Shown here piece by piece: positions 1 to 64,000 of a stretch of DNA of 64,000 nucleotides; position 1 is the stretch's first letter; each line of letters opens with the position of its first letter. Source of the stretch: Tissierellales bacterium. Its GTDB lineage: Bacteria > Bacillota > Clostridia > Tissierellales > Tissierellaceae. The notes beneath the pieces were generated by a model. The model saw only the letters and a list, made by a program, of their open reading frames with translations. It searched no databases and was not told the DNA's origin. The position numbers were made by a program, and so were the translations under genes. The DNA lies in assembly GCA_014360205.1 (NCBI GenBank), contig JACIXZ010000004.1, positions 1 to 64,000 on the forward strand, read 5' to 3'.

Positions 1-519
1 AAAGGGGATAGCGGAACAGGTAAAAGCACACTCTTAAAACTAATTCCACGGTTTAGGACTGTAGATGGCATACTAATTAATGGAAGAAAAATAAATGAAT
101 ACACCCTAGACAGTTTGCGCAATAGGATAGAGTATCTATCACAAAATGTTCCAATTATAAAAGGGACCTTAAGAGATAATTTATTCTTGGATATCCCATA
201 CAGCTCAAAAATTGAAGAAGAAATGAAAAAAGACCCTCTGTTAGCATCAATCTTCAAAAACAAAACAATGGACTCGATTATTACAGAAGGGGCAGGCAAT
301 TTATCTGGAGGAGAAAAACAAAAAATAGCTGTCGTAAGAATTTTATATAAAGATGTAGATTTGCTACTGCTTGATGAGATTACTTCTGGAATTGATGAAG
401 AAACTGCTAAAGAAATATACGACAGGATTTTTGAAAAGATGAAAAATAAAATAGTGTTTGTAATATCTCATAACGATCTTCCTAGTAGATATACAAATAA
501 AATTATTGAGATAAAATAA
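1..519 (+). CDS. ABC transporter ATP-binding domain, C-terminal part (cut by the window start)
   Basis: The reading frame is already open at base 1 and ends with TAA, so only the end of the gene is present. The first residues are a Walker A loop (GDSGTGKST). It continues through a Q-loop (EYLSQNVPIIKGTLRDNL), an ABC signature (NLSGGEKQKIA), Walker B with its catalytic glutamate (LLLLDE) and the H-loop (VISHND). The sequence between Q-loop and signature resembles the fused exporters (ABCB or bacteriocin/peptide exporter type) more than importers, so a membrane domain probably lies upstream, outside the window. The substrate cannot be told. A hairpin terminator follows. Confidence 0.85.
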   Translation, partial: KGDSGTGKSTLLKLIPRFRTVDGILINGRKINEYTLDSLRNRIEYLSQNVPIIKGTLRDNLFLDIPYSSKIEEEMKKDPLLASIFKNKTMDSIITEGAGNLSGGEKQKIAVVRILYKDVDLLLLDEITSGIDEETAKEIYDRIFEKMKNKIVFVISHNDLPSRYTNKIIEIK

Positions 520-575
520 TATTGTAGCTTTACATTTCATCTCACTTAGATGAGGAATATGTTAATTTTGGATTT

Positions 576-618
576 GGCAAGTTGACTTTAAAAAAGATTG
601 ACTTGCCATTTTATTTTA
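576..618 (+). terminator. Intrinsic terminator after the ABC exporter gene
   Basis: GGCAAGT (576-582) pairs with ACTTGCC (601-607) across an 18-base loop and is followed by a T-rich tract. The loop is long, so the call is moderate. Confidence 0.5.
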
Positions 619-628
619 TATCAAGCTA

Positions 629-657
629 TTGTATAAGTATATCTTTTTATATATTAT
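629..657 (+). promoter_or_regulatory. Candidate sigma-A promoter for the degV-family gene
   Basis: TTGTAT (629-634) and TATTAT (652-657) are separated by exactly 17 bases and lie 35 bases before the start codon, just after the preceding terminator. In AT-rich DNA this is suggestive, not proof. Confidence 0.45.
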
Positions 658-691
658 ATAATAAAGTATAGAAGAAAATGGAGGAGTTATT

Positions 692-1555
692 ATGAAAGTA
701 AAAATATTGACAGATTCAGCAAGCGATTTACCAGAAGAAATAATTAAAGAGTATGATATAGACGTATTACCAATGACGATAATGAAAGATGACAAGGAGT
801 ACAAAGACAGAATAGACATATCACCTAAAGTTATTTTTGATGGGATGAGAAATAAGGAGGTTTTTAAAACTGCTCAAGTTACGCCTATTGCATTTGAAGA
901 AAAGTTTGAGCAATATGCAAAACAAGGTATACCTGTAGTGTATGTTGGTTTTTCATCTGAACTATCTGCAACTTATCAATCAAGTGTAATAGCGAGGGAC
1001 AGTGTTTTAACAAAATATCCTGATGCAAAAATAGAAGTTATAGACACTTTAGGAGCGTCAGGAGGATTTGGACTTATAGTTTTAGAAGCAGCAAAGTTTG
1101 CGAAAGCAGGGAAAGAAGTTGATGAAATACTAGATAGGGTCAATTTGGCAAAAGAATCGATTGATCACATCTTTACTGTTGATGACATAGAGTATCTTTA
1201 CAGAGGTGGTAGAGTTTCTAGAACTTCTGCTGTATTAGGAGGGATGTTAAATATAAAGCCTATACTTGAAGTGAAAGACGGTAAATTAATTCCATTAGAA
1301 AAGGTCAGGGGAAAAAACAAAGTATTTACACGGATGGTTGAATTAATGGAAGAAAGGAGTATAGATAAAGATTTTACAAATGCAACTATTTGCATAACTC
1401 ACGGGGATGATTTAGAGAGTGCTCTTAAATTAAAAGAATTAATTGAAAAAAGATATAATGCCAACAACTTTATCATAAATATGATAGGTGCAACTATTGG
1501 AGCACATTCTGGTCCGGGAACTTTAGCGTTGTTTTATCCCAAAACAAAACTTTAG
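692..1555 (+). CDS. DegV family protein (fatty-acid-binding, FakB-like)
   Basis: This 287-residue protein has the hallmark DegV motifs: LTDSASDLP near residue 6, and the DDIEYLYRGGRVS stretch near residue 165 followed by a hydrophobic segment and KPIL. Family members bind one fatty acid in a deep pocket; in Staphylococcus FakB presents the fatty acid to the kinase FakA for phosphorylation and entry into phospholipid synthesis. No fakA gene is next to it, so the exact partner is inferred. GGAGGAG lies 8 bases before the ATG and fixes the start. It appears to be a single-gene unit with its own promoter. Confidence 0.88.
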   Translation: MKVKILTDSASDLPEEIIKEYDIDVLPMTIMKDDKEYKDRIDISPKVIFDGMRNKEVFKTAQVTPIAFEEKFEQYAKQGIPVVYVGFSSELSATYQSSVIARDSVLTKYPDAKIEVIDTLGASGGFGLIVLEAAKFAKAGKEVDEILDRVNLAKESIDHIFTVDDIEYLYRGGRVSRTSAVLGGMLNIKPILEVKDGKLIPLEKVRGKNKVFTRMVELMEERSIDKDFTNATICITHGDDLESALKLKELIEKRYNANNFIINMIGATIGAHSGPGTLALFYPKTKL

Positions 1556-1623
1556 TAATAGTAAGCTTTAAAGTGCAATAAATTATAGACAATATTCAAA
1601 CAATTATATAAATTAAAAACATA

Positions 1624-1652
1624 TTGAAATTCACAAGAAATTAATATATAAT
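1624..1652 (+). promoter_or_regulatory. Promoter of the opp operon
   Basis: TTGAAA (1624-1629) and a perfect TATAAT (1647-1652) are separated by 17 bases, the ideal sigma-A arrangement. The expected transcript has a leader of about 80 bases before oppA. No riboswitch or T-box signature is recognisable in that leader. Confidence 0.7.
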
Positions 1653-1738
1653 CAATGTAATACCTAAATTGGTCTGAATATTCTTTCGAAGGCCTAAAGA
1701 GGTAAAACATTTATTAAAATAAAAAAGGGGGAAATTTC

Positions 1739-3634
1739 ATGAAGAAAAAAAGTATAGTTCTACTTTTGGTGTTCACATTGTTGCTATCAATGCTAGCTGG
1801 ATGTTCTACAACTGAAGAGCCTGTAACACCAGAAGAACCTGTCGTTGAGGAACCAGTAACTGGTGGAAAACCAACTAGTCCAACAGGGCAACTAACTATT
1901 GGTAATACTACTGAGCTTTCTGGGGATTGGGTTCCTTATTGGCAAAACAACGCAGCTGATTACGACATATACAATTTCATAACAGCTTTATCCACAGTAG
2001 ATATCACTTTTGGTGGTGAATATGTAGTAAATGATGCTGCTGTAGAAAAATACGAAACTACACTTAACGAAGATGGATCAAAAACTTACACATGGACAAT
2101 TAAAGATGGGCTTGTTTATGATGATGGTACTCCAATTACTGCAAAAGACTATGTAGCAAGTGTACTATTGTGGTCATCTTCAGTAGTTGGCGAAATGGGA
2201 GCAAGTAATGATTACGGTTATTACCTAAAAGGATGGAAAGATTACTCTTCTGGAGCAACAAAAGAGTTTGCAGGTGTTAATTTAATAGATGATAAGACAT
2301 TTTCTGTTACAATAGCAGCAGAAAATATCCCATACTTCTTTGAACTGACTCTAGCAAGTATAGCACCAACCAAGCTATCTTTCTGGACAGATGAAACTGT
2401 TGAAGTTAAAGATGATGGAAATGGTGCATATTTATCAGAAAACTTCACAAAAGAAAATTTTGAAGAAAGAATTAATTTAGCTAGAAGAGAAGTTCCTAGA
2501 CCTTCTACTGGACCATATGTATTAAAGAGCTATGATGAAGCAGCTAAAACAGCTGTTTTAGAAGTAAATCCAAACTTTCCTGGTGATTATACTGGACAAA
2601 AACCTTTAATTCAGACAGTAATATACAAGAAAGTAAATCAAGAAACAGCTTTTGATGAATTATCAACAGGATCTGTTGATCTTATATCAGGAACAGTTGG
2701 TGGAGACGAAATTAATGCAGGTCTTGATTTGGTTGAAAAAGGTGGATTCTCTTACACAGCATATCCAAGATCTGGATATGGTAAGATTATGTTCCAATGT
2801 GATCATGGACCAACTCAATTTGTAGAAGTTAGACAAGCAATAGCTCATTTGCTTGATAGAAATGACTTCGCTAAAGCTTTCACTGGTGGATTTGGGTCTG
2901 TAGTAAATGGGCCTTATGGTGAATCAATGTGGTTCTATCAAGAGACTAAAGCAGAATTAAATCAAAAATTAAATCAATATCCATACAGCCTTGAAGCAGC
3001 AAAAGAATTATTAGACCAAGCTGGATTCAATCTAGATGCTAATGGAAATCCATATGAATCAGGAATCAGATACAAGAGAATGGACGATGGAACTTTAATG
3101 CCTCTAATTCTTGAGTGGGCATCAACTGAGCAAAATGCTGTATCTGACTTGTTAGTAATAAAACTACAAGAAAATCCAGATTTAGCAGCTGCAGGCATTA
3201 AGATAAATCAAACTGTTATGACATTCACTGAGTTATTGAACTATCTATACAGAGATGCTACTCAAGGAGCTAAATATGGTGTGCCAACATTCCATATGTT
3301 TAACTTAGCAACTAATTATAATCCTGTATATGATTTGTCAACAACTTACACAACAGATCCAGATATGTTTGCACAAGGATACAATACTAACTTCATATTA
3401 GATGAAGAATTAGATAGACTTGCAAAAGAAATGGTAAAAGTTGATCCTGAAGATAGAGAAACTTTCAAACAAAAATTTGTTGAATTCACTGTGAGATGGA
3501 ACTATTTACTACCAGATCTTCCATTGTATTCAAATATTTATCATGATTTCTACAATGATAAATTGAAAGATTATGAAATTAACTCTCTAATTGAGATTTC
3601 AAAAGCGATTCTATACTCATATGTAACAGAGTAA
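1739..3634 (+). CDS. oppA: Peptide ABC transporter substrate-binding lipoprotein (OppA-like)
   Basis: This 631-residue extracellular solute-binding protein belongs to family 5 (SBP_bac_5). The N-terminus is a lipoprotein signal: two to three lysines, a hydrophobic core and the lipobox LAGC with Cys22 as the lipidated residue, followed by an acidic, proline-rich linker (EEPVTPEEPVVEEPV). The body has family features such as the segment on a peptide-dependent transport complex (TYTWTIKDGLVYDDGTPITA) and the VRQAIAHLLDR motif. It would capture oligopeptides and deliver them to OppBC. It is first in the operon, has its own promoter and a strong GGGGGAAA Shine-Dalgarno site. The binding specificity (oligopeptide, dipeptide or other) cannot be read from sequence. 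Confidence 0.9.
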   Translation: MKKKSIVLLLVFTLLLSMLAGCSTTEEPVTPEEPVVEEPVTGGKPTSPTGQLTIGNTTELSGDWVPYWQNNAADYDIYNFITALSTVDITFGGEYVVNDAAVEKYETTLNEDGSKTYTWTIKDGLVYDDGTPITAKDYVASVLLWSSSVVGEMGASNDYGYYLKGWKDYSSGATKEFAGVNLIDDKTFSVTIAAENIPYFFELTLASIAPTKLSFWTDETVEVKDDGNGAYLSENFTKENFEERINLARREVPRPSTGPYVLKSYDEAAKTAVLEVNPNFPGDYTGQKPLIQTVIYKKVNQETAFDELSTGSVDLISGTVGGDEINAGLDLVEKGGFSYTAYPRSGYGKIMFQCDHGPTQFVEVRQAIAHLLDRNDFAKAFTGGFGSVVNGPYGESMWFYQETKAELNQKLNQYPYSLEAAKELLDQAGFNLDANGNPYESGIRYKRMDDGTLMPLILEWASTEQNAVSDLLVIKLQENPDLAAAGIKINQTVMTFTELLNYLYRDATQGAKYGVPTFHMFNLATNYNPVYDLSTTYTTDPDMFAQGYNTNFILDEELDRLAKEMVKVDPEDRETFKQKFVEFTVRWNYLLPDLPLYSNIYHDFYNDKLKDYEINSLIEISKAILYSYVTE

Positions 3635-3656
3635 TTCAATAAAAAATTTCATATTT

Positions 3657-3690
3657 ACTAAGAAATAGGGGGCTTCCCCTATTTCTTAGT
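3657..3690 (+). terminator. Stable hairpin between oppA and oppB (partial terminator or mRNA stabiliser)
   Basis: A perfect 15-base inverted repeat (3657-3671 with 3676-3690) closes a GCTT tetraloop. No T-tract follows. Such hairpins behind a binding-protein gene commonly protect the upstream mRNA or cause partial termination, so the binding protein is made in excess over the membrane parts. That role is inferred. Confidence 0.65.
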
Positions 3691-3782
3691 CTAAAGAACA
3701 TTTTACCAGTGTAAATTCATAAATTATTTTAAGAATTAGCATTTTTTAAGAAACATAAAATTTGATTTAAGGCGGGGGGAAA

Positions 3783-4769
3783 ATGCTTAAGTACGTAGGA
3801 AAGAGAATAATGTATATGATTTTAGTGTTTCTAATCATGTCGGTAGTACTTTTCTTCTTATACAATTTGATTCCAGGTGACCCAGCAAGAGCTGAATTAG
3901 AACCTTTAAGGAACAAATTAACAGCAGAAGAATATCAGTATAGATATGAGCAAGCACGTCAGAGACTAGGCCTTGATGATCCACTACCTGTGAGATACGC
4001 AAAATGGATGAGTGGTGTGCTTCGAGGAGATTTCGGTATGTCATCTGTATATAAATTACCTGTTAACCAAGTGATTATTAATCCTATGAAAGTTACAGTT
4101 TTTATAAACATTTTTTCGATTATAATCACATTAGCTATAACTATTCCACTTGGAATATTTACAGCCGTAAAGAAAAATTCTGTTTTTGACAAGTCAGTGC
4201 AAGTATTAACTATTGTTGGATATAGTATTCCGGTATTTATAATTGCACTATTATTTATATATTTATTTGCTGTAAGATTGGGATGGTTCCCTGTAAGTGG
4301 ACTAAATACTCCTAATTTTTCTGGCACACCTTGGGAAGAGTTTAAAGATATGATGTATCACTTAGCATTGCCTTTAGGAGTATTAGTAGTAGGTTCTCTA
4401 GGAGGATTAACTAGATATGTAAGAGCTGCTATGATCGATGCATTGAGCATGGATTACATAAGGACTGCAAGAGCTAAAGGACTTAAAGAAAGAGTTGTCA
4501 TTTTTTCACATGCATGGAGAAATGCACTTCTACCAGTTATAACGCTAATAATTAGCTGGCTAATGAGTGTATTTGCAGGGTCGCTAGTTGTGGAGAGAAT
4601 GTTCAATCTTAAAGGAATGGGAGATTTTTATATATCAGCATTGACTAATCAGGATTATAATGTAGCACTAGCAATACAATTATTCTATATAATACTTGCT
4701 CTTCTTGGTAATTTATTATCAGACTTAAGCTATGGTATAGTAGATCCAAGAGTAAGAGTAAATAAATAA
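3783..4769 (+). CDS. oppB: Peptide ABC transporter permease (OppB-like)
   Basis: This 328-residue inner-membrane permease is of normal family length. It opens with a first transmembrane helix (MLKYVGKRIMYMILVFLIMS), a long extracellular segment with the family motif DPLPVRYAKWMSGVLRGDFG, then five more helices. The EAA loop that docks the ATPases is seen around residue 225 (DYIRTARAKGLKERVV). AAGGCGGGGGG precedes the ATG. It forms the translocation pore with the OppC product encoded 11 bases downstream. Nothing in it is odd, which contrasts with its partner. Confidence 0.93.
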   Translation: MLKYVGKRIMYMILVFLIMSVVLFFLYNLIPGDPARAELEPLRNKLTAEEYQYRYEQARQRLGLDDPLPVRYAKWMSGVLRGDFGMSSVYKLPVNQVIINPMKVTVFINIFSIIITLAITIPLGIFTAVKKNSVFDKSVQVLTIVGYSIPVFIIALLFIYLFAVRLGWFPVSGLNTPNFSGTPWEEFKDMMYHLALPLGVLVVGSLGGLTRYVRAAMIDALSMDYIRTARAKGLKERVVIFSHAWRNALLPVITLIISWLMSVFAGSLVVERMFNLKGMGDFYISALTNQDYNVALAIQLFYIILALLGNLLSDLSYGIVDPRVRVNK

Positions 4770-4780
4770 GGAGGAGAAAC

Positions 4781-6598
4781 ATGCAAATAGATAACAATCC
4801 AAAGAAAAAAAGATTTTCCCTCCTTAGAAGACTATTTGGTGGGAAAAACGAATTGTCTATTTATGAAGAAGAATTAGTTCAAAGTCCATTTAGGACAATT
4901 ATTTCGAATTTTAAAGACAATAAGGTTGCTATGACTGGATTTATAGGATTCATGATAATTTTAGCAATAGTTCTCATAGGACCGCTATTTATTCCTATAG
5001 ATCTATCTTTCTCAGAGGTAACTCAGATTAATGTTGCACCAGGGCTTGATATGATGAAGGTGCCTAAAGAACTTCAAGGCAATATAAAACAAATTTCTAT
5101 TGGACCAACTTTTTCAGTAGGTATTTCAAATGATGGAGAAGTATTTATATGGGGAAAAACTAGAGTTTCTTCAGCTTTAGATGTTGCTAATATACCCAAT
5201 GATATGGGTAAAGTTGTTCAAGTTGCTGCAGGCTATGATCACATAATGTTTTTAAACGAAGATGGCAAACTATTTTTCTCAGGAAATAACAGACAAATGC
5301 AATCTACTCCTCCTTATGAGGTACAAAATTTGAAAAATATAAAGCAGATTGAAGCGGGATATCAATCGTCTATTGTTTTGAGTGATGATGGATATGTATA
5401 TTATTTTGGGAATTCTATGAATAATGACTATAACGAATTCCATGATTACCAAGGCCAGATTGAAAAGATAGTCACCACAGCGGATGGAGTACTAGGATTA
5501 ACAAAATCAGGAGAAGTAGTATATCTAGGAAATCAACAAAATGCATATACTAGAATTCCAGAAAATATGGGGAAAATTGTAGATGTTGGAACAACTGCGA
5601 ACACAGTAGCAGCTGTAAATGAAGATGGAAAAGTATTTGTTTGGGGAAATATTTCAACAAGAGGAGAAGGAAATCCACCTGAGCTAGTTGATGATAAAAT
5701 AGTAGCGATACAAGGGGGAAGATTTCACTATACTGCTTTAACGGAAAATGGCAAAATCGTTTCATGGGGTGCTAATAATTATAATCAGTCGGATGTACCT
5801 TCTGGATTAAGCGATGTAACAGTTGTTAGCTATTTCACTGATTATTATCAAAACTATGCAATCGATGAAAATGGAAACCTACACACCTGGGGATTAAAAG
5901 GATATCTTTTGGGTACGGACGAGCTAGGCAGAGATATATTATCTAGGCTAATAAACGGTGGTAGAATGTCTGTATTTATTGGAGCAGTAGCTGTAGTAAT
6001 TTCTACTTTTATAGGCATAATAGTTGGTAGTGTTTCAGGATTTGTCGGAGGCAGAGTTGACATAGTTTTACAAAGGATTTCTGAAATGGTTTCATCATTG
6101 CCATTTTTACCTTTTGCGATGATATTATCATCTCTTATAGGAAATTCACTTACTTCAAATCAAAGAGTATTTTTGATCATGGTAATATTAGGTCTTTTAT
6201 CATGGCCAGGCTTACAAAGACTTGTAAGAGCTCAAATACTATCTATTAGAGAACAAGAATACGTTACTGCTGCTAGATCAGTTGGTATAAAGCAAGTAAG
6301 TATCATTTTTAAACATATATTACCAAATGTTGTTTCTGTAATAATTGTTTCTGCAACTTTGTCTTTTGCAACCAGTATGCTTACAGAAGCCACTTTATCC
6401 TACCTTGGATTTGGGGTACAGCCTCCTCAGCCGACATGGGGGAATATGTTGTATGGCGCTAACAATAGTATAGTTATTCAAAATTACTGGTGGAGATGGG
6501 TATTTGCTTCCATTATATTAGGTGTATGCGTTATTTGCATCAACTTAATTGGAGATGGATTAAGAGATGCGATTGACCCTAAATCTCAAGAACGTTAG
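4781..6598 (+). CDS. oppC: OppC-like peptide permease with an inserted seven-repeat RCC1-like beta-propeller
   Basis: At 605 residues this permease is about twice the usual OppC length. Residues 1-75 are the normal OppC N-terminal region with the first membrane helix (about 50-72). Residues 375-605 are the normal binding-protein-dependent permease domain, starting with the conserved LLGTDELGRDILSRL motif and holding the EAA loop near residue 493 (EYVTAARSVGIKQVS). Between them, residues about 100-372 form seven repeats of 39-43 residues, each with a DG/NG-x-(V/L/I)-x-x-x-G signature such as NGKIVSWGANNYNQSDVPSG. This is the RCC1/BLIP-II-like propeller pattern. Topology puts the propeller outside the cell, at the mouth of the pore. 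Frame and base composition are continuous, so it is one intact gene. Confidence 0.92.
   Translation: MQIDNNPKKKRFSLLRRLFGGKNELSIYEEELVQSPFRTIISNFKDNKVAMTGFIGFMIILAIVLIGPLFIPIDLSFSEVTQINVAPGLDMMKVPKELQGNIKQISIGPTFSVGISNDGEVFIWGKTRVSSALDVANIPNDMGKVVQVAAGYDHIMFLNEDGKLFFSGNNRQMQSTPPYEVQNLKNIKQIEAGYQSSIVLSDDGYVYYFGNSMNNDYNEFHDYQGQIEKIVTTADGVLGLTKSGEVVYLGNQQNAYTRIPENMGKIVDVGTTANTVAAVNEDGKVFVWGNISTRGEGNPPELVDDKIVAIQGGRFHYTALTENGKIVSWGANNYNQSDVPSGLSDVTVVSYFTDYYQNYAIDENGNLHTWGLKGYLLGTDELGRDILSRLINGGRMSVFIGAVAVVISTFIGIIVGSVSGFVGGRVDIVLQRISEMVSSLPFLPFAMILSSLIGNSLTSNQRVFLIMVILGLLSWPGLQRLVRAQILSIREQEYVTAARSVGIKQVSIIFKHILPNVVSVIIVSATLSFATSMLTEATLSYLGFGVQPPQPTWGNMLYGANNSIVIQNYWWRWVFASIILGVCVICINLIGDGLRDAIDPKSQER
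5078..5896 (+). repeat. Seven tandem RCC1-like repeats encoded inside oppC
   Basis: Repeat units begin at about residues 100, 143, 185, 225, 264, 304 and 344 of the permease, spaced 39-43 residues. Each has a hydrophobic strand, an acidic-Gly turn and a final (W/F/L/S)G. They are degenerate at DNA level, so this is an old domain and not a recent tandem duplication. Seven units match the blade number of classic RCC1 propellers. The last unit runs directly into the conserved OppC LLGTDELGRD motif. Confidence 0.85.
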
Positions 6599-6610
6599 GG
6601 GGAATAATAG

Positions 6611-7603
6611 ATGGCACTATTAGAAATTAGAGATCTTCACACATTTTTCAAAACAAAAAGAGGCATAGTAAAAGCAGTAAATGGTGTAACTTATTCAATA
6701 GATCAAGGGAAAACCTTAGGACTTGTTGGAGAATCTGGAAGTGGGAAAAGCGTATCAGCAATGAGTATTATAAAGTTATTGGATGGCAATGGGTATATCG
6801 AAAGCGGAGAAATTATATTTGATGGTCAAAATTTGGCAGATGTACCTATTAGAGAAATGACTCATATAAGAGGGAATGATATTTCTGTTATTTTCCAAGA
6901 ACCAATGACCTCTTTAAATCCAGTCTTTACTATAGAAAGGCAAGTCGCAGAGCCTTTCATAATACATCAAAAAATGAGTAAAAAACAAGCTAATAAGGAA
7001 GTAGTAAACATGCTTTCGCTTGTTAAGATACCGAATCCTGAGTCAGTTGCAAAGCAATATCCACATCAACTTTCAGGTGGTATGAGACAGAGAGTTATGA
7101 TAGCGATGGCTTTGGCATGTATGCCTAAACTATTGATTGCAGACGAACCTACCACAGCTCTCGATGTTACAATACAAGCACAGATATTGAACCTAATGAA
7201 TGACCTTAAGTCCCAAATAGGAACATCGATTTTATTTATTACTCACGACTTAGGAGTAATAAATCAAATGGCAGATGACGTCGCTGTTATGTATTGTGGG
7301 CAAGTTGTTGAGAAAGCACCAAGAAAAACAATTTTTTCAGATATAAGCAAATACATGCATCCTTATACTGAAGGGTTGATGTATTCTATACCTAGATTGG
7401 ATACTGAAAAAGGCAAAAGGCTTGAAGCAATCCCTGGGGCAGTACCTCATCCACTAGATTTACCTAAAGGATGCAAATTTGCACCAAGATGTAAATATGC
7501 AACAGATAAATGCAATAATGAAGAGCCTAAACTTCTCAATATTGAAAATGATCACCAGATAAGGTGCTTTTATCCAGAGAAAGGGGTGAGAGCAAATGCC
7601 TAA
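6611..7603 (+). CDS. oppD: Peptide ABC transporter ATP-binding protein (OppD-like)
   Basis: This 330-residue cytoplasmic ATPase energises the OppBC pore. It shows Walker A GESGSGKS (residues 40-47), the Q-loop motif IFQEPMTSLNP, signature LSGGMRQR, Walker B LLIADEP and the H-loop ITHDLG. The C-terminal oligopeptide-transporter domain ends with a cysteine cluster (GCKFAPRCKYATDKC plus a later Cys), a motif that holds an iron-sulfur cluster in some characterised OppD/DppF-type ATPases. Length is normal. The gene follows oppC by 12 bases and overlaps oppF by 8 bases, which implies coupled translation. Confidence 0.93.
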   Translation: MALLEIRDLHTFFKTKRGIVKAVNGVTYSIDQGKTLGLVGESGSGKSVSAMSIIKLLDGNGYIESGEIIFDGQNLADVPIREMTHIRGNDISVIFQEPMTSLNPVFTIERQVAEPFIIHQKMSKKQANKEVVNMLSLVKIPNPESVAKQYPHQLSGGMRQRVMIAMALACMPKLLIADEPTTALDVTIQAQILNLMNDLKSQIGTSILFITHDLGVINQMADDVAVMYCGQVVEKAPRKTIFSDISKYMHPYTEGLMYSIPRLDTEKGKRLEAIPGAVPHPLDLPKGCKFAPRCKYATDKCNNEEPKLLNIENDHQIRCFYPEKGVRANA

Positions 7604-9116
7604 CCATAAAGATAACAAGAAAGTATTGATTAGGGTTGAGAATTTAAAACAGTATTTTCCTGTAAAAAGAGGTTCAATATTTAACCCTGAGCATTTGTTC
7701 GTAAGAGCTAACGAGGATGTTACATTAGATATATATGAAGGAGAGACATTTGGTCTAGTAGGAGAGAGTGGTTGTGGGAAATCTACTTTAGGAAGAACCT
7801 TGCTTCAATTATATCAGCAAACAGATGGAAGAACACTTTACTATGGAAAAACTATAGAAGATATAACACCACAATATGTTCTTGAAACTTTTAAGAATTT
7901 AAGTAAGGAAGTTAACGAGCTAAATCACCTAAGAAATAGAGAAAATCAAGATAAATTGAATTATGAAAAATTGCCGGATGGAAATGAAAAATTTAAAGCA
8001 TTAGAAAAATATAGAGAGTCCGAAAAAAAAGCAAGAAACAAATATCTTGATATAGTAGAATTAGTAGGAGGATTTATTGTTGCTGATGATCTAACACAGA
8101 TATCTAATGTTTTAACTCGACAATTTGAAGTTAAAATACAAGCTAGAGAAATAAGAGATGAAATTAACAAATTGCAGATAGAAATTGACGAATTAAAGGC
8201 TAAAGGTAAAGGTACTGACAAGCAAGTCAACAAAATCGAAGAATTGAAAGCTGAATTAACTAAAAAAGAAGAAGAAATAAATAAATATGAAACTGAGATA
8301 ATTAAGCTTAGAGAAAAATATAAAGATCATCCTGATTTTCAAAAACATGAAAAATTAAAAGATGATGGTATAAATTTAGCTAAATTAGAAGATGAAGAAA
8401 TGAGGAGATTAAGAAAAGACTTACAATTAATTTTCCAAGATCCATATTCTTCATTAAATCCAAGATTAACTGTTGGTCAGATAATTTCAGAAGGTTTATT
8501 TGCACATAATATGTTTCCAAAAAATAGTGATCAAACTCAAGCATATATTTTGGAAACTATGGAAAAATGTGGACTCGCACCTTATTTCGTGCATAGATAT
8601 CCTCATCAATTTTCTGGCGGACAAAGGCAAAGAATTGGAATTGCTAGATCCATAGCGCTAAATCCAAAATTCATAGTTTGTGATGAAGCAGTATCCGCAC
8701 TTGATGTTTCAATTCAATCGCAGATTATCAATCTTTTAATTGATTTGAAAGAGAGGGAGAATTTGACTTATTTGTTTATAAGTCATGACTTGAGTGTAAT
8801 AAGATATATTAGCGATAGGGTAGGGGTAATGTATCTAGGAAATATTGTTGAATTAGCAGATACTGAAGAAATTTTTGAACATATGATGCATCCTTATACG
8901 CAAGCATTGTTATCAGCTATACCAACTACTGATCCAGAAGGAACAAAAATTGAAGTTTTAGAGGGAGATATACCTAGCCCAATTAAACCTCCTACTGGAT
9001 GCAAATTCCATACAAGATGCAAATATGCAACTGAAATTTGTTCACAAGTTCAGCCGGAGTTTGAAGAAGCTAGACCGGGGCATTTTGTGGCTTGTCACCA
9101 TAAATTAAATGTGTAA
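7596..9116 (+). CDS. oppF: Peptide ABC transporter ATP-binding protein (OppF-like) with a long coiled-coil insertion
   Basis: This 506-residue ATPase pairs with OppD. Walker A is GESGCGKS (residues 57-64), the Q-loop is LIFQDPYSSLNP (near 281), the signature is FSGGQRQR, Walker B is FIVCDEA and the H-loop is ISHDLS. The C-terminal cysteine motif (GCKFHTRCKYATEIC) is present. The usual length is about 320 residues. The excess, residues about 91-265, sits between Walker A and the Q-loop. It is rich in Lys and Glu with heptad-like stretches (EINKLQIEIDELKAKGKG, KIEELKAELTKKEEEINKYE), so it probably forms a cytoplasmic coiled-coil hairpin. All catalytic motifs are intact, so the enzyme should still work. 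The start overlaps the oppD stop. Confidence 0.92.
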   Translation: MPNHKDNKKVLIRVENLKQYFPVKRGSIFNPEHLFVRANEDVTLDIYEGETFGLVGESGCGKSTLGRTLLQLYQQTDGRTLYYGKTIEDITPQYVLETFKNLSKEVNELNHLRNRENQDKLNYEKLPDGNEKFKALEKYRESEKKARNKYLDIVELVGGFIVADDLTQISNVLTRQFEVKIQAREIRDEINKLQIEIDELKAKGKGTDKQVNKIEELKAELTKKEEEINKYETEIIKLREKYKDHPDFQKHEKLKDDGINLAKLEDEEMRRLRKDLQLIFQDPYSSLNPRLTVGQIISEGLFAHNMFPKNSDQTQAYILETMEKCGLAPYFVHRYPHQFSGGQRQRIGIARSIALNPKFIVCDEAVSALDVSIQSQIINLLIDLKERENLTYLFISHDLSVIRYISDRVGVMYLGNIVELADTEEIFEHMMHPYTQALLSAIPTTDPEGTKIEVLEGDIPSPIKPPTGCKFHTRCKYATEICSQVQPEFEEARPGHFVACHHKLNV

Positions 9117-9136
9117 TTAGAAATGATGTGATTTAA

Positions 9137-9331
9137 TTGTTTTTTCAAGACAAAGTAGATCGTGCTTTTAAATGGCTAAATGATAAAAACAAAAAAGCAG
9201 AAGTAGAAGAAAATGAAGATATTGAGCTAGAAAAACTTGATATTCTAGCGATAATCATATCTGCTGTTATAGTTTTTTTGCCAATTTTAATAGTACTGGG
9301 GTTAATTATATATTTTGTATTGAGATTATAA
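9137..9331 (+). CDS. Small single-helix membrane protein, function unknown
   Basis: This frame encodes 64 residues starting with TTG: a charged N-terminal half (KVDRAFKWLNDKNKKAEVEE) and a C-terminal hydrophobic helix (ILAIIISAVIVFLPILIVLG). It follows oppF by 20 bases and is closed by a strong terminator, so it is probably the last gene of the opp operon. No ATG start is available: upstream in-frame codons hit a stop. The Shine-Dalgarno site is weak (GATGTGAT). The composition, position and terminator argue that it is real. The orientation would leave the charged half in the cytoplasm. I do not recognise a family. Confidence 0.6.
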   Translation: MFFQDKVDRAFKWLNDKNKKAEVEENEDIELEKLDILAIIISAVIVFLPILIVLGLIIYFVLRL

Positions 9332-9362
9332 AATATCGGCACTTTTTGTGCCGATATTTTAT
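9330..9362 (+). terminator. Terminator of the opp operon
   Basis: A 13-base perfect stem (AAAATATCGGCAC with its complement) closes a TTTTT loop and runs into TTTT. It ends the operon right after the small membrane protein gene. Confidence 0.85.
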
Positions 9363-9391
9363 TTGACAAGAAGAATCATTAGAACTATAAT
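9363..9391 (+). promoter_or_regulatory. Perfect consensus sigma-A promoter for the HAD phosphatase gene
   Basis: TTGACA (9363-9368) and TATAAT (9386-9391) match consensus at all twelve positions with a 17-base spacer. The start codon is about 40 bases further on. This predicts strong constitutive transcription. Confidence 0.85.
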
Positions 9392-9430
9392 ATCACAAAG
9401 CATAAAATTCATAATATTGGAGGGATATAT

Positions 9431-10156
9431 ATGAGTACTATAGCAGCTTTTTTCGATATTGATGGAACAATATTTCGAAAATCTCTAATGATAGAGCATT
9501 TTAGGAAGTTAATTGCATTTGAGATAATAAGTCCTGAGATATGGTATTCTAAGGTTGAAAAAGCATATTTGGATTGGGAGAGAAGATATGGTGATTTTGA
9601 GGAATATTTAGAGATATTAGCTGAGGTATATGTAGAAGAACTAAAGGGAATAAGAAAAGATTATATTGAATTTATAGCTAAGCATGTTATTGAATTAAAT
9701 TGGGACATGGTATATAAATATTCAAGAAGGCAAATAGAATGGCACAAAGAAAATGGGCACAAAATATTCTTCATATCAGGTAGTCCAGATTTTTTAGTGT
9801 CAGAAATGGCTAAGAAGTATGGTGCTACTGAATACAGAGGTTCTGCATATTTGGTGGATGAAAACAACTGTTTTACCGGAGAATTAATTAAAATGTGGGA
9901 TTCTGAGAGCAAAGCTAAAGCTCTCGACGAAATAATAAATAAATATGATGTAAATTTGTCTGAGAGCTTTGCATATGGAGATACAACTGGCGATTATTCA
10001 ATGTTAAAATTGGTAGGAAACCCAATAACTATTAATCCTAATTTTGAACTCCTTAATATGATTAAAAAGGATGAGGATTTATCTAAAAAAATTCAAATTA
10101 TTGTTGAAAGGAAAAACGTAATTTATAAGTTGGATTCTAATGTTGAACTCATTTGA
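9431..10156 (+). CDS. HAD superfamily phosphatase, subfamily IB
   Basis: This 241-residue cytoplasmic hydrolase has the HAD nucleophile motif FFDIDGTIF (both aspartates present), the motif II serine in FFISGSPDFLV and motif III/IV AYGDTTGDYSML. The helical cap inserted after motif I is of the subfamily IB type, as in phosphoserine phosphatase SerB and CicA-like proteins. The true substrate cannot be deduced. GGAGGG lies 7 bases before the ATG. The last 8 bases overlap the end of the convergent helicase gene, and no terminator lies between them, so the two mRNAs would have complementary 3' ends. Confidence 0.85.
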   Translation: MSTIAAFFDIDGTIFRKSLMIEHFRKLIAFEIISPEIWYSKVEKAYLDWERRYGDFEEYLEILAEVYVEELKGIRKDYIEFIAKHVIELNWDMVYKYSRRQIEWHKENGHKIFFISGSPDFLVSEMAKKYGATEYRGSAYLVDENNCFTGELIKMWDSESKAKALDEIINKYDVNLSESFAYGDTTGDYSMLKLVGNPITINPNFELLNMIKKDEDLSKKIQIIVERKNVIYKLDSNVELI

Positions 10157-12008
10157 TTTTACTTAGTTCATCAATAAATTGAGATTGTTTGACTGCAATT
10201 GAATCCAATATATTGTAACTTGTTAGTGTTAACTCATATTTGGCTCTAGTAATACCGACATAAAAAAGCCTGCGTTCCTCTTCGAATTCAATTGGGTTGC
10301 CATCATTTAGAATGTCTAGACTTGAAGAACTTGGGAATTGGCCATTTATTAAATCTATGATTATAACTTTATCGAATTCTAGACCTTTAGCTCCATGAAT
10401 AGTGGATAAAGTTATATTGCTTTGTACCTTTGAAGATTCTTTGATATTTCTTTCTAAACTTATCAATTTGTTACGCAGTTGTTCAGTATTATTAGTATCA
10501 TTTGCAATTAGCTTTAAATAAAATATCATTTGCATAAGAGTTTCATAAGTATATCCTAGCCTGTTACAATTCTCTTTTATATACGAATGGTAGTCTAAAT
10601 TAAATACTATATAATCAATAGCGTTTTTAGGCTTTAATTTAGAAAGTTTTTTAAAATCCAATTCTAATTCCCTTATTTTCATCTTATAAAACTCACTCAA
10701 GCCAGGGTAAGAAAGCATATTGGAGAACACATCATTATTTTTATTATTTGTACTTGCCCAAAAAACCATTTTTTTAGAAATATAGCCTTTTTTCTTGTAA
10801 TATATCTGAGAATATTTCAAGAAATTCTTAGTATCATTTGCAAACTCTAAAAAGCAAAAAATATCTTTAATTAACCAATGATTGAAAAATTTCAGCTTAA
10901 AATCTCTCATACTAAATTTATAGTTCTTTTCAGATAAGCAATAAATTAAACCTAATGAAGATAAATTGTTTCTATATAATATTGCAAGCGACTCATCTTT
11001 ATTTTTTTCAATCTCCTTAATTAAAAATCCATATTGGTCTAAAATCGTACTAAATTTCAAAATTTTAATCGGAGAGCTGTATGGATTACTAGTAAAAATA
11101 TCTTTTTTGTATCTATTCAAATTATTTGATATAAATGAATAACTTGCTTCTACTATATTTCTAGATGACCGATAATTTTCTTTTAGATAGTATATATGGC
11201 CATTTGGATACATTTTTTTAAACTCTAGCAGTTGTTTTGGATAAGCTCCTCGAAAACCATAGATAGATTGGTCATCGTCAGCAACAACAAATATATTATT
11301 TTTTGGTGTAGCAATTAAACTAATTATGTTAAACTGAATTATAGAAGTGTCTTGCCCTTCATCTATTTGAATATAATCAAATTTGTTTTTATACAGATCA
11401 AGTATGCTATTATCAGTTTTTAGAATGCTATGAGCTTTTGTCAACATATCATCAAAATCTATTAATTTTTTATCTAACTTGTATTTTTCATAATTATAAT
11501 AAATATCAATAAAATTTTCTATGTCTACCCTTTTGTTTTTAACAAATTCCTCTGGAGTAATACACATATTTTTGATAAAACCTACATATGAAAAAAAGTT
11601 TTCAAGTTTTTCTTCTGTAATTTGATTTCCAGTAAGGTTTTTATAAATTGCAGAAACTATTGAATATTTATTTTTATCAATGTATTCATTTTCAATTAAT
11701 ATATATTTTTGATTAGCTTTTCTCTCATAGGTTCTAATTATTTCATAGCAGAAAGCATGAATTGTCATAAATTTTGGGACAATATTAGCAGATGGAAATG
11801 TTTCTTGAAATCTTCTTTCCATATCAATAGCAGATGCCTTGCTGAAAGTTATTGAAAGAATTTTTCTGGGATTAATATTTAGCCTTTTTGTTAGATAATA
11901 TACTCTATGAATCAAAACAGTAGTCTTCCCAGAACCAGGAACTGCTAAAACTAGTGCAGGACCATTTAAATGAGAAATAGCTAGATTTTGTTCTTTACTA
12001 AATTGCAT
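10149..12008 (-). CDS. UvrD/PcrA-like superfamily 1 DNA helicase, compact form
   Basis: This 619-residue ATP-dependent 3'-5' helicase has motif I AVPGSGKTT (about 22-30), motif II IDEGQDTS, motif III VADDDQSIYGFRGA, motif V STIHGAKGLEFDKV and motif VI RRLFYVGITRAK. PcrA/UvrD proteins are usually 700-750 residues; here the C-terminal region after motif VI is only a few dozen residues, so the Tudor-like tail that binds RNA polymerase in PcrA is missing. It is therefore probably an accessory repair or recombination helicase rather than the housekeeping PcrA. TAGGAGG lies just before the ATG. Its 3' end overlaps the convergent HAD gene by 8 bases. Confidence 0.88.
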   Translation of the reverse strand: MQFSKEQNLAISHLNGPALVLAVPGSGKTTVLIHRVYYLTKRLNINPRKILSITFSKASAIDMERRFQETFPSANIVPKFMTIHAFCYEIIRTYERKANQKYILIENEYIDKNKYSIVSAIYKNLTGNQITEEKLENFFSYVGFIKNMCITPEEFVKNKRVDIENFIDIYYNYEKYKLDKKLIDFDDMLTKAHSILKTDNSILDLYKNKFDYIQIDEGQDTSIIQFNIISLIATPKNNIFVVADDDQSIYGFRGAYPKQLLEFKKMYPNGHIYYLKENYRSSRNIVEASYSFISNNLNRYKKDIFTSNPYSSPIKILKFSTILDQYGFLIKEIEKNKDESLAILYRNNLSSLGLIYCLSEKNYKFSMRDFKLKFFNHWLIKDIFCFLEFANDTKNFLKYSQIYYKKKGYISKKMVFWASTNNKNNDVFSNMLSYPGLSEFYKMKIRELELDFKKLSKLKPKNAIDYIVFNLDYHSYIKENCNRLGYTYETLMQMIFYLKLIANDTNNTEQLRNKLISLERNIKESSKVQSNITLSTIHGAKGLEFDKVIIIDLINGQFPSSSSLDILNDGNPIEFEEERRLFYVGITRAKYELTLTSYNILDSIAVKQSQFIDELSKIK

Positions 12009-12107
12009 TTTAGCCTCCTAAAAAGATATTATATGTCTAGTTTTAATTATACTCTTTATTCATTTGTAATAATATACTATAATAATATATAAGTTAAGAG
12101 GTGAATG

Positions 12108-12671
12108 ATGAAGAAAATATTTGAAAAGTTTGATAATTATTTCTTTAGTATATTTAATAATAAGATTAAAAATAGTTATTTCGATAAAACTATGATATAT
12201 ATAACTAACATGGGAGGAGCAATATCGAATACTATTATTTCTTTTATTTTAATTTTTTTAGGTAATAATAAAATAAAATTAATAGGGATTGAATTATTAA
12301 TAGCTCTATTCTTTAGTCAAATAATAGTTCAGTTTTTAAAAAGGACACTTGGTAGAAAAAGGCCATATAAAGTATTGGATAATTTAAATACCTATGGCAT
12401 AGAGATGAAGGACTATTCATTCCCTTCAGGGCATACTACTGCTAGCTTTTGCCTAGCTACTGTATTTTCGTTAAATATCCCACACCTGTCAGTAGTATTT
12501 TTTATATTTGCAGGATTGGTTGGGATTAGTAGGATTTATCTTGGAGTTCATTATCCATCAGATGTATTAGCAGGGATTATACTTGGCATTATTTCTTCAT
12601 TTATCGTTCATTATAATTTTCAATGGGCTGTAGAGGCAATAAACAATATTTTAGCAATGATAAATTTATAA
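12108..12671 (+). CDS. PAP2-family membrane phosphatase
   Basis: The protein has about 187 residues and several membrane helices, with the three PAP2 catalytic motifs: KRTLGRKRP, SFPSGHT and SRIYLGVHYPSD. These act outside the membrane on lipid phosphates. Candidates are undecaprenyl pyrophosphate (BcrC-like recycling of the wall carrier) or phosphatidylglycerol phosphate; sequence alone does not decide. Two ATG codons stand in tandem at 12105 and 12108; the second has the better spacing from AGAGGTG. A nitroreductase gene starts 17 bases after the stop, suggesting co-transcription. Confidence 0.85.
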   Translation: MKKIFEKFDNYFFSIFNNKIKNSYFDKTMIYITNMGGAISNTIISFILIFLGNNKIKLIGIELLIALFFSQIIVQFLKRTLGRKRPYKVLDNLNTYGIEMKDYSFPSGHTTASFCLATVFSLNIPHLSVVFFIFAGLVGISRIYLGVHYPSDVLAGIILGIISSFIVHYNFQWAVEAINNILAMINL

Positions 12672-12688
12672 AACTAGGAGGAAATACT

Positions 12689-13495
12689 ATGAACATGATG
12701 AATTTTTTAAGGACTAGAAAATCTACAAGAGAATTTAAATCTAAAAACTTAAATGAGAATGATTACAAGAAAATCTCGGAAATAATAAATGAGATAAATT
12801 TCGAGGCTCAACAGTATTTAATAAAGATGAAACTATATGAATTTGGAAGCAATATATATGAAAATCTAAAAGGAATAGCAGGATATGCGGGGGTTATGAT
12901 AAAAAGTCCACATTATATAGCTTTAGAAAATGAAATTGATAGGAAAGAATCTTTAATATATAGTGGTTATTATATGGAAAAGCTCATAACTGAGTTGAAC
13001 AATCTAGGAATAGGAACCTGTTGGGTAAGTCTAAAAGAAGTCAATTCAGAAATAAAAGAGCAAGTTTTTGGAGAAGGAGCTAAAAAAGTTAATTATTTGT
13101 TAGCTATTGGATATCCTAAGCCAAAGAGCCCATTTGCACATGACTCATTTAGTGAAAGATTGGGTGAAGAGGAAATAGTTTATTTGAATGATATCGGAAG
13201 AAATGCAACTTTAGAAGAGCTTGAAAGTAGAGGGCTAGGCGATTTGTTTTTCTATGTTCGTTTTGCACCATCAACTATGAACAAACAGCCTTGGAGATTT
13301 GTATTGCATGATGATTATGTGGAATTATTGATGGTTGATGATGGTAATATAGATTATGTAGATGCTGGGATTATTATGTATTATTTTGAAGAACTAGCCA
13401 AAATAGAAGGATTAAAAAACAAATGGGAACTGATATTAGAACCTTTGGAAAACAAAAATGAGAAATATATGCTCATCGGGAAGTACAAAATTTAA
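12689..13495 (+). CDS. Nitroreductase family protein (TM1586-like, two tandem half-domains)
   Basis: The 268-residue product opens with the nitroreductase FMN-binding signature (RTRKSTREFKSK). A second half begins near residue 170 with FFYVRFAPSTMNKQPWRFVL, resembling the S-xx-N-x-QPW element of FMN reductases. This split layout matches the TM1586 type, where one chain imitates the usual homodimer. It probably reduces flavin or quinone-like substrates with NAD(P)H; the substrate is unknown. The start chosen here has AGGAGG 8 bases upstream. A longer in-frame extension would overlap the PAP2 gene and has no ribosome site. Confidence 0.8.
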   Translation: MNMMNFLRTRKSTREFKSKNLNENDYKKISEIINEINFEAQQYLIKMKLYEFGSNIYENLKGIAGYAGVMIKSPHYIALENEIDRKESLIYSGYYMEKLITELNNLGIGTCWVSLKEVNSEIKEQVFGEGAKKVNYLLAIGYPKPKSPFAHDSFSERLGEEEIVYLNDIGRNATLEELESRGLGDLFFYVRFAPSTMNKQPWRFVLHDDYVELLMVDDGNIDYVDAGIIMYYFEELAKIEGLKNKWELILEPLENKNEKYMLIGKYKI

Positions 13496-13526
13496 TTGTT
13501 CCTGTAATTTATAAAGGAAAGTGAAT

Positions 13527-14465
13527 ATGGAACCTAAGGCAAAGAATTATTTTGTCCTGGCTGAAACCTCTTATTTGGCCGGTGATAAAAACAAAGCAAT
13601 TAATTTTTATAATAAAGCAATTGAATTTATAAATGATGATAATGAGAAAGCTTTAACATATTTTAATATTGGGGTAATTTATAACGAGATGGGATTGATG
13701 TCAGAATCTATAGTATTTTTGAAAAAAGCAATAGATATTAATCCCATCTATACTGATGCTTTTAAGCTGATAGGAATGATTTATGAAGAAGTTGGGAATT
13801 ATGAAGAAGCATTACAAAGTTATGAGATGATTTTAAAATACAAAAATTCTGATATAGAATCTATTTATAATTATGCTAGATTGTTAGATCTACTAGGTAA
13901 AGAAGAGCTCGCAATCAAAGAATATGAAAAATTACTAGAATTAGATCCTAACAATATTTATGCATTAAATAATTTAGGATCTATTTATGAAGGTAGAAAA
14001 GATTATGATAAAAGCTTATATTATCTAAAAAAGAGCATAAATGTTTCTTATGAGTATTATTTATCTCATTTTAATATTGCAGTTGTATACAAAGAGTTAA
14101 ATGAGATTGATTTGGCTGTTAAACATTATATAAGAGCAAAAGATTTAAATCCATATTATGATAAAATTTACTTAAATTTATCAGAAATTTTTATAGATCA
14201 AAATCATTATGCTAAAGCCATAAGCATTTTATCTGAGGGAATAATATTTAATCCAAATTCATCTGATCTCTACTATAATAGAGCTTGTTGTTATTCTTTG
14301 CTTGATGAATACGAAAAAGCAATAAATGACTTGGATATAGCAGTGAAAATAGATAAAGGCTTATATTATTGGATTATTGCTGATTCGGACTTTGAAAAGC
14401 TTAGAAAGACAGAAATTTATCGGAAATTTATTAGTGAATTGAACAGCATAAAGAAAGGAAATTGA
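13527..14465 (+). CDS. Tetratricopeptide repeat protein
   Basis: The protein has about 312 residues built almost wholly of TPR units of 34 residues, e.g. YFNIGVIYNEMGLMSESIVF, YALNNLGSIYEGRKDYDKSL and YYNRACCYSLLDEYEKAI. I count about seven to eight units. There is no signal peptide or other domain, so it is probably a cytoplasmic scaffold. Its partner is unknown. ATG at 13527 is spaced well from AAAGGAA; a GTG six bases earlier is too close to that site. The stop lies one base before the ATG of map, which suggests tight translational coupling. Confidence 0.85.
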   Translation: MEPKAKNYFVLAETSYLAGDKNKAINFYNKAIEFINDDNEKALTYFNIGVIYNEMGLMSESIVFLKKAIDINPIYTDAFKLIGMIYEEVGNYEEALQSYEMILKYKNSDIESIYNYARLLDLLGKEELAIKEYEKLLELDPNNIYALNNLGSIYEGRKDYDKSLYYLKKSINVSYEYYLSHFNIAVVYKELNEIDLAVKHYIRAKDLNPYYDKIYLNLSEIFIDQNHYAKAISILSEGIIFNPNSSDLYYNRACCYSLLDEYEKAINDLDIAVKIDKGLYYWIIADSDFEKLRKTEIYRKFISELNSIKKGN

Positions 14466-14466
14466 T

Positions 14467-15219
14467 ATGATCGTAATAAAAACAGAAGAAGAAATAATGA
14501 AAATGAAAAAAGCGGGTGAAATATTAGCTGATGTTCACAGAAAATTAGCTGAGATTATAAAGCCAGGAATATCGACTTTAGAATTGGATCGTTTTGTAGA
14601 AGAATATTTGCTTAGCATTGGAGCTTATCCTGAACAAAAAGGTTATAAGGGGTTTCCCTATGCAATTTGTGCTTCTATAAATGATGAAATATGTCATGGA
14701 TTTCCAAGAAAAGAACCTTTAAAAGAAGGAGATATTGTAACCATAGATATGGTTGTAAGATATGATGGATATTTAGCAGATTCAGCTTGGTCTTATCCTG
14801 TGGGAGAGATTTCAGAAGATGCTAGAAACCTTTTAGAGGTAACAAAAAAAGCATTATATTTGGGCATAGAGAAAGCTTTGGTTGGAAATAGACTAGGGGA
14901 TATAGGTTATGCGATACAAACTTATGTTGAGTCAAATGGATTTTCTGTTGTAAGAGATTTTGTTGGACATGGAATAGGTAAACAAATACATGAAGATCCT
15001 CAAGTGCCTCATTATGGGAAACCAAACAGAGGGGTTAGATTGACTGAAGGCATGGTTATAACAATTGAGCCAATGGTTAATCAAGGAGTGTATTCAATGA
15101 AGATTGATTCGAACGAGTGGACAGCAAGAACTCTAGATGGGAAACTATCAGCTCAATATGAACATACTATAGCAATTACCAAAGATGGCCCAATGATTTT
15201 AACTGAACAAAATTTATAA
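14467..15219 (+). CDS. map: Methionine aminopeptidase, type I
   Basis: This 250-residue metallo-enzyme removes the initiator methionine from new proteins. The five metal ligands of the pita-bread fold can be placed: the Asp in TIDMVVRYDGYLADSA (two aspartates), the His in VGHGIGKQIHEDP, the Glu in TIEPMVN and the Glu in AQYEHTIA. Length and motif order are standard. Firmicutes normally place map beside secY-adk; here it sits behind a TPR gene, so a second paralogue may exist elsewhere in the genome (inference). AAAGGAAATTG precedes the ATG. Confidence 0.93.
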   Translation: MIVIKTEEEIMKMKKAGEILADVHRKLAEIIKPGISTLELDRFVEEYLLSIGAYPEQKGYKGFPYAICASINDEICHGFPRKEPLKEGDIVTIDMVVRYDGYLADSAWSYPVGEISEDARNLLEVTKKALYLGIEKALVGNRLGDIGYAIQTYVESNGFSVVRDFVGHGIGKQIHEDPQVPHYGKPNRGVRLTEGMVITIEPMVNQGVYSMKIDSNEWTARTLDGKLSAQYEHTIAITKDGPMILTEQNL

Positions 15220-15223
15220 ATTA

Positions 15224-15257
15224 AAAGCTCCAGCAAAAAATTAATCGCAGGAGCTTA
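15224..15257 (+). terminator. Possible terminator after map
   Basis: AAGCTCC (15225-15231) can pair with GGAGCTT (15250-15256) across an 18-base loop. No run of T follows, so it may be a weak terminator or only an mRNA hairpin. Confidence 0.35.
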
Positions 15258-15289
15258 AAATTTGATATTCATAATATGTGGGGGAAAAA

Positions 15290-16654
15290 ATGACTAAGGA
15301 GTTGAATTTAACTGAAGGGAATATAATAAACACTCTCATGAAATTAGCATTTCCTATCATGGGTACATCGTTTATTCAGATGGCTTATAATTTAACAGAT
15401 ATAATGTGGTTAGGAAGGTTGAGCACAAATGCAGTTGCTGCAGCAGGTACAGCCGGATTTTTTATGTGGCTTGCTAATTCCTTAGTCCTGATAACACAAG
15501 TTGGATTAGGCGTGAATGTAGCTCAAAATTTGGGTAAAGGAGATATAAAGAAAGCTAAAGAATATGTAAGGACAGGTTTTCAAACTGAAATATTTATAGC
15601 ATTACTTTATTCTTTTGTTTTGCTGAATTTTAATGAGCAATTAATATCTTTTTTTAAAGTAAAAGAATTAGAAGTAGTACATATGAGTGAATCATATTTA
15701 AAAATAATTGGGATTGGGATAATTTTCCATTTTTTAAATCCTATATTTTCTGTATCATTAAATAGCTCTGGAAATAGTTTGACTCCGTTTAGGATAAATG
15801 CATTAGGTTTATTATTTAATATAATTATAGATCCAATACTTATTTTTGGGATTGGACCAATTCCCAAATTAGGTATCAATGGTGCTGCTTTGGCAACTAT
15901 ACTTTCTCAAATGATAGTAACATTAGGATTTGTTATTACAGGAATAAAAAGCGAACTTGTTTATTCACATATAAAATTATTTAAGAATTTTGACATAAAA
16001 AAGGCTGTCACTATTGTAAAACTAGGACTACCACCTGCTATTCAAAATACAATACATGCATTTGTAAGCATGGTAATAACAAGAATAATTGCAAGTTTTG
16101 GAGCTCTTCCAATTGCAGTAATGACAGTAGGGTCACAAATTGAATCATTATCTTGGATGACATCTGAAGGGTTTTCAGCAGCTCTTTCTGCTTTTGTTGG
16201 ACAAAATATAGGGGCAAAGAAATTTGATAGAGTAAAAGAAGGATATCATAAAGGAATAAGAGTTCTTACTAGCTTTGGACTGGTAGTTTCAATATTGTTT
16301 ATAACAATACCCGAATCAATATTTAGTCTTTTTACTCCAAATGACATGGCAGCAATAAAAGCAGGAGGTACTTATCTTAGAATTTTAGGATTATCTCAAG
16401 CATTTATGAGTTTAGAAATAGGCACTGCAGGCTCTTTTAACGGATTAGGAAAAACTTTGCCACCAACTATAGTTGGAACTACATTTAATATTTTAAGAAT
16501 ACCAGCAGCGATAATTTTATCAAATACAAATCTAGGCTTTGAAGGTGTATGGTGGGCGATAAGTATGTCTAGTGTTTTGAAAGGCATAATTTTGTATTTA
16601 ATGATAAATTTGGAATTTAAAAAAGAAATTTTTACAGAACTTTACGCAAAGTAA
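15290..16654 (+). CDS. MATE family multidrug/Na+ antiporter
   Basis: The product has 454 residues and about twelve predicted membrane helices arranged as two homologous halves. The N-terminal segment (NIINTLMKLAFPIMGTSFIQ) and the half-repeat starting KLGLPPAIQNTIHAF are typical of the MATE fold. MATE proteins export cationic drugs or metabolites in exchange for Na+ or H+. The substrate is not predictable. ATG at 15290 follows GGGGGA; the GTG at 15278 overlaps that site and is less likely. The 3' end overlaps the convergent DUF1667 gene by 23 bases. Confidence 0.88.
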   Translation: MTKELNLTEGNIINTLMKLAFPIMGTSFIQMAYNLTDIMWLGRLSTNAVAAAGTAGFFMWLANSLVLITQVGLGVNVAQNLGKGDIKKAKEYVRTGFQTEIFIALLYSFVLLNFNEQLISFFKVKELEVVHMSESYLKIIGIGIIFHFLNPIFSVSLNSSGNSLTPFRINALGLLFNIIIDPILIFGIGPIPKLGINGAALATILSQMIVTLGFVITGIKSELVYSHIKLFKNFDIKKAVTIVKLGLPPAIQNTIHAFVSMVITRIIASFGALPIAVMTVGSQIESLSWMTSEGFSAALSAFVGQNIGAKKFDRVKEGYHKGIRVLTSFGLVVSILFITIPESIFSLFTPNDMAAIKAGGTYLRILGLSQAFMSLEIGTAGSFNGLGKTLPPTIVGTTFNILRIPAAIILSNTNLGFEGVWWAISMSSVLKGIILYLMINLEFKKEIFTELYAK

Positions 16655-16985
16655 CAACGTTTATACCGGTATCTAAAATATTTTCAATTATAACGGCCCC
16701 TTTTTCAATTGGAGCTTTTACTTTGGTGTTTTCTATAATTTTTATTGCATCAGGAATGAGAGAAAAAGGGATTTTATCAGTTGTCCTGACAGGAATAGTT
16801 GACATTTTAGCATTTGTCAATATAGCTCTTGCTGTGAGTATTTTATCTTCTTGATTTAAATGAGATTTAGCATCAGACAATCCTTTAGAGCATTTATAAC
16901 CTGAATAATATGCATGAGAGTTGATATTGACAATTTCTATACTACAATTATTTTTGCATTTATTACAATAGTAAATATTAGACAT
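16632..16985 (-). CDS. DUF1667 protein with an N-terminal four-cysteine motif
   Basis: This 117-residue protein has cysteines in the pattern CNKCKNNC followed by a later GYKCSKG, suitable for a metal or iron-sulfur site, and a C-terminal region with the PVRTTDKIPFSLIPDAI stretch found in DUF1667. Family members often occur with anaerobic glycerol-3-phosphate oxidase genes (glpA-type), which are not seen here. GAGGTG lies 6 bases before the chosen ATG. On the minus strand TTGAAG and TATAAT spaced 16 bases (17031-17004) form a possible promoter, but it would leave almost no leader. The function is unknown. Confidence 0.75.
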   Translation of the reverse strand: MSNIYYCNKCKNNCSIEIVNINSHAYYSGYKCSKGLSDAKSHLNQEDKILTARAILTNAKMSTIPVRTTDKIPFSLIPDAIKIIENTKVKAPIEKGAVIIENILDTGINVVTLRKVL

Positions 16986-17057
16986 AGTTAACACCTCAAA
17001 CATATTATACCACAACTATTTGATGCTTCAATTATTCTATTATTATGGAGGCTAAGT

Positions 17058-17741
17058 ATGATAAACAATATAGAAATAATAGTTAGACTTGTTTTATCAG
17101 CTTTTTTAGGTGGATTAATAGGCATGGAGAGAGAAGCTAGTAATAGACCTGCCGGTTTTAGAACGCATATATTGGTTAGCATAGGATCTACTTTAATGAT
17201 GTTAGTATCAATTAATGGAGCTTCAGGTGGGTCAGACCCAACACGAATTGCCGCTCAAGTTGTAAGTGGAATAGGATTTTTAGGTGCAGGAACAATTTTA
17301 AGAGATGGTAATAGAGTAAAGGGTTTGACAACTGCAGCAAGTTTGTGGGTATGTGCTGGAATAGGGTTAGCTATAGGTCAGGGATTTTATTTTGCAGGAA
17401 TTGCTACAAGTATTATATCTTTCTTATCTTTGCTTTACTTAGGCAAATTTGAAAAAGCTGTATTGTCAGATATTAATAATCATTTACTCGTTATTGGGAA
17501 AGAAAGAAGCGGATTAATTGGCGAAATAGGAACGATTTTAGGAAACAACAATATAACCATTAAGAAAATGGACATAAATGAAATTGGTAAATTGGAATCT
17601 GGGGAAAACTTAATTGAAATAGATTTATTTATTAGAAGGTCTATAGCCAAAAATGACTATGATTTTTTAGAATCTCTCAAAGAAATAGAAGGAGTTGAGA
17701 GTGTAGAAATTAAAGGAAAAGGATTAAAAATAGGAAACTAA
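17058..17741 (+). CDS. MgtC/SapB family membrane protein
   Basis: The 227-residue protein begins with MgtC-type transmembrane helices carrying the family motif (GGLIGMEREASNRPAGFRTH) and the segment RIAAQVVSGIGFLGAGTILR, then a soluble C-terminal domain of about 80 residues of ACT-like character (SGLIGEIGTILGNNNITIKK). MgtC proteins are linked to survival in low Mg2+ and to control of the F-type ATPase in pathogens; in free-living bacteria the role is unclear. GGAGG precedes the ATG. A thymidine kinase gene follows 31 bases downstream. Confidence 0.85.
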   Translation: MINNIEIIVRLVLSAFLGGLIGMEREASNRPAGFRTHILVSIGSTLMMLVSINGASGGSDPTRIAAQVVSGIGFLGAGTILRDGNRVKGLTTAASLWVCAGIGLAIGQGFYFAGIATSIISFLSLLYLGKFEKAVLSDINNHLLVIGKERSGLIGEIGTILGNNNITIKKMDINEIGKLESGENLIEIDLFIRRSIAKNDYDFLESLKEIEGVESVEIKGKGLKIGN

Positions 17742-17772
17742 TATATCACTATTAATTGAGGGGGAAAGCAAG

Positions 17773-18381
17773 TTGCATCAATATAAAGGCAAACTAATAA
17801 TTCATACAGGTTCTATGTTTTCGGGGAAAACTTCATCATTAGAAAAAGACGTTAAGAGATTTAATATTGCAGGTTATAAAACTTTAGCATTTAAACCTGT
17901 TGTTGATACTAGGTTTAAAACTGCTGACATTATTTCACATGATGATATGAGCATTGAAGCAATTCTAGTTGAAAATATAGAATCTATAAAACTTCATTGT
18001 GAAGCTAATATTCCAGATGTTATAGCAATCGATGAAATACAGTTTTTAGGGGGCGAAATAAAAGATATTATTGATTCAATTAACAACTTTTTAGAAAGAG
18101 ATATAACAGTAATCGTTGCTGGATTGGATGTCGATTTTGAAGGGAGACCTTTTGAAATAGTTAAAGAATTGATGCCCATAGCTGATTATTTGACAAAGCA
18201 TCATGCAGTATGTGTAAAATGCGGGAGTGATGCATGGATTAGTCATAGAAAAACAAAGGATAAAGAAAGAGTTGTTATAGGAGCATCGAGGGAATATGAA
18301 CCATTATGCAGGAGCTGCTACTTGAAAGAAAAAAAAGAGGAAGAAGAAATAATTAATAAAAATCAAGTAACATTATTATAA
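17773..18381 (+). CDS. tdk: Thymidine kinase
   Basis: This 202-residue type II enzyme phosphorylates thymidine with ATP for salvage of dTMP. The P-loop GSMFSGKTSS is near residue 13, the Walker B/lasso region is IDEIQFLGG, and a structural zinc site is formed by CVKC and CRSC. The substrate-binding stretch GASREYEPLC is present. The start codon is TTG, chosen because GAGGGGGA lies 7 bases upstream and no nearer ATG exists. It is closed by a strong terminator. Confidence 0.93.
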   Translation: MHQYKGKLIIHTGSMFSGKTSSLEKDVKRFNIAGYKTLAFKPVVDTRFKTADIISHDDMSIEAILVENIESIKLHCEANIPDVIAIDEIQFLGGEIKDIIDSINNFLERDITVIVAGLDVDFEGRPFEIVKELMPIADYLTKHHAVCVKCGSDAWISHRKTKDKERVVIGASREYEPLCRSCYLKEKKEEEEIINKNQVTLL

Positions 18382-18410
18382 GAGGGTTAAATACTTAACC
18401 CTCTTTTTTT
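18381..18410 (+). terminator. Terminator after tdk
   Basis: A perfect 10-base stem AGAGGGTTAA / TTAACCCTCT with an ATAC loop runs into seven T. On the opposite strand the tail is not T-rich, so it serves mainly tdk. Confidence 0.85.
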
Positions 18411-19518
18411 AAAAACTTAAACCTTCTTTATGCAGTCCGATTGATAACACTATTCCAACACAGACTAGGTTAATCAACTGGAAAGTACCACCATAACTCA
18501 TAAATGGAAGTGGAATTCCTGTTATAGGCATTAATCCAATTGTCATACCTATATTTTGGAATATGTGAATAAACAGCAATGAAGCAATTCCTGTAACTAC
18601 TAATGAAGCAAATACATCGGTTGTATTTTTAGCAATCCTTATCATTCTCATCAATAATATGAGATACAGTAACAATAGTACAGTTCCACCTAAAAAACCT
18701 AACTCTTCAACAATAACAGCGAATATAAAGTCTGTATGTTTTTCTGGAAGATAATTTAATTGTGTTTGAGAACCATTAAACAAGCCTCTACCGAATAATT
18801 TACCACTACCTATAGCAATTCTACTCTGTAATGCTTGATAGCCAGTAGCTGAAGGATCTCTTTCTGGATTTAAAAAATTGTAAATTCTTTCTTTCTGATA
18901 ATCAGCCATTTGTAGCCAAACAATTGGCAAGCTAAAAACAACCACACCCAAAGCAGCTAAAAAATATTTTATCCTAAGACCAGCTACAAATAACATAACA
19001 GCAGTGAAAAAGACAAAGACCATAGCAGTACCCAAATCAGGTTGCCTTAAAATCAGTCCGATTGGAATTAGCGCAAAAATAAGGATTTTTGCTAAAGTTT
19101 TTGGAGAATTTATATCCTCTTTATATTTATCAATTATTCGAGCTAAAGATATTATAACACCAACTTTAGCAAATTCTGCGGGTTGGAATCCAAAAGAGCC
19201 AATATAAAGCCAAGATTTTGAACCCCATTGGTCATCTCCTACTCCAAATATTAAAACAGCAATTAATAAACCGATTGACAAAATATATATAGGGATATAT
19301 AGTTTTTCTAACAACTCATAATCAAAAAATATTAATATCAAAATAGCAAATAAACCAATAATAGTTGAAATGATTTGAGTTTGCACATATCTAGTACTAT
19401 TTAAACTTAAAGTAGCAGAATAAATCATTACAATGCCATAGATGCTTAGAAGTATTGTTGTTATTAATAGCAAAAAATCAAATTTTTTAAATGACTTCTT
19501 ATTTAAGTTGATTAACAT
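18409..19518 (-). CDS. rodA: Rod-shape-determining peptidoglycan polymerase RodA (SEDS family)
   Basis: This 369-residue protein has about ten membrane helices and belongs to the SEDS family (FtsW/RodA/SpoVE), glycosyltransferases that polymerise lipid II with a class B PBP partner. Family motifs visible are the PAEFAKVGVI segment, the LRQPDLGTAMVF segment with the catalytic Asp, and the C-terminal GITGIPLPFMSYGGTF region. The length and motif wording suit RodA better than FtsW. The gene is alone on the minus strand, away from mreBCD. GAGGT precedes the ATG. Confidence 0.88.
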   Translation of the reverse strand: MLINLNKKSFKKFDFLLLITTILLSIYGIVMIYSATLSLNSTRYVQTQIISTIIGLFAILILIFFDYELLEKLYIPIYILSIGLLIAVLIFGVGDDQWGSKSWLYIGSFGFQPAEFAKVGVIISLARIIDKYKEDINSPKTLAKILIFALIPIGLILRQPDLGTAMVFVFFTAVMLFVAGLRIKYFLAALGVVVFSLPIVWLQMADYQKERIYNFLNPERDPSATGYQALQSRIAIGSGKLFGRGLFNGSQTQLNYLPEKHTDFIFAVIVEELGFLGGTVLLLLYLILLMRMIRIAKNTTDVFASLVVTGIASLLFIHIFQNIGMTIGLMPITGIPLPFMSYGGTFQLINLVCVGIVLSIGLHKEGLSF

Positions 19519-19542
19519 TAAATCTACCTCGCTTCAATAGAT

Positions 19543-19551
19543 ATTATAGCA
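19543..19551 (-). promoter_or_regulatory. Extended -10 element for rodA
   Basis: On the minus strand the sequence reads TGCTATAAT, an extended -10 element, 25-33 bases before the rodA start. No good -35 was found, which is allowed for extended -10 promoters. Confidence 0.4.
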
Positions 19552-19609
19552 TATTTATATATCAACTTATAGCATCTTTTAAATTACTATTACTTAGTGG
19601 GTGAATTTT

Positions 19610-20611
19610 ATGAAAACAGAATTGATAAGACAAAAAGCATTAAAAATAGGCTTAGATGTAGTTGGATTTACATATGCCTCTTCTTTAACAAGGGTAAAAA
19701 GAACGCTTGATGATAGATATATGAACGGTCTAAAAACAGAATTTGAGATAGATGAAATCTCTAAAAGAATTGAGCCTAAATTGATTATGGAGAATTCAAA
19801 AAGTATAATAGTAGTAGGATTTCCTTATTTTTCGAATATAAAACATACAGAGAATTCAATTTATGGAAAGATTTCTATGTCGTCTTGGGGGTTGGACTAT
19901 CATATCGTCATAAGAAAATATCTAAAACAATTGGTAGAAGAATTATTGAAAATAGAAAGTTTTGAGTATAAAATTCTTTCTGACACGACCCCATTGATAG
20001 ATCGAGAAATTGCATATAAGGCAGGAATAGGATATTATGGGAAAAATACTAATATCATTAATGATACTTATGGGTCATTCATTTTTATTGGGTATATAAT
20101 AACTGACTTATTGTTAGATATTTATAGTTTGCCTGTAGAATCAAAATGCGATGAATGTGATTTATGCCTAAGGAGTTGTCCAGGGAAAGCTATCGAACAA
20201 CCATATAAAATAAATCCTATGAAATGTATATCATATTTATCACAAACAAAAAAATATTTAACTGAAGAAGAAAGTAAAATCATGGGAAAAAGTATTTATG
20301 GTTGTGATATATGCCAGATTGTATGCCCGAAAAATAAAAACATTAAAGAATCAAATTTTATTGAATTTAAGCCATATAAAACCAATGGGGTTGTTGATAT
20401 AAAAGAATTACTTTTAATGTCAAAGAGAGAGTTTGATAGAAAATACGGAGATATGGCTGGTAGCTGGAGAGGTAAAAATGTATTAACGAGAAATGCAATA
20501 ATTGCATTAGATAACATGGGTTATATTGACGATGATATTAGGAATAGTCTAAAAAATATCGATTCTGAATTTTTAAGACCATATATAACTAGATATTTAT
20601 CTAAATTTTGA
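19610..20611 (+). CDS. queG: Epoxyqueuosine reductase QueG
   Basis: This 333-residue enzyme carries out the last step of queuosine synthesis in tRNA, reducing epoxyqueuosine with cobalamin and two [4Fe-4S] clusters. Two ferredoxin-like cysteine motifs are visible, CDECDLCLRSCPGKAI and YGCDICQIVCPKN, as well as the N-terminal GFPYF and the YHIVIRKYL cobalamin-domain region. ATG at 19610 has GTGGGTGA at good distance; an in-frame GTG at 19601 lies inside that site. Its cobalamin need fits with the B12 import operon 4 kb downstream. Confidence 0.92.
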   Translation: MKTELIRQKALKIGLDVVGFTYASSLTRVKRTLDDRYMNGLKTEFEIDEISKRIEPKLIMENSKSIIVVGFPYFSNIKHTENSIYGKISMSSWGLDYHIVIRKYLKQLVEELLKIESFEYKILSDTTPLIDREIAYKAGIGYYGKNTNIINDTYGSFIFIGYIITDLLLDIYSLPVESKCDECDLCLRSCPGKAIEQPYKINPMKCISYLSQTKKYLTEEESKIMGKSIYGCDICQIVCPKNKNIKESNFIEFKPYKTNGVVDIKELLLMSKREFDRKYGDMAGSWRGKNVLTRNAIIALDNMGYIDDDIRNSLKNIDSEFLRPYITRYLSKF

Positions 20612-20630
20612 TTAAAATAGGTTATCAATA

Positions 20631-20639
20631 TGATATAAT
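20631..20639 (+). promoter_or_regulatory. Extended -10 promoter element for kbl
   Basis: TGATATAAT is an extended -10 match (TGnTATAAT) about 35 bases before the kbl start. A TTGATT lies 20 bases upstream of the -10 and is too distant to be a good -35. Confidence 0.45.
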
Positions 20640-20673
20640 TCTAATGTAAATTATTATAACTGGAGGGATATAC

Positions 20674-21861
20674 GTGTCAAATGTACATGAGTTGAACTTT
20701 TTAAAAGAAAAAATTCAGGAATTAAAAGATCAAGGGGTATACAGAAAATTACCAGTACTAGGTACACCAACAGGGCCGGAAGTTATTTTGAATGGAAAAA
20801 AAGTTATTAATCTATCCTCCAACAATTACTTAGGATTTGCAAATCATGAAAGGCTTAAAAGGGCAGCTATAAAAGCTGTAGAGGAATATGGTGCAGGGTC
20901 TGGAGCTGTTAGGACTATAATAGGCAATATGAAAATACACGAGGAGTTAGAAGAGATTTTAGCTGAATTCAAAAGAGAAGAAGCAGTTTTTGTTTATCAA
21001 TCTGGCTTTAACTGTAATGCTGGAACTATTCAAGCTATAACTGATGTTGGAGATTTAATTATTTCAGATGAATTAAATCATGCTTCAATAATAGATGGAT
21101 CAAGGCTTTCTAAAGCTGATAGAGCAATATATAAGCATTCTGATATGGACAGTTTAGAGAAGGTACTAAAAGAGAACAGATCGAAGTATAAAAACATTCT
21201 TATTATTACTGATGGTGTATTCAGCATGGACGGAGATATAGCAAAACTTCCAGAAATAGTAGAGCTAGCTGAAAAATATGAAGCTATGACATATGTCGAT
21301 GATGCTCATGGCTCTGGGGTATTAGGAGAAAGTGGTAGGGGGACTGTTGACCACTTTAAACTTCACAACAGAGTTGATTTTTCGATTGGAACATTATCAA
21401 AAGCTATAGGAGTTGTTGGAGGCTATGTTGCTGGCTCAAATACAATGTATGAATGGCTAAGTCACAGAGCAAGACCAGCACTTTTCTCTACATCATTGCC
21501 TCCAGCAGCAGTAGGAGCTGCTATAGAAGCTATAAAAATGCTTATGGAATCTACAGAATACACTGATAAGCTCTGGGAAAATGCTAATTATTTTAAAGCT
21601 AAAATGAGTCAATCAGGGTTTGATATTGGTAAGAGTGAAACACCAATTACACCTGTCATTATTGGTGAAGAAGGAAAGACTATGGAATTTTCTAGAAAAT
21701 TACTTGAAAATGGTGTATTCGTTTCTGGGATAGTATTCCCAACTGTACCAAAAAACACTGGTAGAGTAAGATGTATGGTAACAGCAGCTCATTCAAAAGA
21801 TCAACTAGATATAGCTGTAGATGTATTTAATAGAGTTGGTAGAGAAATGGGGCTTATATAA
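20674..21861 (+). CDS. kbl: Glycine C-acetyltransferase (2-amino-3-ketobutyrate CoA ligase)
   Basis: This 395-residue PLP enzyme of the alpha-oxoamine synthase family cleaves 2-amino-3-ketobutyrate with CoA into glycine and acetyl-CoA (second step of threonine breakdown). PLP features are [12 protein letters not shown] and the Schiff-base lysine in [15 protein letters not shown]. The N-terminal [11 protein letters not shown] motif is standard. Related enzymes (BioF, HemA, Spt) share the fold; the wording and length suit Kbl best. No tdh is adjacent. The start is GTG behind GGAGGG. Glycine made here could feed Stickland metabolism (inference). Confidence 0.88.
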
Positions 21862-21863
21862 CA

Positions 21864-21896
21864 AATATTAAGGGAAGTTTATCTTCCCTTAATATT
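21864..21896 (+). terminator. Hairpin after kbl, terminator or attenuator
   Basis: A perfect 14-base inverted repeat (AATATTAAGGGAAG and its complement) closes a TTTAT loop. Only AT-rich sequence, not a T-run, follows, and the ribosome site of the next gene starts 6 bases later. Confidence 0.55.
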
Positions 21897-21911
21897 AATA
21901 CAGGTGATATT

Positions 21912-22193
21912 ATGATTGTCGGATGTTGTGAAATAGAAATATATATATATGAAGCATATTCATTAAAAGATAAAAGAATGGTTATAAAAAGCGCATTGGA
22001 AAAAATGAGAAACAGATTCAATATATCTATATCGGAAGTTGGGGATAATGATCTATGGAATAAAGCTTATATTTCATTTTGTACAGTGTCAAATGAACAA
22101 AAAAAAGTAAACAAGACAATTCAAGAATGTCTAAAATTTTTAGAAATGAATGATAGGATTGAAATAATAAATAGTGTTATAAATTATTATTAG
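21912..22193 (+). CDS. DUF503 family protein (YlxP-like)
   Basis: The small 93-residue protein begins MIVGCCEIEIYIYEAYSLKD and continues KRMVIKSALEKMRNRFNISI, the recognisable DUF503/YlxP pattern. YlxP in Bacillus lies in the nusA-infB operon; the function is unknown. Here the gene sits between kbl and nth instead. CAGGTG precedes the ATG. The domain is a ferredoxin-like alpha-beta fold in solved members. Confidence 0.82.
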   Translation: MIVGCCEIEIYIYEAYSLKDKRMVIKSALEKMRNRFNISISEVGDNDLWNKAYISFCTVSNEQKKVNKTIQECLKFLEMNDRIEIINSVINYY

Positions 22194-22206
22194 GGGTTTA
22201 GGATTG

Positions 22207-22863
22207 ATGAGAAAAAGGTTATCAAAAAAAGAAGCAATGGAAGTAATAGAAATTTTAGAACGAACATATCCAAAAGCAAAAGCTCAATTAAATTTTTCCA
22301 ATGAATTTGAACTTTTAATAGCAACTATACTTTCTGCTCAATGCACTGATGTGGTAGTAAATAAAACAACAGAAAATCTATTTAGAGAATTAAAGAAGCC
22401 GAGAGATTATATAGATTTAGGGGAAGAGAGATTAATTGAAAAAATCAAAAGTTGTGGATTGGCGAATAATAAATCTAAAAATATAATAAGTACATGCAAA
22501 ATATTAGAAGAAGAATATGGCGGGAAAGTCCCTGATAAACTTGAGGAACTCATAAAATTGCCTGGAGTAGGAAGGAAAACTGCGAATGTAGTACTAAGCA
22601 ATGCATTTAATATTCCTGCTATTGCAGTTGATACACATGTCTTTAGAGTTTCAAACAGGATAGGATTAGCTAATAGTTCAAATGTTGAAAATACTGAGAA
22701 AGATTTAATGGATATCATTCCAAAAGAAAAATGGAGTAAGACTCATCATTTACTGATATTTCATGGTAGAAATATATGCAAATCAAGGAAACCTTTATGT
22801 AAAGAATGTCCTATAAATGATAAGTGCCTATATTACATAAACAATATTTTAGATGATAAATAA
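22207..22863 (+). CDS. nth: Endonuclease III (DNA glycosylase/AP lyase)
   Basis: The 218-residue base-excision-repair enzyme removes oxidised pyrimidines and nicks at the abasic site. The helix-hairpin-helix LPGVGRKTANVVL has the catalytic lysine, and AVDTHVFRVSNR holds the catalytic aspartate. The C-terminus has the [4Fe-4S] loop with exact C-x6-C-x2-C-x5-C spacing (CKSRKPLCKECPINDKC). ATG at 22207 follows an AGGGG site at 10 bases; a TTG immediately before it is an alternative start. Confidence 0.94.
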   Translation: MRKRLSKKEAMEVIEILERTYPKAKAQLNFSNEFELLIATILSAQCTDVVVNKTTENLFRELKKPRDYIDLGEERLIEKIKSCGLANNKSKNIISTCKILEEEYGGKVPDKLEELIKLPGVGRKTANVVLSNAFNIPAIAVDTHVFRVSNRIGLANSSNVENTEKDLMDIIPKEKWSKTHHLLIFHGRNICKSRKPLCKECPINDKCLYYINNILDDK

Positions 22864-22880
22864 ATATGAGGAGAATAGTT

Positions 22881-24248
22881 ATGAAAAAAGGCACTAAGTT
22901 TATTTTAATAATAATATTAATGATGGCTTTATTTAGTGGATTTTCATATTTTTATATAGCTGATAAGCTAAATAATAAAGACTTTTATGATGGTATATTT
23001 ATAGAAGATATAGAACTTGCAAATTATACTAAAGACCAAGCTAAACTCATAATTAGAGAAAAAAAGCAAAAGGAGATTTCATCTAAAGAGATTAAGGTCT
23101 ATACAGAAAGAGATCCGGATTTTGAGTTTATTATACCATTAAAGGATTTAGGTTATGATTATAACTATGATAAAGCAATAGAAGAAGCTCTTAGCATTGG
23201 TAAAGAGGGTAATTTTATCGATAGGTATAGGTTTATAAAAAATCTAGAAAATGAACCTATAAAGATTGGATTAACATACTACTACGATCCGAATTCAATT
23301 GATTATTTTGTGGATTTAATCAGTGAAATATTATACGAAGAACCTAAGGATGCTTTATTAAAATTTGATGGAACAAATTTTGAAATAACTGAAGAAACAA
23401 TAGGTTATGAAGTTGATAAGGAGTATTTAAGGACAATTATTGAAAACAATATACCGAATTTAGAGGATATTTATGTACCATATATAGAAATAAAGCCTAA
23501 TGTTAGCAAGGAGCTATATATGAGGATAAATGGACTATTAGCGCATTTCTCTACTAGTTTTGAAACTAGTGAAAATGGAAGGATTAATAATGTAGTTTTG
23601 TCAGCAAATTCATTTAAAGGAATGATTGTTTTACCTGGAGAAGTGGTTTCTTATAATAACACAACTGGACCAAGAAGCCCACAAAATGGATATAAAGATG
23701 CACCGGTAATCATAAATGGTGAATTAACACCAGGAATTGGAGGAGGAGTCTGCCAAACTTCTACTACTTTATATAATGCTTTGTTATTAGCAGATTTAGA
23801 AATATTAGAACGTCATCCGCATTCTATACCACCAGCATATGTGCCTAAAGGAACTGATGCTGCTGTTGCTGGGACATACTATGACTTGGTTTTTAGAAAC
23901 AATTATGATTTTCCAATATATATTGATACTAAAATAATAGGCAAGACAGTTCATTTTTATATCTATGGAGATGTCAAAAGTAGAGATTATGAAATCAAAA
24001 TAGCTACTGAAATTTTAGAATCAAAACCTTATAATGTTGTTGAAAAAGTTAATAATGATTTAGAGCCTGGCGCTAGAAATCTCATTCAAGAAGGAAGAAA
24101 TGGCTACAAAGTAGCAACATACAAACAAAAAATAGTTAACGGGAAAATAGTCGAGTCAATTAAGATATCATCAGATTATTATAAAGAAAAAGACTATATT
24201 TATGAAGTAGGACCAGAAAAAGATGATGATATATCGAGTGATATTTAG
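22881..24248 (+). CDS. VanW/YoaR family membrane-anchored protein
   Basis: The 455-residue protein has one N-terminal membrane anchor (FILIIILMMALFSGFSYFYI), an extracellular region with two PG_binding_4-type segments, and a C-terminal VanW domain (SSFEVVS-like VVSYNNTTGPRSPQNGYKDA and GGGVCQTSTTLYNALLLADL). VanW proteins are linked to glycopeptide resistance clusters and to the YoaR type in Bacillus; the biochemical role is unproven, but wall-linked localisation is expected. ATG at 22881 has GAGGAG 7 bases upstream, so the earlier ATG at 22866 is unlikely. The gene follows nth by 17 bases. Confidence 0.85.
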   Translation: MKKGTKFILIIILMMALFSGFSYFYIADKLNNKDFYDGIFIEDIELANYTKDQAKLIIREKKQKEISSKEIKVYTERDPDFEFIIPLKDLGYDYNYDKAIEEALSIGKEGNFIDRYRFIKNLENEPIKIGLTYYYDPNSIDYFVDLISEILYEEPKDALLKFDGTNFEITEETIGYEVDKEYLRTIIENNIPNLEDIYVPYIEIKPNVSKELYMRINGLLAHFSTSFETSENGRINNVVLSANSFKGMIVLPGEVVSYNNTTGPRSPQNGYKDAPVIINGELTPGIGGGVCQTSTTLYNALLLADLEILERHPHSIPPAYVPKGTDAAVAGTYYDLVFRNNYDFPIYIDTKIIGKTVHFYIYGDVKSRDYEIKIATEILESKPYNVVEKVNNDLEPGARNLIQEGRNGYKVATYKQKIVNGKIVESIKISSDYYKEKDYIYEVGPEKDDDISSDI

Positions 24249-24286
24249 CTTATTTAATTATGCCACAGGACATTCATAAATCATAA

Positions 24287-24315
24287 TTGATAAAAAACAA
24301 TTAATCTGTTACTAT
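24287..24315 (+). promoter_or_regulatory. Promoter of the cobalamin-controlled btu operon
   Basis: TTGATA (24287-24292) and TACTAT (24310-24315) lie 17 bases apart. The expected start of transcription is about 18 bases before the riboswitch P1 stem, which supports the call. Confidence 0.6.
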
Positions 24316-24339
24316 ATAGATGATAATTTTAATTTAATA

Positions 24340-24496
24340 AAATTTAGGTATCTTTAAGATTTAAAAGGGAAAATGGTGTAAATCCATTACAGCCCCCGCT
24401 ACTGTAAGTGCTGACGAAATCAACATTATGCCACTGGGAAACTGGGAAGGCGTTGAAAGTAGAATGAAGCATAAGTCAGGATATCTGCCTAAATTT
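24340..24496 (+). ncRNA. Cobalamin (AdoCbl) riboswitch aptamer
   Basis: All landmarks of the B12 aptamer are present in order: closing stem P1 (AAATTTAGG with CCTAAATTT), the AAAAGGGAA start, GGTGTAAATCC, the hallmark ACAGCCCCCGCTACTGT, GCCACTGGGAA with TGGGAAGGCG, and the B12 box AAGTCAGGATATCTGCC. It sits in the 346-base gap before btuF and therefore senses adenosylcobalamin to shut off uptake genes. Confidence 0.96.
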
Positions 24497-24536
24497 AAAG
24501 CCTCGGAGGGAGGGATGTGTCTATAGATTTATTTTT

Positions 24537-24572
24537 GCTTACCTCCAAAGGTAAGCTATTTTTATTTTATTT
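24537..24572 (+). terminator. Riboswitch expression platform: intrinsic terminator
   Basis: GCTTACCT / AGGTAAGC forms an 8-base stem with a CCAA loop, followed by TATTTTTATTTTATTT. GGAGG at 24505-24509, between aptamer and terminator, can pair with CCTCC at 24542-24546 and break this stem, giving a plausible antiterminator when no cobalamin is bound. Confidence 0.8.
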
Positions 24573-24594
24573 GCAAATTTAAGGAGGATATGAG

Positions 24595-25518
24595 ATGAAA
24601 AAGCGAAATTTAACCCTATTTTTAGCATTATTATTAATTCTTACCACTTTTTCAGGTTGCAGCACTGAAGGAAATATAGGTAATAACGATGATGTACTGA
24701 CAGATCAAAAAATAGAAATTACTGATGATTTTGGGAAAGTAGTTTCATTGGATAAACCTGCTGAAAAGATAGTCTCTCTCGCTCCAAGTCATACTGAGAT
24801 ACTGTTTGCTATAGGAGCTGGAGAAAAAGTTGTAGGTGTAACCACAGCAGATGATTATCCTGAAGATGTTATTGGTATAGAAAAAGTTGGTGGATTTGAA
24901 GGGTGGAATCTTGAACTGATAATGTCATTAGAACCTGATTTAGTTTTAAATTATGGACCTAGGAATGAGGAAGACAATAAAAGATTAGAAGAATCTGGAA
25001 TTACAGTAGCTAGTTTTATGCCAGAAACTATTGATGAAGTTTTCGATACAATTGAAAAAATAGGTGTACTTACAGGAAATAATGAAAAAGCAGTTGAGTT
25101 AGTATCTGATATGAAATTTAAAAAAGACGAAATAGTTTTAAAGGTAAAAGACTTAGGGACTAAAAAAGTGTTTTATGAAGTATATAATGATCCATTGATG
25201 ACAGCAGGACCAGGCTCTTTTATAGATGAACTAATAAATTTAGCTGGTGGAGAAAACGTAGCAAAAGATGCAGATAATCCATATCCACAATTTGACATAG
25301 AAAAATTAATTGAGTCTGATCCAGAAGTTTATTTAATTCCAAACGATTCAACAACCACTTTAGATATGTTAAAACAAAGGCCGGGTTTTGAGAACATACA
25401 AGCAATAAAAAATTCACAAATTTATTTTTTAGATGCAAATTTGGTATCAAGACCAGGACCTAGAATAATCGAAGGTCTATATGAAATAGCAAAAGCAATA
25501 CACCCTGAAATAGAATAG
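24595..25518 (+). CDS. btuF: Cobalamin-binding lipoprotein (BtuF-like)
   Basis: This 307-residue periplasmic-binding-protein of the helical-backbone cobalamin/siderophore class has a lipoprotein signal (MKKRNLTLFLALLLILTTFS, then GC with Cys22). Family elements are KIVSLAPSHTEILFAIGAGE, VVGVTTADDYP and the C-terminal VSRPGPRIIEGLYEIAKAI. Binding proteins for haem, iron and B12 look alike; the riboswitch directly upstream decides for cobalamin. GGAGG lies 8 bases before the ATG. Confidence 0.9.
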   Translation: MKKRNLTLFLALLLILTTFSGCSTEGNIGNNDDVLTDQKIEITDDFGKVVSLDKPAEKIVSLAPSHTEILFAIGAGEKVVGVTTADDYPEDVIGIEKVGGFEGWNLELIMSLEPDLVLNYGPRNEEDNKRLEESGITVASFMPETIDEVFDTIEKIGVLTGNNEKAVELVSDMKFKKDEIVLKVKDLGTKKVFYEVYNDPLMTAGPGSFIDELINLAGGENVAKDADNPYPQFDIEKLIESDPEVYLIPNDSTTTLDMLKQRPGFENIQAIKNSQIYFLDANLVSRPGPRIIEGLYEIAKAIHPEIE

Positions 25519-25528
25519 AGGAAGACAA

Positions 25529-26578
25529 ATGGCAAATGATAAAAGTAAAAAGTCTAAGGCATTTATTATAATTTCCCTTATATTATTATTAATTGTTATA
25601 GTAGCCATTGTGTCAGCAATAGGGAGTGCTAATATAAGTGTCTTAGATGTCTACAAAGTAATCTTTTCAAAAGTTCCAATCATTAATAGATTTATAGATA
25701 CTAGCAATATATCTAATGTGCAATATGCAATTATATGGAATGTTAGGCTTCCTAGAATAATTTTAGGAATATTGGTAGGAGCTAGTTTATCAGTTGCAGG
25801 CACCTCATTTCAAGGTTTGTTAAAAAATCCAATGGCGGACCCCTATATATTAGGGGTTTCGTCTGGTGCAGCATTAGGGGCAACTATAGCTATAACAGCA
25901 CGTCTAGAATATATTAAATATGGCTTTTCAAGTATTACTTTAGCAGCATTTATTGGAGCTATCATTTCTGTTTTTATTGTATACAACATAGGTAAAATAA
26001 ATAATAAACTCTCTACTAGCACTTTACTTCTAGCAGGAATTGCTATAGGGCAGTTTTTTACAGCTATTATGTCTTTTTTAATGGTTGTAAACTCCAATGA
26101 TATGTCAAAGATTGTTTATTGGACTATGGGGAGTCTATCTGGGAAAGGGTGGGCCCCAATTAAGACTTTAGCTATACCGATATTAGCTACAATAGTTATT
26201 TTATTCTTTTATTCAAAAGAACTTAACATATTGTTAACTGGTGATGAAGCTGCTAAAAGCATGGGAGTAAATGTTGAGAGAACTAAAAGAGTGATTTTGG
26301 TACTTGGGACATTACTGACATCGTTAGTAGTTTCTGTTAGTGGAATAATTGGATTTGTTGGTTTGATAATTCCGCACATAACGAGATTAATATTTGGACC
26401 AGATCATAAGATTTTGCTGCCTTGTTCAGCTATAGTGGGGGCCATTTTTATGATAGTGACTGATACAATTTCAAGAACAATTATATCTCCAGTTGAAATA
26501 CCTGTGGGGATAATAACTGCGATGTTTGGGGGACCTTTTTTTATTTATCTTTTGAGAAATAAAAAGAAAATGGTGTGA
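25529..26578 (+). CDS. btuC: Cobalamin ABC transporter permease (FecCD family, BtuC-like)
   Basis: The 349-residue protein has about ten membrane helices and FecCD-family motifs: VRLPRIILGILVGASLSVAG, FQGLLKNPMADPYILGVSSG near residue 95, and the ATPase-docking region with HITRLIFGPDHK. It forms the dimeric channel for vitamin B12 with the ATPase encoded next. Spacing to btuF is 10 bases and to btuD 10 bases, so all three are one unit under the riboswitch. Confidence 0.92.
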   Translation: MANDKSKKSKAFIIISLILLLIVIVAIVSAIGSANISVLDVYKVIFSKVPIINRFIDTSNISNVQYAIIWNVRLPRIILGILVGASLSVAGTSFQGLLKNPMADPYILGVSSGAALGATIAITARLEYIKYGFSSITLAAFIGAIISVFIVYNIGKINNKLSTSTLLLAGIAIGQFFTAIMSFLMVVNSNDMSKIVYWTMGSLSGKGWAPIKTLAIPILATIVILFFYSKELNILLTGDEAAKSMGVNVERTKRVILVLGTLLTSLVVSVSGIIGFVGLIIPHITRLIFGPDHKILLPCSAIVGAIFMIVTDTISRTIISPVEIPVGIITAMFGGPFFIYLLRNKKKMV

Positions 26579-26588
26579 GGTAGAAAAT

Positions 26589-27851
26589 ATGAGTATTATT
26601 GAGCTAAAAAATATAGAGTTTGGATATGGGAAAACTAAGGTTTTAAAAAGTATTGATCTCAACGTAGAAAAAGGAGAATTTCTAAGCATTATTGGACCAA
26701 ACGGAGCGGGTAAATCAACTCTATTAAAAACCATTAACAATATCTTTGATGAATATGATGGAAATATATCCATTTATGGGAAAAATTTAAAAGATTATAA
26801 AAGAAAGGAATTAGCAAGAATAGTATCTTTCGTACCACAAGAAACATATCTTGATTTTGAGTTTAGTGTTGAGGAATTAATTTTTATGGGGAGATATCCT
26901 TTTCAAAATAGATTTAAAACTGATACTATAAATGATTATGAAATTTGTTATAAAGCTATGACTTTAACTAATACTCTGGAAATTAAAGATAGATTGATAA
27001 CTCAAATATCAGGAGGAGAAAGGCAAAGGACTTTAATTGCAAAAGCTTTGGCTCAAGATCCAAAGATAATATTATTAGATGAACCTACTTCCCACTTAGA
27101 TATTAATCATCAGATTGAAGTTTTGGAAATACTTAAGGAATTAAACAAGACAAAAGATTTGACAATTATTACAGTATTACATGATCTAAATTTAGCAAGC
27201 AGATATTCTGATAAACTGGTATTATTAAAAGACGGGAAAATACTGAAAACAGGTAGTGCGCAAGAAGTTTTAACAGTTTCTAACATTGAAAATGCATATA
27301 ATATGAATGTTGTTGTAGAGTTAAATAAATACACAAATTCTCCAGTAGTCATACCAATAGAGGCGAAAAAAAGGAAGAAGAATCAATTATTTCCAAGCAT
27401 TCATTTGATATCAGGTGGAGGAAGCGGAGAAAATATAATATCGAGACTATTTACTGAAGGAATTGATTTTAGTGTTGGAGTATTGAATATAGGCGATAGT
27501 GACTGGCAGTTAGCAAATAGCTTAAAGGTTAAGATAATCGAAGAAAAGCCTTTTTCAGCTATCAGAGAAGAAACTATTCAAAAAAATATGGAATTAATCA
27601 GAACTAAAGATATTATAGTAATATCTCAAGTACCAATAGGATATGGCAATCTTGCGAACATACAGATGGCACTTAATGCTATAAACGAGGGGAAGAAAGT
27701 CATTTATATAAAAAACAATGCTTTTGAGAACATTGATTATACTAATGGGGCAGCTACCAAAATATATAATGAACTTATTTCTAAAGGGATGATTGTCTTA
27801 AATTCTATTCAAGAATTAATTGATTACTTGGAAAATTATAAGAATATTTAA
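26589..27851 (+). CDS. btuD: Cobalamin ABC transporter ATPase (BtuD-like) with an extra C-terminal domain
   Basis: Residues 1 to about 255 are a complete ABC ATPase: Walker A GPNGAGKST (36-44), Q-loop FVPQET, signature ISGGERQR (140-147), Walker B ILLDEP (161-166) and H-loop VLHDLN. The standard protein ends there. This one goes on to 420 residues. After a basic linker (KKRKKNQ) comes a domain of about 155 residues starting IHLISGGGSGENIISRLFTE, with alternating hydrophobic strands and helices (IIVISQVPIGYGN, KVIYIKNN) that look like a Rossmann-type fold with a glycine-rich loop. I do not recognise a named family for it. A nucleotide or cobamide-linked regulatory role is only a guess. Confidence 0.88.
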   Translation: MSIIELKNIEFGYGKTKVLKSIDLNVEKGEFLSIIGPNGAGKSTLLKTINNIFDEYDGNISIYGKNLKDYKRKELARIVSFVPQETYLDFEFSVEELIFMGRYPFQNRFKTDTINDYEICYKAMTLTNTLEIKDRLITQISGGERQRTLIAKALAQDPKIILLDEPTSHLDINHQIEVLEILKELNKTKDLTIITVLHDLNLASRYSDKLVLLKDGKILKTGSAQEVLTVSNIENAYNMNVVVELNKYTNSPVVIPIEAKKRKKNQLFPSIHLISGGGSGENIISRLFTEGIDFSVGVLNIGDSDWQLANSLKVKIIEEKPFSAIREETIQKNMELIRTKDIIVISQVPIGYGNLANIQMALNAINEGKKVIYIKNNAFENIDYTNGAATKIYNELISKGMIVLNSIQELIDYLENYKNI

Positions 27852-27901
27852 ATTATCCTGTGGTAAAATATTTATATATTATTAACTATGGAGATGATTA
27901 T

Positions 27902-29056
27902 ATGAAAACAAAAAAATTACTTATGATTCCAGGACCAACTCCAGTATCAAGAAGCATTCAAGATGAGATGGGGAGAGAAACTATTGCATTTTCTGATGAA
28001 AATTTTATAAATGATTTTAATTATTGCTTAACAGAACTTAATAAGATTGTAAAATCAGATGGTGAGGTTTTTGTTATATCCGGAAGTGGAACTTTAGCCA
28101 TGGAGATGTCATTATCAAATGTCCTGAAAAAAGGGGATAATTTATTAGTTGTTTCTCATGGGTTTTTCGGAGACAGATTTATTGAAATTGCAAAGAATAA
28201 AGGAATAAATGTTGATGTATTAAGTTCTGAATGGGGTAAAACTGTACCTATAGAAAATATAAGAGAAACTCTAAAGAAAAAGGATTATAAAGCTATTACA
28301 GTAACCCATGTTGACACATCTACAGGGGTAAAAGCAGAGTTAAAAGAGATAGGGAATATGCTAAAAGAATTTCCAGAAATAATATACATAGTTGATGGCG
28401 TATGTGCTACTGCTGGCGAAGCAGAATATATGAATGATATGAATATAGATATTCTTTTTACAGCATCTCAAAAAGCATTTGGAGTAGCCCCTGGATTATT
28501 AATATTGTGGGCGAATGAAAAAGCTATGCTTGCAAGAGAAAAATTGGGGTCTATAAGTGAGTATTTTTTGGATTTTAAAAATTGGTTACCAATCATGCAC
28601 GATCCTTCAAAATATTTTGCTACACCAAGTGTCAATCTGATTTGGGCATTAAATGAGTCCATAAGACTCATAAATGAAGAAGGCATAGAAAATAGGTTTT
28701 ATCGACATGAATTATTCGGGAAAGCTATTCAGAAGGCATTGGAAGGACTTGGGTTTGATATATTAGCAGAAGAAAAACACAGGGCGAATACTTTGTCTAA
28801 TGTGATTTATCCTGATGGTGTCAATGACGAATTATTTAGAAAGATTCTAGCTAAAGAAGGAGTTCAAGTGGCAGCAGGATTAGGAGCTTACAAAGGTAAA
28901 ATGTTCAGAATAGGGCATATGGGAAACATAGACAAACATTATTTGATTTCTTCTATAGCAAGTATTGAGAGAACACTTTATGAATTCAATATTGATAGAT
29001 TGTCTATAGGATTAAATATAATACAAAGAGAATTAATAAATAAAAGCAAGGGTTAA
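27902..29056 (+). CDS. Class V aminotransferase, alanine-glyoxylate / serine-pyruvate type
   Basis: The 384-residue PLP enzyme starts KKLLMIPGPTPVSRSI, the typical opening of this group. The PLP lysine is in FTASQKAFGVAPGL and the phosphate-binding ISGSGTLAMEMSL is seen near residue 60. It would transfer an amino group between alanine, serine or glycine and glyoxylate/pyruvate; the exact pair is not decided by sequence. ATG at 27902 with TATGGAGATG upstream is preferred over a GTG 42 bases earlier. It follows btuD by 50 bases with no terminator. Its stop codon lies in the loop of a terminator shared with the convergent gene. Confidence 0.85.
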   Translation: MKTKKLLMIPGPTPVSRSIQDEMGRETIAFSDENFINDFNYCLTELNKIVKSDGEVFVISGSGTLAMEMSLSNVLKKGDNLLVVSHGFFGDRFIEIAKNKGINVDVLSSEWGKTVPIENIRETLKKKDYKAITVTHVDTSTGVKAELKEIGNMLKEFPEIIYIVDGVCATAGEAEYMNDMNIDILFTASQKAFGVAPGLLILWANEKAMLAREKLGSISEYFLDFKNWLPIMHDPSKYFATPSVNLIWALNESIRLINEEGIENRFYRHELFGKAIQKALEGLGFDILAEEKHRANTLSNVIYPDGVNDELFRKILAKEGVQVAAGLGAYKGKMFRIGHMGNIDKHYLISSIASIERTLYEFNIDRLSIGLNIIQRELINKSKG

Positions 29057-29070
29057 TTCCCTTGCTTAAT
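29044..29070. terminator. Bidirectional terminator shared by two convergent genes
   Basis: AAGCAAGGG (29044-29052) pairs with CCCTTGCTT (29059-29067). The loop TTAATT contains the stop codon of both flanking genes. The tail is T-rich in both directions and better on the minus strand. Confidence 0.75.
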
Positions 29071-30471
29071 ATTTAATAATGATATAATAATGCTTATATT
29101 TAACCAAAACATTAGAAATATTCGATTATAAAACCAAATATAATCTGCAAATCCCATAACTAATATACCCAAAACACTTGATAAGGCTGCAGCTACAATT
29201 AATGATTGTTCTGTTCCAACAGATTTTTTTATTTGCAAATAACTGTTTTTTGCTAGTCTAAAAATTAAAAATACAAAACTAACAATAGAAAAAACACCTG
29301 CTTCTAACCAAAGTTGAATAAATAAATTATGAGTGTGTGCAACAGTTGTCAAACCAAATCCCTTATAGCGCTGATAAATTAGAGAAACAGTTTTACTTCC
29401 CAAGCCAACACCAGTTATCCAATAATCTCTTAGCATAATTAACGCAGGCCCCATAATCATTTGTCTGTATTGTAAAGAGCTATCGTTTGGATTAAATATT
29501 GTCATTAAACGATTCAAAATAGAACTAGGAAGGAACGGTATAGCCATTAATCCTAGTACTATCAAAATCGGAATATACTTTTTATTCCATAAAAATACAA
29601 AGATGAAAATACATACTGCAAATGCTATCCATGATGATCTTGAGCCAGTTTTAAATAACATAAGCAGTATAGGAATCAAAGATACTGCATAAATTATTTT
29701 ATGAGCCATTTTTTTAGATTTTAAAATCAAAGGGAAGAAAAAAGGAATACTTAAAACTAAAAATTCTCCATATACATTCGGGTTTCCAAAACTAGAAAAA
29801 ACTCTAGCCCCGAGGCCTTGGTTAATGGATAAATCAGTCAATGAAGGATTCACCTCTATGCCTACGATTTGCCACTGATATAATCCATAAATAGAGGTTA
29901 AGAAAGCTGAAAAAGCTATGAATTTTGTTAGATTGATGATTTTATCTATAGAGTCCATTTCCATTGATATTACAGCTACTAAAACAAAAGTAAAAAAATA
30001 AAATATAAGCTGATTTAAACTTTCTTGAGGAAATAAAGAAGTTAAGCCTGCTATAAATAAAGTAGAAAAGAATATGACTAAAGAATAATCTATTTTTTCT
30101 AATTCAAGTTTAGGATTATCTGAAAGACCTTTTTTTAAGTAAAAAAATGCAGTGATTATTATAATCATAAACACACCATATAAATTACTCCACAAATGGT
30201 CTGGTATATTAAATATTAGAACAATACAAAGTCCTATTAGAAAATTCAAGTGAATTCCAATTAATTTGAATTTTCTAATAAAAAGGCTTGTTTCAAATAA
30301 TTTATTAAATTTTCTATATAAGAAATTTATTAAAATTGAAGGCAAACTAAACACAAAAACTAATATATAAAAAGTGAAACTTTTTAACCAATTGGTGTTT
30401 GTGGCAGTATTTGTTTTGAGATAATATAATAGTTTACTGTTTTCAAATTGATTAGCTAAAAAATCTTTCAT
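29053..30471 (-). CDS. O-antigen ligase / Wzy-type polymerase family membrane protein
   Basis: The 472-residue protein has about twelve membrane helices. A large outer loop late in the sequence carries the motif TVAHTHNLFIQLWLEAGVF, and a shorter GSRSSWIAFAV comes before it; both match the Wzy_C (O-antigen ligase) family. In a Gram-positive bacterium it would polymerise or ligate a surface polysaccharide or a sugar to a wall protein. It is last in a five-gene minus-strand operon with a glycosyltransferase, supporting a surface-glycan role. AAAGGAG lies 7 bases before the ATG. Confidence 0.82.
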   Translation of the reverse strand: MKDFLANQFENSKLLYYLKTNTATNTNWLKSFTFYILVFVFSLPSILINFLYRKFNKLFETSLFIRKFKLIGIHLNFLIGLCIVLIFNIPDHLWSNLYGVFMIIIITAFFYLKKGLSDNPKLELEKIDYSLVIFFSTLFIAGLTSLFPQESLNQLIFYFFTFVLVAVISMEMDSIDKIINLTKFIAFSAFLTSIYGLYQWQIVGIEVNPSLTDLSINQGLGARVFSSFGNPNVYGEFLVLSIPFFFPLILKSKKMAHKIIYAVSLIPILLMLFKTGSRSSWIAFAVCIFIFVFLWNKKYIPILIVLGLMAIPFLPSSILNRLMTIFNPNDSSLQYRQMIMGPALIMLRDYWITGVGLGSKTVSLIYQRYKGFGLTTVAHTHNLFIQLWLEAGVFSIVSFVFLIFRLAKNSYLQIKKSVGTEQSLIVAAALSSVLGILVMGFADYIWFYNRIFLMFWLNISIIISLLNIKQGN

Positions 30472-30486
30472 ATATAACTCCTTTGG

Positions 30487-30963
30487 TTATTCGTTTATGG
30501 TGTTTGCATAAGATATTCTACCATCTTTTAATATTGAATTTCCTGCATATAAAGTAACTGTTTGTCCAACATAGTAAACTGATTTGTCAAGAGATATGCC
30601 ATTTGGTTTAACTTCACCAGAAGCTTTCATTGTAATAGTTAAAGATATATATCCTTCTTTTTCTGATGATACTACATTTCCTTCATCATCACTTGCAAAA
30701 ACAACACTTGGCCCTTTTTCAATTTTTGTAATCTTTCCAAATGATGAACCTTGAACTGATTCTCTAACAGGGCTATCTATTTTTATACCATTTAAAACCG
30801 TTTCAGGGACGGATTCTATATAGAATGAAATTTCAATATCTTTTTTTTGTACCTCGCTTTTAGCTATGTTTGCTTTATCAAGTTTACTTTTCATGCTTAT
30901 GATTGCTACTAATACTATAATTAAAACAACTAAATCTATCCAAGTAAATTTATGCTTTCTCAT
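30487..30963 (-). CDS. DUF4330 membrane-anchored protein, copy 2
   Basis: This 158-residue protein has an N-terminal anchor (WIDLVVLIIVLVAIISM) and an extracytoplasmic beta-rich domain with the pattern SPVRESVQGSSFGKITKIEK. Then come GYISLTITMKASGEV and YYVGQTVTLYAGNS. It is clearly paralogous to the neighbouring upstream copy. TAGGAGG is at good distance from ATG at 30963. DUF4330 proteins tend to occur with polysaccharide genes; the function is unknown. Confidence 0.78.
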   Translation of the reverse strand: MRKHKFTWIDLVVLIIVLVAIISMKSKLDKANIAKSEVQKKDIEISFYIESVPETVLNGIKIDSPVRESVQGSSFGKITKIEKGPSVVFASDDEGNVVSSEKEGYISLTITMKASGEVKPNGISLDKSVYYVGQTVTLYAGNSILKDGRISYANTINE

Positions 30964-30973
30964 TTTTAACCTC

Positions 30974-31462
30974 CTAAAGCTGATTTGCGGCATCTATTCT
31001 TCCATAAAAAATTGAAGTTCCAACTCTTAAATTAATTACTTGACCAATATAATAAGTATTTCCATTTATTATTATGCCATTATCACTTACCTTTCCATTA
31101 GAAGTCAATGTTATATATATGTGAGAATAGCCATCTTTGCTTGAAGTAGTTTGCTCTCCATATTTATTCCTTCCATAAGAAATTGAAGGACCTGTCTTTA
31201 TAGAAGTAACTTCACCAAAACTAGTATTTAGTAAAGGTTCAGTAGATGGGTCTCCTATTTTAACATTATCTGCTGTAAAGGAATTTACTTCTTCTTGAAA
31301 AAATACTATTTCTATTTTACTTACATTATCAACAACAACATCTCTAGGACCAATTATGCCTAACTGATTTAGTCCGAATAATACTATGGCAATTATTATA
31401 ATGCCAATCATAAAATCAATAATATTGAATTTTTTTAAAAACTTCCTATTATTGTTTGCCAT
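30974..31462 (-). CDS. DUF4330 membrane-anchored protein, copy 1
   Basis: This 162-residue protein has a basic N-terminus, one membrane helix (IIDFMIGIIIIAIVLFGLNQ) and an external domain with the same element order as copy 2: DPSTEPLLNTSFGEVTSIKT, GYSHIYITLTSNGKV, YYIGQVINLRVGTS. The two copies differ through most positions, so the duplication is old. GGGGGA precedes the ATG. The stop lies 10 bases before copy 2. Two anchored copies may form a heteromer in the export of the polymer; that is inference. Confidence 0.78.
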   Translation of the reverse strand: MANNNRKFLKKFNIIDFMIGIIIIAIVLFGLNQLGIIGPRDVVVDNVSKIEIVFFQEEVNSFTADNVKIGDPSTEPLLNTSFGEVTSIKTGPSISYGRNKYGEQTTSSKDGYSHIYITLTSNGKVSDNGIIINGNTYYIGQVINLRVGTSIFYGRIDAANQL

Positions 31463-31473
31463 TCTAAATCCCC

Positions 31474-32574
31474 CTAACTAAGATAAATTTCTAGCGTTTT
31501 TTCCGCAACTGTTTTTAAATCATATCTACTAGCAATTGAATTATAAGCATTTTCACCAATTTTATTTCTTAACTCATCATTTAAAACAATTTCTAACATT
31601 TGCTTAGCTAAAGCTTCCTTATCACCATAGCTCACTAAAAAACCATTTTGCAAATCATTATTAATTATTTCTCTAGTGCCACCACTGTCAGTAGATATTA
31701 CTGGCAATTTACATGCCATTGCTTCTAATATTGATATTCCAAAAGCCTCATATTGAGAATGACAGATAAAACAATCAGAATTCTTTAGAAAATCAGATAT
31801 ATTGTCTTTAAAACCTGTGAAGATTATGTGGTTTTCCAAACAAAGTTTTTTAGAATAGGCTTTAATATCTTCTAAGGTGGCCCCATCGCCGACTAATAAA
31901 AATGTAACTTTTCTATTAATTTTTTCTCTCTCCATGATATCGTAAAATGTTCTTATAGAATCGATAAAAAACTTATGTCCTTTTTCCCACCTAAACCTGG
32001 CTACAGAAGTTATCAATATCGTATCTTTATCGATATTATATTCTTTTCTTATATCCTTTTTTGAAGGTTCATTCCACTTTTCTAAGTTTATACCATTTGG
32101 TATATACACTATTTTATTTTTAGGTATCCCTTCATTAATCAGCTTTTGTTCTACAGCTTTACTAACAGCTATTATTGAGTCGGTTTTTTTTGATAATATC
32201 TTATTTAATAATATTACTGATTTACTGTTTTCAATAAGCATATGTCTACTATTTATAATCTTAGATTTATTTCCGAAGTATTTTGATAATACGGCAATAG
32301 AATGTTCTCTTAAAAAGTGAGTATGAATTATATCAACTTTATTATCTATGCAGTATTTTTTTAGCACCTTGGCTGCTTTTATATCGAAAGTACTATTCAT
32401 TTCTATTTGAACTAAAGGAATATCATTTTCTTCAAATAGTTTTCTTCCGGGACCGTCTTTTGAATAAAATATAGTTATATTAGCTTTGTCTCTAAGCTCT
32501 GAAATCACATTTAAAACTGAAATCTCGGTACCTGCATGTCCTAAATAATTGAACATATGTACAATATTAATCAT
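31474..32574 (-). CDS. Glycosyltransferase family 4 (GT-B fold)
   Basis: The 366-residue cytoplasmic enzyme has the GT4 layout: an N-terminal Rossmann domain with the HAGTEISVLN acceptor loop and HTHFLREHSI, and a C-terminal donor domain with SVARFRWEKGH, FLLVGDG and the E-x7-E motif in SQYEAFGISILEAMACKLPVI. It would transfer a sugar from a nucleotide donor to a lipid-linked or other acceptor. It overlaps the preceding gene by 8 bases, implying coupled translation, and precedes the DUF4330 pair. Confidence 0.88.
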   Translation of the reverse strand: MINIVHMFNYLGHAGTEISVLNVISELRDKANITIFYSKDGPGRKLFEENDIPLVQIEMNSTFDIKAAKVLKKYCIDNKVDIIHTHFLREHSIAVLSKYFGNKSKIINSRHMLIENSKSVILLNKILSKKTDSIIAVSKAVEQKLINEGIPKNKIVYIPNGINLEKWNEPSKKDIRKEYNIDKDTILITSVARFRWEKGHKFFIDSIRTFYDIMEREKINRKVTFLLVGDGATLEDIKAYSKKLCLENHIIFTGFKDNISDFLKNSDCFICHSQYEAFGISILEAMACKLPVISTDSGGTREIINNDLQNGFLVSYGDKEALAKQMLEIVLNDELRNKIGENAYNSIASRYDLKTVAEKTLEIYLS

Positions 32575-33148
32575 TTTTAACCTCGCAATCTATTATACTA
32601 TTTTCCGTTATAATAAAATCAACAGGTATATCATACTTTTCATGAGGGACTTTGTCAATTAGCTGAAAACTAAAAGCTAACCCGACTTTTTTTGCATCTT
32701 TTTTTAGAGTTGGTAAGAATTTATCATAATATCCACCGCCATAACCAACTCTATATCCTTCTCTATCAAAAGCTGCACCAGGGACTATTACTAAATCAAT
32801 TGATTTAGGATCTATTGATTTTAGGTTTTTTGGATCAGGAGAGAGTATACCGTAATGACCAATAACAAGTTCATCGATAGAATTTATATTGCAAGGAAGC
32901 ATTATCTTATTTATTGGATCAACATAAGGAACTGATATATTTTTCCCATTTTCAATTGCTTTTGATATAAACTGATGAGTATATACTTCACTATTAAAAC
33001 TTACATAACACATTATATTTTTAGATTGTTTAAAAAACTCGGAATCAATCAAGATATCAATTATTTTATCGCTGTAATTTTTGATCTCCTCATTTGTTAA
33101 AGAGTTTCTTATTCTCAGTATTTTCTCTCGAATTAATTTTTTGTTCAA
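32567..33148 (-). CDS. 5-formyltetrahydrofolate cyclo-ligase
   Basis: This 193-residue enzyme converts 5-formyl-THF with ATP to 5,10-methenyl-THF. Visible motifs are the basic N-terminal helix (KLIREKILRIRNSL), VPGAAFDREGYRVGYGGGYY with its phosphate-binding glycines, and the C-terminal VPHEKYDIPVDFIIT. The start is TTG, chosen because GAGGTGAGA lies at the right distance and no ATG fits. It is the first gene of the minus-strand operon; its link to polymer genes is probably transcriptional convenience. Confidence 0.9.
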   Translation of the reverse strand: MNKKLIREKILRIRNSLTNEEIKNYSDKIIDILIDSEFFKQSKNIMCYVSFNSEVYTHQFISKAIENGKNISVPYVDPINKIMLPCNINSIDELVIGHYGILSPDPKNLKSIDPKSIDLVIVPGAAFDREGYRVGYGGGYYDKFLPTLKKDAKKVGLAFSFQLIDKVPHEKYDIPVDFIITENSIIDCEVKND

Positions 33149-33253
33149 AGTTTCTCACCTCAAGTGTTTATTTATCATATCATTTATAATATAATATATC
33201 ATTAGAAAGTAAAATGAAATACCAAAAAGGTTATGGATTTAAGAGGTGAAAAA

Positions 33254-33940
33254 ATGATAAGATTTGTGAACGTTTCTAAAGAGTATAAAAATGGAGTTAT
33301 AGCTTTATATGATATAAATATGGAAATTAATAAAGGAGAATTTGTATTTTTAGTAGGTTCTAGTGGTGCAGGCAAATCAACATTGATAAAACTTCTTTTA
33401 AAAGAAGAAGGAATAACTAGGGGGAAACTATACTTAAACGGTACTGATATAACAAGGGTTCCAAATAGAAGAATACCATTTATAAGAAGAAAACTTGGTG
33501 TAGTATTTCAAGATTTTAGATTATTGCCAAATAAAACAGTTTATGAGAATGTAGCATTTGCTATGGAAATCATAGGAGCTAGTCCTAGAGAAATAAGAAG
33601 AAGAGTACCCGCTGTATTAGGAATGGTAGATTTAAGCAGGAAAGCATCTTCTTATCCAGATCAACTATCTGGAGGAGAGCAGCAAAGAGTTTCAATTGCA
33701 CGTTCAATAGTAAACAATCCTCCTGTACTAATAGCTGATGAACCTACGGGTAATCTAGATCCTGAGACAGCTAATGAAATAATGAAAGTACTCGTTGAAA
33801 TAAACAATAGAGGGACGACAGTATTAATGGCTACTCATGCAAAAGAAATTGTAGACAGCATGAGAAAAAGAGTAATAGCCTTAGAAAATGGACGCATTGT
33901 GAGAGACGAAGAGAAAGGTGGTTACGGCATTGAAATTTAG
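33254..33940 (+). CDS. ftsE: Cell-division ABC ATPase FtsE
   Basis: The 228-residue ATPase has Walker A GSSGAGKST (35-43), Q-loop VVFQDFRLLPN, signature LSGGEQQR, Walker B VLIADEPTGNLDP and H-loop TMATHAKE. The wording DFRLLPNKTVYENVAFAM is diagnostic for FtsE. With FtsX it forms a mechanotransmitter that switches on an extracellular peptidoglycan hydrolase instead of transporting a substrate. ATG at 33254 has AAGAGGTG upstream, so the ATG 21 bases earlier is not used. It overlaps ftsX. Confidence 0.94.
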   Translation: MIRFVNVSKEYKNGVIALYDINMEINKGEFVFLVGSSGAGKSTLIKLLLKEEGITRGKLYLNGTDITRVPNRRIPFIRRKLGVVFQDFRLLPNKTVYENVAFAMEIIGASPREIRRRVPAVLGMVDLSRKASSYPDQLSGGEQQRVSIARSIVNNPPVLIADEPTGNLDPETANEIMKVLVEINNRGTTVLMATHAKEIVDSMRKRVIALENGRIVRDEEKGGYGIEI

Positions 33941-34826
33941 GGTGTTTAGGAATATACTTAAACAAGGATTACAAAGCATGTGGAGAAATAGAAGTATGGG
34001 GCTTGCTTCAGTTACTAGCATATCAGCTGTTTTGATGATACTCGGCATAGTATTAGTGCTCATACTAAGTATAAATAATGTTGTAAACGATACTAAATTG
34101 AAATTTGACGAAGTGGAAGTATTCCTCGAAGATGATATAACTGACTTTCAGATGACAACTGTTGAAGAAACTGCTAAAAGTATTCCTGGAGTTATATCTA
34201 TTATATATAGGTCGAAAGAACAGGCTTTAGAATTGATGAAACAAGATTGGGGAGAAGATGCATATCTACTAGAAGATCTTGAGACAAATCCCTTACCAAA
34301 TTCTTATATTATAAAAGTTCAAGATTTAGAACTTGCAGAGAATTTAGTAAATTCAATAAAAACACTTGACGGAGTAGAAGAAGTGAAATATTATAAAGAT
34401 ATAATAGATAGGCTATTAACATTTGCTAATTATATTAGAATTGGCGGGATGATAATTATAGCCGTGCTAGTTTTTGTTTCTATATTTATTATTTCGAATA
34501 CTATAAAGTTGACTGTTTCATCAAGGAAAAGAGAAATAAATATAATGAAATACGTTGGAGCTACTAATAGTTATATAAGAGGCCCATTCATAATAGAAGG
34601 TGTGTTATTTGGGTTATTTGGTGCAGTGATTTCTATATTTATAGTCTATTATGCATATAGTTATCTTTATGCTAATATGAATGAGAGTTTTTATAATATG
34701 TTTACTTTTTATTTGATATCGCCAGAATCCATATTAAGTGATATAGCAATAATATTTTTAACCATAGGAGCAGGAATAGGTGCTATGGGAAGCATATTGT
34801 CACTTAAAAAGTTTCTTAATGTATAG
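33930..34826 (+). CDS. ftsX: Cell-division membrane protein FtsX
   Basis: The protein has about 298 residues and four membrane helices, with a large extracellular loop between helices 1 and 2 that includes the typical VEVFLEDDITDFQMTTVE start. The C-terminal part has SSRKREINIMKYVGATNSYI, the FtsX coupling region. The start is TTG at 33930, with AAAGGTGG 8 bases before it; a GTG at 33918 overlaps that site. FtsX recruits a coiled-coil hydrolase, and such a gene follows 13 bases on. Confidence 0.92.
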   Translation: MKFRVFRNILKQGLQSMWRNRSMGLASVTSISAVLMILGIVLVLILSINNVVNDTKLKFDEVEVFLEDDITDFQMTTVEETAKSIPGVISIIYRSKEQALELMKQDWGEDAYLLEDLETNPLPNSYIIKVQDLELAENLVNSIKTLDGVEEVKYYKDIIDRLLTFANYIRIGGMIIIAVLVFVSIFIISNTIKLTVSSRKREINIMKYVGATNSYIRGPFIIEGVLFGLFGAVISIFIVYYAYSYLYANMNESFYNMFTFYLISPESILSDIAIIFLTIGAGIGAMGSILSLKKFLNV

Positions 34827-34839
34827 GAGGATTTATATA

Positions 34840-35970
34840 ATGGAACTAAAAAACAAGATTTCTATCCTATTGGTATTTGTGCTAGTTTTTTCTACTGTAT
34901 TTCAGGTTAATGGGCAGACTATAAATGATTTAAAAAAGCAACAATCAGAAATTCAATCCCAAATTGATAAGACTAAAAAAGAACTAGAATCTATGCAGAG
35001 TCAGACAGACACAGTGGAAAATCAAATAAAGGAATTGGATCTGAAGATATCAAATGCTCAGAATGAATTGGAAAATGTGAAAAAGGAATTGGAAATAATA
35101 AATGCTAATATAGAGCAGGCAGAAAAAGAATTAGCTGAAGCAGAAAAAAATATTGCAGAAAAGACTGAAACTTTTCACCAAAGGCTAAGAGTCATGTATA
35201 AAAACGGAAATGTTGGTTATTTAGAAGTTTTACTTTCATCAGGAGATATTAAAGATTTTTTATCTAGGCAAACTATGATAGAGTCAATAGCAGAGCAGGA
35301 TAGAGAATTAATTCAATACATGAAAGAACAAAGAGATATAGTTGAACAAAAGAAAATTGAATTAGAGGCTCAAAGAGCATCAGTTGAGATAACTAAATCA
35401 AAGCTTGAGTCTAGAAAAAGGGACTTAGAAGCAGTTAGCAGACAAAAAGAAGATTTAATGGGTAGACTAATAAAAGATATTGAAGCATATGAAAAAGAAT
35501 ATGATAAATTAAATGAGTTTGCAAAGGAAATTGAATCGAAAATAGTTGAACTGCAAAGGAATACAAATCCTTACACAGGTGGAATAATGCTTTGGCCTGT
35601 CGAAGGATATTCAAGAATTAGTTCATCTTTTGGATATAGAATACATCCTATTTTTAATGTTCAAAAACTACATACTGGCATAGATATACCTGCACCTGTT
35701 GGGACAAATATACTTGCTGCTTCAGATGGAATAGTGATATATTCTGATTGGTTGGGCACCTATGGAAAAGTAGTTATGGTCGACCACGGAGGAGGAATAG
35801 TTACACTATATGCTCATAATTCTTCACTTCTAGTCTCAGAAGGGGAATATGTATCAAGGGGACAGCCGATAGCAAAAGTTGGGAACACAGGTAATTCTAC
35901 TGGACCTCATTTGCATTTTGAAGTTAGAAAAAATGGAGTTTATGTTGATCCGATACCATGGCTAAAGTAA
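34840..35970 (+). CDS. Secreted murein hydrolase of the M23 family (EnvC/CwlO-type FtsEX partner)
   Basis: The 376-residue protein has a signal peptide (residues 1 to about 25), then a long coiled coil (about 25-245; heptads such as EIQSQIDKTKKELESMQSQT) and a C-terminal LytM/M23 peptidase domain (about 250-376). The zinc-site residues are intact: HTGIDIP (His and Asp) and GPHLHFEV. The coiled coil is the part that binds FtsX in PcsB/EnvC-like systems. It cleaves peptide cross-links in the wall during division. The start is supported by AGGAGG. A strong terminator follows. Confidence 0.9.
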   Translation: MELKNKISILLVFVLVFSTVFQVNGQTINDLKKQQSEIQSQIDKTKKELESMQSQTDTVENQIKELDLKISNAQNELENVKKELEIINANIEQAEKELAEAEKNIAEKTETFHQRLRVMYKNGNVGYLEVLLSSGDIKDFLSRQTMIESIAEQDRELIQYMKEQRDIVEQKKIELEAQRASVEITKSKLESRKRDLEAVSRQKEDLMGRLIKDIEAYEKEYDKLNEFAKEIESKIVELQRNTNPYTGGIMLWPVEGYSRISSSFGYRIHPIFNVQKLHTGIDIPAPVGTNILAASDGIVIYSDWLGTYGKVVMVDHGGGIVTLYAHNSSLLVSEGEYVSRGQPIAKVGNTGNSTGPHLHFEVRKNGVYVDPIPWLK

Positions 35971-35998
35971 AAGGAGATATCTCCTTTTACTTTTTTTA
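35964..35998 (+). terminator. Terminator after the ftsEX-hydrolase operon
   Basis: A perfect 15-base inverted repeat (35964-35978 with 35979-35993), rich in GGAG/CTCC, ends in seven T. The stop codon of the hydrolase gene lies inside the stem. Confidence 0.88.
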
Positions 35999-36023
35999 AA
36001 TATTTCTTATTAAGGGGTGCGAA

Positions 36024-37247
36024 ATGAAAAACAAAAAAACAATTATAATATTTGTGCTTGTATTGATAGTAAGCAACATATTGTCATTTTCAGCATCAAA
36101 TTATTTGGCTGTAAGTGCTAATGATAAAGTGATAATACCAAGCACTGAATACAAGATACTAAAGGAAGTTTATGAAAACAACAAAAAAGTAGTACAAGTA
36201 CGAAGAGCAATCGATGAATTATATTTAAGAGACTTTGATGAAAATGATTTGCTTGAAGGACAGTTAAAAGGTATGGTGAATGCATTAAATGATCCTTATT
36301 CAGTGTATATGACAAAAGATGAATATGAAAGATTCAACACTGAAACTGAAGGAGAATATGGAGGTATTGGTATTATAGTTACTCCTGGAGATGACAATTT
36401 AATAACAGTAGTATCGCCTATAGAGGATACGCCAGCAGAAAAAGCTGGAATACAAACAGGTGATAAAATAATCCGCGTAGACGGTAAAGAATATTTTGCG
36501 GAAAATATGGATGAAGCTGTAAAAGTTATGAGAGGAGAACCTAATACTGATGTAGTTTTAACTATTCTCAGAAAAGATAAATCGGGAGAAACAATAACTT
36601 TTGATGTCGAAATTACTAGAAAGATTATTAAATTAATATCTGTAAAATCTGAATTACTTGACGATGATATAGGATATATAAGGATAACATCATTTGATAT
36701 GAATACAGCAGATGATTTTAAGAAACAATTAAAAGACCTTGAAAGAAACAACGCAAAAGGGTTGATCATAGATTTAAGGAATAATCCAGGTGGTCTTTTA
36801 AATGTTTGTGCAGATGTTGCAGATGAACTGTTAGATAAAGGTGTAATAGTATATACAGAAGATAAAAATGGGAACAGAGAATATTTATATTCTGACAGTA
36901 ATATGACAAAACTACCAATTGTTGTTTTAGTTAACGAAGGTAGTGCAAGTGCCTCAGAAATACTTGCTGGAGCGATAAAAGATCATCAAAGAGGAGTGCT
37001 AGTTGGTACAACAACTTTCGGTAAAGGAGTGGTTCAGAGACTTAGAGACTTTCCAGATGGCTCTGGCTTAAAGATAACAGTGTCTGAATACTTTACTCCA
37101 AACGGCATCAACATACATGGCATAGGGATAACGCCAGATGTAGTTGTCGAGTTAAATGAAGAAGTGGAAGAAATTGGGATAGGAAATCTAGAAAATGACA
37201 ACCAACTTCAGAAAGCTATCGAGGTTTTAAAAGGGAAAATGAATTAA
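36024..37247 (+). CDS. Carboxy-terminal processing protease (S41, CtpA-like)
   Basis: The 407-residue membrane-anchored protease starts with one N-terminal helix (IIIFVLVLIVSNILSFSAS), followed by the DPYSVYMTKDEY segment, a PDZ domain (about 110-200; GIGIIVTPGDDN and AGIQTGDKII) and the S41 catalytic domain. The nucleophile is the serine in NEGSASASEILAGA and the general base is the lysine in TTFGKGVVQ. It cleaves exported proteins, often wall hydrolases or sporulation factors. Its place just after the FtsEX hydrolase gene suggests it may trim that enzyme. AAGGGGTG precedes the ATG. Confidence 0.9.
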   Translation: MKNKKTIIIFVLVLIVSNILSFSASNYLAVSANDKVIIPSTEYKILKEVYENNKKVVQVRRAIDELYLRDFDENDLLEGQLKGMVNALNDPYSVYMTKDEYERFNTETEGEYGGIGIIVTPGDDNLITVVSPIEDTPAEKAGIQTGDKIIRVDGKEYFAENMDEAVKVMRGEPNTDVVLTILRKDKSGETITFDVEITRKIIKLISVKSELLDDDIGYIRITSFDMNTADDFKKQLKDLERNNAKGLIIDLRNNPGGLLNVCADVADELLDKGVIVYTEDKNGNREYLYSDSNMTKLPIVVLVNEGSASASEILAGAIKDHQRGVLVGTTTFGKGVVQRLRDFPDGSGLKITVSEYFTPNGINIHGIGITPDVVVELNEEVEEIGIGNLENDNQLQKAIEVLKGKMN

Positions 37248-37264
37248 TAAAGAGGAAACTTAAT

Positions 37265-37322
37265 AAAAAACTTCACCATTCAACATATACATTATGTATT
37301 TGAGGGATAGTGAAGTTTTATT
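37265..37322. terminator. Long-loop bidirectional terminator between ctpA and the lipoprotein gene
   Basis: AAAACTTCAC (37267-37276) pairs with GTGAAGTTTT (37310-37319). The minus-strand tail has six T, so it probably serves the lipoprotein gene best. The interior contains a weaker ATACAT/ATGTAT pairing. Confidence 0.6.
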
Positions 37323-37327
37323 TAACT

Positions 37328-38893
37328 TTATTTATTTAATCTATCAGCATCTATAGAATATATTATTGAAGATGAGTCAGGCTCAAACGGAACTGTTGAA
37401 TTTATATAAAGCCTTTTATTATTAGAATCATATATGGACTTCAATCCGAATACTTTTCCTAACTGAGTAATCTCACTGCTAAATAAATCAACTAAGTAAG
37501 TTTGATATATATCTGTTTGACTTGTATTTTCCATTATTAATATTTCTGAGTTTGATGCTTGAGTAAAGTATACAATATCTTTTTTAGAAGATTTAATTAA
37601 TTTTCCCTTATCTAAATCGAATATATTTAAAGAATTAGAGTTAATAGTCTCATCATATTTTAAGTAAACAAGTATGTTGTTTTCGAAGACAGCAGTTTTA
37701 TATCCCTGGTCAATATATGTTAATGTTCCATTTGAATCAGATAGATAGATGTTATTATTTTTAGCAGGGCTTAGAATCTCTTCAAAAATTATTTTGTCAC
37801 CATATGGATTTAGATTAGAGATATTAAGATAAAATTGAGAATATAAACTGTAATCTTGAGTAACTATATCATAAGTATATATCTTTGTGCTTTTTTCATC
37901 ATAATTATCTATTAAATAAAGTTCATTTTCATTTTTCCAAGAAATTCTCTCAATTGTTTTATCTTCTAAATTATCTAGTTTTTTAAGTTTGCTATCTTTA
38001 TAAGTATAAATGTAAACATTACCAACTTCATCATTGAAGCTAATATTGTTTGAGCATGTGCACATTTGAGCATTTAGTAAATTCGTTGTGGTTGAAAAAA
38101 TTAGTCTATTACTAAGATTATTTACATCATAAAAATATAAATTATTAATTTTTTCATCTTTTAATGCTACATCAACTGAGTTTAAATAAATGAAACCATT
38201 TCCATGAGAGTAAAACAACATATTTCCATAATCTATAAAATTAGAAACGAGTTCTCGGTTTATTCTTCTGATTTCTCCAGTTTCTACATTCATCTGGGTT
38301 TCCAGATTAATAATGGGAAATTGTTTATCATCTTTCTGGAATACATTATTAAACTGTATAGACCACCAATAACCATCATCTTTTTTAATGATCTTAACAT
38401 TAGGTGATGTAGAGGAGTATAAACCATATTCTGCTTTAATTTTATTTATTATGTCAACCAAATCATAATTTATTTTAATTGGTTCATAATTTTTGCATAC
38501 AACTTCCAAATTTAATGAATTAAGATTAGGGATTTCTTCATTTAAGCTTACAGTGAATTGTGGTACTATTAATTGAGATTTTTCATCTGACAGATCTGCC
38601 TTTAGATAAATTATAATACTAGACCCATCTTGTTTTATATTAGAGATATATACGTTTGAGCACTCTACAAGACCACCATATATTAATAGTTTTTTCTCGT
38701 TTCTATCTCCCGTTATCTCTGCTCGAGGGGTTGTATTCTGATAACTTGTGGACAAAATAACTTTATCTATAGTATAATCTATTTCTTTATCTATGAAGAC
38801 TGAGTTTGAATCTAACATATTTGAGACTTTTGTACATCCTACAAAAAGAATAAACGACAACAATAAAACGGATAATAATTTTGTGAATTTCAT
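37328..38893 (-). CDS. Lipoprotein of unknown function, probable beta-propeller
   Basis: The 521-residue protein has a lipoprotein signal with Cys20 (LLSFILFVGC). No catalytic motif was recognised. From about residue 220 the sequence repeats short hydrophobic strands with turns (FIYLNSVDVALK, LYFYDVNNLSNRLIF, VYIYTYKDSKLKKL, IYTYDIVTQDYSLY, LNIFDLDKGKLIKS), as in TolB or YncE-type propellers. It also has an unusual CTC pair (QMCTCSNN). The N-terminal part to about residue 210 looks like a separate domain. The gene stands alone, convergent to ctpA and divergent from uvrB. Function is unknown; surface sensing or binding is plausible. Confidence 0.75.
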   Translation of the reverse strand: MKFTKLLSVLLLSFILFVGCTKVSNMLDSNSVFIDKEIDYTIDKVILSTSYQNTTPRAEITGDRNEKKLLIYGGLVECSNVYISNIKQDGSSIIIYLKADLSDEKSQLIVPQFTVSLNEEIPNLNSLNLEVVCKNYEPIKINYDLVDIINKIKAEYGLYSSTSPNVKIIKKDDGYWWSIQFNNVFQKDDKQFPIINLETQMNVETGEIRRINRELVSNFIDYGNMLFYSHGNGFIYLNSVDVALKDEKINNLYFYDVNNLSNRLIFSTTTNLLNAQMCTCSNNISFNDEVGNVYIYTYKDSKLKKLDNLEDKTIERISWKNENELYLIDNYDEKSTKIYTYDIVTQDYSLYSQFYLNISNLNPYGDKIIFEEILSPAKNNNIYLSDSNGTLTYIDQGYKTAVFENNILVYLKYDETINSNSLNIFDLDKGKLIKSSKKDIVYFTQASNSEILIMENTSQTDIYQTYLVDLFSSEITQLGKVFGLKSIYDSNNKRLYINSTVPFEPDSSSIIYSIDADRLNK

Positions 38894-38967
38894 TAATCAT
38901 CTTACCCCCAGTAAATAGATTTTACAATATTTTAAGAATAATCTCAAGTTTTAAAATGAGTAGATTT

Positions 38968-38996
38968 TTGATGTTGATTCATTTATAATATATATT
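38968..38996 (+). promoter_or_regulatory. Promoter of uvrB-uvrA
   Basis: TTGATG (38968-38973) and TATATT (38991-38996) are 17 bases apart. The LexA box begins two bases after the -10, so LexA would cover the transcription start. Confidence 0.65.
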
Positions 38997-38997
38997 A

Positions 38998-39009
38998 GAA
39001 CAAATGTTC
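38998..39009 (+). promoter_or_regulatory. LexA/DinR operator (SOS box) upstream of uvrB
   Basis: GAACAAATGTTC matches the Gram-positive SOS box core GAACnnnnGTTC perfectly and is placed at the expected transcription start of uvrB, 17 bases before the start codon. This is the only such site noticed in the window. Confidence 0.85.
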
Positions 39010-39026
39010 AAGAAAGAGGTAGTATT

Positions 39027-40994
39027 ATGGGAGAATTTAAAATTGTTTCTAACTATAAACCGACTGGTGATCAACCTGAAGCTATTCAAAAGATAGTAGA
39101 AGGTTTAAACAAAGGATTAAAACACCAAGTTTTACTCGGCGTCACTGGGTCTGGGAAAACTTTTACAATGGCTAATATTATTGAAAAAGTACAAAAGCCT
39201 ACTTTAGTAATAGCACATAACAAGACTTTAGCATATCAATTAGCAAGTGAATTTAAGGAATTTTTCCCAAACAATGCGGTTGAATATTTCGTAAGCTATT
39301 ATGACTACTATCAGCCTGAAGCTTATGTTCCACAAACGGACACATATATAGAGAAAGATTCGTCAATAAACGATGAAATCGATAAATTAAGACACTCTGC
39401 TACTATGGCTTTATTTGAGAGAAGGGATGTCATTATTGTGGCATCTGTTTCATGTATATATGGGTTAGGAGACCCTATAGATTATGAAAACTTGGTTGTA
39501 TCATTGAGACCTGGAATGAAAAAAGATAGGAATGAAGTTATGAGAAAACTTATTGATATTCAATATATTAGAAATGATATCAACTTTGAAAGAGGTACTT
39601 TCAGGGTAAGAGGGGATATATTGGAGATATTTCCAGCTTCCTCTAGTGAGAATACGATAAGAGTTGAATTTTTTGGTGATGAGATAGATAGAATTACTGA
39701 AATTAACTATATTACAGGGCAAGTTATTGGCTATAGAAATCATGTTTCAATCTTTCCGGCATCTCATTTTGCCACTGCACCTGAAAAGGTAGAAAGGGCA
39801 TTAATAAGCATTGAAGAAGAGCTAGAAGAAAGGTTAAGAGAACTCAGAGATAAGGATAAATTAGTAGAAGCTCAAAGACTAGAGCAAAGAACTAGATATG
39901 ATTTAGAAATGTTACGTGAAATGGGCTTTTGCTCTGGAATTGAGAACTATTCTAGACATCTTAGCAATAGACCAAAAGGTAGTAGACCGTATACTCTTAT
40001 AGATTATTTTCCAGATGATTTTTTAATAATAATTGATGAATCTCATGTCACAATTCCTCAAATTGGTGGAATGTATGAAGGAGATAGATCCAGAAAGACC
40101 ACACTAGTAGAATATGGATTTAGATTGCCATCAGCATTGGATAACAGACCCCTTAAATTTAATGAGTTTGAATCAATGATAAATCAAATAATATATGTAT
40201 CAGCAACCCCGGGAGGATATGAATTAGAACATGCTCAAAATGTTGTTGAGCAAATAATTAGGCCGACTGGATTGTTAGACCCTATAGTTGAGGTAAGGCC
40301 AACTAAAACTCAAATAGATGATTTAGTTGAAGAAATAAAAAAGACAACACAAAGAGATGAAAGAGTTTTAATCACAACGCTTACTAAAAAGATGGCTGAG
40401 GATCTTACTGAATATCTAAAGAAAATAGGGATTAAAGTGACGTATTTACATTCTGATATAAATACTATTGAGAGAATGGAAATAATAAGAGATCTTAGAA
40501 TGGGCAAATATGATTGTATTGTCGGAATAAATTTATTAAGAGAGGGACTTGATTTACCAGAGGTATCTTTAATTGCAATTTTAGATGCTGATAAAGAAGG
40601 GTTCTTGAGAAGTGAAACTTCTTTAATACAGACTATAGGACGAGCTGCAAGAAATATAAATGGAAGAGTAATAATGTATGCTGATACTATAACAAAATCT
40701 ATGAAAAAAGCTATTGATGAAACAAATAGAAGAAGAAAAATACAAGATGAATACAATAAACAAAACAATATAGTGCCTAAATCGATTATCAAAGGGGTAA
40801 GGGATATAATTGAGGCAACAATTGTTGCAGAGGAAGATTATTCATACGAAGAAAACTTGACAAATGAAGAGTTAGAAGCTATGATATTTGAACTTGAAAA
40901 AGCAATGCTAAAAGCAGCAGAAGAATTGGAGTTTGAGAAAGCAGCTGAAATTAGAGATAAGATGATTGAATTGAAAAAGAAGGTAGTTTATTAG
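39027..40994 (+). CDS. uvrB: Excinuclease ABC subunit B
   Basis: The 655-residue damage-verifying helicase of nucleotide excision repair has Walker [14 protein letters not shown] (about residue 39), the beta-hairpin region [20 protein letters not shown] that clamps DNA, the DESH box [11 protein letters not shown] and motif [11 protein letters not shown]. The C-terminal UVR domain ([19 protein letters not shown]-like) contacts UvrC. Length is standard. Transcription should be induced by DNA damage through the LexA box. uvrA follows 10 bases on. Confidence 0.97.
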
Positions 40995-41004
40995 AGGTGA
41001 AGAA

Positions 41005-43830
41005 ATGACAAAAGATCAAATCATTATAAAGGGAGCAAAAGAGCATAATTTAAAAAATATAGATATAGAATTGCCAAGAAACAAGATGATTGTTTTTACT
41101 GGCTTAAGTGGTTCTGGGAAATCTTCACTTGCTTTTGACACAATATATGCAGAAGGACAAAGAAGATATGTAGAATCTTTATCTAGCTATGCTAGACAGT
41201 TTTTAGGTCAAATGGAGAAGCCCGATTTAGATTATATTGAGGGGCTTTCTCCATCTATTTCAATTGACCAAAAAACTACATCAAGAAACCCTAGATCTAC
41301 TGTGGGGACAGTGACTGAGATATATGATTACCTAAGATTACTTTTTGCACGAATAGGGGTACCATACTGTTATAACTGTGGCAAAGAAATCACAAGCCAA
41401 ACAATAGATCAAATGGTTGATAGAGTTATGAGTCTAGATGAAGGTACTAGAATTTTGATACTATCACCGATTGTTAGGGGAAAGAAGGGTGAGCATACTA
41501 AAATACTAAACCAAATAAAAAAAGATGGGTTTTTAAGGGTAATAATAGATGGAGTTAATTATGAACTAGAAACTGATGACATAAAACTAGAAAAGACTAA
41601 AGCACATACTATCGAGATAGTTGTGGATAGACTTATTGTTAGAGAAGGGATAGAATCTAGGCTGAATGATTCATTAGAAACGGCTCTGAATTTAGCAGAT
41701 GGGCTAGCTATTGTTGAGATTGTTGGAGGAGAAAGAATTCAATTTAGCCAAAAATTGTCATGTCCAGATTGTAATATTTCTATAGAAGAGATATCACCTA
41801 GAATGTTTTCGTTTAATAGCCCTTTTGGAATGTGTCCAACTTGCAATGGATTGGGTTTTCATAAAGAGATAGATGAAGATTTGGTAATACCTAATCGGAA
41901 CTTAAGCATCTCAGAAGGTGCAATAGCTCCATATTCTAATACGGATGAGGATAATTATTATTATCAGATATTTAAAACAATTGCAAAAGATAATGGGTTT
42001 AGCGTAGACGAGCCGATTAAAAATGCCCCTAAAAAATTTTTGGAAGAGCTATTTTATGGAACTGAAAGGCCTATTAAATTTAAATTTTTAAGCTATTTTG
42101 ATGATTCAGGGAAAAAAGAATTTAATGGTAAATTTGAGGGGATAATATCAAACTTGACACGAAGGTATAGAGAAACACAATCTGATTTTATGAGGGATAA
42201 AATTGAAGAATTTATGTCTGAAATCCCATGCCCTGATTGTCATGGCAAGAGGCTGAAAAAAGAAGTGTTATCTATCAAAATAAATGGCTTAAATATATCT
42301 GAAGTAACTGATATGCCAGTAATAAAAGCATTGGAGTTTTTTGAAAATATTGTCCTTAACGAAAAGGAAACAATGATAGCGGATCAAATTTTAAAGGAAA
42401 TAAAATCAAGATTAGGATTTTTAGTAGATGTAGGACTAGATTATCTTACTTTATCAAGGATGGCAGGAACATTATCTGGTGGTGAATCTCAGAGAATTAG
42501 GCTTGCGACACAGATAGGCTCTAGTCTAGTTGGGGTTATATATGTTCTTGATGAGCCAAGCATTGGGCTTCATCAAAGAGATAATGAAAGGCTAATAAGA
42601 ACTCTAAGAAATTTGACTGACTTAGGAAACACTTTAATAATAGTAGAGCATGATGAAGATACAATAAGAGCCGCAGATCACATTGTCGATATTGGACCAG
42701 GTGCAGGTATTCATGGGGGAAATATTGTTGCTCAAGGTTCACTTGAGGATATAGAAAAAAGTCCTAAATCGATTACTGGTGCATATTTGTCAGGCAGATT
42801 AAAAATAGAAGTTCCTGAAGAAAGGAAAAAGCCAAATGGCAAATGGATAAAAGTTATAGGTGCTAAAGAAAACAACTTAAAGAACATTGATGTAGAATTT
42901 CCATTAGGAGTTTTCACATGTGTTACTGGAGTTTCAGGGTCAGGGAAAAGTTCTTTAGTAAACAAAGTGCTTTATAAAGCACTTTCACGTGAATTAAATG
43001 GCTCTAAACAACGAGCTGGAGCATATGAAAGAATTGAAGGAATAGAATATTTAGATAAAGTAATAGAAATAGATCAAAATCCTATTGGCAGAACACCGAG
43101 GTCTAATCCTGCAACATACACAGGTTTATTTGATCATATTCGAGATGTATTTGCTATGACAAATGAAGCAAAGATGAGAGGATACAAAAAAGGTAGATTT
43201 TCATTCAATGTAAAAGGCGGAAGATGTGAAGCATGTAAAGGTGATGGGATTATAAAAGTTGAAATGCATTTTTTACCAGATGTTTACGTTCCTTGCGAGG
43301 TGTGTAAGGGGAAAAGGTATAACAGAGAAACATTACAAGTTAAATACAAAGACAAAAATATAGCAGATGTATTAGACATGACTGTTGAAGAAGGATTAGA
43401 GTTTTTTCAAAACATACCAAAGATCAAGAGAAAATTAGAGACATTGTATGATGTAGGATTAGGTTATATAAAAATTGGGCAACCCTCAACAGAACTTTCT
43501 GGAGGTGAAGCACAGAGGATAAAATTAGCAACAGAGCTTTCAAAGAGAGCTACAGGCAAAACTATTTATATTTTAGATGAACCTACGACGGGGCTTCATA
43601 GTGCAGATATCCATAAGTTAATAAAGGTTTTGACTCAATTGGTCGAAGGAGGCAATACTGTTGTGGTCATAGAACATAATTTAGATGTCATAAAGACCGC
43701 AGATTATATTATTGATCTAGGGCCTGAGGGCGGAGACAAAGGTGGTTATGTAGTTGCTTGTGGGGCACCTGAAGAAATAGCAATTAATGATAAATCGTAT
43801 ACTGGAATGTTCCTAAGGAAAATATTGTAA
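41005..43830 (+). CDS. uvrA: Excinuclease ABC subunit A
   Basis: The 941-residue tandem ABC ATPase scans DNA for lesions and loads UvrB. Two Walker A loops ([12 protein letters not shown] and [12 protein letters not shown]), two signatures ([12 protein letters not shown] and [12 protein letters not shown]) and two Walker B segments are present. Zinc modules are seen as CPDC...CPTC and CEAC...CEVC, plus CPDCHGKRL. Length and order are canonical. It is co-transcribed with uvrB. GAGGTG lies 6 bases before the ATG. After the stop a weak ATTGCTA/TAGCAA hairpin near 43901 may end the transcript. Confidence 0.97.
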
Positions 43831-43968
43831 TATTATGTTTGATTGGGGAGGCAGAGTTTGTCAACAACTAACTACACAATTTTAAAATCGTTAATGATAA
43901 TTGCTAATGATAGCAAAAAAATTTTTAAAGTAGTATAATCTATGATATAAACATGCCGGAGGGTTATA

Positions 43969-45039
43969 ATGCTATATATAATGCTATTCTTTTCATTGTT
44001 AGCTGGAATAGATAAATTATTTGGTAACAAGAAAGGACTAGGGGAAAAATTCGATCAAGGATTTTTAGCAATGGGAAGTTTGGCATTGACTATAATCGGG
44101 ATTTATAGTTTGTCACCAATAATCGCTAAATTGCTGGTTCCTATTTTATTACCGGTTTCTGATTTTTTCAATCTGGACCCTTCAGTCTTCATTAGCTCAA
44201 TTTTAGCCCCAGATTTAGGAGGATTTCCAACAAGCATCTCGATTGCTAAAAATGAAAAAATAGGTATTTTGAATGGGGTTGTTCTAGCATCTAGTTTGGG
44301 TACTATTATTTCTTTTAGTATTCCTGTGGCTTTTAGCATGATAAAATATGATGATTTTGAACCATTTACTAAAGGTATATTAGCAGGAGTTACCACGATA
44401 CCATTAGGAGTGTTTGCGGCAGGCATAATGCTAGATATAAACTTTATCTCACTTCTCATAAATCTTATACCAGTTATATTGTTTTCTTTGTTAGTAACCG
44501 TTGGGTTATTAGTATTTCAAGAAAAGACAATTACTATTTTTAGGATAATTGGGAAAGCAGTATTGTTCTTTAGCACTACTGGATTAATTATTGGAATTTT
44601 CCAATTTTCAACAGGAATTGTAATATTTTCGGATTTAATTTCATTAGAAGAGAGTTTCAAAATAGTTTTGAGCATCGCAGTTGTTCTATCGGGAGCATAT
44701 CCTATGTTATTGATATTATCTGAGAAGTTAAAAAAACCATTGAAAAATTTATCTATAAAATTTGGACTTAACGAATACTCAATTCTTGGTATTATATCCA
44801 CTTTAGCTAGTTGTCTACCAATGTTAGCCATATATGACAAATTCGATAGAAAAGGGAAAATATTAAATGCTGCTTTTACAGTTAGTGGTGCGTTTGTTTT
44901 TTGAGGGCAGTTAGGTTATATTTCCTCTGTTGCTAATGATGCTGTAAATGCTTTTATTTTTGCTAAACTAATTTCTGGTATAAGCGCAATATTTGTTGCT
45001 TTGATAATAATAAAATTCGAAGAAGAAAAGGGGTTTTAG
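43969..45039 (+). pseudogene. eutH: EutH-type ethanolamine permease gene interrupted by an in-frame TGA
   Basis: The first 311 codons encode a membrane protein with about ten helices and EutH motifs (SILAPDLGGFPTSISIAKNE and AFTVSGAFVF). TGA at 44902-44904 stops it. The same frame stays open for 44 more codons to TAG at 45037, and these continue the EutH fold without a break (GQLGYISSVANDAVNAFIFA, then another helix). Full length would be about 356 residues, close to the family. EutH lets ethanolamine cross the membrane. No other eut gene is here. The simplest reading is one base change from GGA (Gly) to TGA; a sequencing error or readthrough are alternatives. Confidence 0.75.
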
Positions 45040-45040
45040 T

Positions 45041-46819
45041 GTGCTCGTAAATCAAAGAATTAGAAAACTCAGAGAATTAATGAAGGATAAAGGGATCGAT
45101 ATTTATATAGAAATTACATCTGATCCACATCAGTCGGAATATGTAGCTGATTATTACAAAGGCAGAGAATTTTTAACAGGATTCAAAGGTTCTGCTGGAA
45201 CTGCACTTGTGACTGAAGACAAAGCAATACTATGGACAGATGGCAGATATTTTATCCAAGCTGAAAAAGAAATAAAAAATACTGATTTTGTATTATATAA
45301 AATGAACATTAAGGGATATCCTTCAATGATAGAATGGCTTAAGGAAAATGCGAAAGATGGATATACTATTGGATTTAATGGTGAAGTATTTTCTGAAGAA
45401 TTAGTTGAAAAAATTATTAAGGAATTAAATGATAGAAATTTTCGACTTCATGACCAGGAAGATCTCGTAGGGTTAATATGGGATGATAGACCACAGTTAA
45501 ATATAGAAAAAGTATTTAAGCTAGGAATTGAATATACAGGGGAAAGCACAAAAGACAAGATATCAAGAGTAAGAAAATATCTTGAACTAAAAAAAGCTGA
45601 TTATTTAGTACTAGCGAGTTTAGATGATATAGCATGGTTATACAACATAAGAGGAAGAGATGTATTGAATAACCCAGTCGTTATATCGTATGCGTTGATA
45701 TCAATGGATAAAGCCAATTTATATATTGATAATAGAAAACTGTCGGAGGAAGTCAAAAAAGAATTAGAAGAAGAAACAATTCATATAAGCGAATACTTAG
45801 ATATATTTGATGACTTAAAAAACTTAGAACCATCAAGCTGTGTAATGCTTGATAAATCTAGAATAAATAGAAAACTCTATACATGTATCCCAAGCGGTTG
45901 TAACATTCTAAATGAAATCAATATTACGACTAAGTATAAAGCTATAAAAAACAGCATAGAAATAGAAAACTTAAAGATTGCTTACAGAAAAGATACTGTT
46001 GCACTTACTAAGTTCTTTTACTGGATTGACAAAAATGTTTATAGTGGAGATATAGATGAATTTTATGCATCTGAGAAATTAGAAGAGTTTAGAAAAGAAC
46101 AAGAAGGATTTATTGAACCAAGTTTCGATACGATTTCAGCCTACCAAGAAAATGCTGCTATGATGCACTATAATGCAACAAAAGAAAAGAAGTCAAAAAT
46201 ATTACCCAAAGGATTGTATTTAGTCGACTCAGGTGGGCAATATTATAATGGAACAACTGACATTACTAGAACTGTAGCAGTGGGTGAAGTTACAGAGGAA
46301 GAGAAAAAAGATTTTACTTTATGTTTAAAAGGTCATATCAATTTAATGAGTGCAAAATTTTTATATGGGTCAACTGGACATTCAATAGACATTTTGGCAA
46401 GAATACCACTTTGGAAAGAAGGCATAGACTACAAAAGTGGCACTGGGCATGGTGTTGGATATTTGTTGAGTGTACATGAAGGACCTCAAAGGATATCTCA
46501 AGTTTACAGTGATGTAGCATTAGAAGAAGGTATGGTTACCACTGTAGAGCCAGGGGTATATAAAGAAGGTAAATATGGGATAAGGATGGAAAATGTTGGA
46601 GTTATAAAGAAAGATATTTTAGTAGATAATGATCAGTTTATGTCATTTGAGGTATTATCATATTGCTTTATTGATAGAAAATGCATTGATAAATCACTTC
46701 TTACCAATGATGAAATAAGTTGGATTAATGAATACCATAAAAAAACTTATGAGTTACTAAGCCCATATTTAAATAATGAAGAAAGAGAATGGCTAAAAGA
46801 AAAAACCAGAGAAATTTAG
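45041..46819 (+). CDS. Xaa-Pro aminopeptidase, long form (M24B)
   Basis: The 592-residue metallopeptidase removes N-terminal residues before proline. It has two N-terminal creatinase-like domains (start RKLRELMKDKGIDIYIEITS) and a C-terminal pita-bread domain with metal ligands in LVDSGGQYYNGTTDITRT, GTGHGVGYLLSVHEG, TTVEPGVY and IRMENVGVI. The double N-domain is the long APP1-like type, not the short PepP. Start is GTG, one base after the stop of the broken eutH frame, with AAGGGG at 8 bases. It may use peptides taken up by the Opp system. Confidence 0.92.
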   Translation: MLVNQRIRKLRELMKDKGIDIYIEITSDPHQSEYVADYYKGREFLTGFKGSAGTALVTEDKAILWTDGRYFIQAEKEIKNTDFVLYKMNIKGYPSMIEWLKENAKDGYTIGFNGEVFSEELVEKIIKELNDRNFRLHDQEDLVGLIWDDRPQLNIEKVFKLGIEYTGESTKDKISRVRKYLELKKADYLVLASLDDIAWLYNIRGRDVLNNPVVISYALISMDKANLYIDNRKLSEEVKKELEEETIHISEYLDIFDDLKNLEPSSCVMLDKSRINRKLYTCIPSGCNILNEINITTKYKAIKNSIEIENLKIAYRKDTVALTKFFYWIDKNVYSGDIDEFYASEKLEEFRKEQEGFIEPSFDTISAYQENAAMMHYNATKEKKSKILPKGLYLVDSGGQYYNGTTDITRTVAVGEVTEEEKKDFTLCLKGHINLMSAKFLYGSTGHSIDILARIPLWKEGIDYKSGTGHGVGYLLSVHEGPQRISQVYSDVALEEGMVTTVEPGVYKEGKYGIRMENVGVIKKDILVDNDQFMSFEVLSYCFIDRKCIDKSLLTNDEISWINEYHKKTYELLSPYLNNEEREWLKEKTREI

Positions 46820-46832
46820 TTAAGGTGGTTTA

Positions 46833-48689
46833 ATGCAAGATATTGAAGAAAAATTAAAAAATTTACCTGATAAACCAGGCGTATATATAATGAAAGACAA
46901 GGCTGAAGATATAATATATGTCGGAAAAGCCATTAATTTAAAAAAAAGAGTCAGTCAATATTTTAATAGCTCTAAAAATCAATCATTAAAGGTTATGAAC
47001 ATGGTTAAAAATATTGCTGACTTTGAATATATTATCGTGAACAATGAAGTTGAAGCTTTAATTTTAGAATCTAATCTGATTAAAAATAACAGACCTAAAT
47101 ATAACATAATACTAAGGGATGATAAACAATATCCATATATAAAGATTACAGTTAATGAAAAGTTCCCAAGGATAATGAAAACTCGAAAAATAGATAAGGA
47201 CGGCGCAAAATATTTTGGTCCATATCCTAGTGCATATTCAGTGAATGAAGCTATAAAAGTTTTTCATGATATGTTCCCTATAAGAGATTGCAAACTAAAC
47301 TTGGAGAAATTACCTGATAATTTTAGGCCATGTTTAAATTATCATATAGGAAGATGCAAAGGACCGTGCATTGGAATGGCAGATGAGACCGAATACAATC
47401 AGATGATTGAAGAAGTGATAAGATTTTTAAGCAGAAAAGATAATTCCATCTTAGATAAATTGGAATATGATATGAAAAAGGCATCAGAAGATTTGAATTT
47501 TGAATTAGCTAGTATTTACAGAGACAGGATTCAATCTCTATCGATTTTGATTGAAAAACAAAACATGTCCAGCCCTGATTTAATAGAGGAAGATATTATT
47601 GGAATAGCAAGAGGTTTAGAAGAGGTATTAGTCCAGGTTTTTTTCATAAGAGAAGGGAAAATAATTGGAAGAGAACATTATATTCTAGAAGACAATTTAT
47701 TCACTGAAAGACCTGAAATAATTTCTTCATTTATAAAACAATTTTATTCTGGGGCTAATTTCATACCAAAGGAAATCGTAGTTGAAGAAGAAATACCAGA
47801 TCAAGAATTGATAGAAGAATATCTTTCGAGTATAAGAGGGACAAAAGTAAAAATAACTGTGCCTAAACGAGGAGAAAAGTATGAATTAGTGGATATGGCA
47901 AAGAGAAATGCAGTAGATATGCTTGATAAATATGGCGATAAATTTTTAAGAAAACATAGAGAAAATTTAAAAGCATTAGAAGAATTAAAATATCTGCTAG
48001 GATTAGAAGATTCACCTAAGAGAATAGAAGCATATGATATTTCAAACATAAGTGGAGTTGGGAATGTAGGGTCTATGGTAGTATTTGACAATGGAGAGCC
48101 TAAAAAGACAGATTACAGGAGATTTAAAATAAATACTGTGGTTAAGCAAAATGATTACAAAAGCATGGAGGAAGTTTTAAAAAGAAGATTTCTAAGAGGT
48201 TTAGAAATGAATATCAATGAAAATCATTCTAACTCATTCTCAGTTTTTCCAGATATAATAATGGTGGATGGAGGAAAAGGACATGTAAACACTGCAAAGT
48301 CTTTATTAAAACAATTAGGAATCAACATAACTGTGTGTGGTCTAGTAAAAGATGACTTTCATAAAACAAGAGGGATTATTTATGACAACAGAGAAATAAA
48401 TTTAGATAAAGATAGTTTAGCATTTAAACTCATTTATCGAATTCAAGAAGAGGCACACAGGTTTGCAATTAGTTATCACAGAAGTTTAAGAACTAAAGAC
48501 ATGTTTAGATCTGAACTAGATGGTATAGAGTTGATTGGTGAAAAGAGAAAAATTAGTTTAATGAAACATTTTGGCAGTATATCTAAGATTAAGAACGCAT
48601 CTATTGATGAACTTATAAAAGCACCTGGCATGACAAGAAAAGCTGCAGAAAATCTATATAACCATTTTAATAAGGAGAGAACTAAATGA
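46833..48689 (+). CDS. uvrC: Excinuclease ABC subunit C
   Basis: The 618-residue nuclease makes both cuts in nucleotide excision repair. The N-terminal GIY-YIG domain ([20 protein letters not shown]) cuts on the 3' side, the UVR motif near residue 205 binds UvrB, the RNase H-like domain ([10 protein letters not shown] and MVDGGKGH, with catalytic aspartates) cuts on the 5' side, and C-terminal helix-hairpin-helix motifs close the protein. It lies in the same direction as uvrBA but 3 kb away; no LexA box is seen at its start. Its stop overlaps pspC-like start by ATGA. Confidence 0.96.
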
Positions 48690-48943
48690 AAAAGAAATTA
48701 TATTTGTCCGATAGTGACAAAAAGATAGCGGGAGTATGTGGCGGTATTGCAGAATATTTTGAGATAGATTCTACATTAATAAGGCTTGTATGGGCACTAG
48801 TAACAATTTTTTCACTTTTTTTCACTGGGATTATAGCGTATATTATAGCAGCACTGGTTATTCCTCATCGACCAATAGATCAGCTTAGCTTCGAAGAAAA
48901 TGCAGATGATTTTACAGATGAATACAAATCAAAGGAGGAGTGA
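48686..48943 (+). CDS. PspC domain membrane protein
   Basis: The small 85-residue protein has a PspC domain: [20 protein letters not shown], a pair of hydrophobic segments ([33 protein letters not shown]) and an acidic tail. PspC-domain proteins respond to membrane stress or act as toxin-like membrane proteins; stand-alone small forms are common in Firmicutes and have no settled role. It overlaps the uvrC stop by 4 bases, so it is translationally coupled, and hprK follows 3 bases after it. Confidence 0.88.
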
Positions 48944-48946
48944 TTT

Positions 48947-49888
48947 TTGGATCATGTTGCACTTTTAGACATAATTAATGAATTGAATTTAAAAGTTATT
49001 CATGCATCAAGAGATATAGAAAAAATAACGATAAGAAGTACAGAAATTAGCAGACCGGGTTTGCAGATGACAGGGTATTATGAAAAATTTGTTCCCGAGA
49101 GAGTTCAAATCATAGGAAGTGCTGAATGGCAATATTTATCGGATTTAGGGGATAAAAAAAGATATGAAGTCCTAGACAAATTTTTAAGCTATAAAATTCC
49201 AGTTCTAATAATTTCAAGGGATTTACCAGTTTTTGAAGAATTGATAAAATTATCGGTCAAACATGACAGAAATCTTGTCGTTGGAACTAAAGCTACATCA
49301 AGCATTATAAATGATTTAGTAAATCTGATTAGTCTAAAATTAGCTCCTATGACAACTGTACATGGCGTAATGATGGAGGTTTATGGGATAGGAGTACTAA
49401 TAACTGGGAAATCGGGTGTAGGAAAATCCGAAACAGCTTTAGATTTAATAACAAGAGGCTCTAGATTGATTGCGGATGATTTAGTAGAAATAAAAAGGGT
49501 AGACGATACATTAAGAGGAAGCTGCCCTGAAATAATAAGATATTTCTTGGAAATCAGGGGAGTAGGAATTATTGATATAGAGAGAATTTATGGGATAGGT
49601 GCAGTCAAACAGTTTGATTATATCGACTTAGTAGTACATCTGGAAGCATGGGATGACGAAAAAGAGTATGATAGAGTTGGTTTAGAAGAAGAGAAAATTG
49701 AGATTTTAGGTATAGAAGTACCTAGAGTTGTTATACCTGTTAAAACTGGTAGAAATATTGCAATGATTGTTGAGGTAGCTGCGAAAAACAACAGACAAAA
49801 AAGATTGGGTTACAATGCTGCAGAAACCCTAAATGAAAGAGTTAAAAGGAAGATAGAAGAGAGAAAATTCTATTATGTTAAAGAATAA
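48947..49888 (+). CDS. hprK: HPr kinase/phosphorylase
   Basis: This 313-residue bifunctional enzyme phosphorylates HPr or Crh on Ser46 under high energy and reverses it with phosphate. The P-loop GKSGVGKSETALDL is near residue 155, and the capping signature EIRGVGIIDIERIYGIGAVK follows. The N-terminal half is the usual regulatory domain. Start is TTG with AAGGAGG 8 bases upstream. Its likely substrate is the Crh-like protein encoded 9 kb downstream; no PTS gene is visible in this window. Confidence 0.95.
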   Translation: MDHVALLDIINELNLKVIHASRDIEKITIRSTEISRPGLQMTGYYEKFVPERVQIIGSAEWQYLSDLGDKKRYEVLDKFLSYKIPVLIISRDLPVFEELIKLSVKHDRNLVVGTKATSSIINDLVNLISLKLAPMTTVHGVMMEVYGIGVLITGKSGVGKSETALDLITRGSRLIADDLVEIKRVDDTLRGSCPEIIRYFLEIRGVGIIDIERIYGIGAVKQFDYIDLVVHLEAWDDEKEYDRVGLEEEKIEILGIEVPRVVIPVKTGRNIAMIVEVAAKNNRQKRLGYNAAETLNERVKRKIEERKFYYVKE

Positions 49889-49916
49889 TTTGTAAATTAT
49901 TAAGTTCGCTAAAAAG

Positions 49917-49945
49917 TTGACATTAATACAATATTTTAATATACT
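49917..49945 (+). promoter_or_regulatory. Strong promoter of nifJ
   Basis: TTGACA (49917-49922) and TATACT (49940-49945) lie 17 bases apart; eleven of twelve positions match consensus. A leader of about 55 bases follows, with a short open frame (see leader ORF). Confidence 0.85.
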
Positions 49946-49960
49946 GAATGTGGTGATAAT

Positions 49961-50014
49961 ATGTCACTCTATAAATTCAATAATAATATCAAGGAGGTAA
50001 AAATAGATGAGTAA
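49961..50014 (+). CDS. Possible 17-residue leader peptide before nifJ
   Basis: ATG at 49961 behind GTGGTGAT opens a 17-codon frame (MSLYKFNNNIKEVKIDE) that ends at TAA 50012-50014, overlapping the nifJ start by 8 bases and passing through its ribosome site. It could couple or modulate nifJ translation. It may also be chance in AT-rich sequence. Confidence 0.3.
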   Translation: MSLYKFNNNIKEVKIDE

Positions 50015-53000
50015 AATTATGAAGACGATGGATGGGAATGAAGCAGCTGCGTACATATCATATGCATTCACTGATGTAGCAGCGATTTATCCAATAACTC
50101 CATCTTCAACTATGGCAGAACATGTAGATGAGTGGGCTGCTAATGGCAAAAAGAATATATTTGGTCAAAAGGTTTTGGTTACAGAAATGCAATCAGAAGC
50201 AGGAGCAGCCGGTGCAGTGCATGGATCTCTGCAAGCAGGTGCATTAACTACTACATACACAGCATCACAAGGTCTACTTTTGATGATTCCAAATATGTAT
50301 AAGATCGCAGGGGAATTGTTACCTGGAGTTTTCCATGTTTCTGCAAGAGCTATAGCTTCTCATGCATTGAGTATATTTGGAGATCACCAAGATGTAATGG
50401 CTGCTAGACAAACAGGATTTGCCTTGTTAGCATCAGGTTCTGTCCAAGAGGTAATGGATCTTGCAAGTGTTGCGCATTTATCAGCTATAAAAGGGAAAGT
50501 ACCATTCCTTCATTTCTTCGATGGGTTCAGAACAAGCCACGAAATTCAAAAAATAGAAGTGCTTGAATATGATGAATTAGCTAAATTAATTGATTATGAT
50601 GCACTAAGAGAGTTCAGAAAAAATGCACTTAACCCTGAACATCCAGTTACAAGGGGTACTGCACAAAATCCTGATATTTATTTCCAATCAGTTGAAGCAT
50701 CAAATCCATTCTATCAAGCAATACCAGATGTAGTTAATTATTACATGCAAGAGATTAATAAATTAACTGGTAGAGATTATAAACCATTTAACTATTATGG
50801 AGATCCAGAAGCTACTGATGTTATTGTGGCTATGGGATCTGTTACAAAAGCATGTGAAGAAACAATAGATTATTTGAGAAGCAAAGGAGAAAAGGTAGGA
50901 ATAATAGAAGTACATCTATATAGACCATTTTCTGAAAAATATTTCTTTGATGTGTTCCCTAAAACTGTTAAAAGAATTGCTGTACTTGACAGGACAAAAG
51001 AAAAGGGAGCATTGGGAGAACCTCTTTATTTAGATGTAAAATCTCTATTCTATAACAAAGAAGATAAACCACTTATCATAGGTGGAAGATATGGTCTTGG
51101 ATCTAAGGATACTACTCCATCGCAATTGTTGGCTGTTTATAAAAACTTAAAAAGCGATAATCCAAAGAATGGATTTACTATAGGCATAGTTGATGATGTT
51201 ACTAATTTATCATTAGAAATAGATGAAAATATACAGACAGTTGCAGAAGGAACAATCCAATGTAAATTCTGGGGATTTGGTTCTGACGGAACTGTTGGAG
51301 CAAACAAGAGTGCTATAAAGATTATAGGCGATGGTACAGATATGTATGCTCAAGGATATTTCTCTTATGATAGTAAAAAATCAGGTGGAGTAACTATTTC
51401 TCACTTGAGATTTGGTAACAAGCCAATCAGATCAACATATTTAATAACTGATGCTGATTTTGTTTCATGCTCAAAACAATCTTATGTACACAGCTATGAC
51501 TTGTTAAGAGGACTAAAAAAAGGCGGTACATTCCTTCTAAACACACTATGGGATAAGGATGCATTAGAAGAGAATTTACCAGCATCTATGAAGAGATATA
51601 TAGCACAAAATGATATTAATTTCTATACTATCAATGCTACTAAGATAGCTTCAGAGATTGGATTAGGTGGAAGAATAAACATGATAATGCAATCAGCATT
51701 CTTCAAGCTTTCAAATGTACTTCCAATCGATGTAGCAGTTGAAAAACTTAAAGAATCAATAGTAGAAGAATATGGTAAAAAAGGCGAAAAAATCGTTCAA
51801 ATGAATTTTGAAGCTGTAGATAGAGGTATATCTGCTCTTGAAAAGGTTGAAGTTCCAGAATCATGGAAAGATGCTTATGATGAAAATGAAGGTATCAAAG
51901 ATGTACCTGACTTTATAAAAAATGTAGTTATACCAATGAATAGACAAGAAGGTGATGACCTTCCAGTAAGCACATTTGTAGGTAGAGAAGATGGAACATT
52001 CCCTAACGGGACTTCAGCTTATGAAAAGAGAGCAATAGCAGTAGAAGTTCCTCATTGGATAAAAGAAAACTGTATTCAATGTAATCAATGTTCATATGTT
52101 TGCCCTCATGCTGTAATAAGACCTATTTTAGTAGATGAAAAAGAAAAAGAAAATGCTCCTGATACTTTTGAAACTATAAAACCTATAGGTAAAGGCTTTG
52201 ATGGGTTAGAATATAGAGTACAAGTATCTGTACTTGATTGTACAGGATGTGGAAACTGTGCAGACATATGTCCTGCAAAAGAAAAAGCTTTGGTTATGAC
52301 ACCATTTGAAGAAGAGTATGAAGTGCAATCTAAGAATTGGGATTTTGCAGTTACAGTTAAAGAAAAGGGAGATTTATTCGATACAAACACTCTTAAGAAC
52401 ACACAATTCCAAAGACCACTTTTAGAGTTCTCAGGAGCTTGTGCGGGATGTGGTGAAACACCTTATGCAAAACTTGTAACTCAATTATTTGGAGACAGAA
52501 TGATGATTGCCAATGCTACAGGATGTTCATCAATCTGGGGTGCAAGTGCACCAGCTACACCATATTGCACAAATCAACAAGGGAAAGGTCCTGCATGGGC
52601 AAACTCATTGTTTGAAGACAATGCTGAATATGGATATGGAATGGCAATTGCTAATAGAAAGATTAGAGAAAAGATAAAGTTGGCAATGGAAGAGTTCCTT
52701 GAATTGAATTTAGATACAGATCTAAATGATCATTTTAAAGCTTGGCTTGATGGTATGGATGATGGAAAAGCATCTAAAGCTGCTGCTGGAATGATTATTC
52801 CAAGATTGGAAACTAAATTTGATAACGAAAGAGCAAATGAGTTGATCAACACAATCAAAGATTTCAAAGATTATTTGATTAAAAAATCTATTTGGATATT
52901 TGGTGGAGATGGTTGGGCATATGATATAGGTTTTGGAGGCCTTGATCATGTATTAGCATCTGGAGAAAATGTAAATATATTAGTATTTGATACTGAAGTT

Positions 53001-53531
53001 TACTCTAATACAGGTGGGCAATCATCTAAAGCAACTCCAACAGCTGCAGTAGCTAAATTTGCTGCATCAGGAAAGAAAATCAGAAAGAAAGATTTAGGAA
53101 TGATCGCAGCAACTTATGGATATGTTTATGTAGCTCAAGTTGCACTAGGTGCTAACATGAATCATACACTAAAAGCTATCAAAGAAGCAGAAAGCTATGA
53201 TGGTCCATCATTGATAATTGCATATGCTCCATGTATAAATCATGGAATAAAGACAGGAATGGGAACAACAGTAAGACAGGAAAAATTGGCAGTAGAAACA
53301 GGATATTGGCATCTATATAGATTTGACCCTAGATTAAAAGAAGAAGGGAAAAATCCATTTGTACTTGACTCAAAAGAACCTACTAGACCAATTACTGAAT
53401 TCTTGGATTCTGAAGTTAGATATACTTCATTAAAATTATCATTCCCAGAAGAAGCTGAAATACTATATAAAGCTGCAGAAGAAGCTGCAAAAGATAGATT
53501 AGAAACTTATAAGAGAATGGCTAGAGATTAA
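50007..53531 (+). CDS. nifJ: Pyruvate:ferredoxin (flavodoxin) oxidoreductase, single-chain
   Basis: The 1174-residue enzyme oxidises pyruvate with CoA to acetyl-CoA, CO2 and reduced ferredoxin, central to clostridial energy metabolism. Domains in order: pyrimidine-binding TPP half (start), transketolase-like middle, gamma domain, a ferredoxin-like domain with two cysteine motifs at about residues 689 (CIQCNQCSYVCP) and 745 (CTGCGNCADICP), then the TPP-binding half with GGDGWAYDIGFGGLDHV and the extra cluster cysteines CAGCGETPY and ATGCSSIWG. Length is standard for the fused homodimeric form. AAGGAGG precedes the ATG; a strong promoter and terminator frame a one-gene unit. Confidence 0.97.
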   Translation: MSKIMKTMDGNEAAAYISYAFTDVAAIYPITPSSTMAEHVDEWAANGKKNIFGQKVLVTEMQSEAGAAGAVHGSLQAGALTTTYTASQGLLLMIPNMYKIAGELLPGVFHVSARAIASHALSIFGDHQDVMAARQTGFALLASGSVQEVMDLASVAHLSAIKGKVPFLHFFDGFRTSHEIQKIEVLEYDELAKLIDYDALREFRKNALNPEHPVTRGTAQNPDIYFQSVEASNPFYQAIPDVVNYYMQEINKLTGRDYKPFNYYGDPEATDVIVAMGSVTKACEETIDYLRSKGEKVGIIEVHLYRPFSEKYFFDVFPKTVKRIAVLDRTKEKGALGEPLYLDVKSLFYNKEDKPLIIGGRYGLGSKDTTPSQLLAVYKNLKSDNPKNGFTIGIVDDVTNLSLEIDENIQTVAEGTIQCKFWGFGSDGTVGANKSAIKIIGDGTDMYAQGYFSYDSKKSGGVTISHLRFGNKPIRSTYLITDADFVSCSKQSYVHSYDLLRGLKKGGTFLLNTLWDKDALEENLPASMKRYIAQNDINFYTINATKIASEIGLGGRINMIMQSAFFKLSNVLPIDVAVEKLKESIVEEYGKKGEKIVQMNFEAVDRGISALEKVEVPESWKDAYDENEGIKDVPDFIKNVVIPMNRQEGDDLPVSTFVGREDGTFPNGTSAYEKRAIAVEVPHWIKENCIQCNQCSYVCPHAVIRPILVDEKEKENAPDTFETIKPIGKGFDGLEYRVQVSVLDCTGCGNCADICPAKEKALVMTPFEEEYEVQSKNWDFAVTVKEKGDLFDTNTLKNTQFQRPLLEFSGACAGCGETPYAKLVTQLFGDRMMIANATGCSSIWGASAPATPYCTNQQGKGPAWANSLFEDNAEYGYGMAIANRKIREKIKLAMEEFLELNLDTDLNDHFKAWLDGMDDGKASKAAAGMIIPRLETKFDNERANELINTIKDFKDYLIKKSIWIFGGDGWAYDIGFGGLDHVLASGENVNILVFDTEVYSNTGGQSSKATPTAAVAKFAASGKKIRKKDLGMIAATYGYVYVAQVALGANMNHTLKAIKEAESYDGPSLIIAYAPCINHGIKTGMGTTVRQEKLAVETGYWHLYRFDPRLKEEGKNPFVLDSKEPTRPITEFLDSEVRYTSLKLSFPEEAEILYKAAEEAAKDRLETYKRMARD

Positions 53532-53552
53532 TAAAATAACATAGATTTTACA

Positions 53553-53590
53553 AAAACCCCCAAAATCCATATATGGATTTTGGGGGTTTT
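53553..53590 (+). terminator. Strong terminator after nifJ
   Basis: A 19-base perfect inverted repeat (53553-53571 with 53572-53590) with five G-C pairs at each base (CCCCC/GGGGG). It ends in TTTT. Confidence 0.9.
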
Positions 53591-53619
53591 ATATGAAATC
53601 ACAAATTTATTAATTGAAT

Positions 53620-53648
53620 TTAATAGATTCATTTAAATATGTTATAAT
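53620..53648 (+). promoter_or_regulatory. Promoter for the murB-rapZ-yvcK run
   Basis: TATAAT (53643-53648) carries the extended TG (TGTTATAAT). TTAATA (53620-53625) is a 4-of-6 -35 match at 17 bases. Confidence 0.6.
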
Positions 53649-53692
53649 AGTAGGGATACAATAAAATATTTAAATGTATAAGGTGGGAAATA

Positions 53693-54598
53693 ATGGAGGA
53701 TATTTTTGAATTATATAGTAAATATTCATTTTCTGACATAAGGTTTAATGAATTGATGAAAAATCATACATCTTTTAAAATTGGAGGACCAGCAGATATA
53801 TTTATAATACCAGAGACAATTGAAGAGTTGATAAATGCAATAAAGATTGCAAGGGAATCAAATATACCATATTTCGTTATGGGGAACGGGACAAATCTAT
53901 TAGTAAAAGATGGTGGAATAAGAGGACTTGTAATTAAGGTTAACAGTAAAATTAATCAGATGTTTATTGAAGGAGAAAAAATCACAGCTCAAGCAGGAGC
54001 ATTATTATCAGATATAGCTAAATTTGCTTTAAACAATAGTCTTTCCGGAATGGAATTTGCATCAGGAATACCGGGAACTGTTGGGGGAGCTGTCATGATG
54101 AATGCTGGAGCATATAATGGAGAAATGAAAGATATAGTATCTAAAGTTAAAGTATTGACAAAACAAAATGATATAGTGACTTATTCTAAACAAGAAATGA
54201 ATTTTGGATATAGAAAAAGTAGAGTTATTGAAGAGGAACTAGTGGTATTAGAAGTAGAATTCGATTTAAAATCTGGAGATTATAATGAGATATTCGAAAA
54301 AATGAAAGATTTAAATGAAAGAAGATCATCAAAACAACCTTTGGAGTTAGCTAGTGCGGGAAGTACTTTTAAAAGGCCTGAAGGATATTTTGCTGGCAAG
54401 TTAATTGATGAAGCTGGATTGCGAGGCTTAAGATATAAAGATGCACAAGTATCACAGAAACATTGTGGTTTCATTGTAAATTTGGGATTTGCAACATATA
54501 AAGACGTATCAACACTGATATCAATAGTGCAAAAGACAGTAAAAGATGTTCATGGAGTAGATTTAGAATTAGAAATTAAAGTTGTAGGGGAAGACTGA
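53693..54598 (+). CDS. murB: UDP-N-acetylenolpyruvoylglucosamine reductase
   Basis: This 301-residue FAD enzyme reduces the enolpyruvyl group to form UDP-MurNAc with NADPH. Visible are the FAD-binding FVMGNGTNLLVKDGGI, the GIPGTVGGAVMMNAGAYNGE motif, and SAGSTFKRPEGYFAG with the catalytic serine. Length and motif order suit the type II enzyme. Start has AAGGTGGG upstream. It heads a run of co-directional genes and lies 2 bases before a PHP gene. Confidence 0.95.
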   Translation: MEDIFELYSKYSFSDIRFNELMKNHTSFKIGGPADIFIIPETIEELINAIKIARESNIPYFVMGNGTNLLVKDGGIRGLVIKVNSKINQMFIEGEKITAQAGALLSDIAKFALNNSLSGMEFASGIPGTVGGAVMMNAGAYNGEMKDIVSKVKVLTKQNDIVTYSKQEMNFGYRKSRVIEEELVVLEVEFDLKSGDYNEIFEKMKDLNERRSSKQPLELASAGSTFKRPEGYFAGKLIDEAGLRGLRYKDAQVSQKHCGFIVNLGFATYKDVSTLISIVQKTVKDVHGVDLELEIKVVGED

Positions 54599-54600
54599 TA

Positions 54601-55359
54601 ATGAAGATAACTGGGGATTTTCATACTCATACTATATATAGCTGCGGATATCTGTTGAAAGGCCTACATGCTAAATCTACAATTGAGGAAAATGTCAAAT
54701 CTGCTTTTGATAAAGGTCTCAAAACAATAGTAATAAGCGAACATGGGGCATCACATTATTTATATGGGGTAAGAAAGAAAAATTTAATAAAAATCAGAAA
54801 TGAAATAGACCGCCTCAATGAAATATACTCAGAAAAAGGGTTATTTATTATGATGGGATTAGAATCAAATTTGATTGGTTTAGATGGACAAATTGATGTA
54901 GATGATGATATATTGAAAATGTTAGACATACTATTAATGGGCTTTCATTATGGCTCAACACCTAAAAGTTTTAAAGAAGGTATAGATTTATATTTTATAA
55001 GTCAATTAAGTAGAAAACATGGGTATAGAGAAGATGAAATAACCGAAGCAATAACTGAATCTTATGTAAGAGCAATTAAGAAATATCCAATTAAGATAAT
55101 TACACACCCTGGTGCCAAAGTAAAATTAAATTTACTTAAATTAGCAAAGGAAGCAGAAAAAAAAGATGTTGCACTGGAGGTAAATTCAAGACATGGCAAT
55201 TTAAGTTTAGATGACTTAAAAATGCTTAAAGATATCAATGTAAAGTTTTATATCAATAGCGATGCTCATAAAGCAAGCGAAGTTGGAAATTTCAAAAAAG
55301 GAATTGAAACATTTTTATTATCTGGGTTAGATATAAATAGAGTAATTAATGCTATATAG
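54601..55359 (+). CDS. PHP-domain phosphoesterase
   Basis: The 252-residue protein shows the four PHP metal-binding motifs: GDFHTHTIYSCG at the start, ISEHGASHY, GLESNL and the C-terminal NSDAHKASEVG, with ITHPGAK between. It resembles the YcdX/histidinol-phosphatase group. The substrate is unknown; possible ones are small phosphoesters. It sits 2 bases after murB and 12 bases before rapZ, an arrangement that fits one transcript. Confidence 0.87.
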   Translation: MKITGDFHTHTIYSCGYLLKGLHAKSTIEENVKSAFDKGLKTIVISEHGASHYLYGVRKKNLIKIRNEIDRLNEIYSEKGLFIMMGLESNLIGLDGQIDVDDDILKMLDILLMGFHYGSTPKSFKEGIDLYFISQLSRKHGYREDEITEAITESYVRAIKKYPIKIITHPGAKVKLNLLKLAKEAEKKDVALEVNSRHGNLSLDDLKMLKDINVKFYINSDAHKASEVGNFKKGIETFLLSGLDINRVINAI

Positions 55360-55371
55360 AGGTGGTTTATA

Positions 55372-56232
55372 ATGGAAATTGTAGTAATAACAGGAATGTC
55401 AGGAGCAGGAAAATCACAAGCAATGAAAGCAATGGAAGATATGGGGTATTACTGCATGGATAATTTACCACCACAATTACTTTCAAAATTTGCTGAACTC
55501 ACTTATGAATCAAAGAAGCATATAGATAAAGCTTGTGTTGTAGTAGATATAAGAGGTGGAGAATTTTTTGAAAATTTGTTTGAAGAATTATCAAAACTTT
55601 CAAGTATGCAAATTAAATATCAGGTTGTTTTTTTAGATGCATCTGATGAAGTTTTAGTCAAGAGATTTAAGGAATTAAGAAGGCCGCATCCCATTAATCC
55701 TCAAGGAAGTATAATAGACGGAATAAGAGAAGAACGGGAGATATTGAAGAATATTAAAATAAAAGCAGATTATATAATTGATACATCTAAGCTTAACACT
55801 GCTATGCTGAAATCTGAAATGAATGATATATTCCTAAAAGGAAAAGATAGAGAAAAAATAACTTTAGTGGTAACATCATTTGGGTTTAAAAATGGTATTT
55901 TACTAGAAGCGGATTTAGTATTTGATGTAAGATTTATCCCTAACCCTTATTATATACCTGAGCTTAAGGAATTTTCAGGTAAAGATGACTTAGTTAAGGA
56001 TTATGTATTTAAATGGCCACAAACTAATGAGTTCTTATCAAAGATATTAGACTTAATTGAATTTTTGATACCATATTATATAAAAGAAGGGAAAAGTCAG
56101 CTGGTTATAGGCATAGGGTGTACAGGAGGCAAACATAGATCTGTTGCTCTTGCTGACAAAATATATGAAGAATTGTCTAAAAATGGGCATCATACTATGA
56201 TATATCATAGAGATTTAGAACCGAGGGATTAA
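55372..56232 (+). CDS. rapZ: Nucleotide-binding protein RapZ/YvcJ
   Basis: The 286-residue protein has Walker A GMSGAGKSQAM (residues 8-18) and the family element YYCMDNLPPQLL. The C-terminal domain starts GIGCTGGKHRSVAL, which in E. coli RapZ binds GlcN6P and guides RNase E to the small RNA GlmZ. In Bacillus YvcJ is a GTPase/ATPase of less clear role linked to competence. It is followed 4 bases later by yvcK, as in most Firmicutes. GAGGTGG precedes the ATG. Confidence 0.95.
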   Translation: MEIVVITGMSGAGKSQAMKAMEDMGYYCMDNLPPQLLSKFAELTYESKKHIDKACVVVDIRGGEFFENLFEELSKLSSMQIKYQVVFLDASDEVLVKRFKELRRPHPINPQGSIIDGIREEREILKNIKIKADYIIDTSKLNTAMLKSEMNDIFLKGKDREKITLVVTSFGFKNGILLEADLVFDVRFIPNPYYIPELKEFSGKDDLVKDYVFKWPQTNEFLSKILDLIEFLIPYYIKEGKSQLVIGIGCTGGKHRSVALADKIYEELSKNGHHTMIYHRDLEPRD

Positions 56233-56236
56233 CACT

Positions 56237-57217
56237 ATGGATAGAATCATTAAGTTCACAGAAAAAAGAATAGTTGCCATAGGTGGAGGTACAGGGTTGT
56301 CTGTTCTCTTAAGAGGACTTAAAGAAAAAACACCAAATATAACTGCTATCGTCACAGTCGCAGATGATGGTGGTGGAAGTGGTAAACTTAGAGAAGATTT
56401 AGGAATGCTGCCACCTGGAGACATAAGATCTTGCCTTGTAGCACTAGCAAATACCGAACCATCTATGGCGAAATTGTTACAATACAGATTCAAAGAGGGA
56501 AGTTTGAAAGGACAAAGCTTTGGGAATCTTTTTATTGCAGCTATGAACGAAATTTATGGCAGTTTTGAAAAAGCGGTTGAAGAGACTAGCAATGTTTTAA
56601 AGATTACTGGGAAAGTTTTACCTGTAACTATAGACAATGTAAGTCTAATTGCTGAATTAGAAGATGGAACGATAATACGTGGAGAATCTAAAATACCTTC
56701 ATTGGCTAAAGAAAGGAAAAGCAAAATTAAAAGAATAAGGACAGACCCAGAGATATCGTATCCATTAAAAGAAGTTATTGATGCCATAATTAATGCAGAT
56801 ATTATAGTATTAGGGCCAGGAAGTCTTTATACATCTATTATTCCTAATTTACTTGTAAAGGACATAGTTGAATCAATAAAAAACTCAAAAGCTAAGGTGG
56901 TTTATGTTTGTAACATTATGACACAACCTGGCGAAACAGATAATTTTCATATAAAAGATCATGTTGAAGCTATATTAAATCATAGTATAGATGGTTTTTT
57001 AGATTATTGTATTGTAAATGAAAAACAAATACCTACTAATGTTTTGAATAAATATATTAAAGATAATGCTAAGCCTATTTATCCTTCTGAAAGTGATGTA
57101 ATGTATCTTAATGAAAAAGGTATAAGCCTTATTTCTGATGATTTTATTAAAATTGAAGATAACTTAATAAGACATGACACCAAAAAGCTAGCAAACACAA
57201 TTATAAGCTTAATTTAA
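56237..57217 (+). CDS. yvcK: Gluconeogenesis factor YvcK (CofD-like)
   Basis: This 326-residue protein shows the motif GGGTGLSVLLRGLK (residues about 16-29) and VADDGGGSGKLREDLGMLPP, with PGSLYTSIIPNLL later, all typical of YvcK. It binds UDP-sugars and is needed for growth on gluconeogenic carbon in Bacillus and for wall homeostasis in several species. It overlaps no neighbour; a 86-base gap with a possible promoter precedes the next gene. Confidence 0.94.
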   Translation: MDRIIKFTEKRIVAIGGGTGLSVLLRGLKEKTPNITAIVTVADDGGGSGKLREDLGMLPPGDIRSCLVALANTEPSMAKLLQYRFKEGSLKGQSFGNLFIAAMNEIYGSFEKAVEETSNVLKITGKVLPVTIDNVSLIAELEDGTIIRGESKIPSLAKERKSKIKRIRTDPEISYPLKEVIDAIINADIIVLGPGSLYTSIIPNLLVKDIVESIKNSKAKVVYVCNIMTQPGETDNFHIKDHVEAILNHSIDGFLDYCIVNEKQIPTNVLNKYIKDNAKPIYPSESDVMYLNEKGISLISDDFIKIEDNLIRHDTKKLANTIISLI

Positions 57218-57303
57218 TCGGCCTCAAACAAACATTTATACAAATTACTTTATTTATGGTGTATAATTAAATTATTATATTCAATTAGATTTGAGGTGCG
57301 ATT

Positions 57304-57714
57304 ATGAATGAAGTTAGTAGTGGGGGAATTGTCTTTTTCTCAAATAGTATTTTATTATTAAAAAAATATAATGGCGATTGGGTTTTACCTAAAGGTAGAG
57401 TTGAAAATGATGAAACAATAGAAGAAGCAGCTCTGCGCGAAGTTTATGAAGAATCTGGCGTTAGAGGAGAGATAGTATCTTATATTGGGAAAGCTCAGTA
57501 TACTTTTAGAAACTTAAGACATAATGAAGAAGTCAACAAGACAGTTCATTGGTTTTTAATGAAGACAAATAATACGAACTGCCAACCTCAACGCGAAGAA
57601 GGGTTTATTGATGCAAGCTTTGTACACATGGACAAAGCTTTAAAAATAGTAAAATATGAAGATGAATTAAAAGTAATTCAGAAGGGTCTAGAATATTTGA
57701 AGAACATGAGGTGA
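57304..57714 (+). CDS. Nudix hydrolase
   Basis: This 136-residue protein holds one complete Nudix box, GRVENDETIEEAALREVYEE followed by SG (G-x5-E-x7-REU-x-EE-x-GU), at about residues 38-60. Nudix enzymes hydrolyse nucleoside diphosphates linked to other groups; the substrate is not predictable. In Bacillus subtilis a Nudix gene (yvcI) stands first in the same cluster; here it is between yvcK and whiA. TTGAGGTG lies 7 bases before the ATG. Confidence 0.88.
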   Translation: MNEVSSGGIVFFSNSILLLKKYNGDWVLPKGRVENDETIEEAALREVYEESGVRGEIVSYIGKAQYTFRNLRHNEEVNKTVHWFLMKTNNTNCQPQREEGFIDASFVHMDKALKIVKYEDELKVIQKGLEYLKNMR

Positions 57715-57718
57715 TCAT

Positions 57719-58666
57719 ATGTCATTTTCATCCGAGGTAAAAAATGAAATTTCACATCTACCGATAGAAAATGACTGTTGTGCATTAGCAGAATTATCAT
57801 CATTAATCAGAATGAGTGGATCAATAAAATACAGTGGAGATCACAGTATAAGTATTATTTTTTCAACTGAAAATGCAGCCATAGCAAGGAGAATTTTTTC
57901 CATATTAAAAAAAATATATGATGTTGATGTTGAAGTATCTGTTAGAAAAAATAAACAACTTAAGAAAAACAATAATTATTTAGTAGCAATAAATAATACT
58001 GAAATGGCTATTAAAATATTAACGGATACAGGATTTATAGGAACTAAGGATTATAATATCTTTAATCCAAATTATAAAATCCCCAAGTGGATTGTGGAGA
58101 AAAAATGCTGTAAGCGTAGCTATATAAGAGGGGCATTCCTAGGGGGAGGCTCTATGAACAACCCTGAAAAATCTTACCATTTAGAATTTGTTAATACAGA
58201 TTATCAGCATGCAAGAGATTTGCAAAAACTTATAAATTCTTTTGGTTCAAATTCAAAGACGATAAAAAGAAAAGAGTTCATCATAGTTTATCTAAAAGAA
58301 GCTGAAAAAATATCCGATATACTCAATATAATAGGCGCTCATCAAGCATTGTTAAAATTTGAAGAGATCAGAGTTTTAAAAGATGTAAGAAACAATATAA
58401 ATCGTATAGTAAATTGTGAAACAGCAAATCTCGAAAAAACTGTAGAAGCATCGATGAGACAAATAGAGGCTATAAAAATAATAAAAGATAAGAAAGGCAT
58501 TAATTATTTACCTAAGCAATTGAGAGATGTTGCAGAAATTAGACTTTTATATCCAGATGCAACATTGAAAGAAATTGGTGAAAAACTAGATCCTCCTATA
58601 GGGAAATCTGGTGTAAACCATAGATTTAAAAAAATACAGGAAATAGCTGATGAGCTTAAGGAGTGA
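57719..58666 (+). CDS. whiA: DNA-binding protein WhiA
   Basis: This 315-residue regulator has an N-terminal homing-endonuclease-like fold without its catalytic aspartate motif (RGAFLGGGSMNNPEKSYHLE) and a C-terminal helix-turn-helix (ATLKEIGEKLDPPIGKSGVN). WhiA controls cell division and, in Streptomyces, sporulation; in Bacillus it affects chromosome segregation. It follows the Nudix gene by 4 bases. Start has GAGGTGATC upstream. Confidence 0.95.
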   Translation: MSFSSEVKNEISHLPIENDCCALAELSSLIRMSGSIKYSGDHSISIIFSTENAAIARRIFSILKKIYDVDVEVSVRKNKQLKKNNNYLVAINNTEMAIKILTDTGFIGTKDYNIFNPNYKIPKWIVEKKCCKRSYIRGAFLGGGSMNNPEKSYHLEFVNTDYQHARDLQKLINSFGSNSKTIKRKEFIIVYLKEAEKISDILNIIGAHQALLKFEEIRVLKDVRNNINRIVNCETANLEKTVEASMRQIEAIKIIKDKKGINYLPKQLRDVAEIRLLYPDATLKEIGEKLDPPIGKSGVNHRFKKIQEIADELKE

Positions 58667-58671
58667 TTTTT

Positions 58672-58938
58672 ATGCTTAAAAAAGAGGTAATTTTAGTTAA
58701 TGATGAAGGATTGCAATTAAGGCCTGCTGCGATATTTGTAAAAATTGCTAATAAATATGATAGTGATATTGAAGTTGAGACTCTCAATAAAAGAGTAAAT
58801 GGTAAAAGCATAATAGGGATAATGTCATTGGGAGCATTCAAAGGAGAAAAAATTACACTTATAGCAAAGGGAAGAGATGAAAAAGAATTGATTGAAAAAT
58901 TATCAGCCATTATTGAAAGTGGCTTTAAAGAGGTTTGA
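58672..58938 (+). CDS. crh: Crh-like HPr paralogue (His15 replaced by Gln)
   Basis: The 88-residue protein has the HPr fold with NDEGLQLRPAAIFVKIANKY at the active-site loop. Counted from the ATG at 58672, position 15 is Gln, where HPr has the catalytic His, and position 46 is the regulatory Ser (NGKSIIGIMSL). This is exactly the Crh pattern of Bacillus, which is a CcpA co-factor and not a PTS phosphocarrier. AAGGAG lies 8 bases upstream; a GTG at 58663 is inside that site. Gene order whiA-crh is the same as in Bacillus. HprK is encoded 9 kb upstream. Confidence 0.92.
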   Translation: MLKKEVILVNDEGLQLRPAAIFVKIANKYDSDIEVETLNKRVNGKSIIGIMSLGAFKGEKITLIAKGRDEKELIEKLSAIIESGFKEV

Positions 58939-58942
58939 TATA

Positions 58943-59341
58943 GTGAGTATAATTATAATTACTAATAATCCTAAAGTGTTTCAAAAATTTAATGGAAAAT
59001 ATGAAATAGAATATTTAGAAAATGAAAGTTATTTAGATGTATTATTGATGGTCAGGGATAAATTACATAAGGGACATAAGCTTTTATCTCATCCATTATC
59101 TGGGAGTGTTAAACCAAATGAAACTCCTTTTAAAAGTATATTGATTTCTCAAAAAAAAGGGAAAATTGATTTTGGGAGCTTAAGCATTTTGGAAAACAGC
59201 ATTGCTACTTATGAGAAATTCATAAAGATAAAAAGATTACCTGACTGGAATCAAGATGTAGTAGTTGATTTCATGGTAGTGGATTTATCTTTATTAGAAA
59301 ATACTTTGGTAAATATTGAATTTACAGAGTTGTTAGAATAA
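58943..59341 (+). CDS. GrdX family protein
   Basis: The 132-residue protein begins IIIITNNPKVFQKF and carries the very conserved GrdX stretch DKLHKGHKLLSHPLSGSVKP, then NETPFKSILIS. GrdX is encoded in glycine reductase (grd) operons of amino-acid-fermenting clostridia, but its role is unknown. Here no grd gene is adjacent; it lies between crh and dnaE, so either it serves a different purpose or it acts in trans. The start is GTG with AAGAGG 9 bases upstream. Confidence 0.8.
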   Translation: MSIIIITNNPKVFQKFNGKYEIEYLENESYLDVLLMVRDKLHKGHKLLSHPLSGSVKPNETPFKSILISQKKGKIDFGSLSILENSIATYEKFIKIKRLPDWNQDVVVDFMVVDLSLLENTLVNIEFTELLE

Positions 59342-59350
59342 GGTGATTAG

Positions 59351-62300
59351 ATGGATTCAATTAAATTCACTCATTTACATGTGCATACAGAATATAGTTT
59401 ATTAGATGGTAGCATTAGGATAAAAGACTTAGTTTCAAAGGTAAAGGAATTGGGAATGGATTCTGTGGCTATTACTGACCATGGGTCGATGTTTGGAGCT
59501 ATTAATTTTTATAAAGAGGCAAAAAATAACGGGTTAAAACCGATAATAGGTGCAGAAATTTATGTAACAAATAATAAATATACTGATAGAAATCCAAAAG
59601 ATAAGAAACCATATCATCTCATAATTTTAGCTGAAAACAACATTGGATATAAAAATTTGATGAAAATCGTATCCGAAGCATATGTAAATGGTTTTTACTA
59701 TAAACCTAGAGTAGATTATGAAATTCTGAAAAAATATAATAACGGAATCATTGCACTTTCAGCTTGTCTTGGAGGAGAGGTTCAAAGCCTGATTCTCGAA
59801 GGAAATTTTGATGGTGCAAGAGAAGCTATTTTAAGATATAAAAACATTTTTTTAGAAAATAATTTCTTTTTGGAGCTGCAGTACCATGGTCTTAAAGAAC
59901 AGTTAGAAATAAATGATAAACTTAGAGAGTTTAGCAAAGAATTAAATGTACCATTGGTGGCTACCAATGATGTTCATTATTTAGAAAAAAAAGATGCACG
60001 TGTACATGATATATTATTATGTATACAGACTGGCAAGACTATCTCAGATGTAGATAGAATGAAGTTCCCATCTGAAGAATTTTTCCTAAAATCCCCAAAA
60101 GAAATGAAAGAAATATTTCCAGACGATATAGAAGCAATAGAAAATACGTATTTGATTGCGCAAAGATGTAATGTGGAGCTAAGTTTTAATCATATGCATC
60201 TGCCAGAATATGTTGTTCCAAAAGGATACACCAATGTGACTTATTTAAGAGAAATAAGCGAAAGAGGCTTAGCACAGAGATATGCTACTATAACTGAAGA
60301 AATAAAGAATCGATTTGAATATGAATTTGATGTCATTACTCAAATGGGATATGTTGATTACTTTCTAATAGTATGGGATTTTATAAAATATGCAAAAGAT
60401 AAAAAGATTATGGTGGGGCCAGGTAGAGGGTCTGCAGCTGGAAGTATTGTATCTTATGCGTTAGGGATAATAGATATAGATCCACTTAAATATGGACTTA
60501 TATTTGAACGATTTTTAAATCCTGAAAGAATAACTATGCCAGATATAGATATTGATTTTTGCTATGAAAGAAGAGAGGAAGTAATTGAATACGTAATAAA
60601 AAAATATGGCGCAGATAAGGTTGCTCAAATAGTTACATTTGGTACAATGGCGGCTAGGGGAGCAATAAGAGATGTAGGCAGAGCAATCGATATGCCTTAT
60701 GGTGAAGTAGATTATATAGCAAAACAAATCCCAAATGAACTTGGCATAACAATAAAGAGAGCTTTGGAGATTAATAAAAATTTAAAAAAGGAATATGAGA
60801 ATAATGAACAAATAAAAGAATTAATTGACTTAGCTATGGCGGTGGAGGGATTGCCTAGGCATACATCTACTCATGCTGCAGGTGTTGTAATATCTAAAGA
60901 TTCAATCACAGAATATGCCCCTTTAGTGAGGAATAATGAATCTATAGCTACACAATTCACGATGACAGAATTAGAAGAATTGGGTCTTTTGAAAATGGAT
61001 TTTTTAGGATTGAGAACACTTACAGTTATTCGTGATGCAGTAGAGTTGATTAAGCAAAATTATAATATTGATATTGATATAACTAAAATAGATTTTGATG
61101 ACAAAAGGGTATTGGATATGTTTGCTAATGCAGAAACCCTCGGAATATTTCAATTTGAAAGTCCGGGAATGAGAGCTTTTCTAAAAGAGCTAAAACCAAA
61201 TGTATTTGAGGATTTAATTGCTGCTAATTCTTTATTTAGACCTGGTCCGATGAGTCAAATACCTACATTTATAGCATGTAAACATGATCCTACACTCATT
61301 AAATACATCCATCCTAGTCTAGAATCGATACTAAATGTTACCTATGGCTGCATAGTATATCAAGAACAGGTAATGGAAATAGTTAGGAAACTTGGAGGAT
61401 ATTCTTTTGGCAGGGCAGATTTGGTCAGAAGAGCTATGGGTAAAAAAAAGATGGATGTAATGGAAAAAGAAAGACAAAATTTTATATATGGACAAACTGA
61501 TGAGGATGGCAATATAATACTAAAGGGAGCAATTAGAAATGGTGTTGATGAAAAGTCTGCATCTAAAATTTTTGATTTGATGGTAGACTTTGCTAATTAT
61601 GCATTCAACAAATCTCATTCTGCAGCTTATGCAGTTATAGCATATAGGACAGCTTGGCTAAAAACTTATTATCCTGTTGAATATATGGCAGCACTTATAT
61701 CTTCAGTCATGAATAATACTTCTCAAGTAAGCCTTTATATAGAAGAATGTAAAAGGCTGGGGATAGAAATAAAGTCACCAGATATAAATTATTCTTATGG
61801 GAAATTTTCTGTCGAAGGTAAGTCAATAAGATATGGTCTTTCTGCGATTAAAAATGTAGGAGAAAACATAATAAAAGCAATCATTATAGCTAGAAAAGAT
61901 GGAGAATTTAGATCTTTAAATGATTTTATTAATAGAATATATAAAGTAGATAAAAATTGCGTGAATAAAAGGGCAGTGGAAAGCTTAATAAAAGCAGGAG
62001 CACTTAGTTCTTTAGGCGGAAATAGAGCCCAATATCTCGCAGTTTTCGAAAAAGTGATAGATGGTATAAGCAATGATGTCAAAAAAAATATAGATGGACA
62101 GTTTTCTTTATTTGAATCTATTACAAATGTTTATGATGATGAACTTCCTAAATTATCAGAATTTCAAACAAAGATATTGCTGCAAATGGAAAAGGAAATG
62201 TTAGGTATTTATATATCCGGTCATCCTTTGCAACCCTATGAAAGAGAGATAAAATTATATTCTAATTTTCAAACAACAGACATAATTTCAGATCAATTTG

Positions 62301-62821
62301 ATATAAATTTAGAAAGCAACATCATAGAGGATGGAAGAAGAGTCTCAATCATAGGTTTAATCACTGATAAAAAAAATAAGGTTACAAAAAATAACAATAT
62401 GATGGCATTTTTTACTTTAGAAGACTTATATAGCAATATAGAGTGCATAGTTTTTCCAACAATTTTTGAAAAATATTTTGATCAAATTGTGGAAGATAAT
62501 ATAGTATTAGTTGAAGGGAAATTATCAATTTCAGAAGTAGAAGAGCCAAAGATAATTGTTGATAAAATAAGTTCTATAAATGACCTTAATTTAAATAAAA
62601 TTTATCTAAAAATAGACGATATTATGAACATAAATGTACTAAATGATGTAAAAAGAATATTATCAAAATATCCTGGAAATATTCCAGTATATATATATTT
62701 TACTAGCAAAAAAAAGACCATAAAAGCAGATAAAAGTTTATGGATCGATGGTGAATCAGAAGAAGTGTTTGATAGCTTAAAAGATCTTTTAGGCAATCAA
62801 AATGTAAAAATAATATTATAG
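59351..62821 (+). CDS. dnaE: DNA polymerase III alpha subunit (DnaE)
   Basis: The 1156-residue polymerase has an N-terminal PHP domain (THLHVHTEYSLLDGSIR), the polymerase core with catalytic aspartates in PDIDIDFCYERRE, and tandem helix-hairpin-helix and OB (HTDKKNKVTKNN region) elements near the C-terminus. In Firmicutes DnaE works beside PolC in initial extension of RNA primers. Length fits DnaE1 or DnaE3-type forms. It follows grdX-type gene by 9 bases and precedes pfkA by 14 bases, so replication and glycolysis genes share a transcript. Confidence 0.95.
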   Translation: MDSIKFTHLHVHTEYSLLDGSIRIKDLVSKVKELGMDSVAITDHGSMFGAINFYKEAKNNGLKPIIGAEIYVTNNKYTDRNPKDKKPYHLIILAENNIGYKNLMKIVSEAYVNGFYYKPRVDYEILKKYNNGIIALSACLGGEVQSLILEGNFDGAREAILRYKNIFLENNFFLELQYHGLKEQLEINDKLREFSKELNVPLVATNDVHYLEKKDARVHDILLCIQTGKTISDVDRMKFPSEEFFLKSPKEMKEIFPDDIEAIENTYLIAQRCNVELSFNHMHLPEYVVPKGYTNVTYLREISERGLAQRYATITEEIKNRFEYEFDVITQMGYVDYFLIVWDFIKYAKDKKIMVGPGRGSAAGSIVSYALGIIDIDPLKYGLIFERFLNPERITMPDIDIDFCYERREEVIEYVIKKYGADKVAQIVTFGTMAARGAIRDVGRAIDMPYGEVDYIAKQIPNELGITIKRALEINKNLKKEYENNEQIKELIDLAMAVEGLPRHTSTHAAGVVISKDSITEYAPLVRNNESIATQFTMTELEELGLLKMDFLGLRTLTVIRDAVELIKQNYNIDIDITKIDFDDKRVLDMFANAETLGIFQFESPGMRAFLKELKPNVFEDLIAANSLFRPGPMSQIPTFIACKHDPTLIKYIHPSLESILNVTYGCIVYQEQVMEIVRKLGGYSFGRADLVRRAMGKKKMDVMEKERQNFIYGQTDEDGNIILKGAIRNGVDEKSASKIFDLMVDFANYAFNKSHSAAYAVIAYRTAWLKTYYPVEYMAALISSVMNNTSQVSLYIEECKRLGIEIKSPDINYSYGKFSVEGKSIRYGLSAIKNVGENIIKAIIIARKDGEFRSLNDFINRIYKVDKNCVNKRAVESLIKAGALSSLGGNRAQYLAVFEKVIDGISNDVKKNIDGQFSLFESITNVYDDELPKLSEFQTKILLQMEKEMLGIYISGHPLQPYEREIKLYSNFQTTDIISDQFDINLESNIIEDGRRVSIIGLITDKKNKVTKNNNMMAFFTLEDLYSNIECIVFPTIFEKYFDQIVEDNIVLVEGKLSISEVEEPKIIVDKISSINDLNLNKIYLKIDDIMNINVLNDVKRILSKYPGNIPVYIYFTSKKKTIKADKSLWIDGESEEVFDSLKDLLGNQNVKIIL

Positions 62822-62835
62822 TTTAGGAGGAAAAT

Positions 62836-63795
62836 ATGAAGACAATAGGAATATTAACAAGTGGAGGAGATGCACCAGGAATGAATGCAGCAATAAGAGC
62901 TGTAGTAAGAACTGGGCTAAATAATGATCTTAGAATTTTAGGTATTCAAAGAGGCTATGATGGCCTTATAAATGGAGCTATAGATGATATGGATAGCGAG
63001 TCTGTGGCAGATATAATTCATAGAGGTGGAACAATTTTAAGGACTGCAAGAAGTGAAGATTTCATAACACCAGAAGGATTTAAAAAGGCTCTAAATGTAA
63101 TTGACGTATATAATATGGATGGTATAGTTGTACTTGGAGGGGATGGAACATTCAGAGGAGCACAAAAACTTTCAGATGCAGGTATACCTACAATTGGAAT
63201 ACCATGTACGATAGATAATGACTTGCCTTATACAGATTATACTATAGGTTTTATGACAGCAGTGGAGACTGTAATTGAAGCTATAGGTAAATTAAGAGAC
63301 ACTTCATCATCTCATGGGAGAGCAAATGTCGTAGAGGTAATGGGAAGAAACTGTGGAGATATAGCTCTTTATGCTGGTCTTGCAGGAGGAGCAGAAAGCA
63401 TAATTATACCAGAAATTGGCTATGATGAAGATTCTATATGCAGAAAAGTATTGACAGGTAAAAATATGGGTAAATTACATCATATTATTGTATTAGCAGA
63501 AGGTGTAGGCAACTCGTTTGAACTAGCTGAAGCTATCGAAGAGAAGACAGGTGTTGAAACTAAAGTAACAGTTTTAGGACATGTTCAAAGAGGAGGTTCA
63601 CCTAGTGCTTTTGATAGAATATTAGCTAGCCAGATGGGCAAGAGGAGTATAGAATTGTTGTTGCAAAACAAATCAGGAAGAGTTTTAGGGACTAAATGCA
63701 ATGAAATAATTGACCTAGATATTAAAGAAGCTCTTGAAATGAAAAGAAAACTCAACCGAGAAATGTATGACACAGCAAATATTCTATCCAGATAA
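62836..63795 (+). CDS. pfkA: 6-phosphofructokinase
   Basis: This 319-residue kinase makes fructose-1,6-bisphosphate from fructose-6-phosphate. Motifs are [29 protein letters not shown] and the catalytic TIDND loop. The Gly-Gly-Asp-Gly motif marks the ATP-dependent group. In the loop before TIDND the usual glycine of PGTIDND is cysteine (GIPCTIDND). Length is standard. It comes just before pyk, a common Firmicute pair; GGAGG precedes the ATG. Confidence 0.93.
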
Positions 63796-63806
63796 GGAGG
63801 AATTTT

Positions 63807-64000
63807 ATGAAAAGAACCAAGATAGTTGCAACTATTGGCCCTGCATCTGAGTCTGAAGATGTAATGAGAAAGCTTTTTGAATATGGAGTAAATGTATGCA
63901 GGTTAAATTTTTCTCATGGGGATCATGAAGAACATAAAGCCAGGATAGACACAATTAAAAAATTAAGACATGAGATGAATTTACCAATAGCTATAATGCT
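63807..64000 (+). CDS. pyk: Pyruvate kinase, N-terminal fragment (cut by the window end)
   Basis: The first 64 codons read KRTKIVATIGPASESEDVMR and then VCRLNFSHGDHEEH, the unmistakable N-terminus of pyruvate kinase (A-domain start with the RLNFSHG substrate-binding motif). The rest lies beyond the window. AAGGAGG lies 7 bases before the ATG, and the gene follows pfkA by 11 bases, so both are probably one operon that runs glycolytic flux in a pair of controlled steps. Confidence 0.96.
   Translation, partial: MKRTKIVATIGPASESEDVMRKLFEYGVNVCRLNFSHGDHEEHKARIDTIKKLRHEMNLPIAIM

Follow-up and report, generated by a model that had tools for sequence, protein, structure and literature searches.

The locus analysed here raises the question of why the OppC permease of an ABC importer should carry an RCC1-type propeller between its first two membrane helices, and of what such a domain may contribute to the transporter. 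The operon lies in a 64,000-nt stretch of DNA, referred to as the window throughout, and encodes the complete Opp/Dpp set of a binding protein, two permeases and two ATPases (Table 1). Within OppC, an OppC_N domain is followed by BPD_transp_1 in a chain with the OppC fold, the arrangement of Opp/Dpp type I importers. Judged by its domains and gene content, the operon is an Opp-type (type I) importer of a distinct subfamily, with peptides as the substrate suggested by its family. Against the NCBIfam Opp4C equivalog NF045476 the window OppC scores 311.2 bits, under the curated cut-off of 350.

Table 1. Features of the importer operon, with coordinates given as window positions.
Feature	Position	Strand	Description	Basis
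OppA lipoprotein	1739..3634	+	enlarged SBP_bac_5 protein, 631 aa	Pfam; lipobox LAGC by eye
OppB permease	3783..4769	+	328 aa, without large insert	Pfam
OppC permease with RCC1 propeller	4781..6598	+	605 aa, ATG start	Pfam, AlphaFold2, VIA-align
Seven-bladed RCC1-like propeller (predicted)	5042..5896	+	OppC residues ~88-372, between TM1 and GTDxxGRD	Pfam, AlphaFold2, VIA-align
OppD ATPase	6611..7603	+	330 aa, standard length	Pfam
OppF ATPase	7596..9116	+	506 aa	Pfam, structure match
Four-helix insert in OppF (predicted)	7872..8351	+	about residues 93-252 (~160 residues), between Walker A and Q-loop	alignment, model, profile

Profile searches and structure prediction agree on the nature of the OppC insert. 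Pfam places OppC_N at residues 35-87 of the protein and BPD_transp_1 at 412-601, and the region between them matches RCC1_2 in five stretches (E 8.6e-36, 121.3 bits, cut-off 22) and RCC1 at 26.4 bits, above the cut-off of 21.7; its score against WD40_RLD, 138.6 bits, is under the curated cut-off of 150. Seven repeats can be recognized by eye, each with a DG, NG or SG turn and ending in WG, FG, LG or SG. An AlphaFold2 model calculated from a 46-row alignment of related sequences (mean pLDDT 85.1, pTM 0.77) folds residues 102-371 into 21 strands, or seven sets of three, with block-mean pLDDT values of 87-95, flanked by TM1 (residues 48-70) and by TM2, which starts at residue 386. In a comparison of the model with known structures using VIA-align, the best match of the insert was the beta-lactamase inhibitory protein BLIP-II (3qi0_C; Z 30.1, rmsd 2.0, 254 residues aligned within model residues 88-362, 26% identity), and the RCC1-type structures among the matches listed gave Z scores of 21.8-30.1. 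Residues 33-600 of the same model align with 278 of the 278 residues of E. coli OppC (8z21_B; Z 30.4, rmsd 2.2). The model therefore places a whole seven-bladed RCC1-type propeller inside an otherwise complete OppC, as had been proposed in a preliminary description of this DNA, which noted propeller-like repeats between TM1 and the GTDxxGRD motif and looked to structure prediction for a closed seven-blade fold. The boundaries given there for the insert, 5078-5896, hold at the end, but the start lies earlier, at about residue 88 (nt 5042) instead of residue 100 (nt 5078). From the sequence, the linker from the C-terminal end of the propeller to the GTD motif is very short (WG-LKG-YLLGTD).

The propeller is probably extracellular, a placement that follows from the expected topology of the permease. 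First, the N-terminus that precedes TM1 is rich in K and R, with a mean of 10.7 K+R against 6.5 D+E in 73 sequences. Second, the TM1-TM2 regions of both permeases are periplasmic in the DppBCDF structure, as described in the accessible part of that study (PMC12136057). Finally, the cysteine content of the insert (4.7 per 1000 residues) is low, like that of OppA (5.7), and compares with 10.4 in the membrane part of OppC, 17 in OppF and 20 in OppD. The OppD and OppF values are perhaps raised by iron-sulphur cysteines, as the accessible part of the same study attributes such a cluster to DppD and DppF (PMC12136057). These observations support the position outside the membrane that had been assigned to the propeller at the outset.

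A short TM1-TM2 loop, initially taken as the normal state of OppC, is the usual condition but not a universal one. In four loci (L094-L097) OppC proteins of 585-596 aa have a different, unrelated insert of ~280 aa within this loop, for which a Pfam scan of one member, L097, gave no match, and an N-terminal extension lengthens the OppD of these operons to 390-407 aa. A smaller insert occupies the same loop in L098 and L099 (OppC of 360-395 aa), and OppC is also above plain length in L162 and L167, the last four spanning 360-397 aa. Comparison of these proteins identifies the TM1-TM2 loop of OppC as a recurrent insertion site.

To define how widespread the fusion is, OppC-derived peptide patterns were used to scan one genome per species across 84,980 species, a survey limited by those patterns. 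The scan returned 54 loci, of which 50 are fusions of OppC with RCC1, in records that include Tissierellia, Lachnospiraceae, Oscillospiraceae, Acetivibrio ethanolgignens, Merdimmobilis hominis and Soehngenia longivitae; the closest relatives of the window OppC among them, at 87% identity, come from S. longivitae and a Tissierellaceae bacterium, which makes Soehngenia or a near neighbour its probable source. Importers of this kind occur in many gut and anaerobic bacteria. In a class-level sample the insert was matched at E<=1e-20 in 15 of 391 genomes, all 15 being fusions, and in a phylum-level sample at E<=1e-10 in 23 of 398 genomes, 14 being fusions; both samples contain the genome of the window and one congener. 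RCC1 proteins other than OppC (L075-L078 in the species scan, and those of nine phylum-sample genomes, six of which were inspected as loci) were excluded from the fusion counts.

When 118 OppC membrane domains are compared in a tree built by a quick method without the insert, all 73 fusions fall together on one side of a single branch (SH-aLRT 97), with long-branch warnings for some plain rows; rows with fewer than 200 matched residues, with a better match to OppB, or identical to another row were omitted. The plain OppC of L128 (343-3529) is the tree row nearest to the RCC1 clade, on a long branch and with support of 87. The fusion apparently arose once, and neither multiple independent fusions nor a recent transfer confined to the insert is supported, since the membrane part by itself yields one clade. 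For three pairs of near relatives the dN/dS of the insert is 0.035-0.082, with dS values of 0.6-2.1 that are partly saturated, which indicates that the insert is under purifying selection. An assembly artefact or frameshift fusion was considered and rejected, because other genomes, named isolates among them, show the same architecture in 50 of 54 loci, and the fusions form a single clade with low dN/dS. The search for further OppC-RCC1 fusions suggested in the preliminary description thus led to a conserved, one-clade subfamily, which that description lacked, as it did the helical insert in OppF and the larger OppA described below.

The second insert of the system resides in OppF. Its model consists of four long helices with block pLDDT values of 88-97, in a protein that otherwise matches E. 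coli OppF (8z21_D; Z 37.2 over 319 residues, VIA search) and whose 50 listed structure matches, for the whole chain, are all ABC ATPase chains. Pfam searches with the insert gave scattered weak matches, and among the 25 families listed none was found in more than 3 of 47 members. A profile built from 47 RCC1-linked rows matched OppF in 57 of the 57 RCC1 loci in which this gene is readable, 54 as whole ORFs of 461-556 aa and three as split frames; the 57 loci represent 56 distinct OppF proteins that are not all independent, and for the 47 rows the profile match, unlike the length, is given by construction. None of 20 Opp operons without a propeller matched the profile at E<=10, and their OppF proteins measure 279-392 aa, the value of 279 coming from one piece of a split gene. 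Of the 17 matches to the profile in the same 391 class-sample genomes, 15 fall in the RCC1 genomes, one (G073) in a genome in which inspection revealed an RCC1-OppC, and one (G158) on a contig that stops inside OppD, where the neighbour on the OppC side is not readable. The propeller on OppC and the insert on OppF are strictly linked.

Other features of these OppF proteins were recorded alongside. In L128, whose OppF (392 aa) is the longest among the propeller-free operons, additional residues precede Walker A, at another place than the RCC1-linked insert. The residue after the Walker B D-E is A or C (DEAVSALD, DECVSALD) in 14 of 15 RCC1-linked OppF rows aligned and P in five plain ones, with L134 retaining P. 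OppF is split over two frames in the RCC1 loci L144, L032 and L146, possibly through draft-genome sequencing errors or real decay.

Since the C subunit binds DppF in E. coli Dpp, according to the accessible part of that study (PMC12136057), homology suggests that the OppC propeller and the OppF insert probably belong to the same half-transporter.

OppA is enlarged in these operons as well. Of 59 OppA proteins from RCC1 loci, 58 measure 598-815 aa and the remaining one is a 405-aa fragment from a split gene, whereas all 12 from plain operons (12 of 12) have 511-583 aa; the additional segments lie within the binding protein. In every RCC1 locus with at least 3.6 kb of upstream DNA (57 of 57), OppA is found upstream of OppC. 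In L138 a tandem pair of OppA-like genes (7919-11999) lies upstream of the RCC1-OppC operon.

To explore whether propeller and binding protein diverge together, partial correlations of distances beyond those of OppD and the OppF core were calculated, the pairs not being independent. Across 50 loci the partial r is 0.44 between propeller and OppA (0.28-0.60 in half-samples) and 0.03 between the propeller and its own membrane domain. Within the 34 nearest loci this contrast is gone, with values of 0.54 for propeller and OppA, 0.38 for propeller and membrane part and 0.37 for propeller and OppF insert, and OppA correlates more strongly with the OppC membrane part (0.63) than with the propeller. 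Co-variation is thus not specific in the nearest loci, and we judge it weak as proof of docking.

Loop conservation, mapped by strand order, is uneven from blade to blade. Loops joining strands 1 and 2, on the side from which the final strand leaves for TM2, reach 0.60-0.64 in blades 2, 3, 6 and 7; blade 1 has 0.53, blades 4 and 5 have 0.44-0.48, and loops on the opposite side score 0.43-0.58. By this measure neither face of the propeller is clearly singled out. The exit side presumably corresponds to the binding face of BLIP-II, going by the hot-spot residues of that protein, and the conserved loops may be packed against the rest of OppC.

We propose that the propeller serves as an extracellular docking platform for OppA, a reading to which we assign a probability of about 0.5 and which rests on analogy. 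It appears likeliest because RCC1-type propellers are binding platforms, with BLIP-II the nearest, and because AmiD, AmiC and MalF-P2 provide precedents. Listed structural relatives of the propeller bind proteins or peptides, as entry titles state for HERC2 RLD2 with a DXDKDED motif and for UVR8 with COP1 or RUP2. In an AlphaFold model of the pneumococcal Ami permease, the TM1-TM2 coil of AmiD (OppC) touches the binding protein at lobe 2, and the accessible part of the study proposes ECD2 of AmiC as an additional platform for it (PMC11192437). Because a plain, short AmiD loop already makes such a contact in that model, an extra domain would not be needed for docking as such. A propeller at the mouth of the OppBC pore would offer the enlarged OppA a permanent additional docking surface that supplements the usual contact with the OppB scoop, and so could make OppA engagement more efficient or more specific. 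The early suggestion that the propeller could hold OppA is plausible by analogy; it fits the Ami precedents in the accessible text (PMC11192437), and the co-variation adds a weak and non-specific signal. On the cytoplasmic side, the four-helix insert of OppF would mark the same half-transporter, where its probable role is to tune the ATPase or to engage a partner in the cytoplasm.

An alternative that we consider unlikely is that the propeller binds some other surface partner, such as a peptidase at the cell surface, a component of the cell wall or further binding proteins whose genes lie elsewhere, and thereby joins peptide production to uptake. BLIP-II, HERC2 RLD2 and UVR8 illustrate the general use of RCC1-type propellers as platforms for other proteins, two OppA-like genes lie beside the fusion in L138, and the greater conservation of strand 1-2 loops in blades 2, 3, 6 and 7 than in blades 4-5 is compatible with such a partner; the constant presence of OppA upstream of the fusion points back to docking of the cognate binding protein. 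We regard as decidedly doubtful a further extension, in which the propeller outside and the OppF insert inside form one two-sided control module and a partner bound to the propeller alters, through OppC, the ATPase activity or cytoplasmic contacts of OppF. If it were true, the importer would be a transmembrane signalling device besides a peptide pump.

It is quite improbable that the propeller binds peptides or gates the pore, either by pre-collecting or filtering substrates at the OppBC mouth or by sealing the outward cavity. Its position beside the pore mouth, by homology, would suit this role, some RCC1-type propellers bind short peptides (7q41, by entry title), and a seal of the outward-facing cavity is proposed for the scoop of E. 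coli DppB in the accessible part of that study (PMC12136057), but OppB of the window, the counterpart of the scoop-carrying subunit in Dpp, has a normal length, so that a seal would need no replacement. Least probable is a structural role, in which the propeller acts as a spacer or helps assembly by stabilizing OppC or OppBC in the envelope without a specific partner, for although the very short C-terminal linker implies a rigid seat on OppC and the unrelated domains of other OppC proteins show that the loop tolerates insertions, purifying selection, uneven conservation between blades and the link to the OppF insert all suggest more.

If the propeller does dock OppA, nature here provides a type I ABC importer in which the contribution of an additional docking domain could be measured. 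A protein-binding propeller of a kind familiar above all from eukaryotes has become part of the permease in a peptide importer of a common type, and many Bacillota retain the fusion along with the second insert across the membrane. The most striking aspect of the system is this pairing of OppC with OppF on opposite sides of the membrane, which raises the question of how an outer domain of OppC might be coupled to an inner domain of its ATPase partner.

Open-access full texts, a body that excludes bioRxiv and most subscription journals, yielded no description of an RCC1 propeller in a transporter or permease, and comparison must be made with systems that share parts of the arrangement. BLIP-II, the best structural match, is likewise a seven-bladed RCC1-type propeller, but is a separate secreted inhibitor of class A beta-lactamase, whereas the window propeller is a domain between two OppC membrane helices; Ran nucleotide exchange, the activity of RCC1 proper, is to our knowledge not to be expected in a bacterium. 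E. coli OppBCDF and DppABCDF and M. tuberculosis OppABCD share the binding protein, two permeases, ATPases and OppC fold, but their OppC/DppC chains of 287-302 residues are too short for the propeller, as are the E. coli OppF/DppF chains of 322-328 residues for the helical insert. Closer parallels in role are AmiC, which we take to be the counterpart of OppB, and MalF-P2 of the maltose importer, which differs from the propeller in fold, subunit and insertion point. Ami also bears extra extracellular mass on an Opp-type subunit, proposed as a binding-protein platform, but the large part belongs to AmiC (residues 31-278) and AmiD contributes only a coil (64-99), with no propeller mentioned in the accessible part of the report (PMC11192437). 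MalF-P2, a folded periplasmic region of the permease (residues 91-271), contacts the binding protein, as stated in the accessible part of its description (PMC3150292). By analogy with these two domains, the propeller most likely resembles AmiC ECD2 and MalF-P2 in role without being homologous to either.
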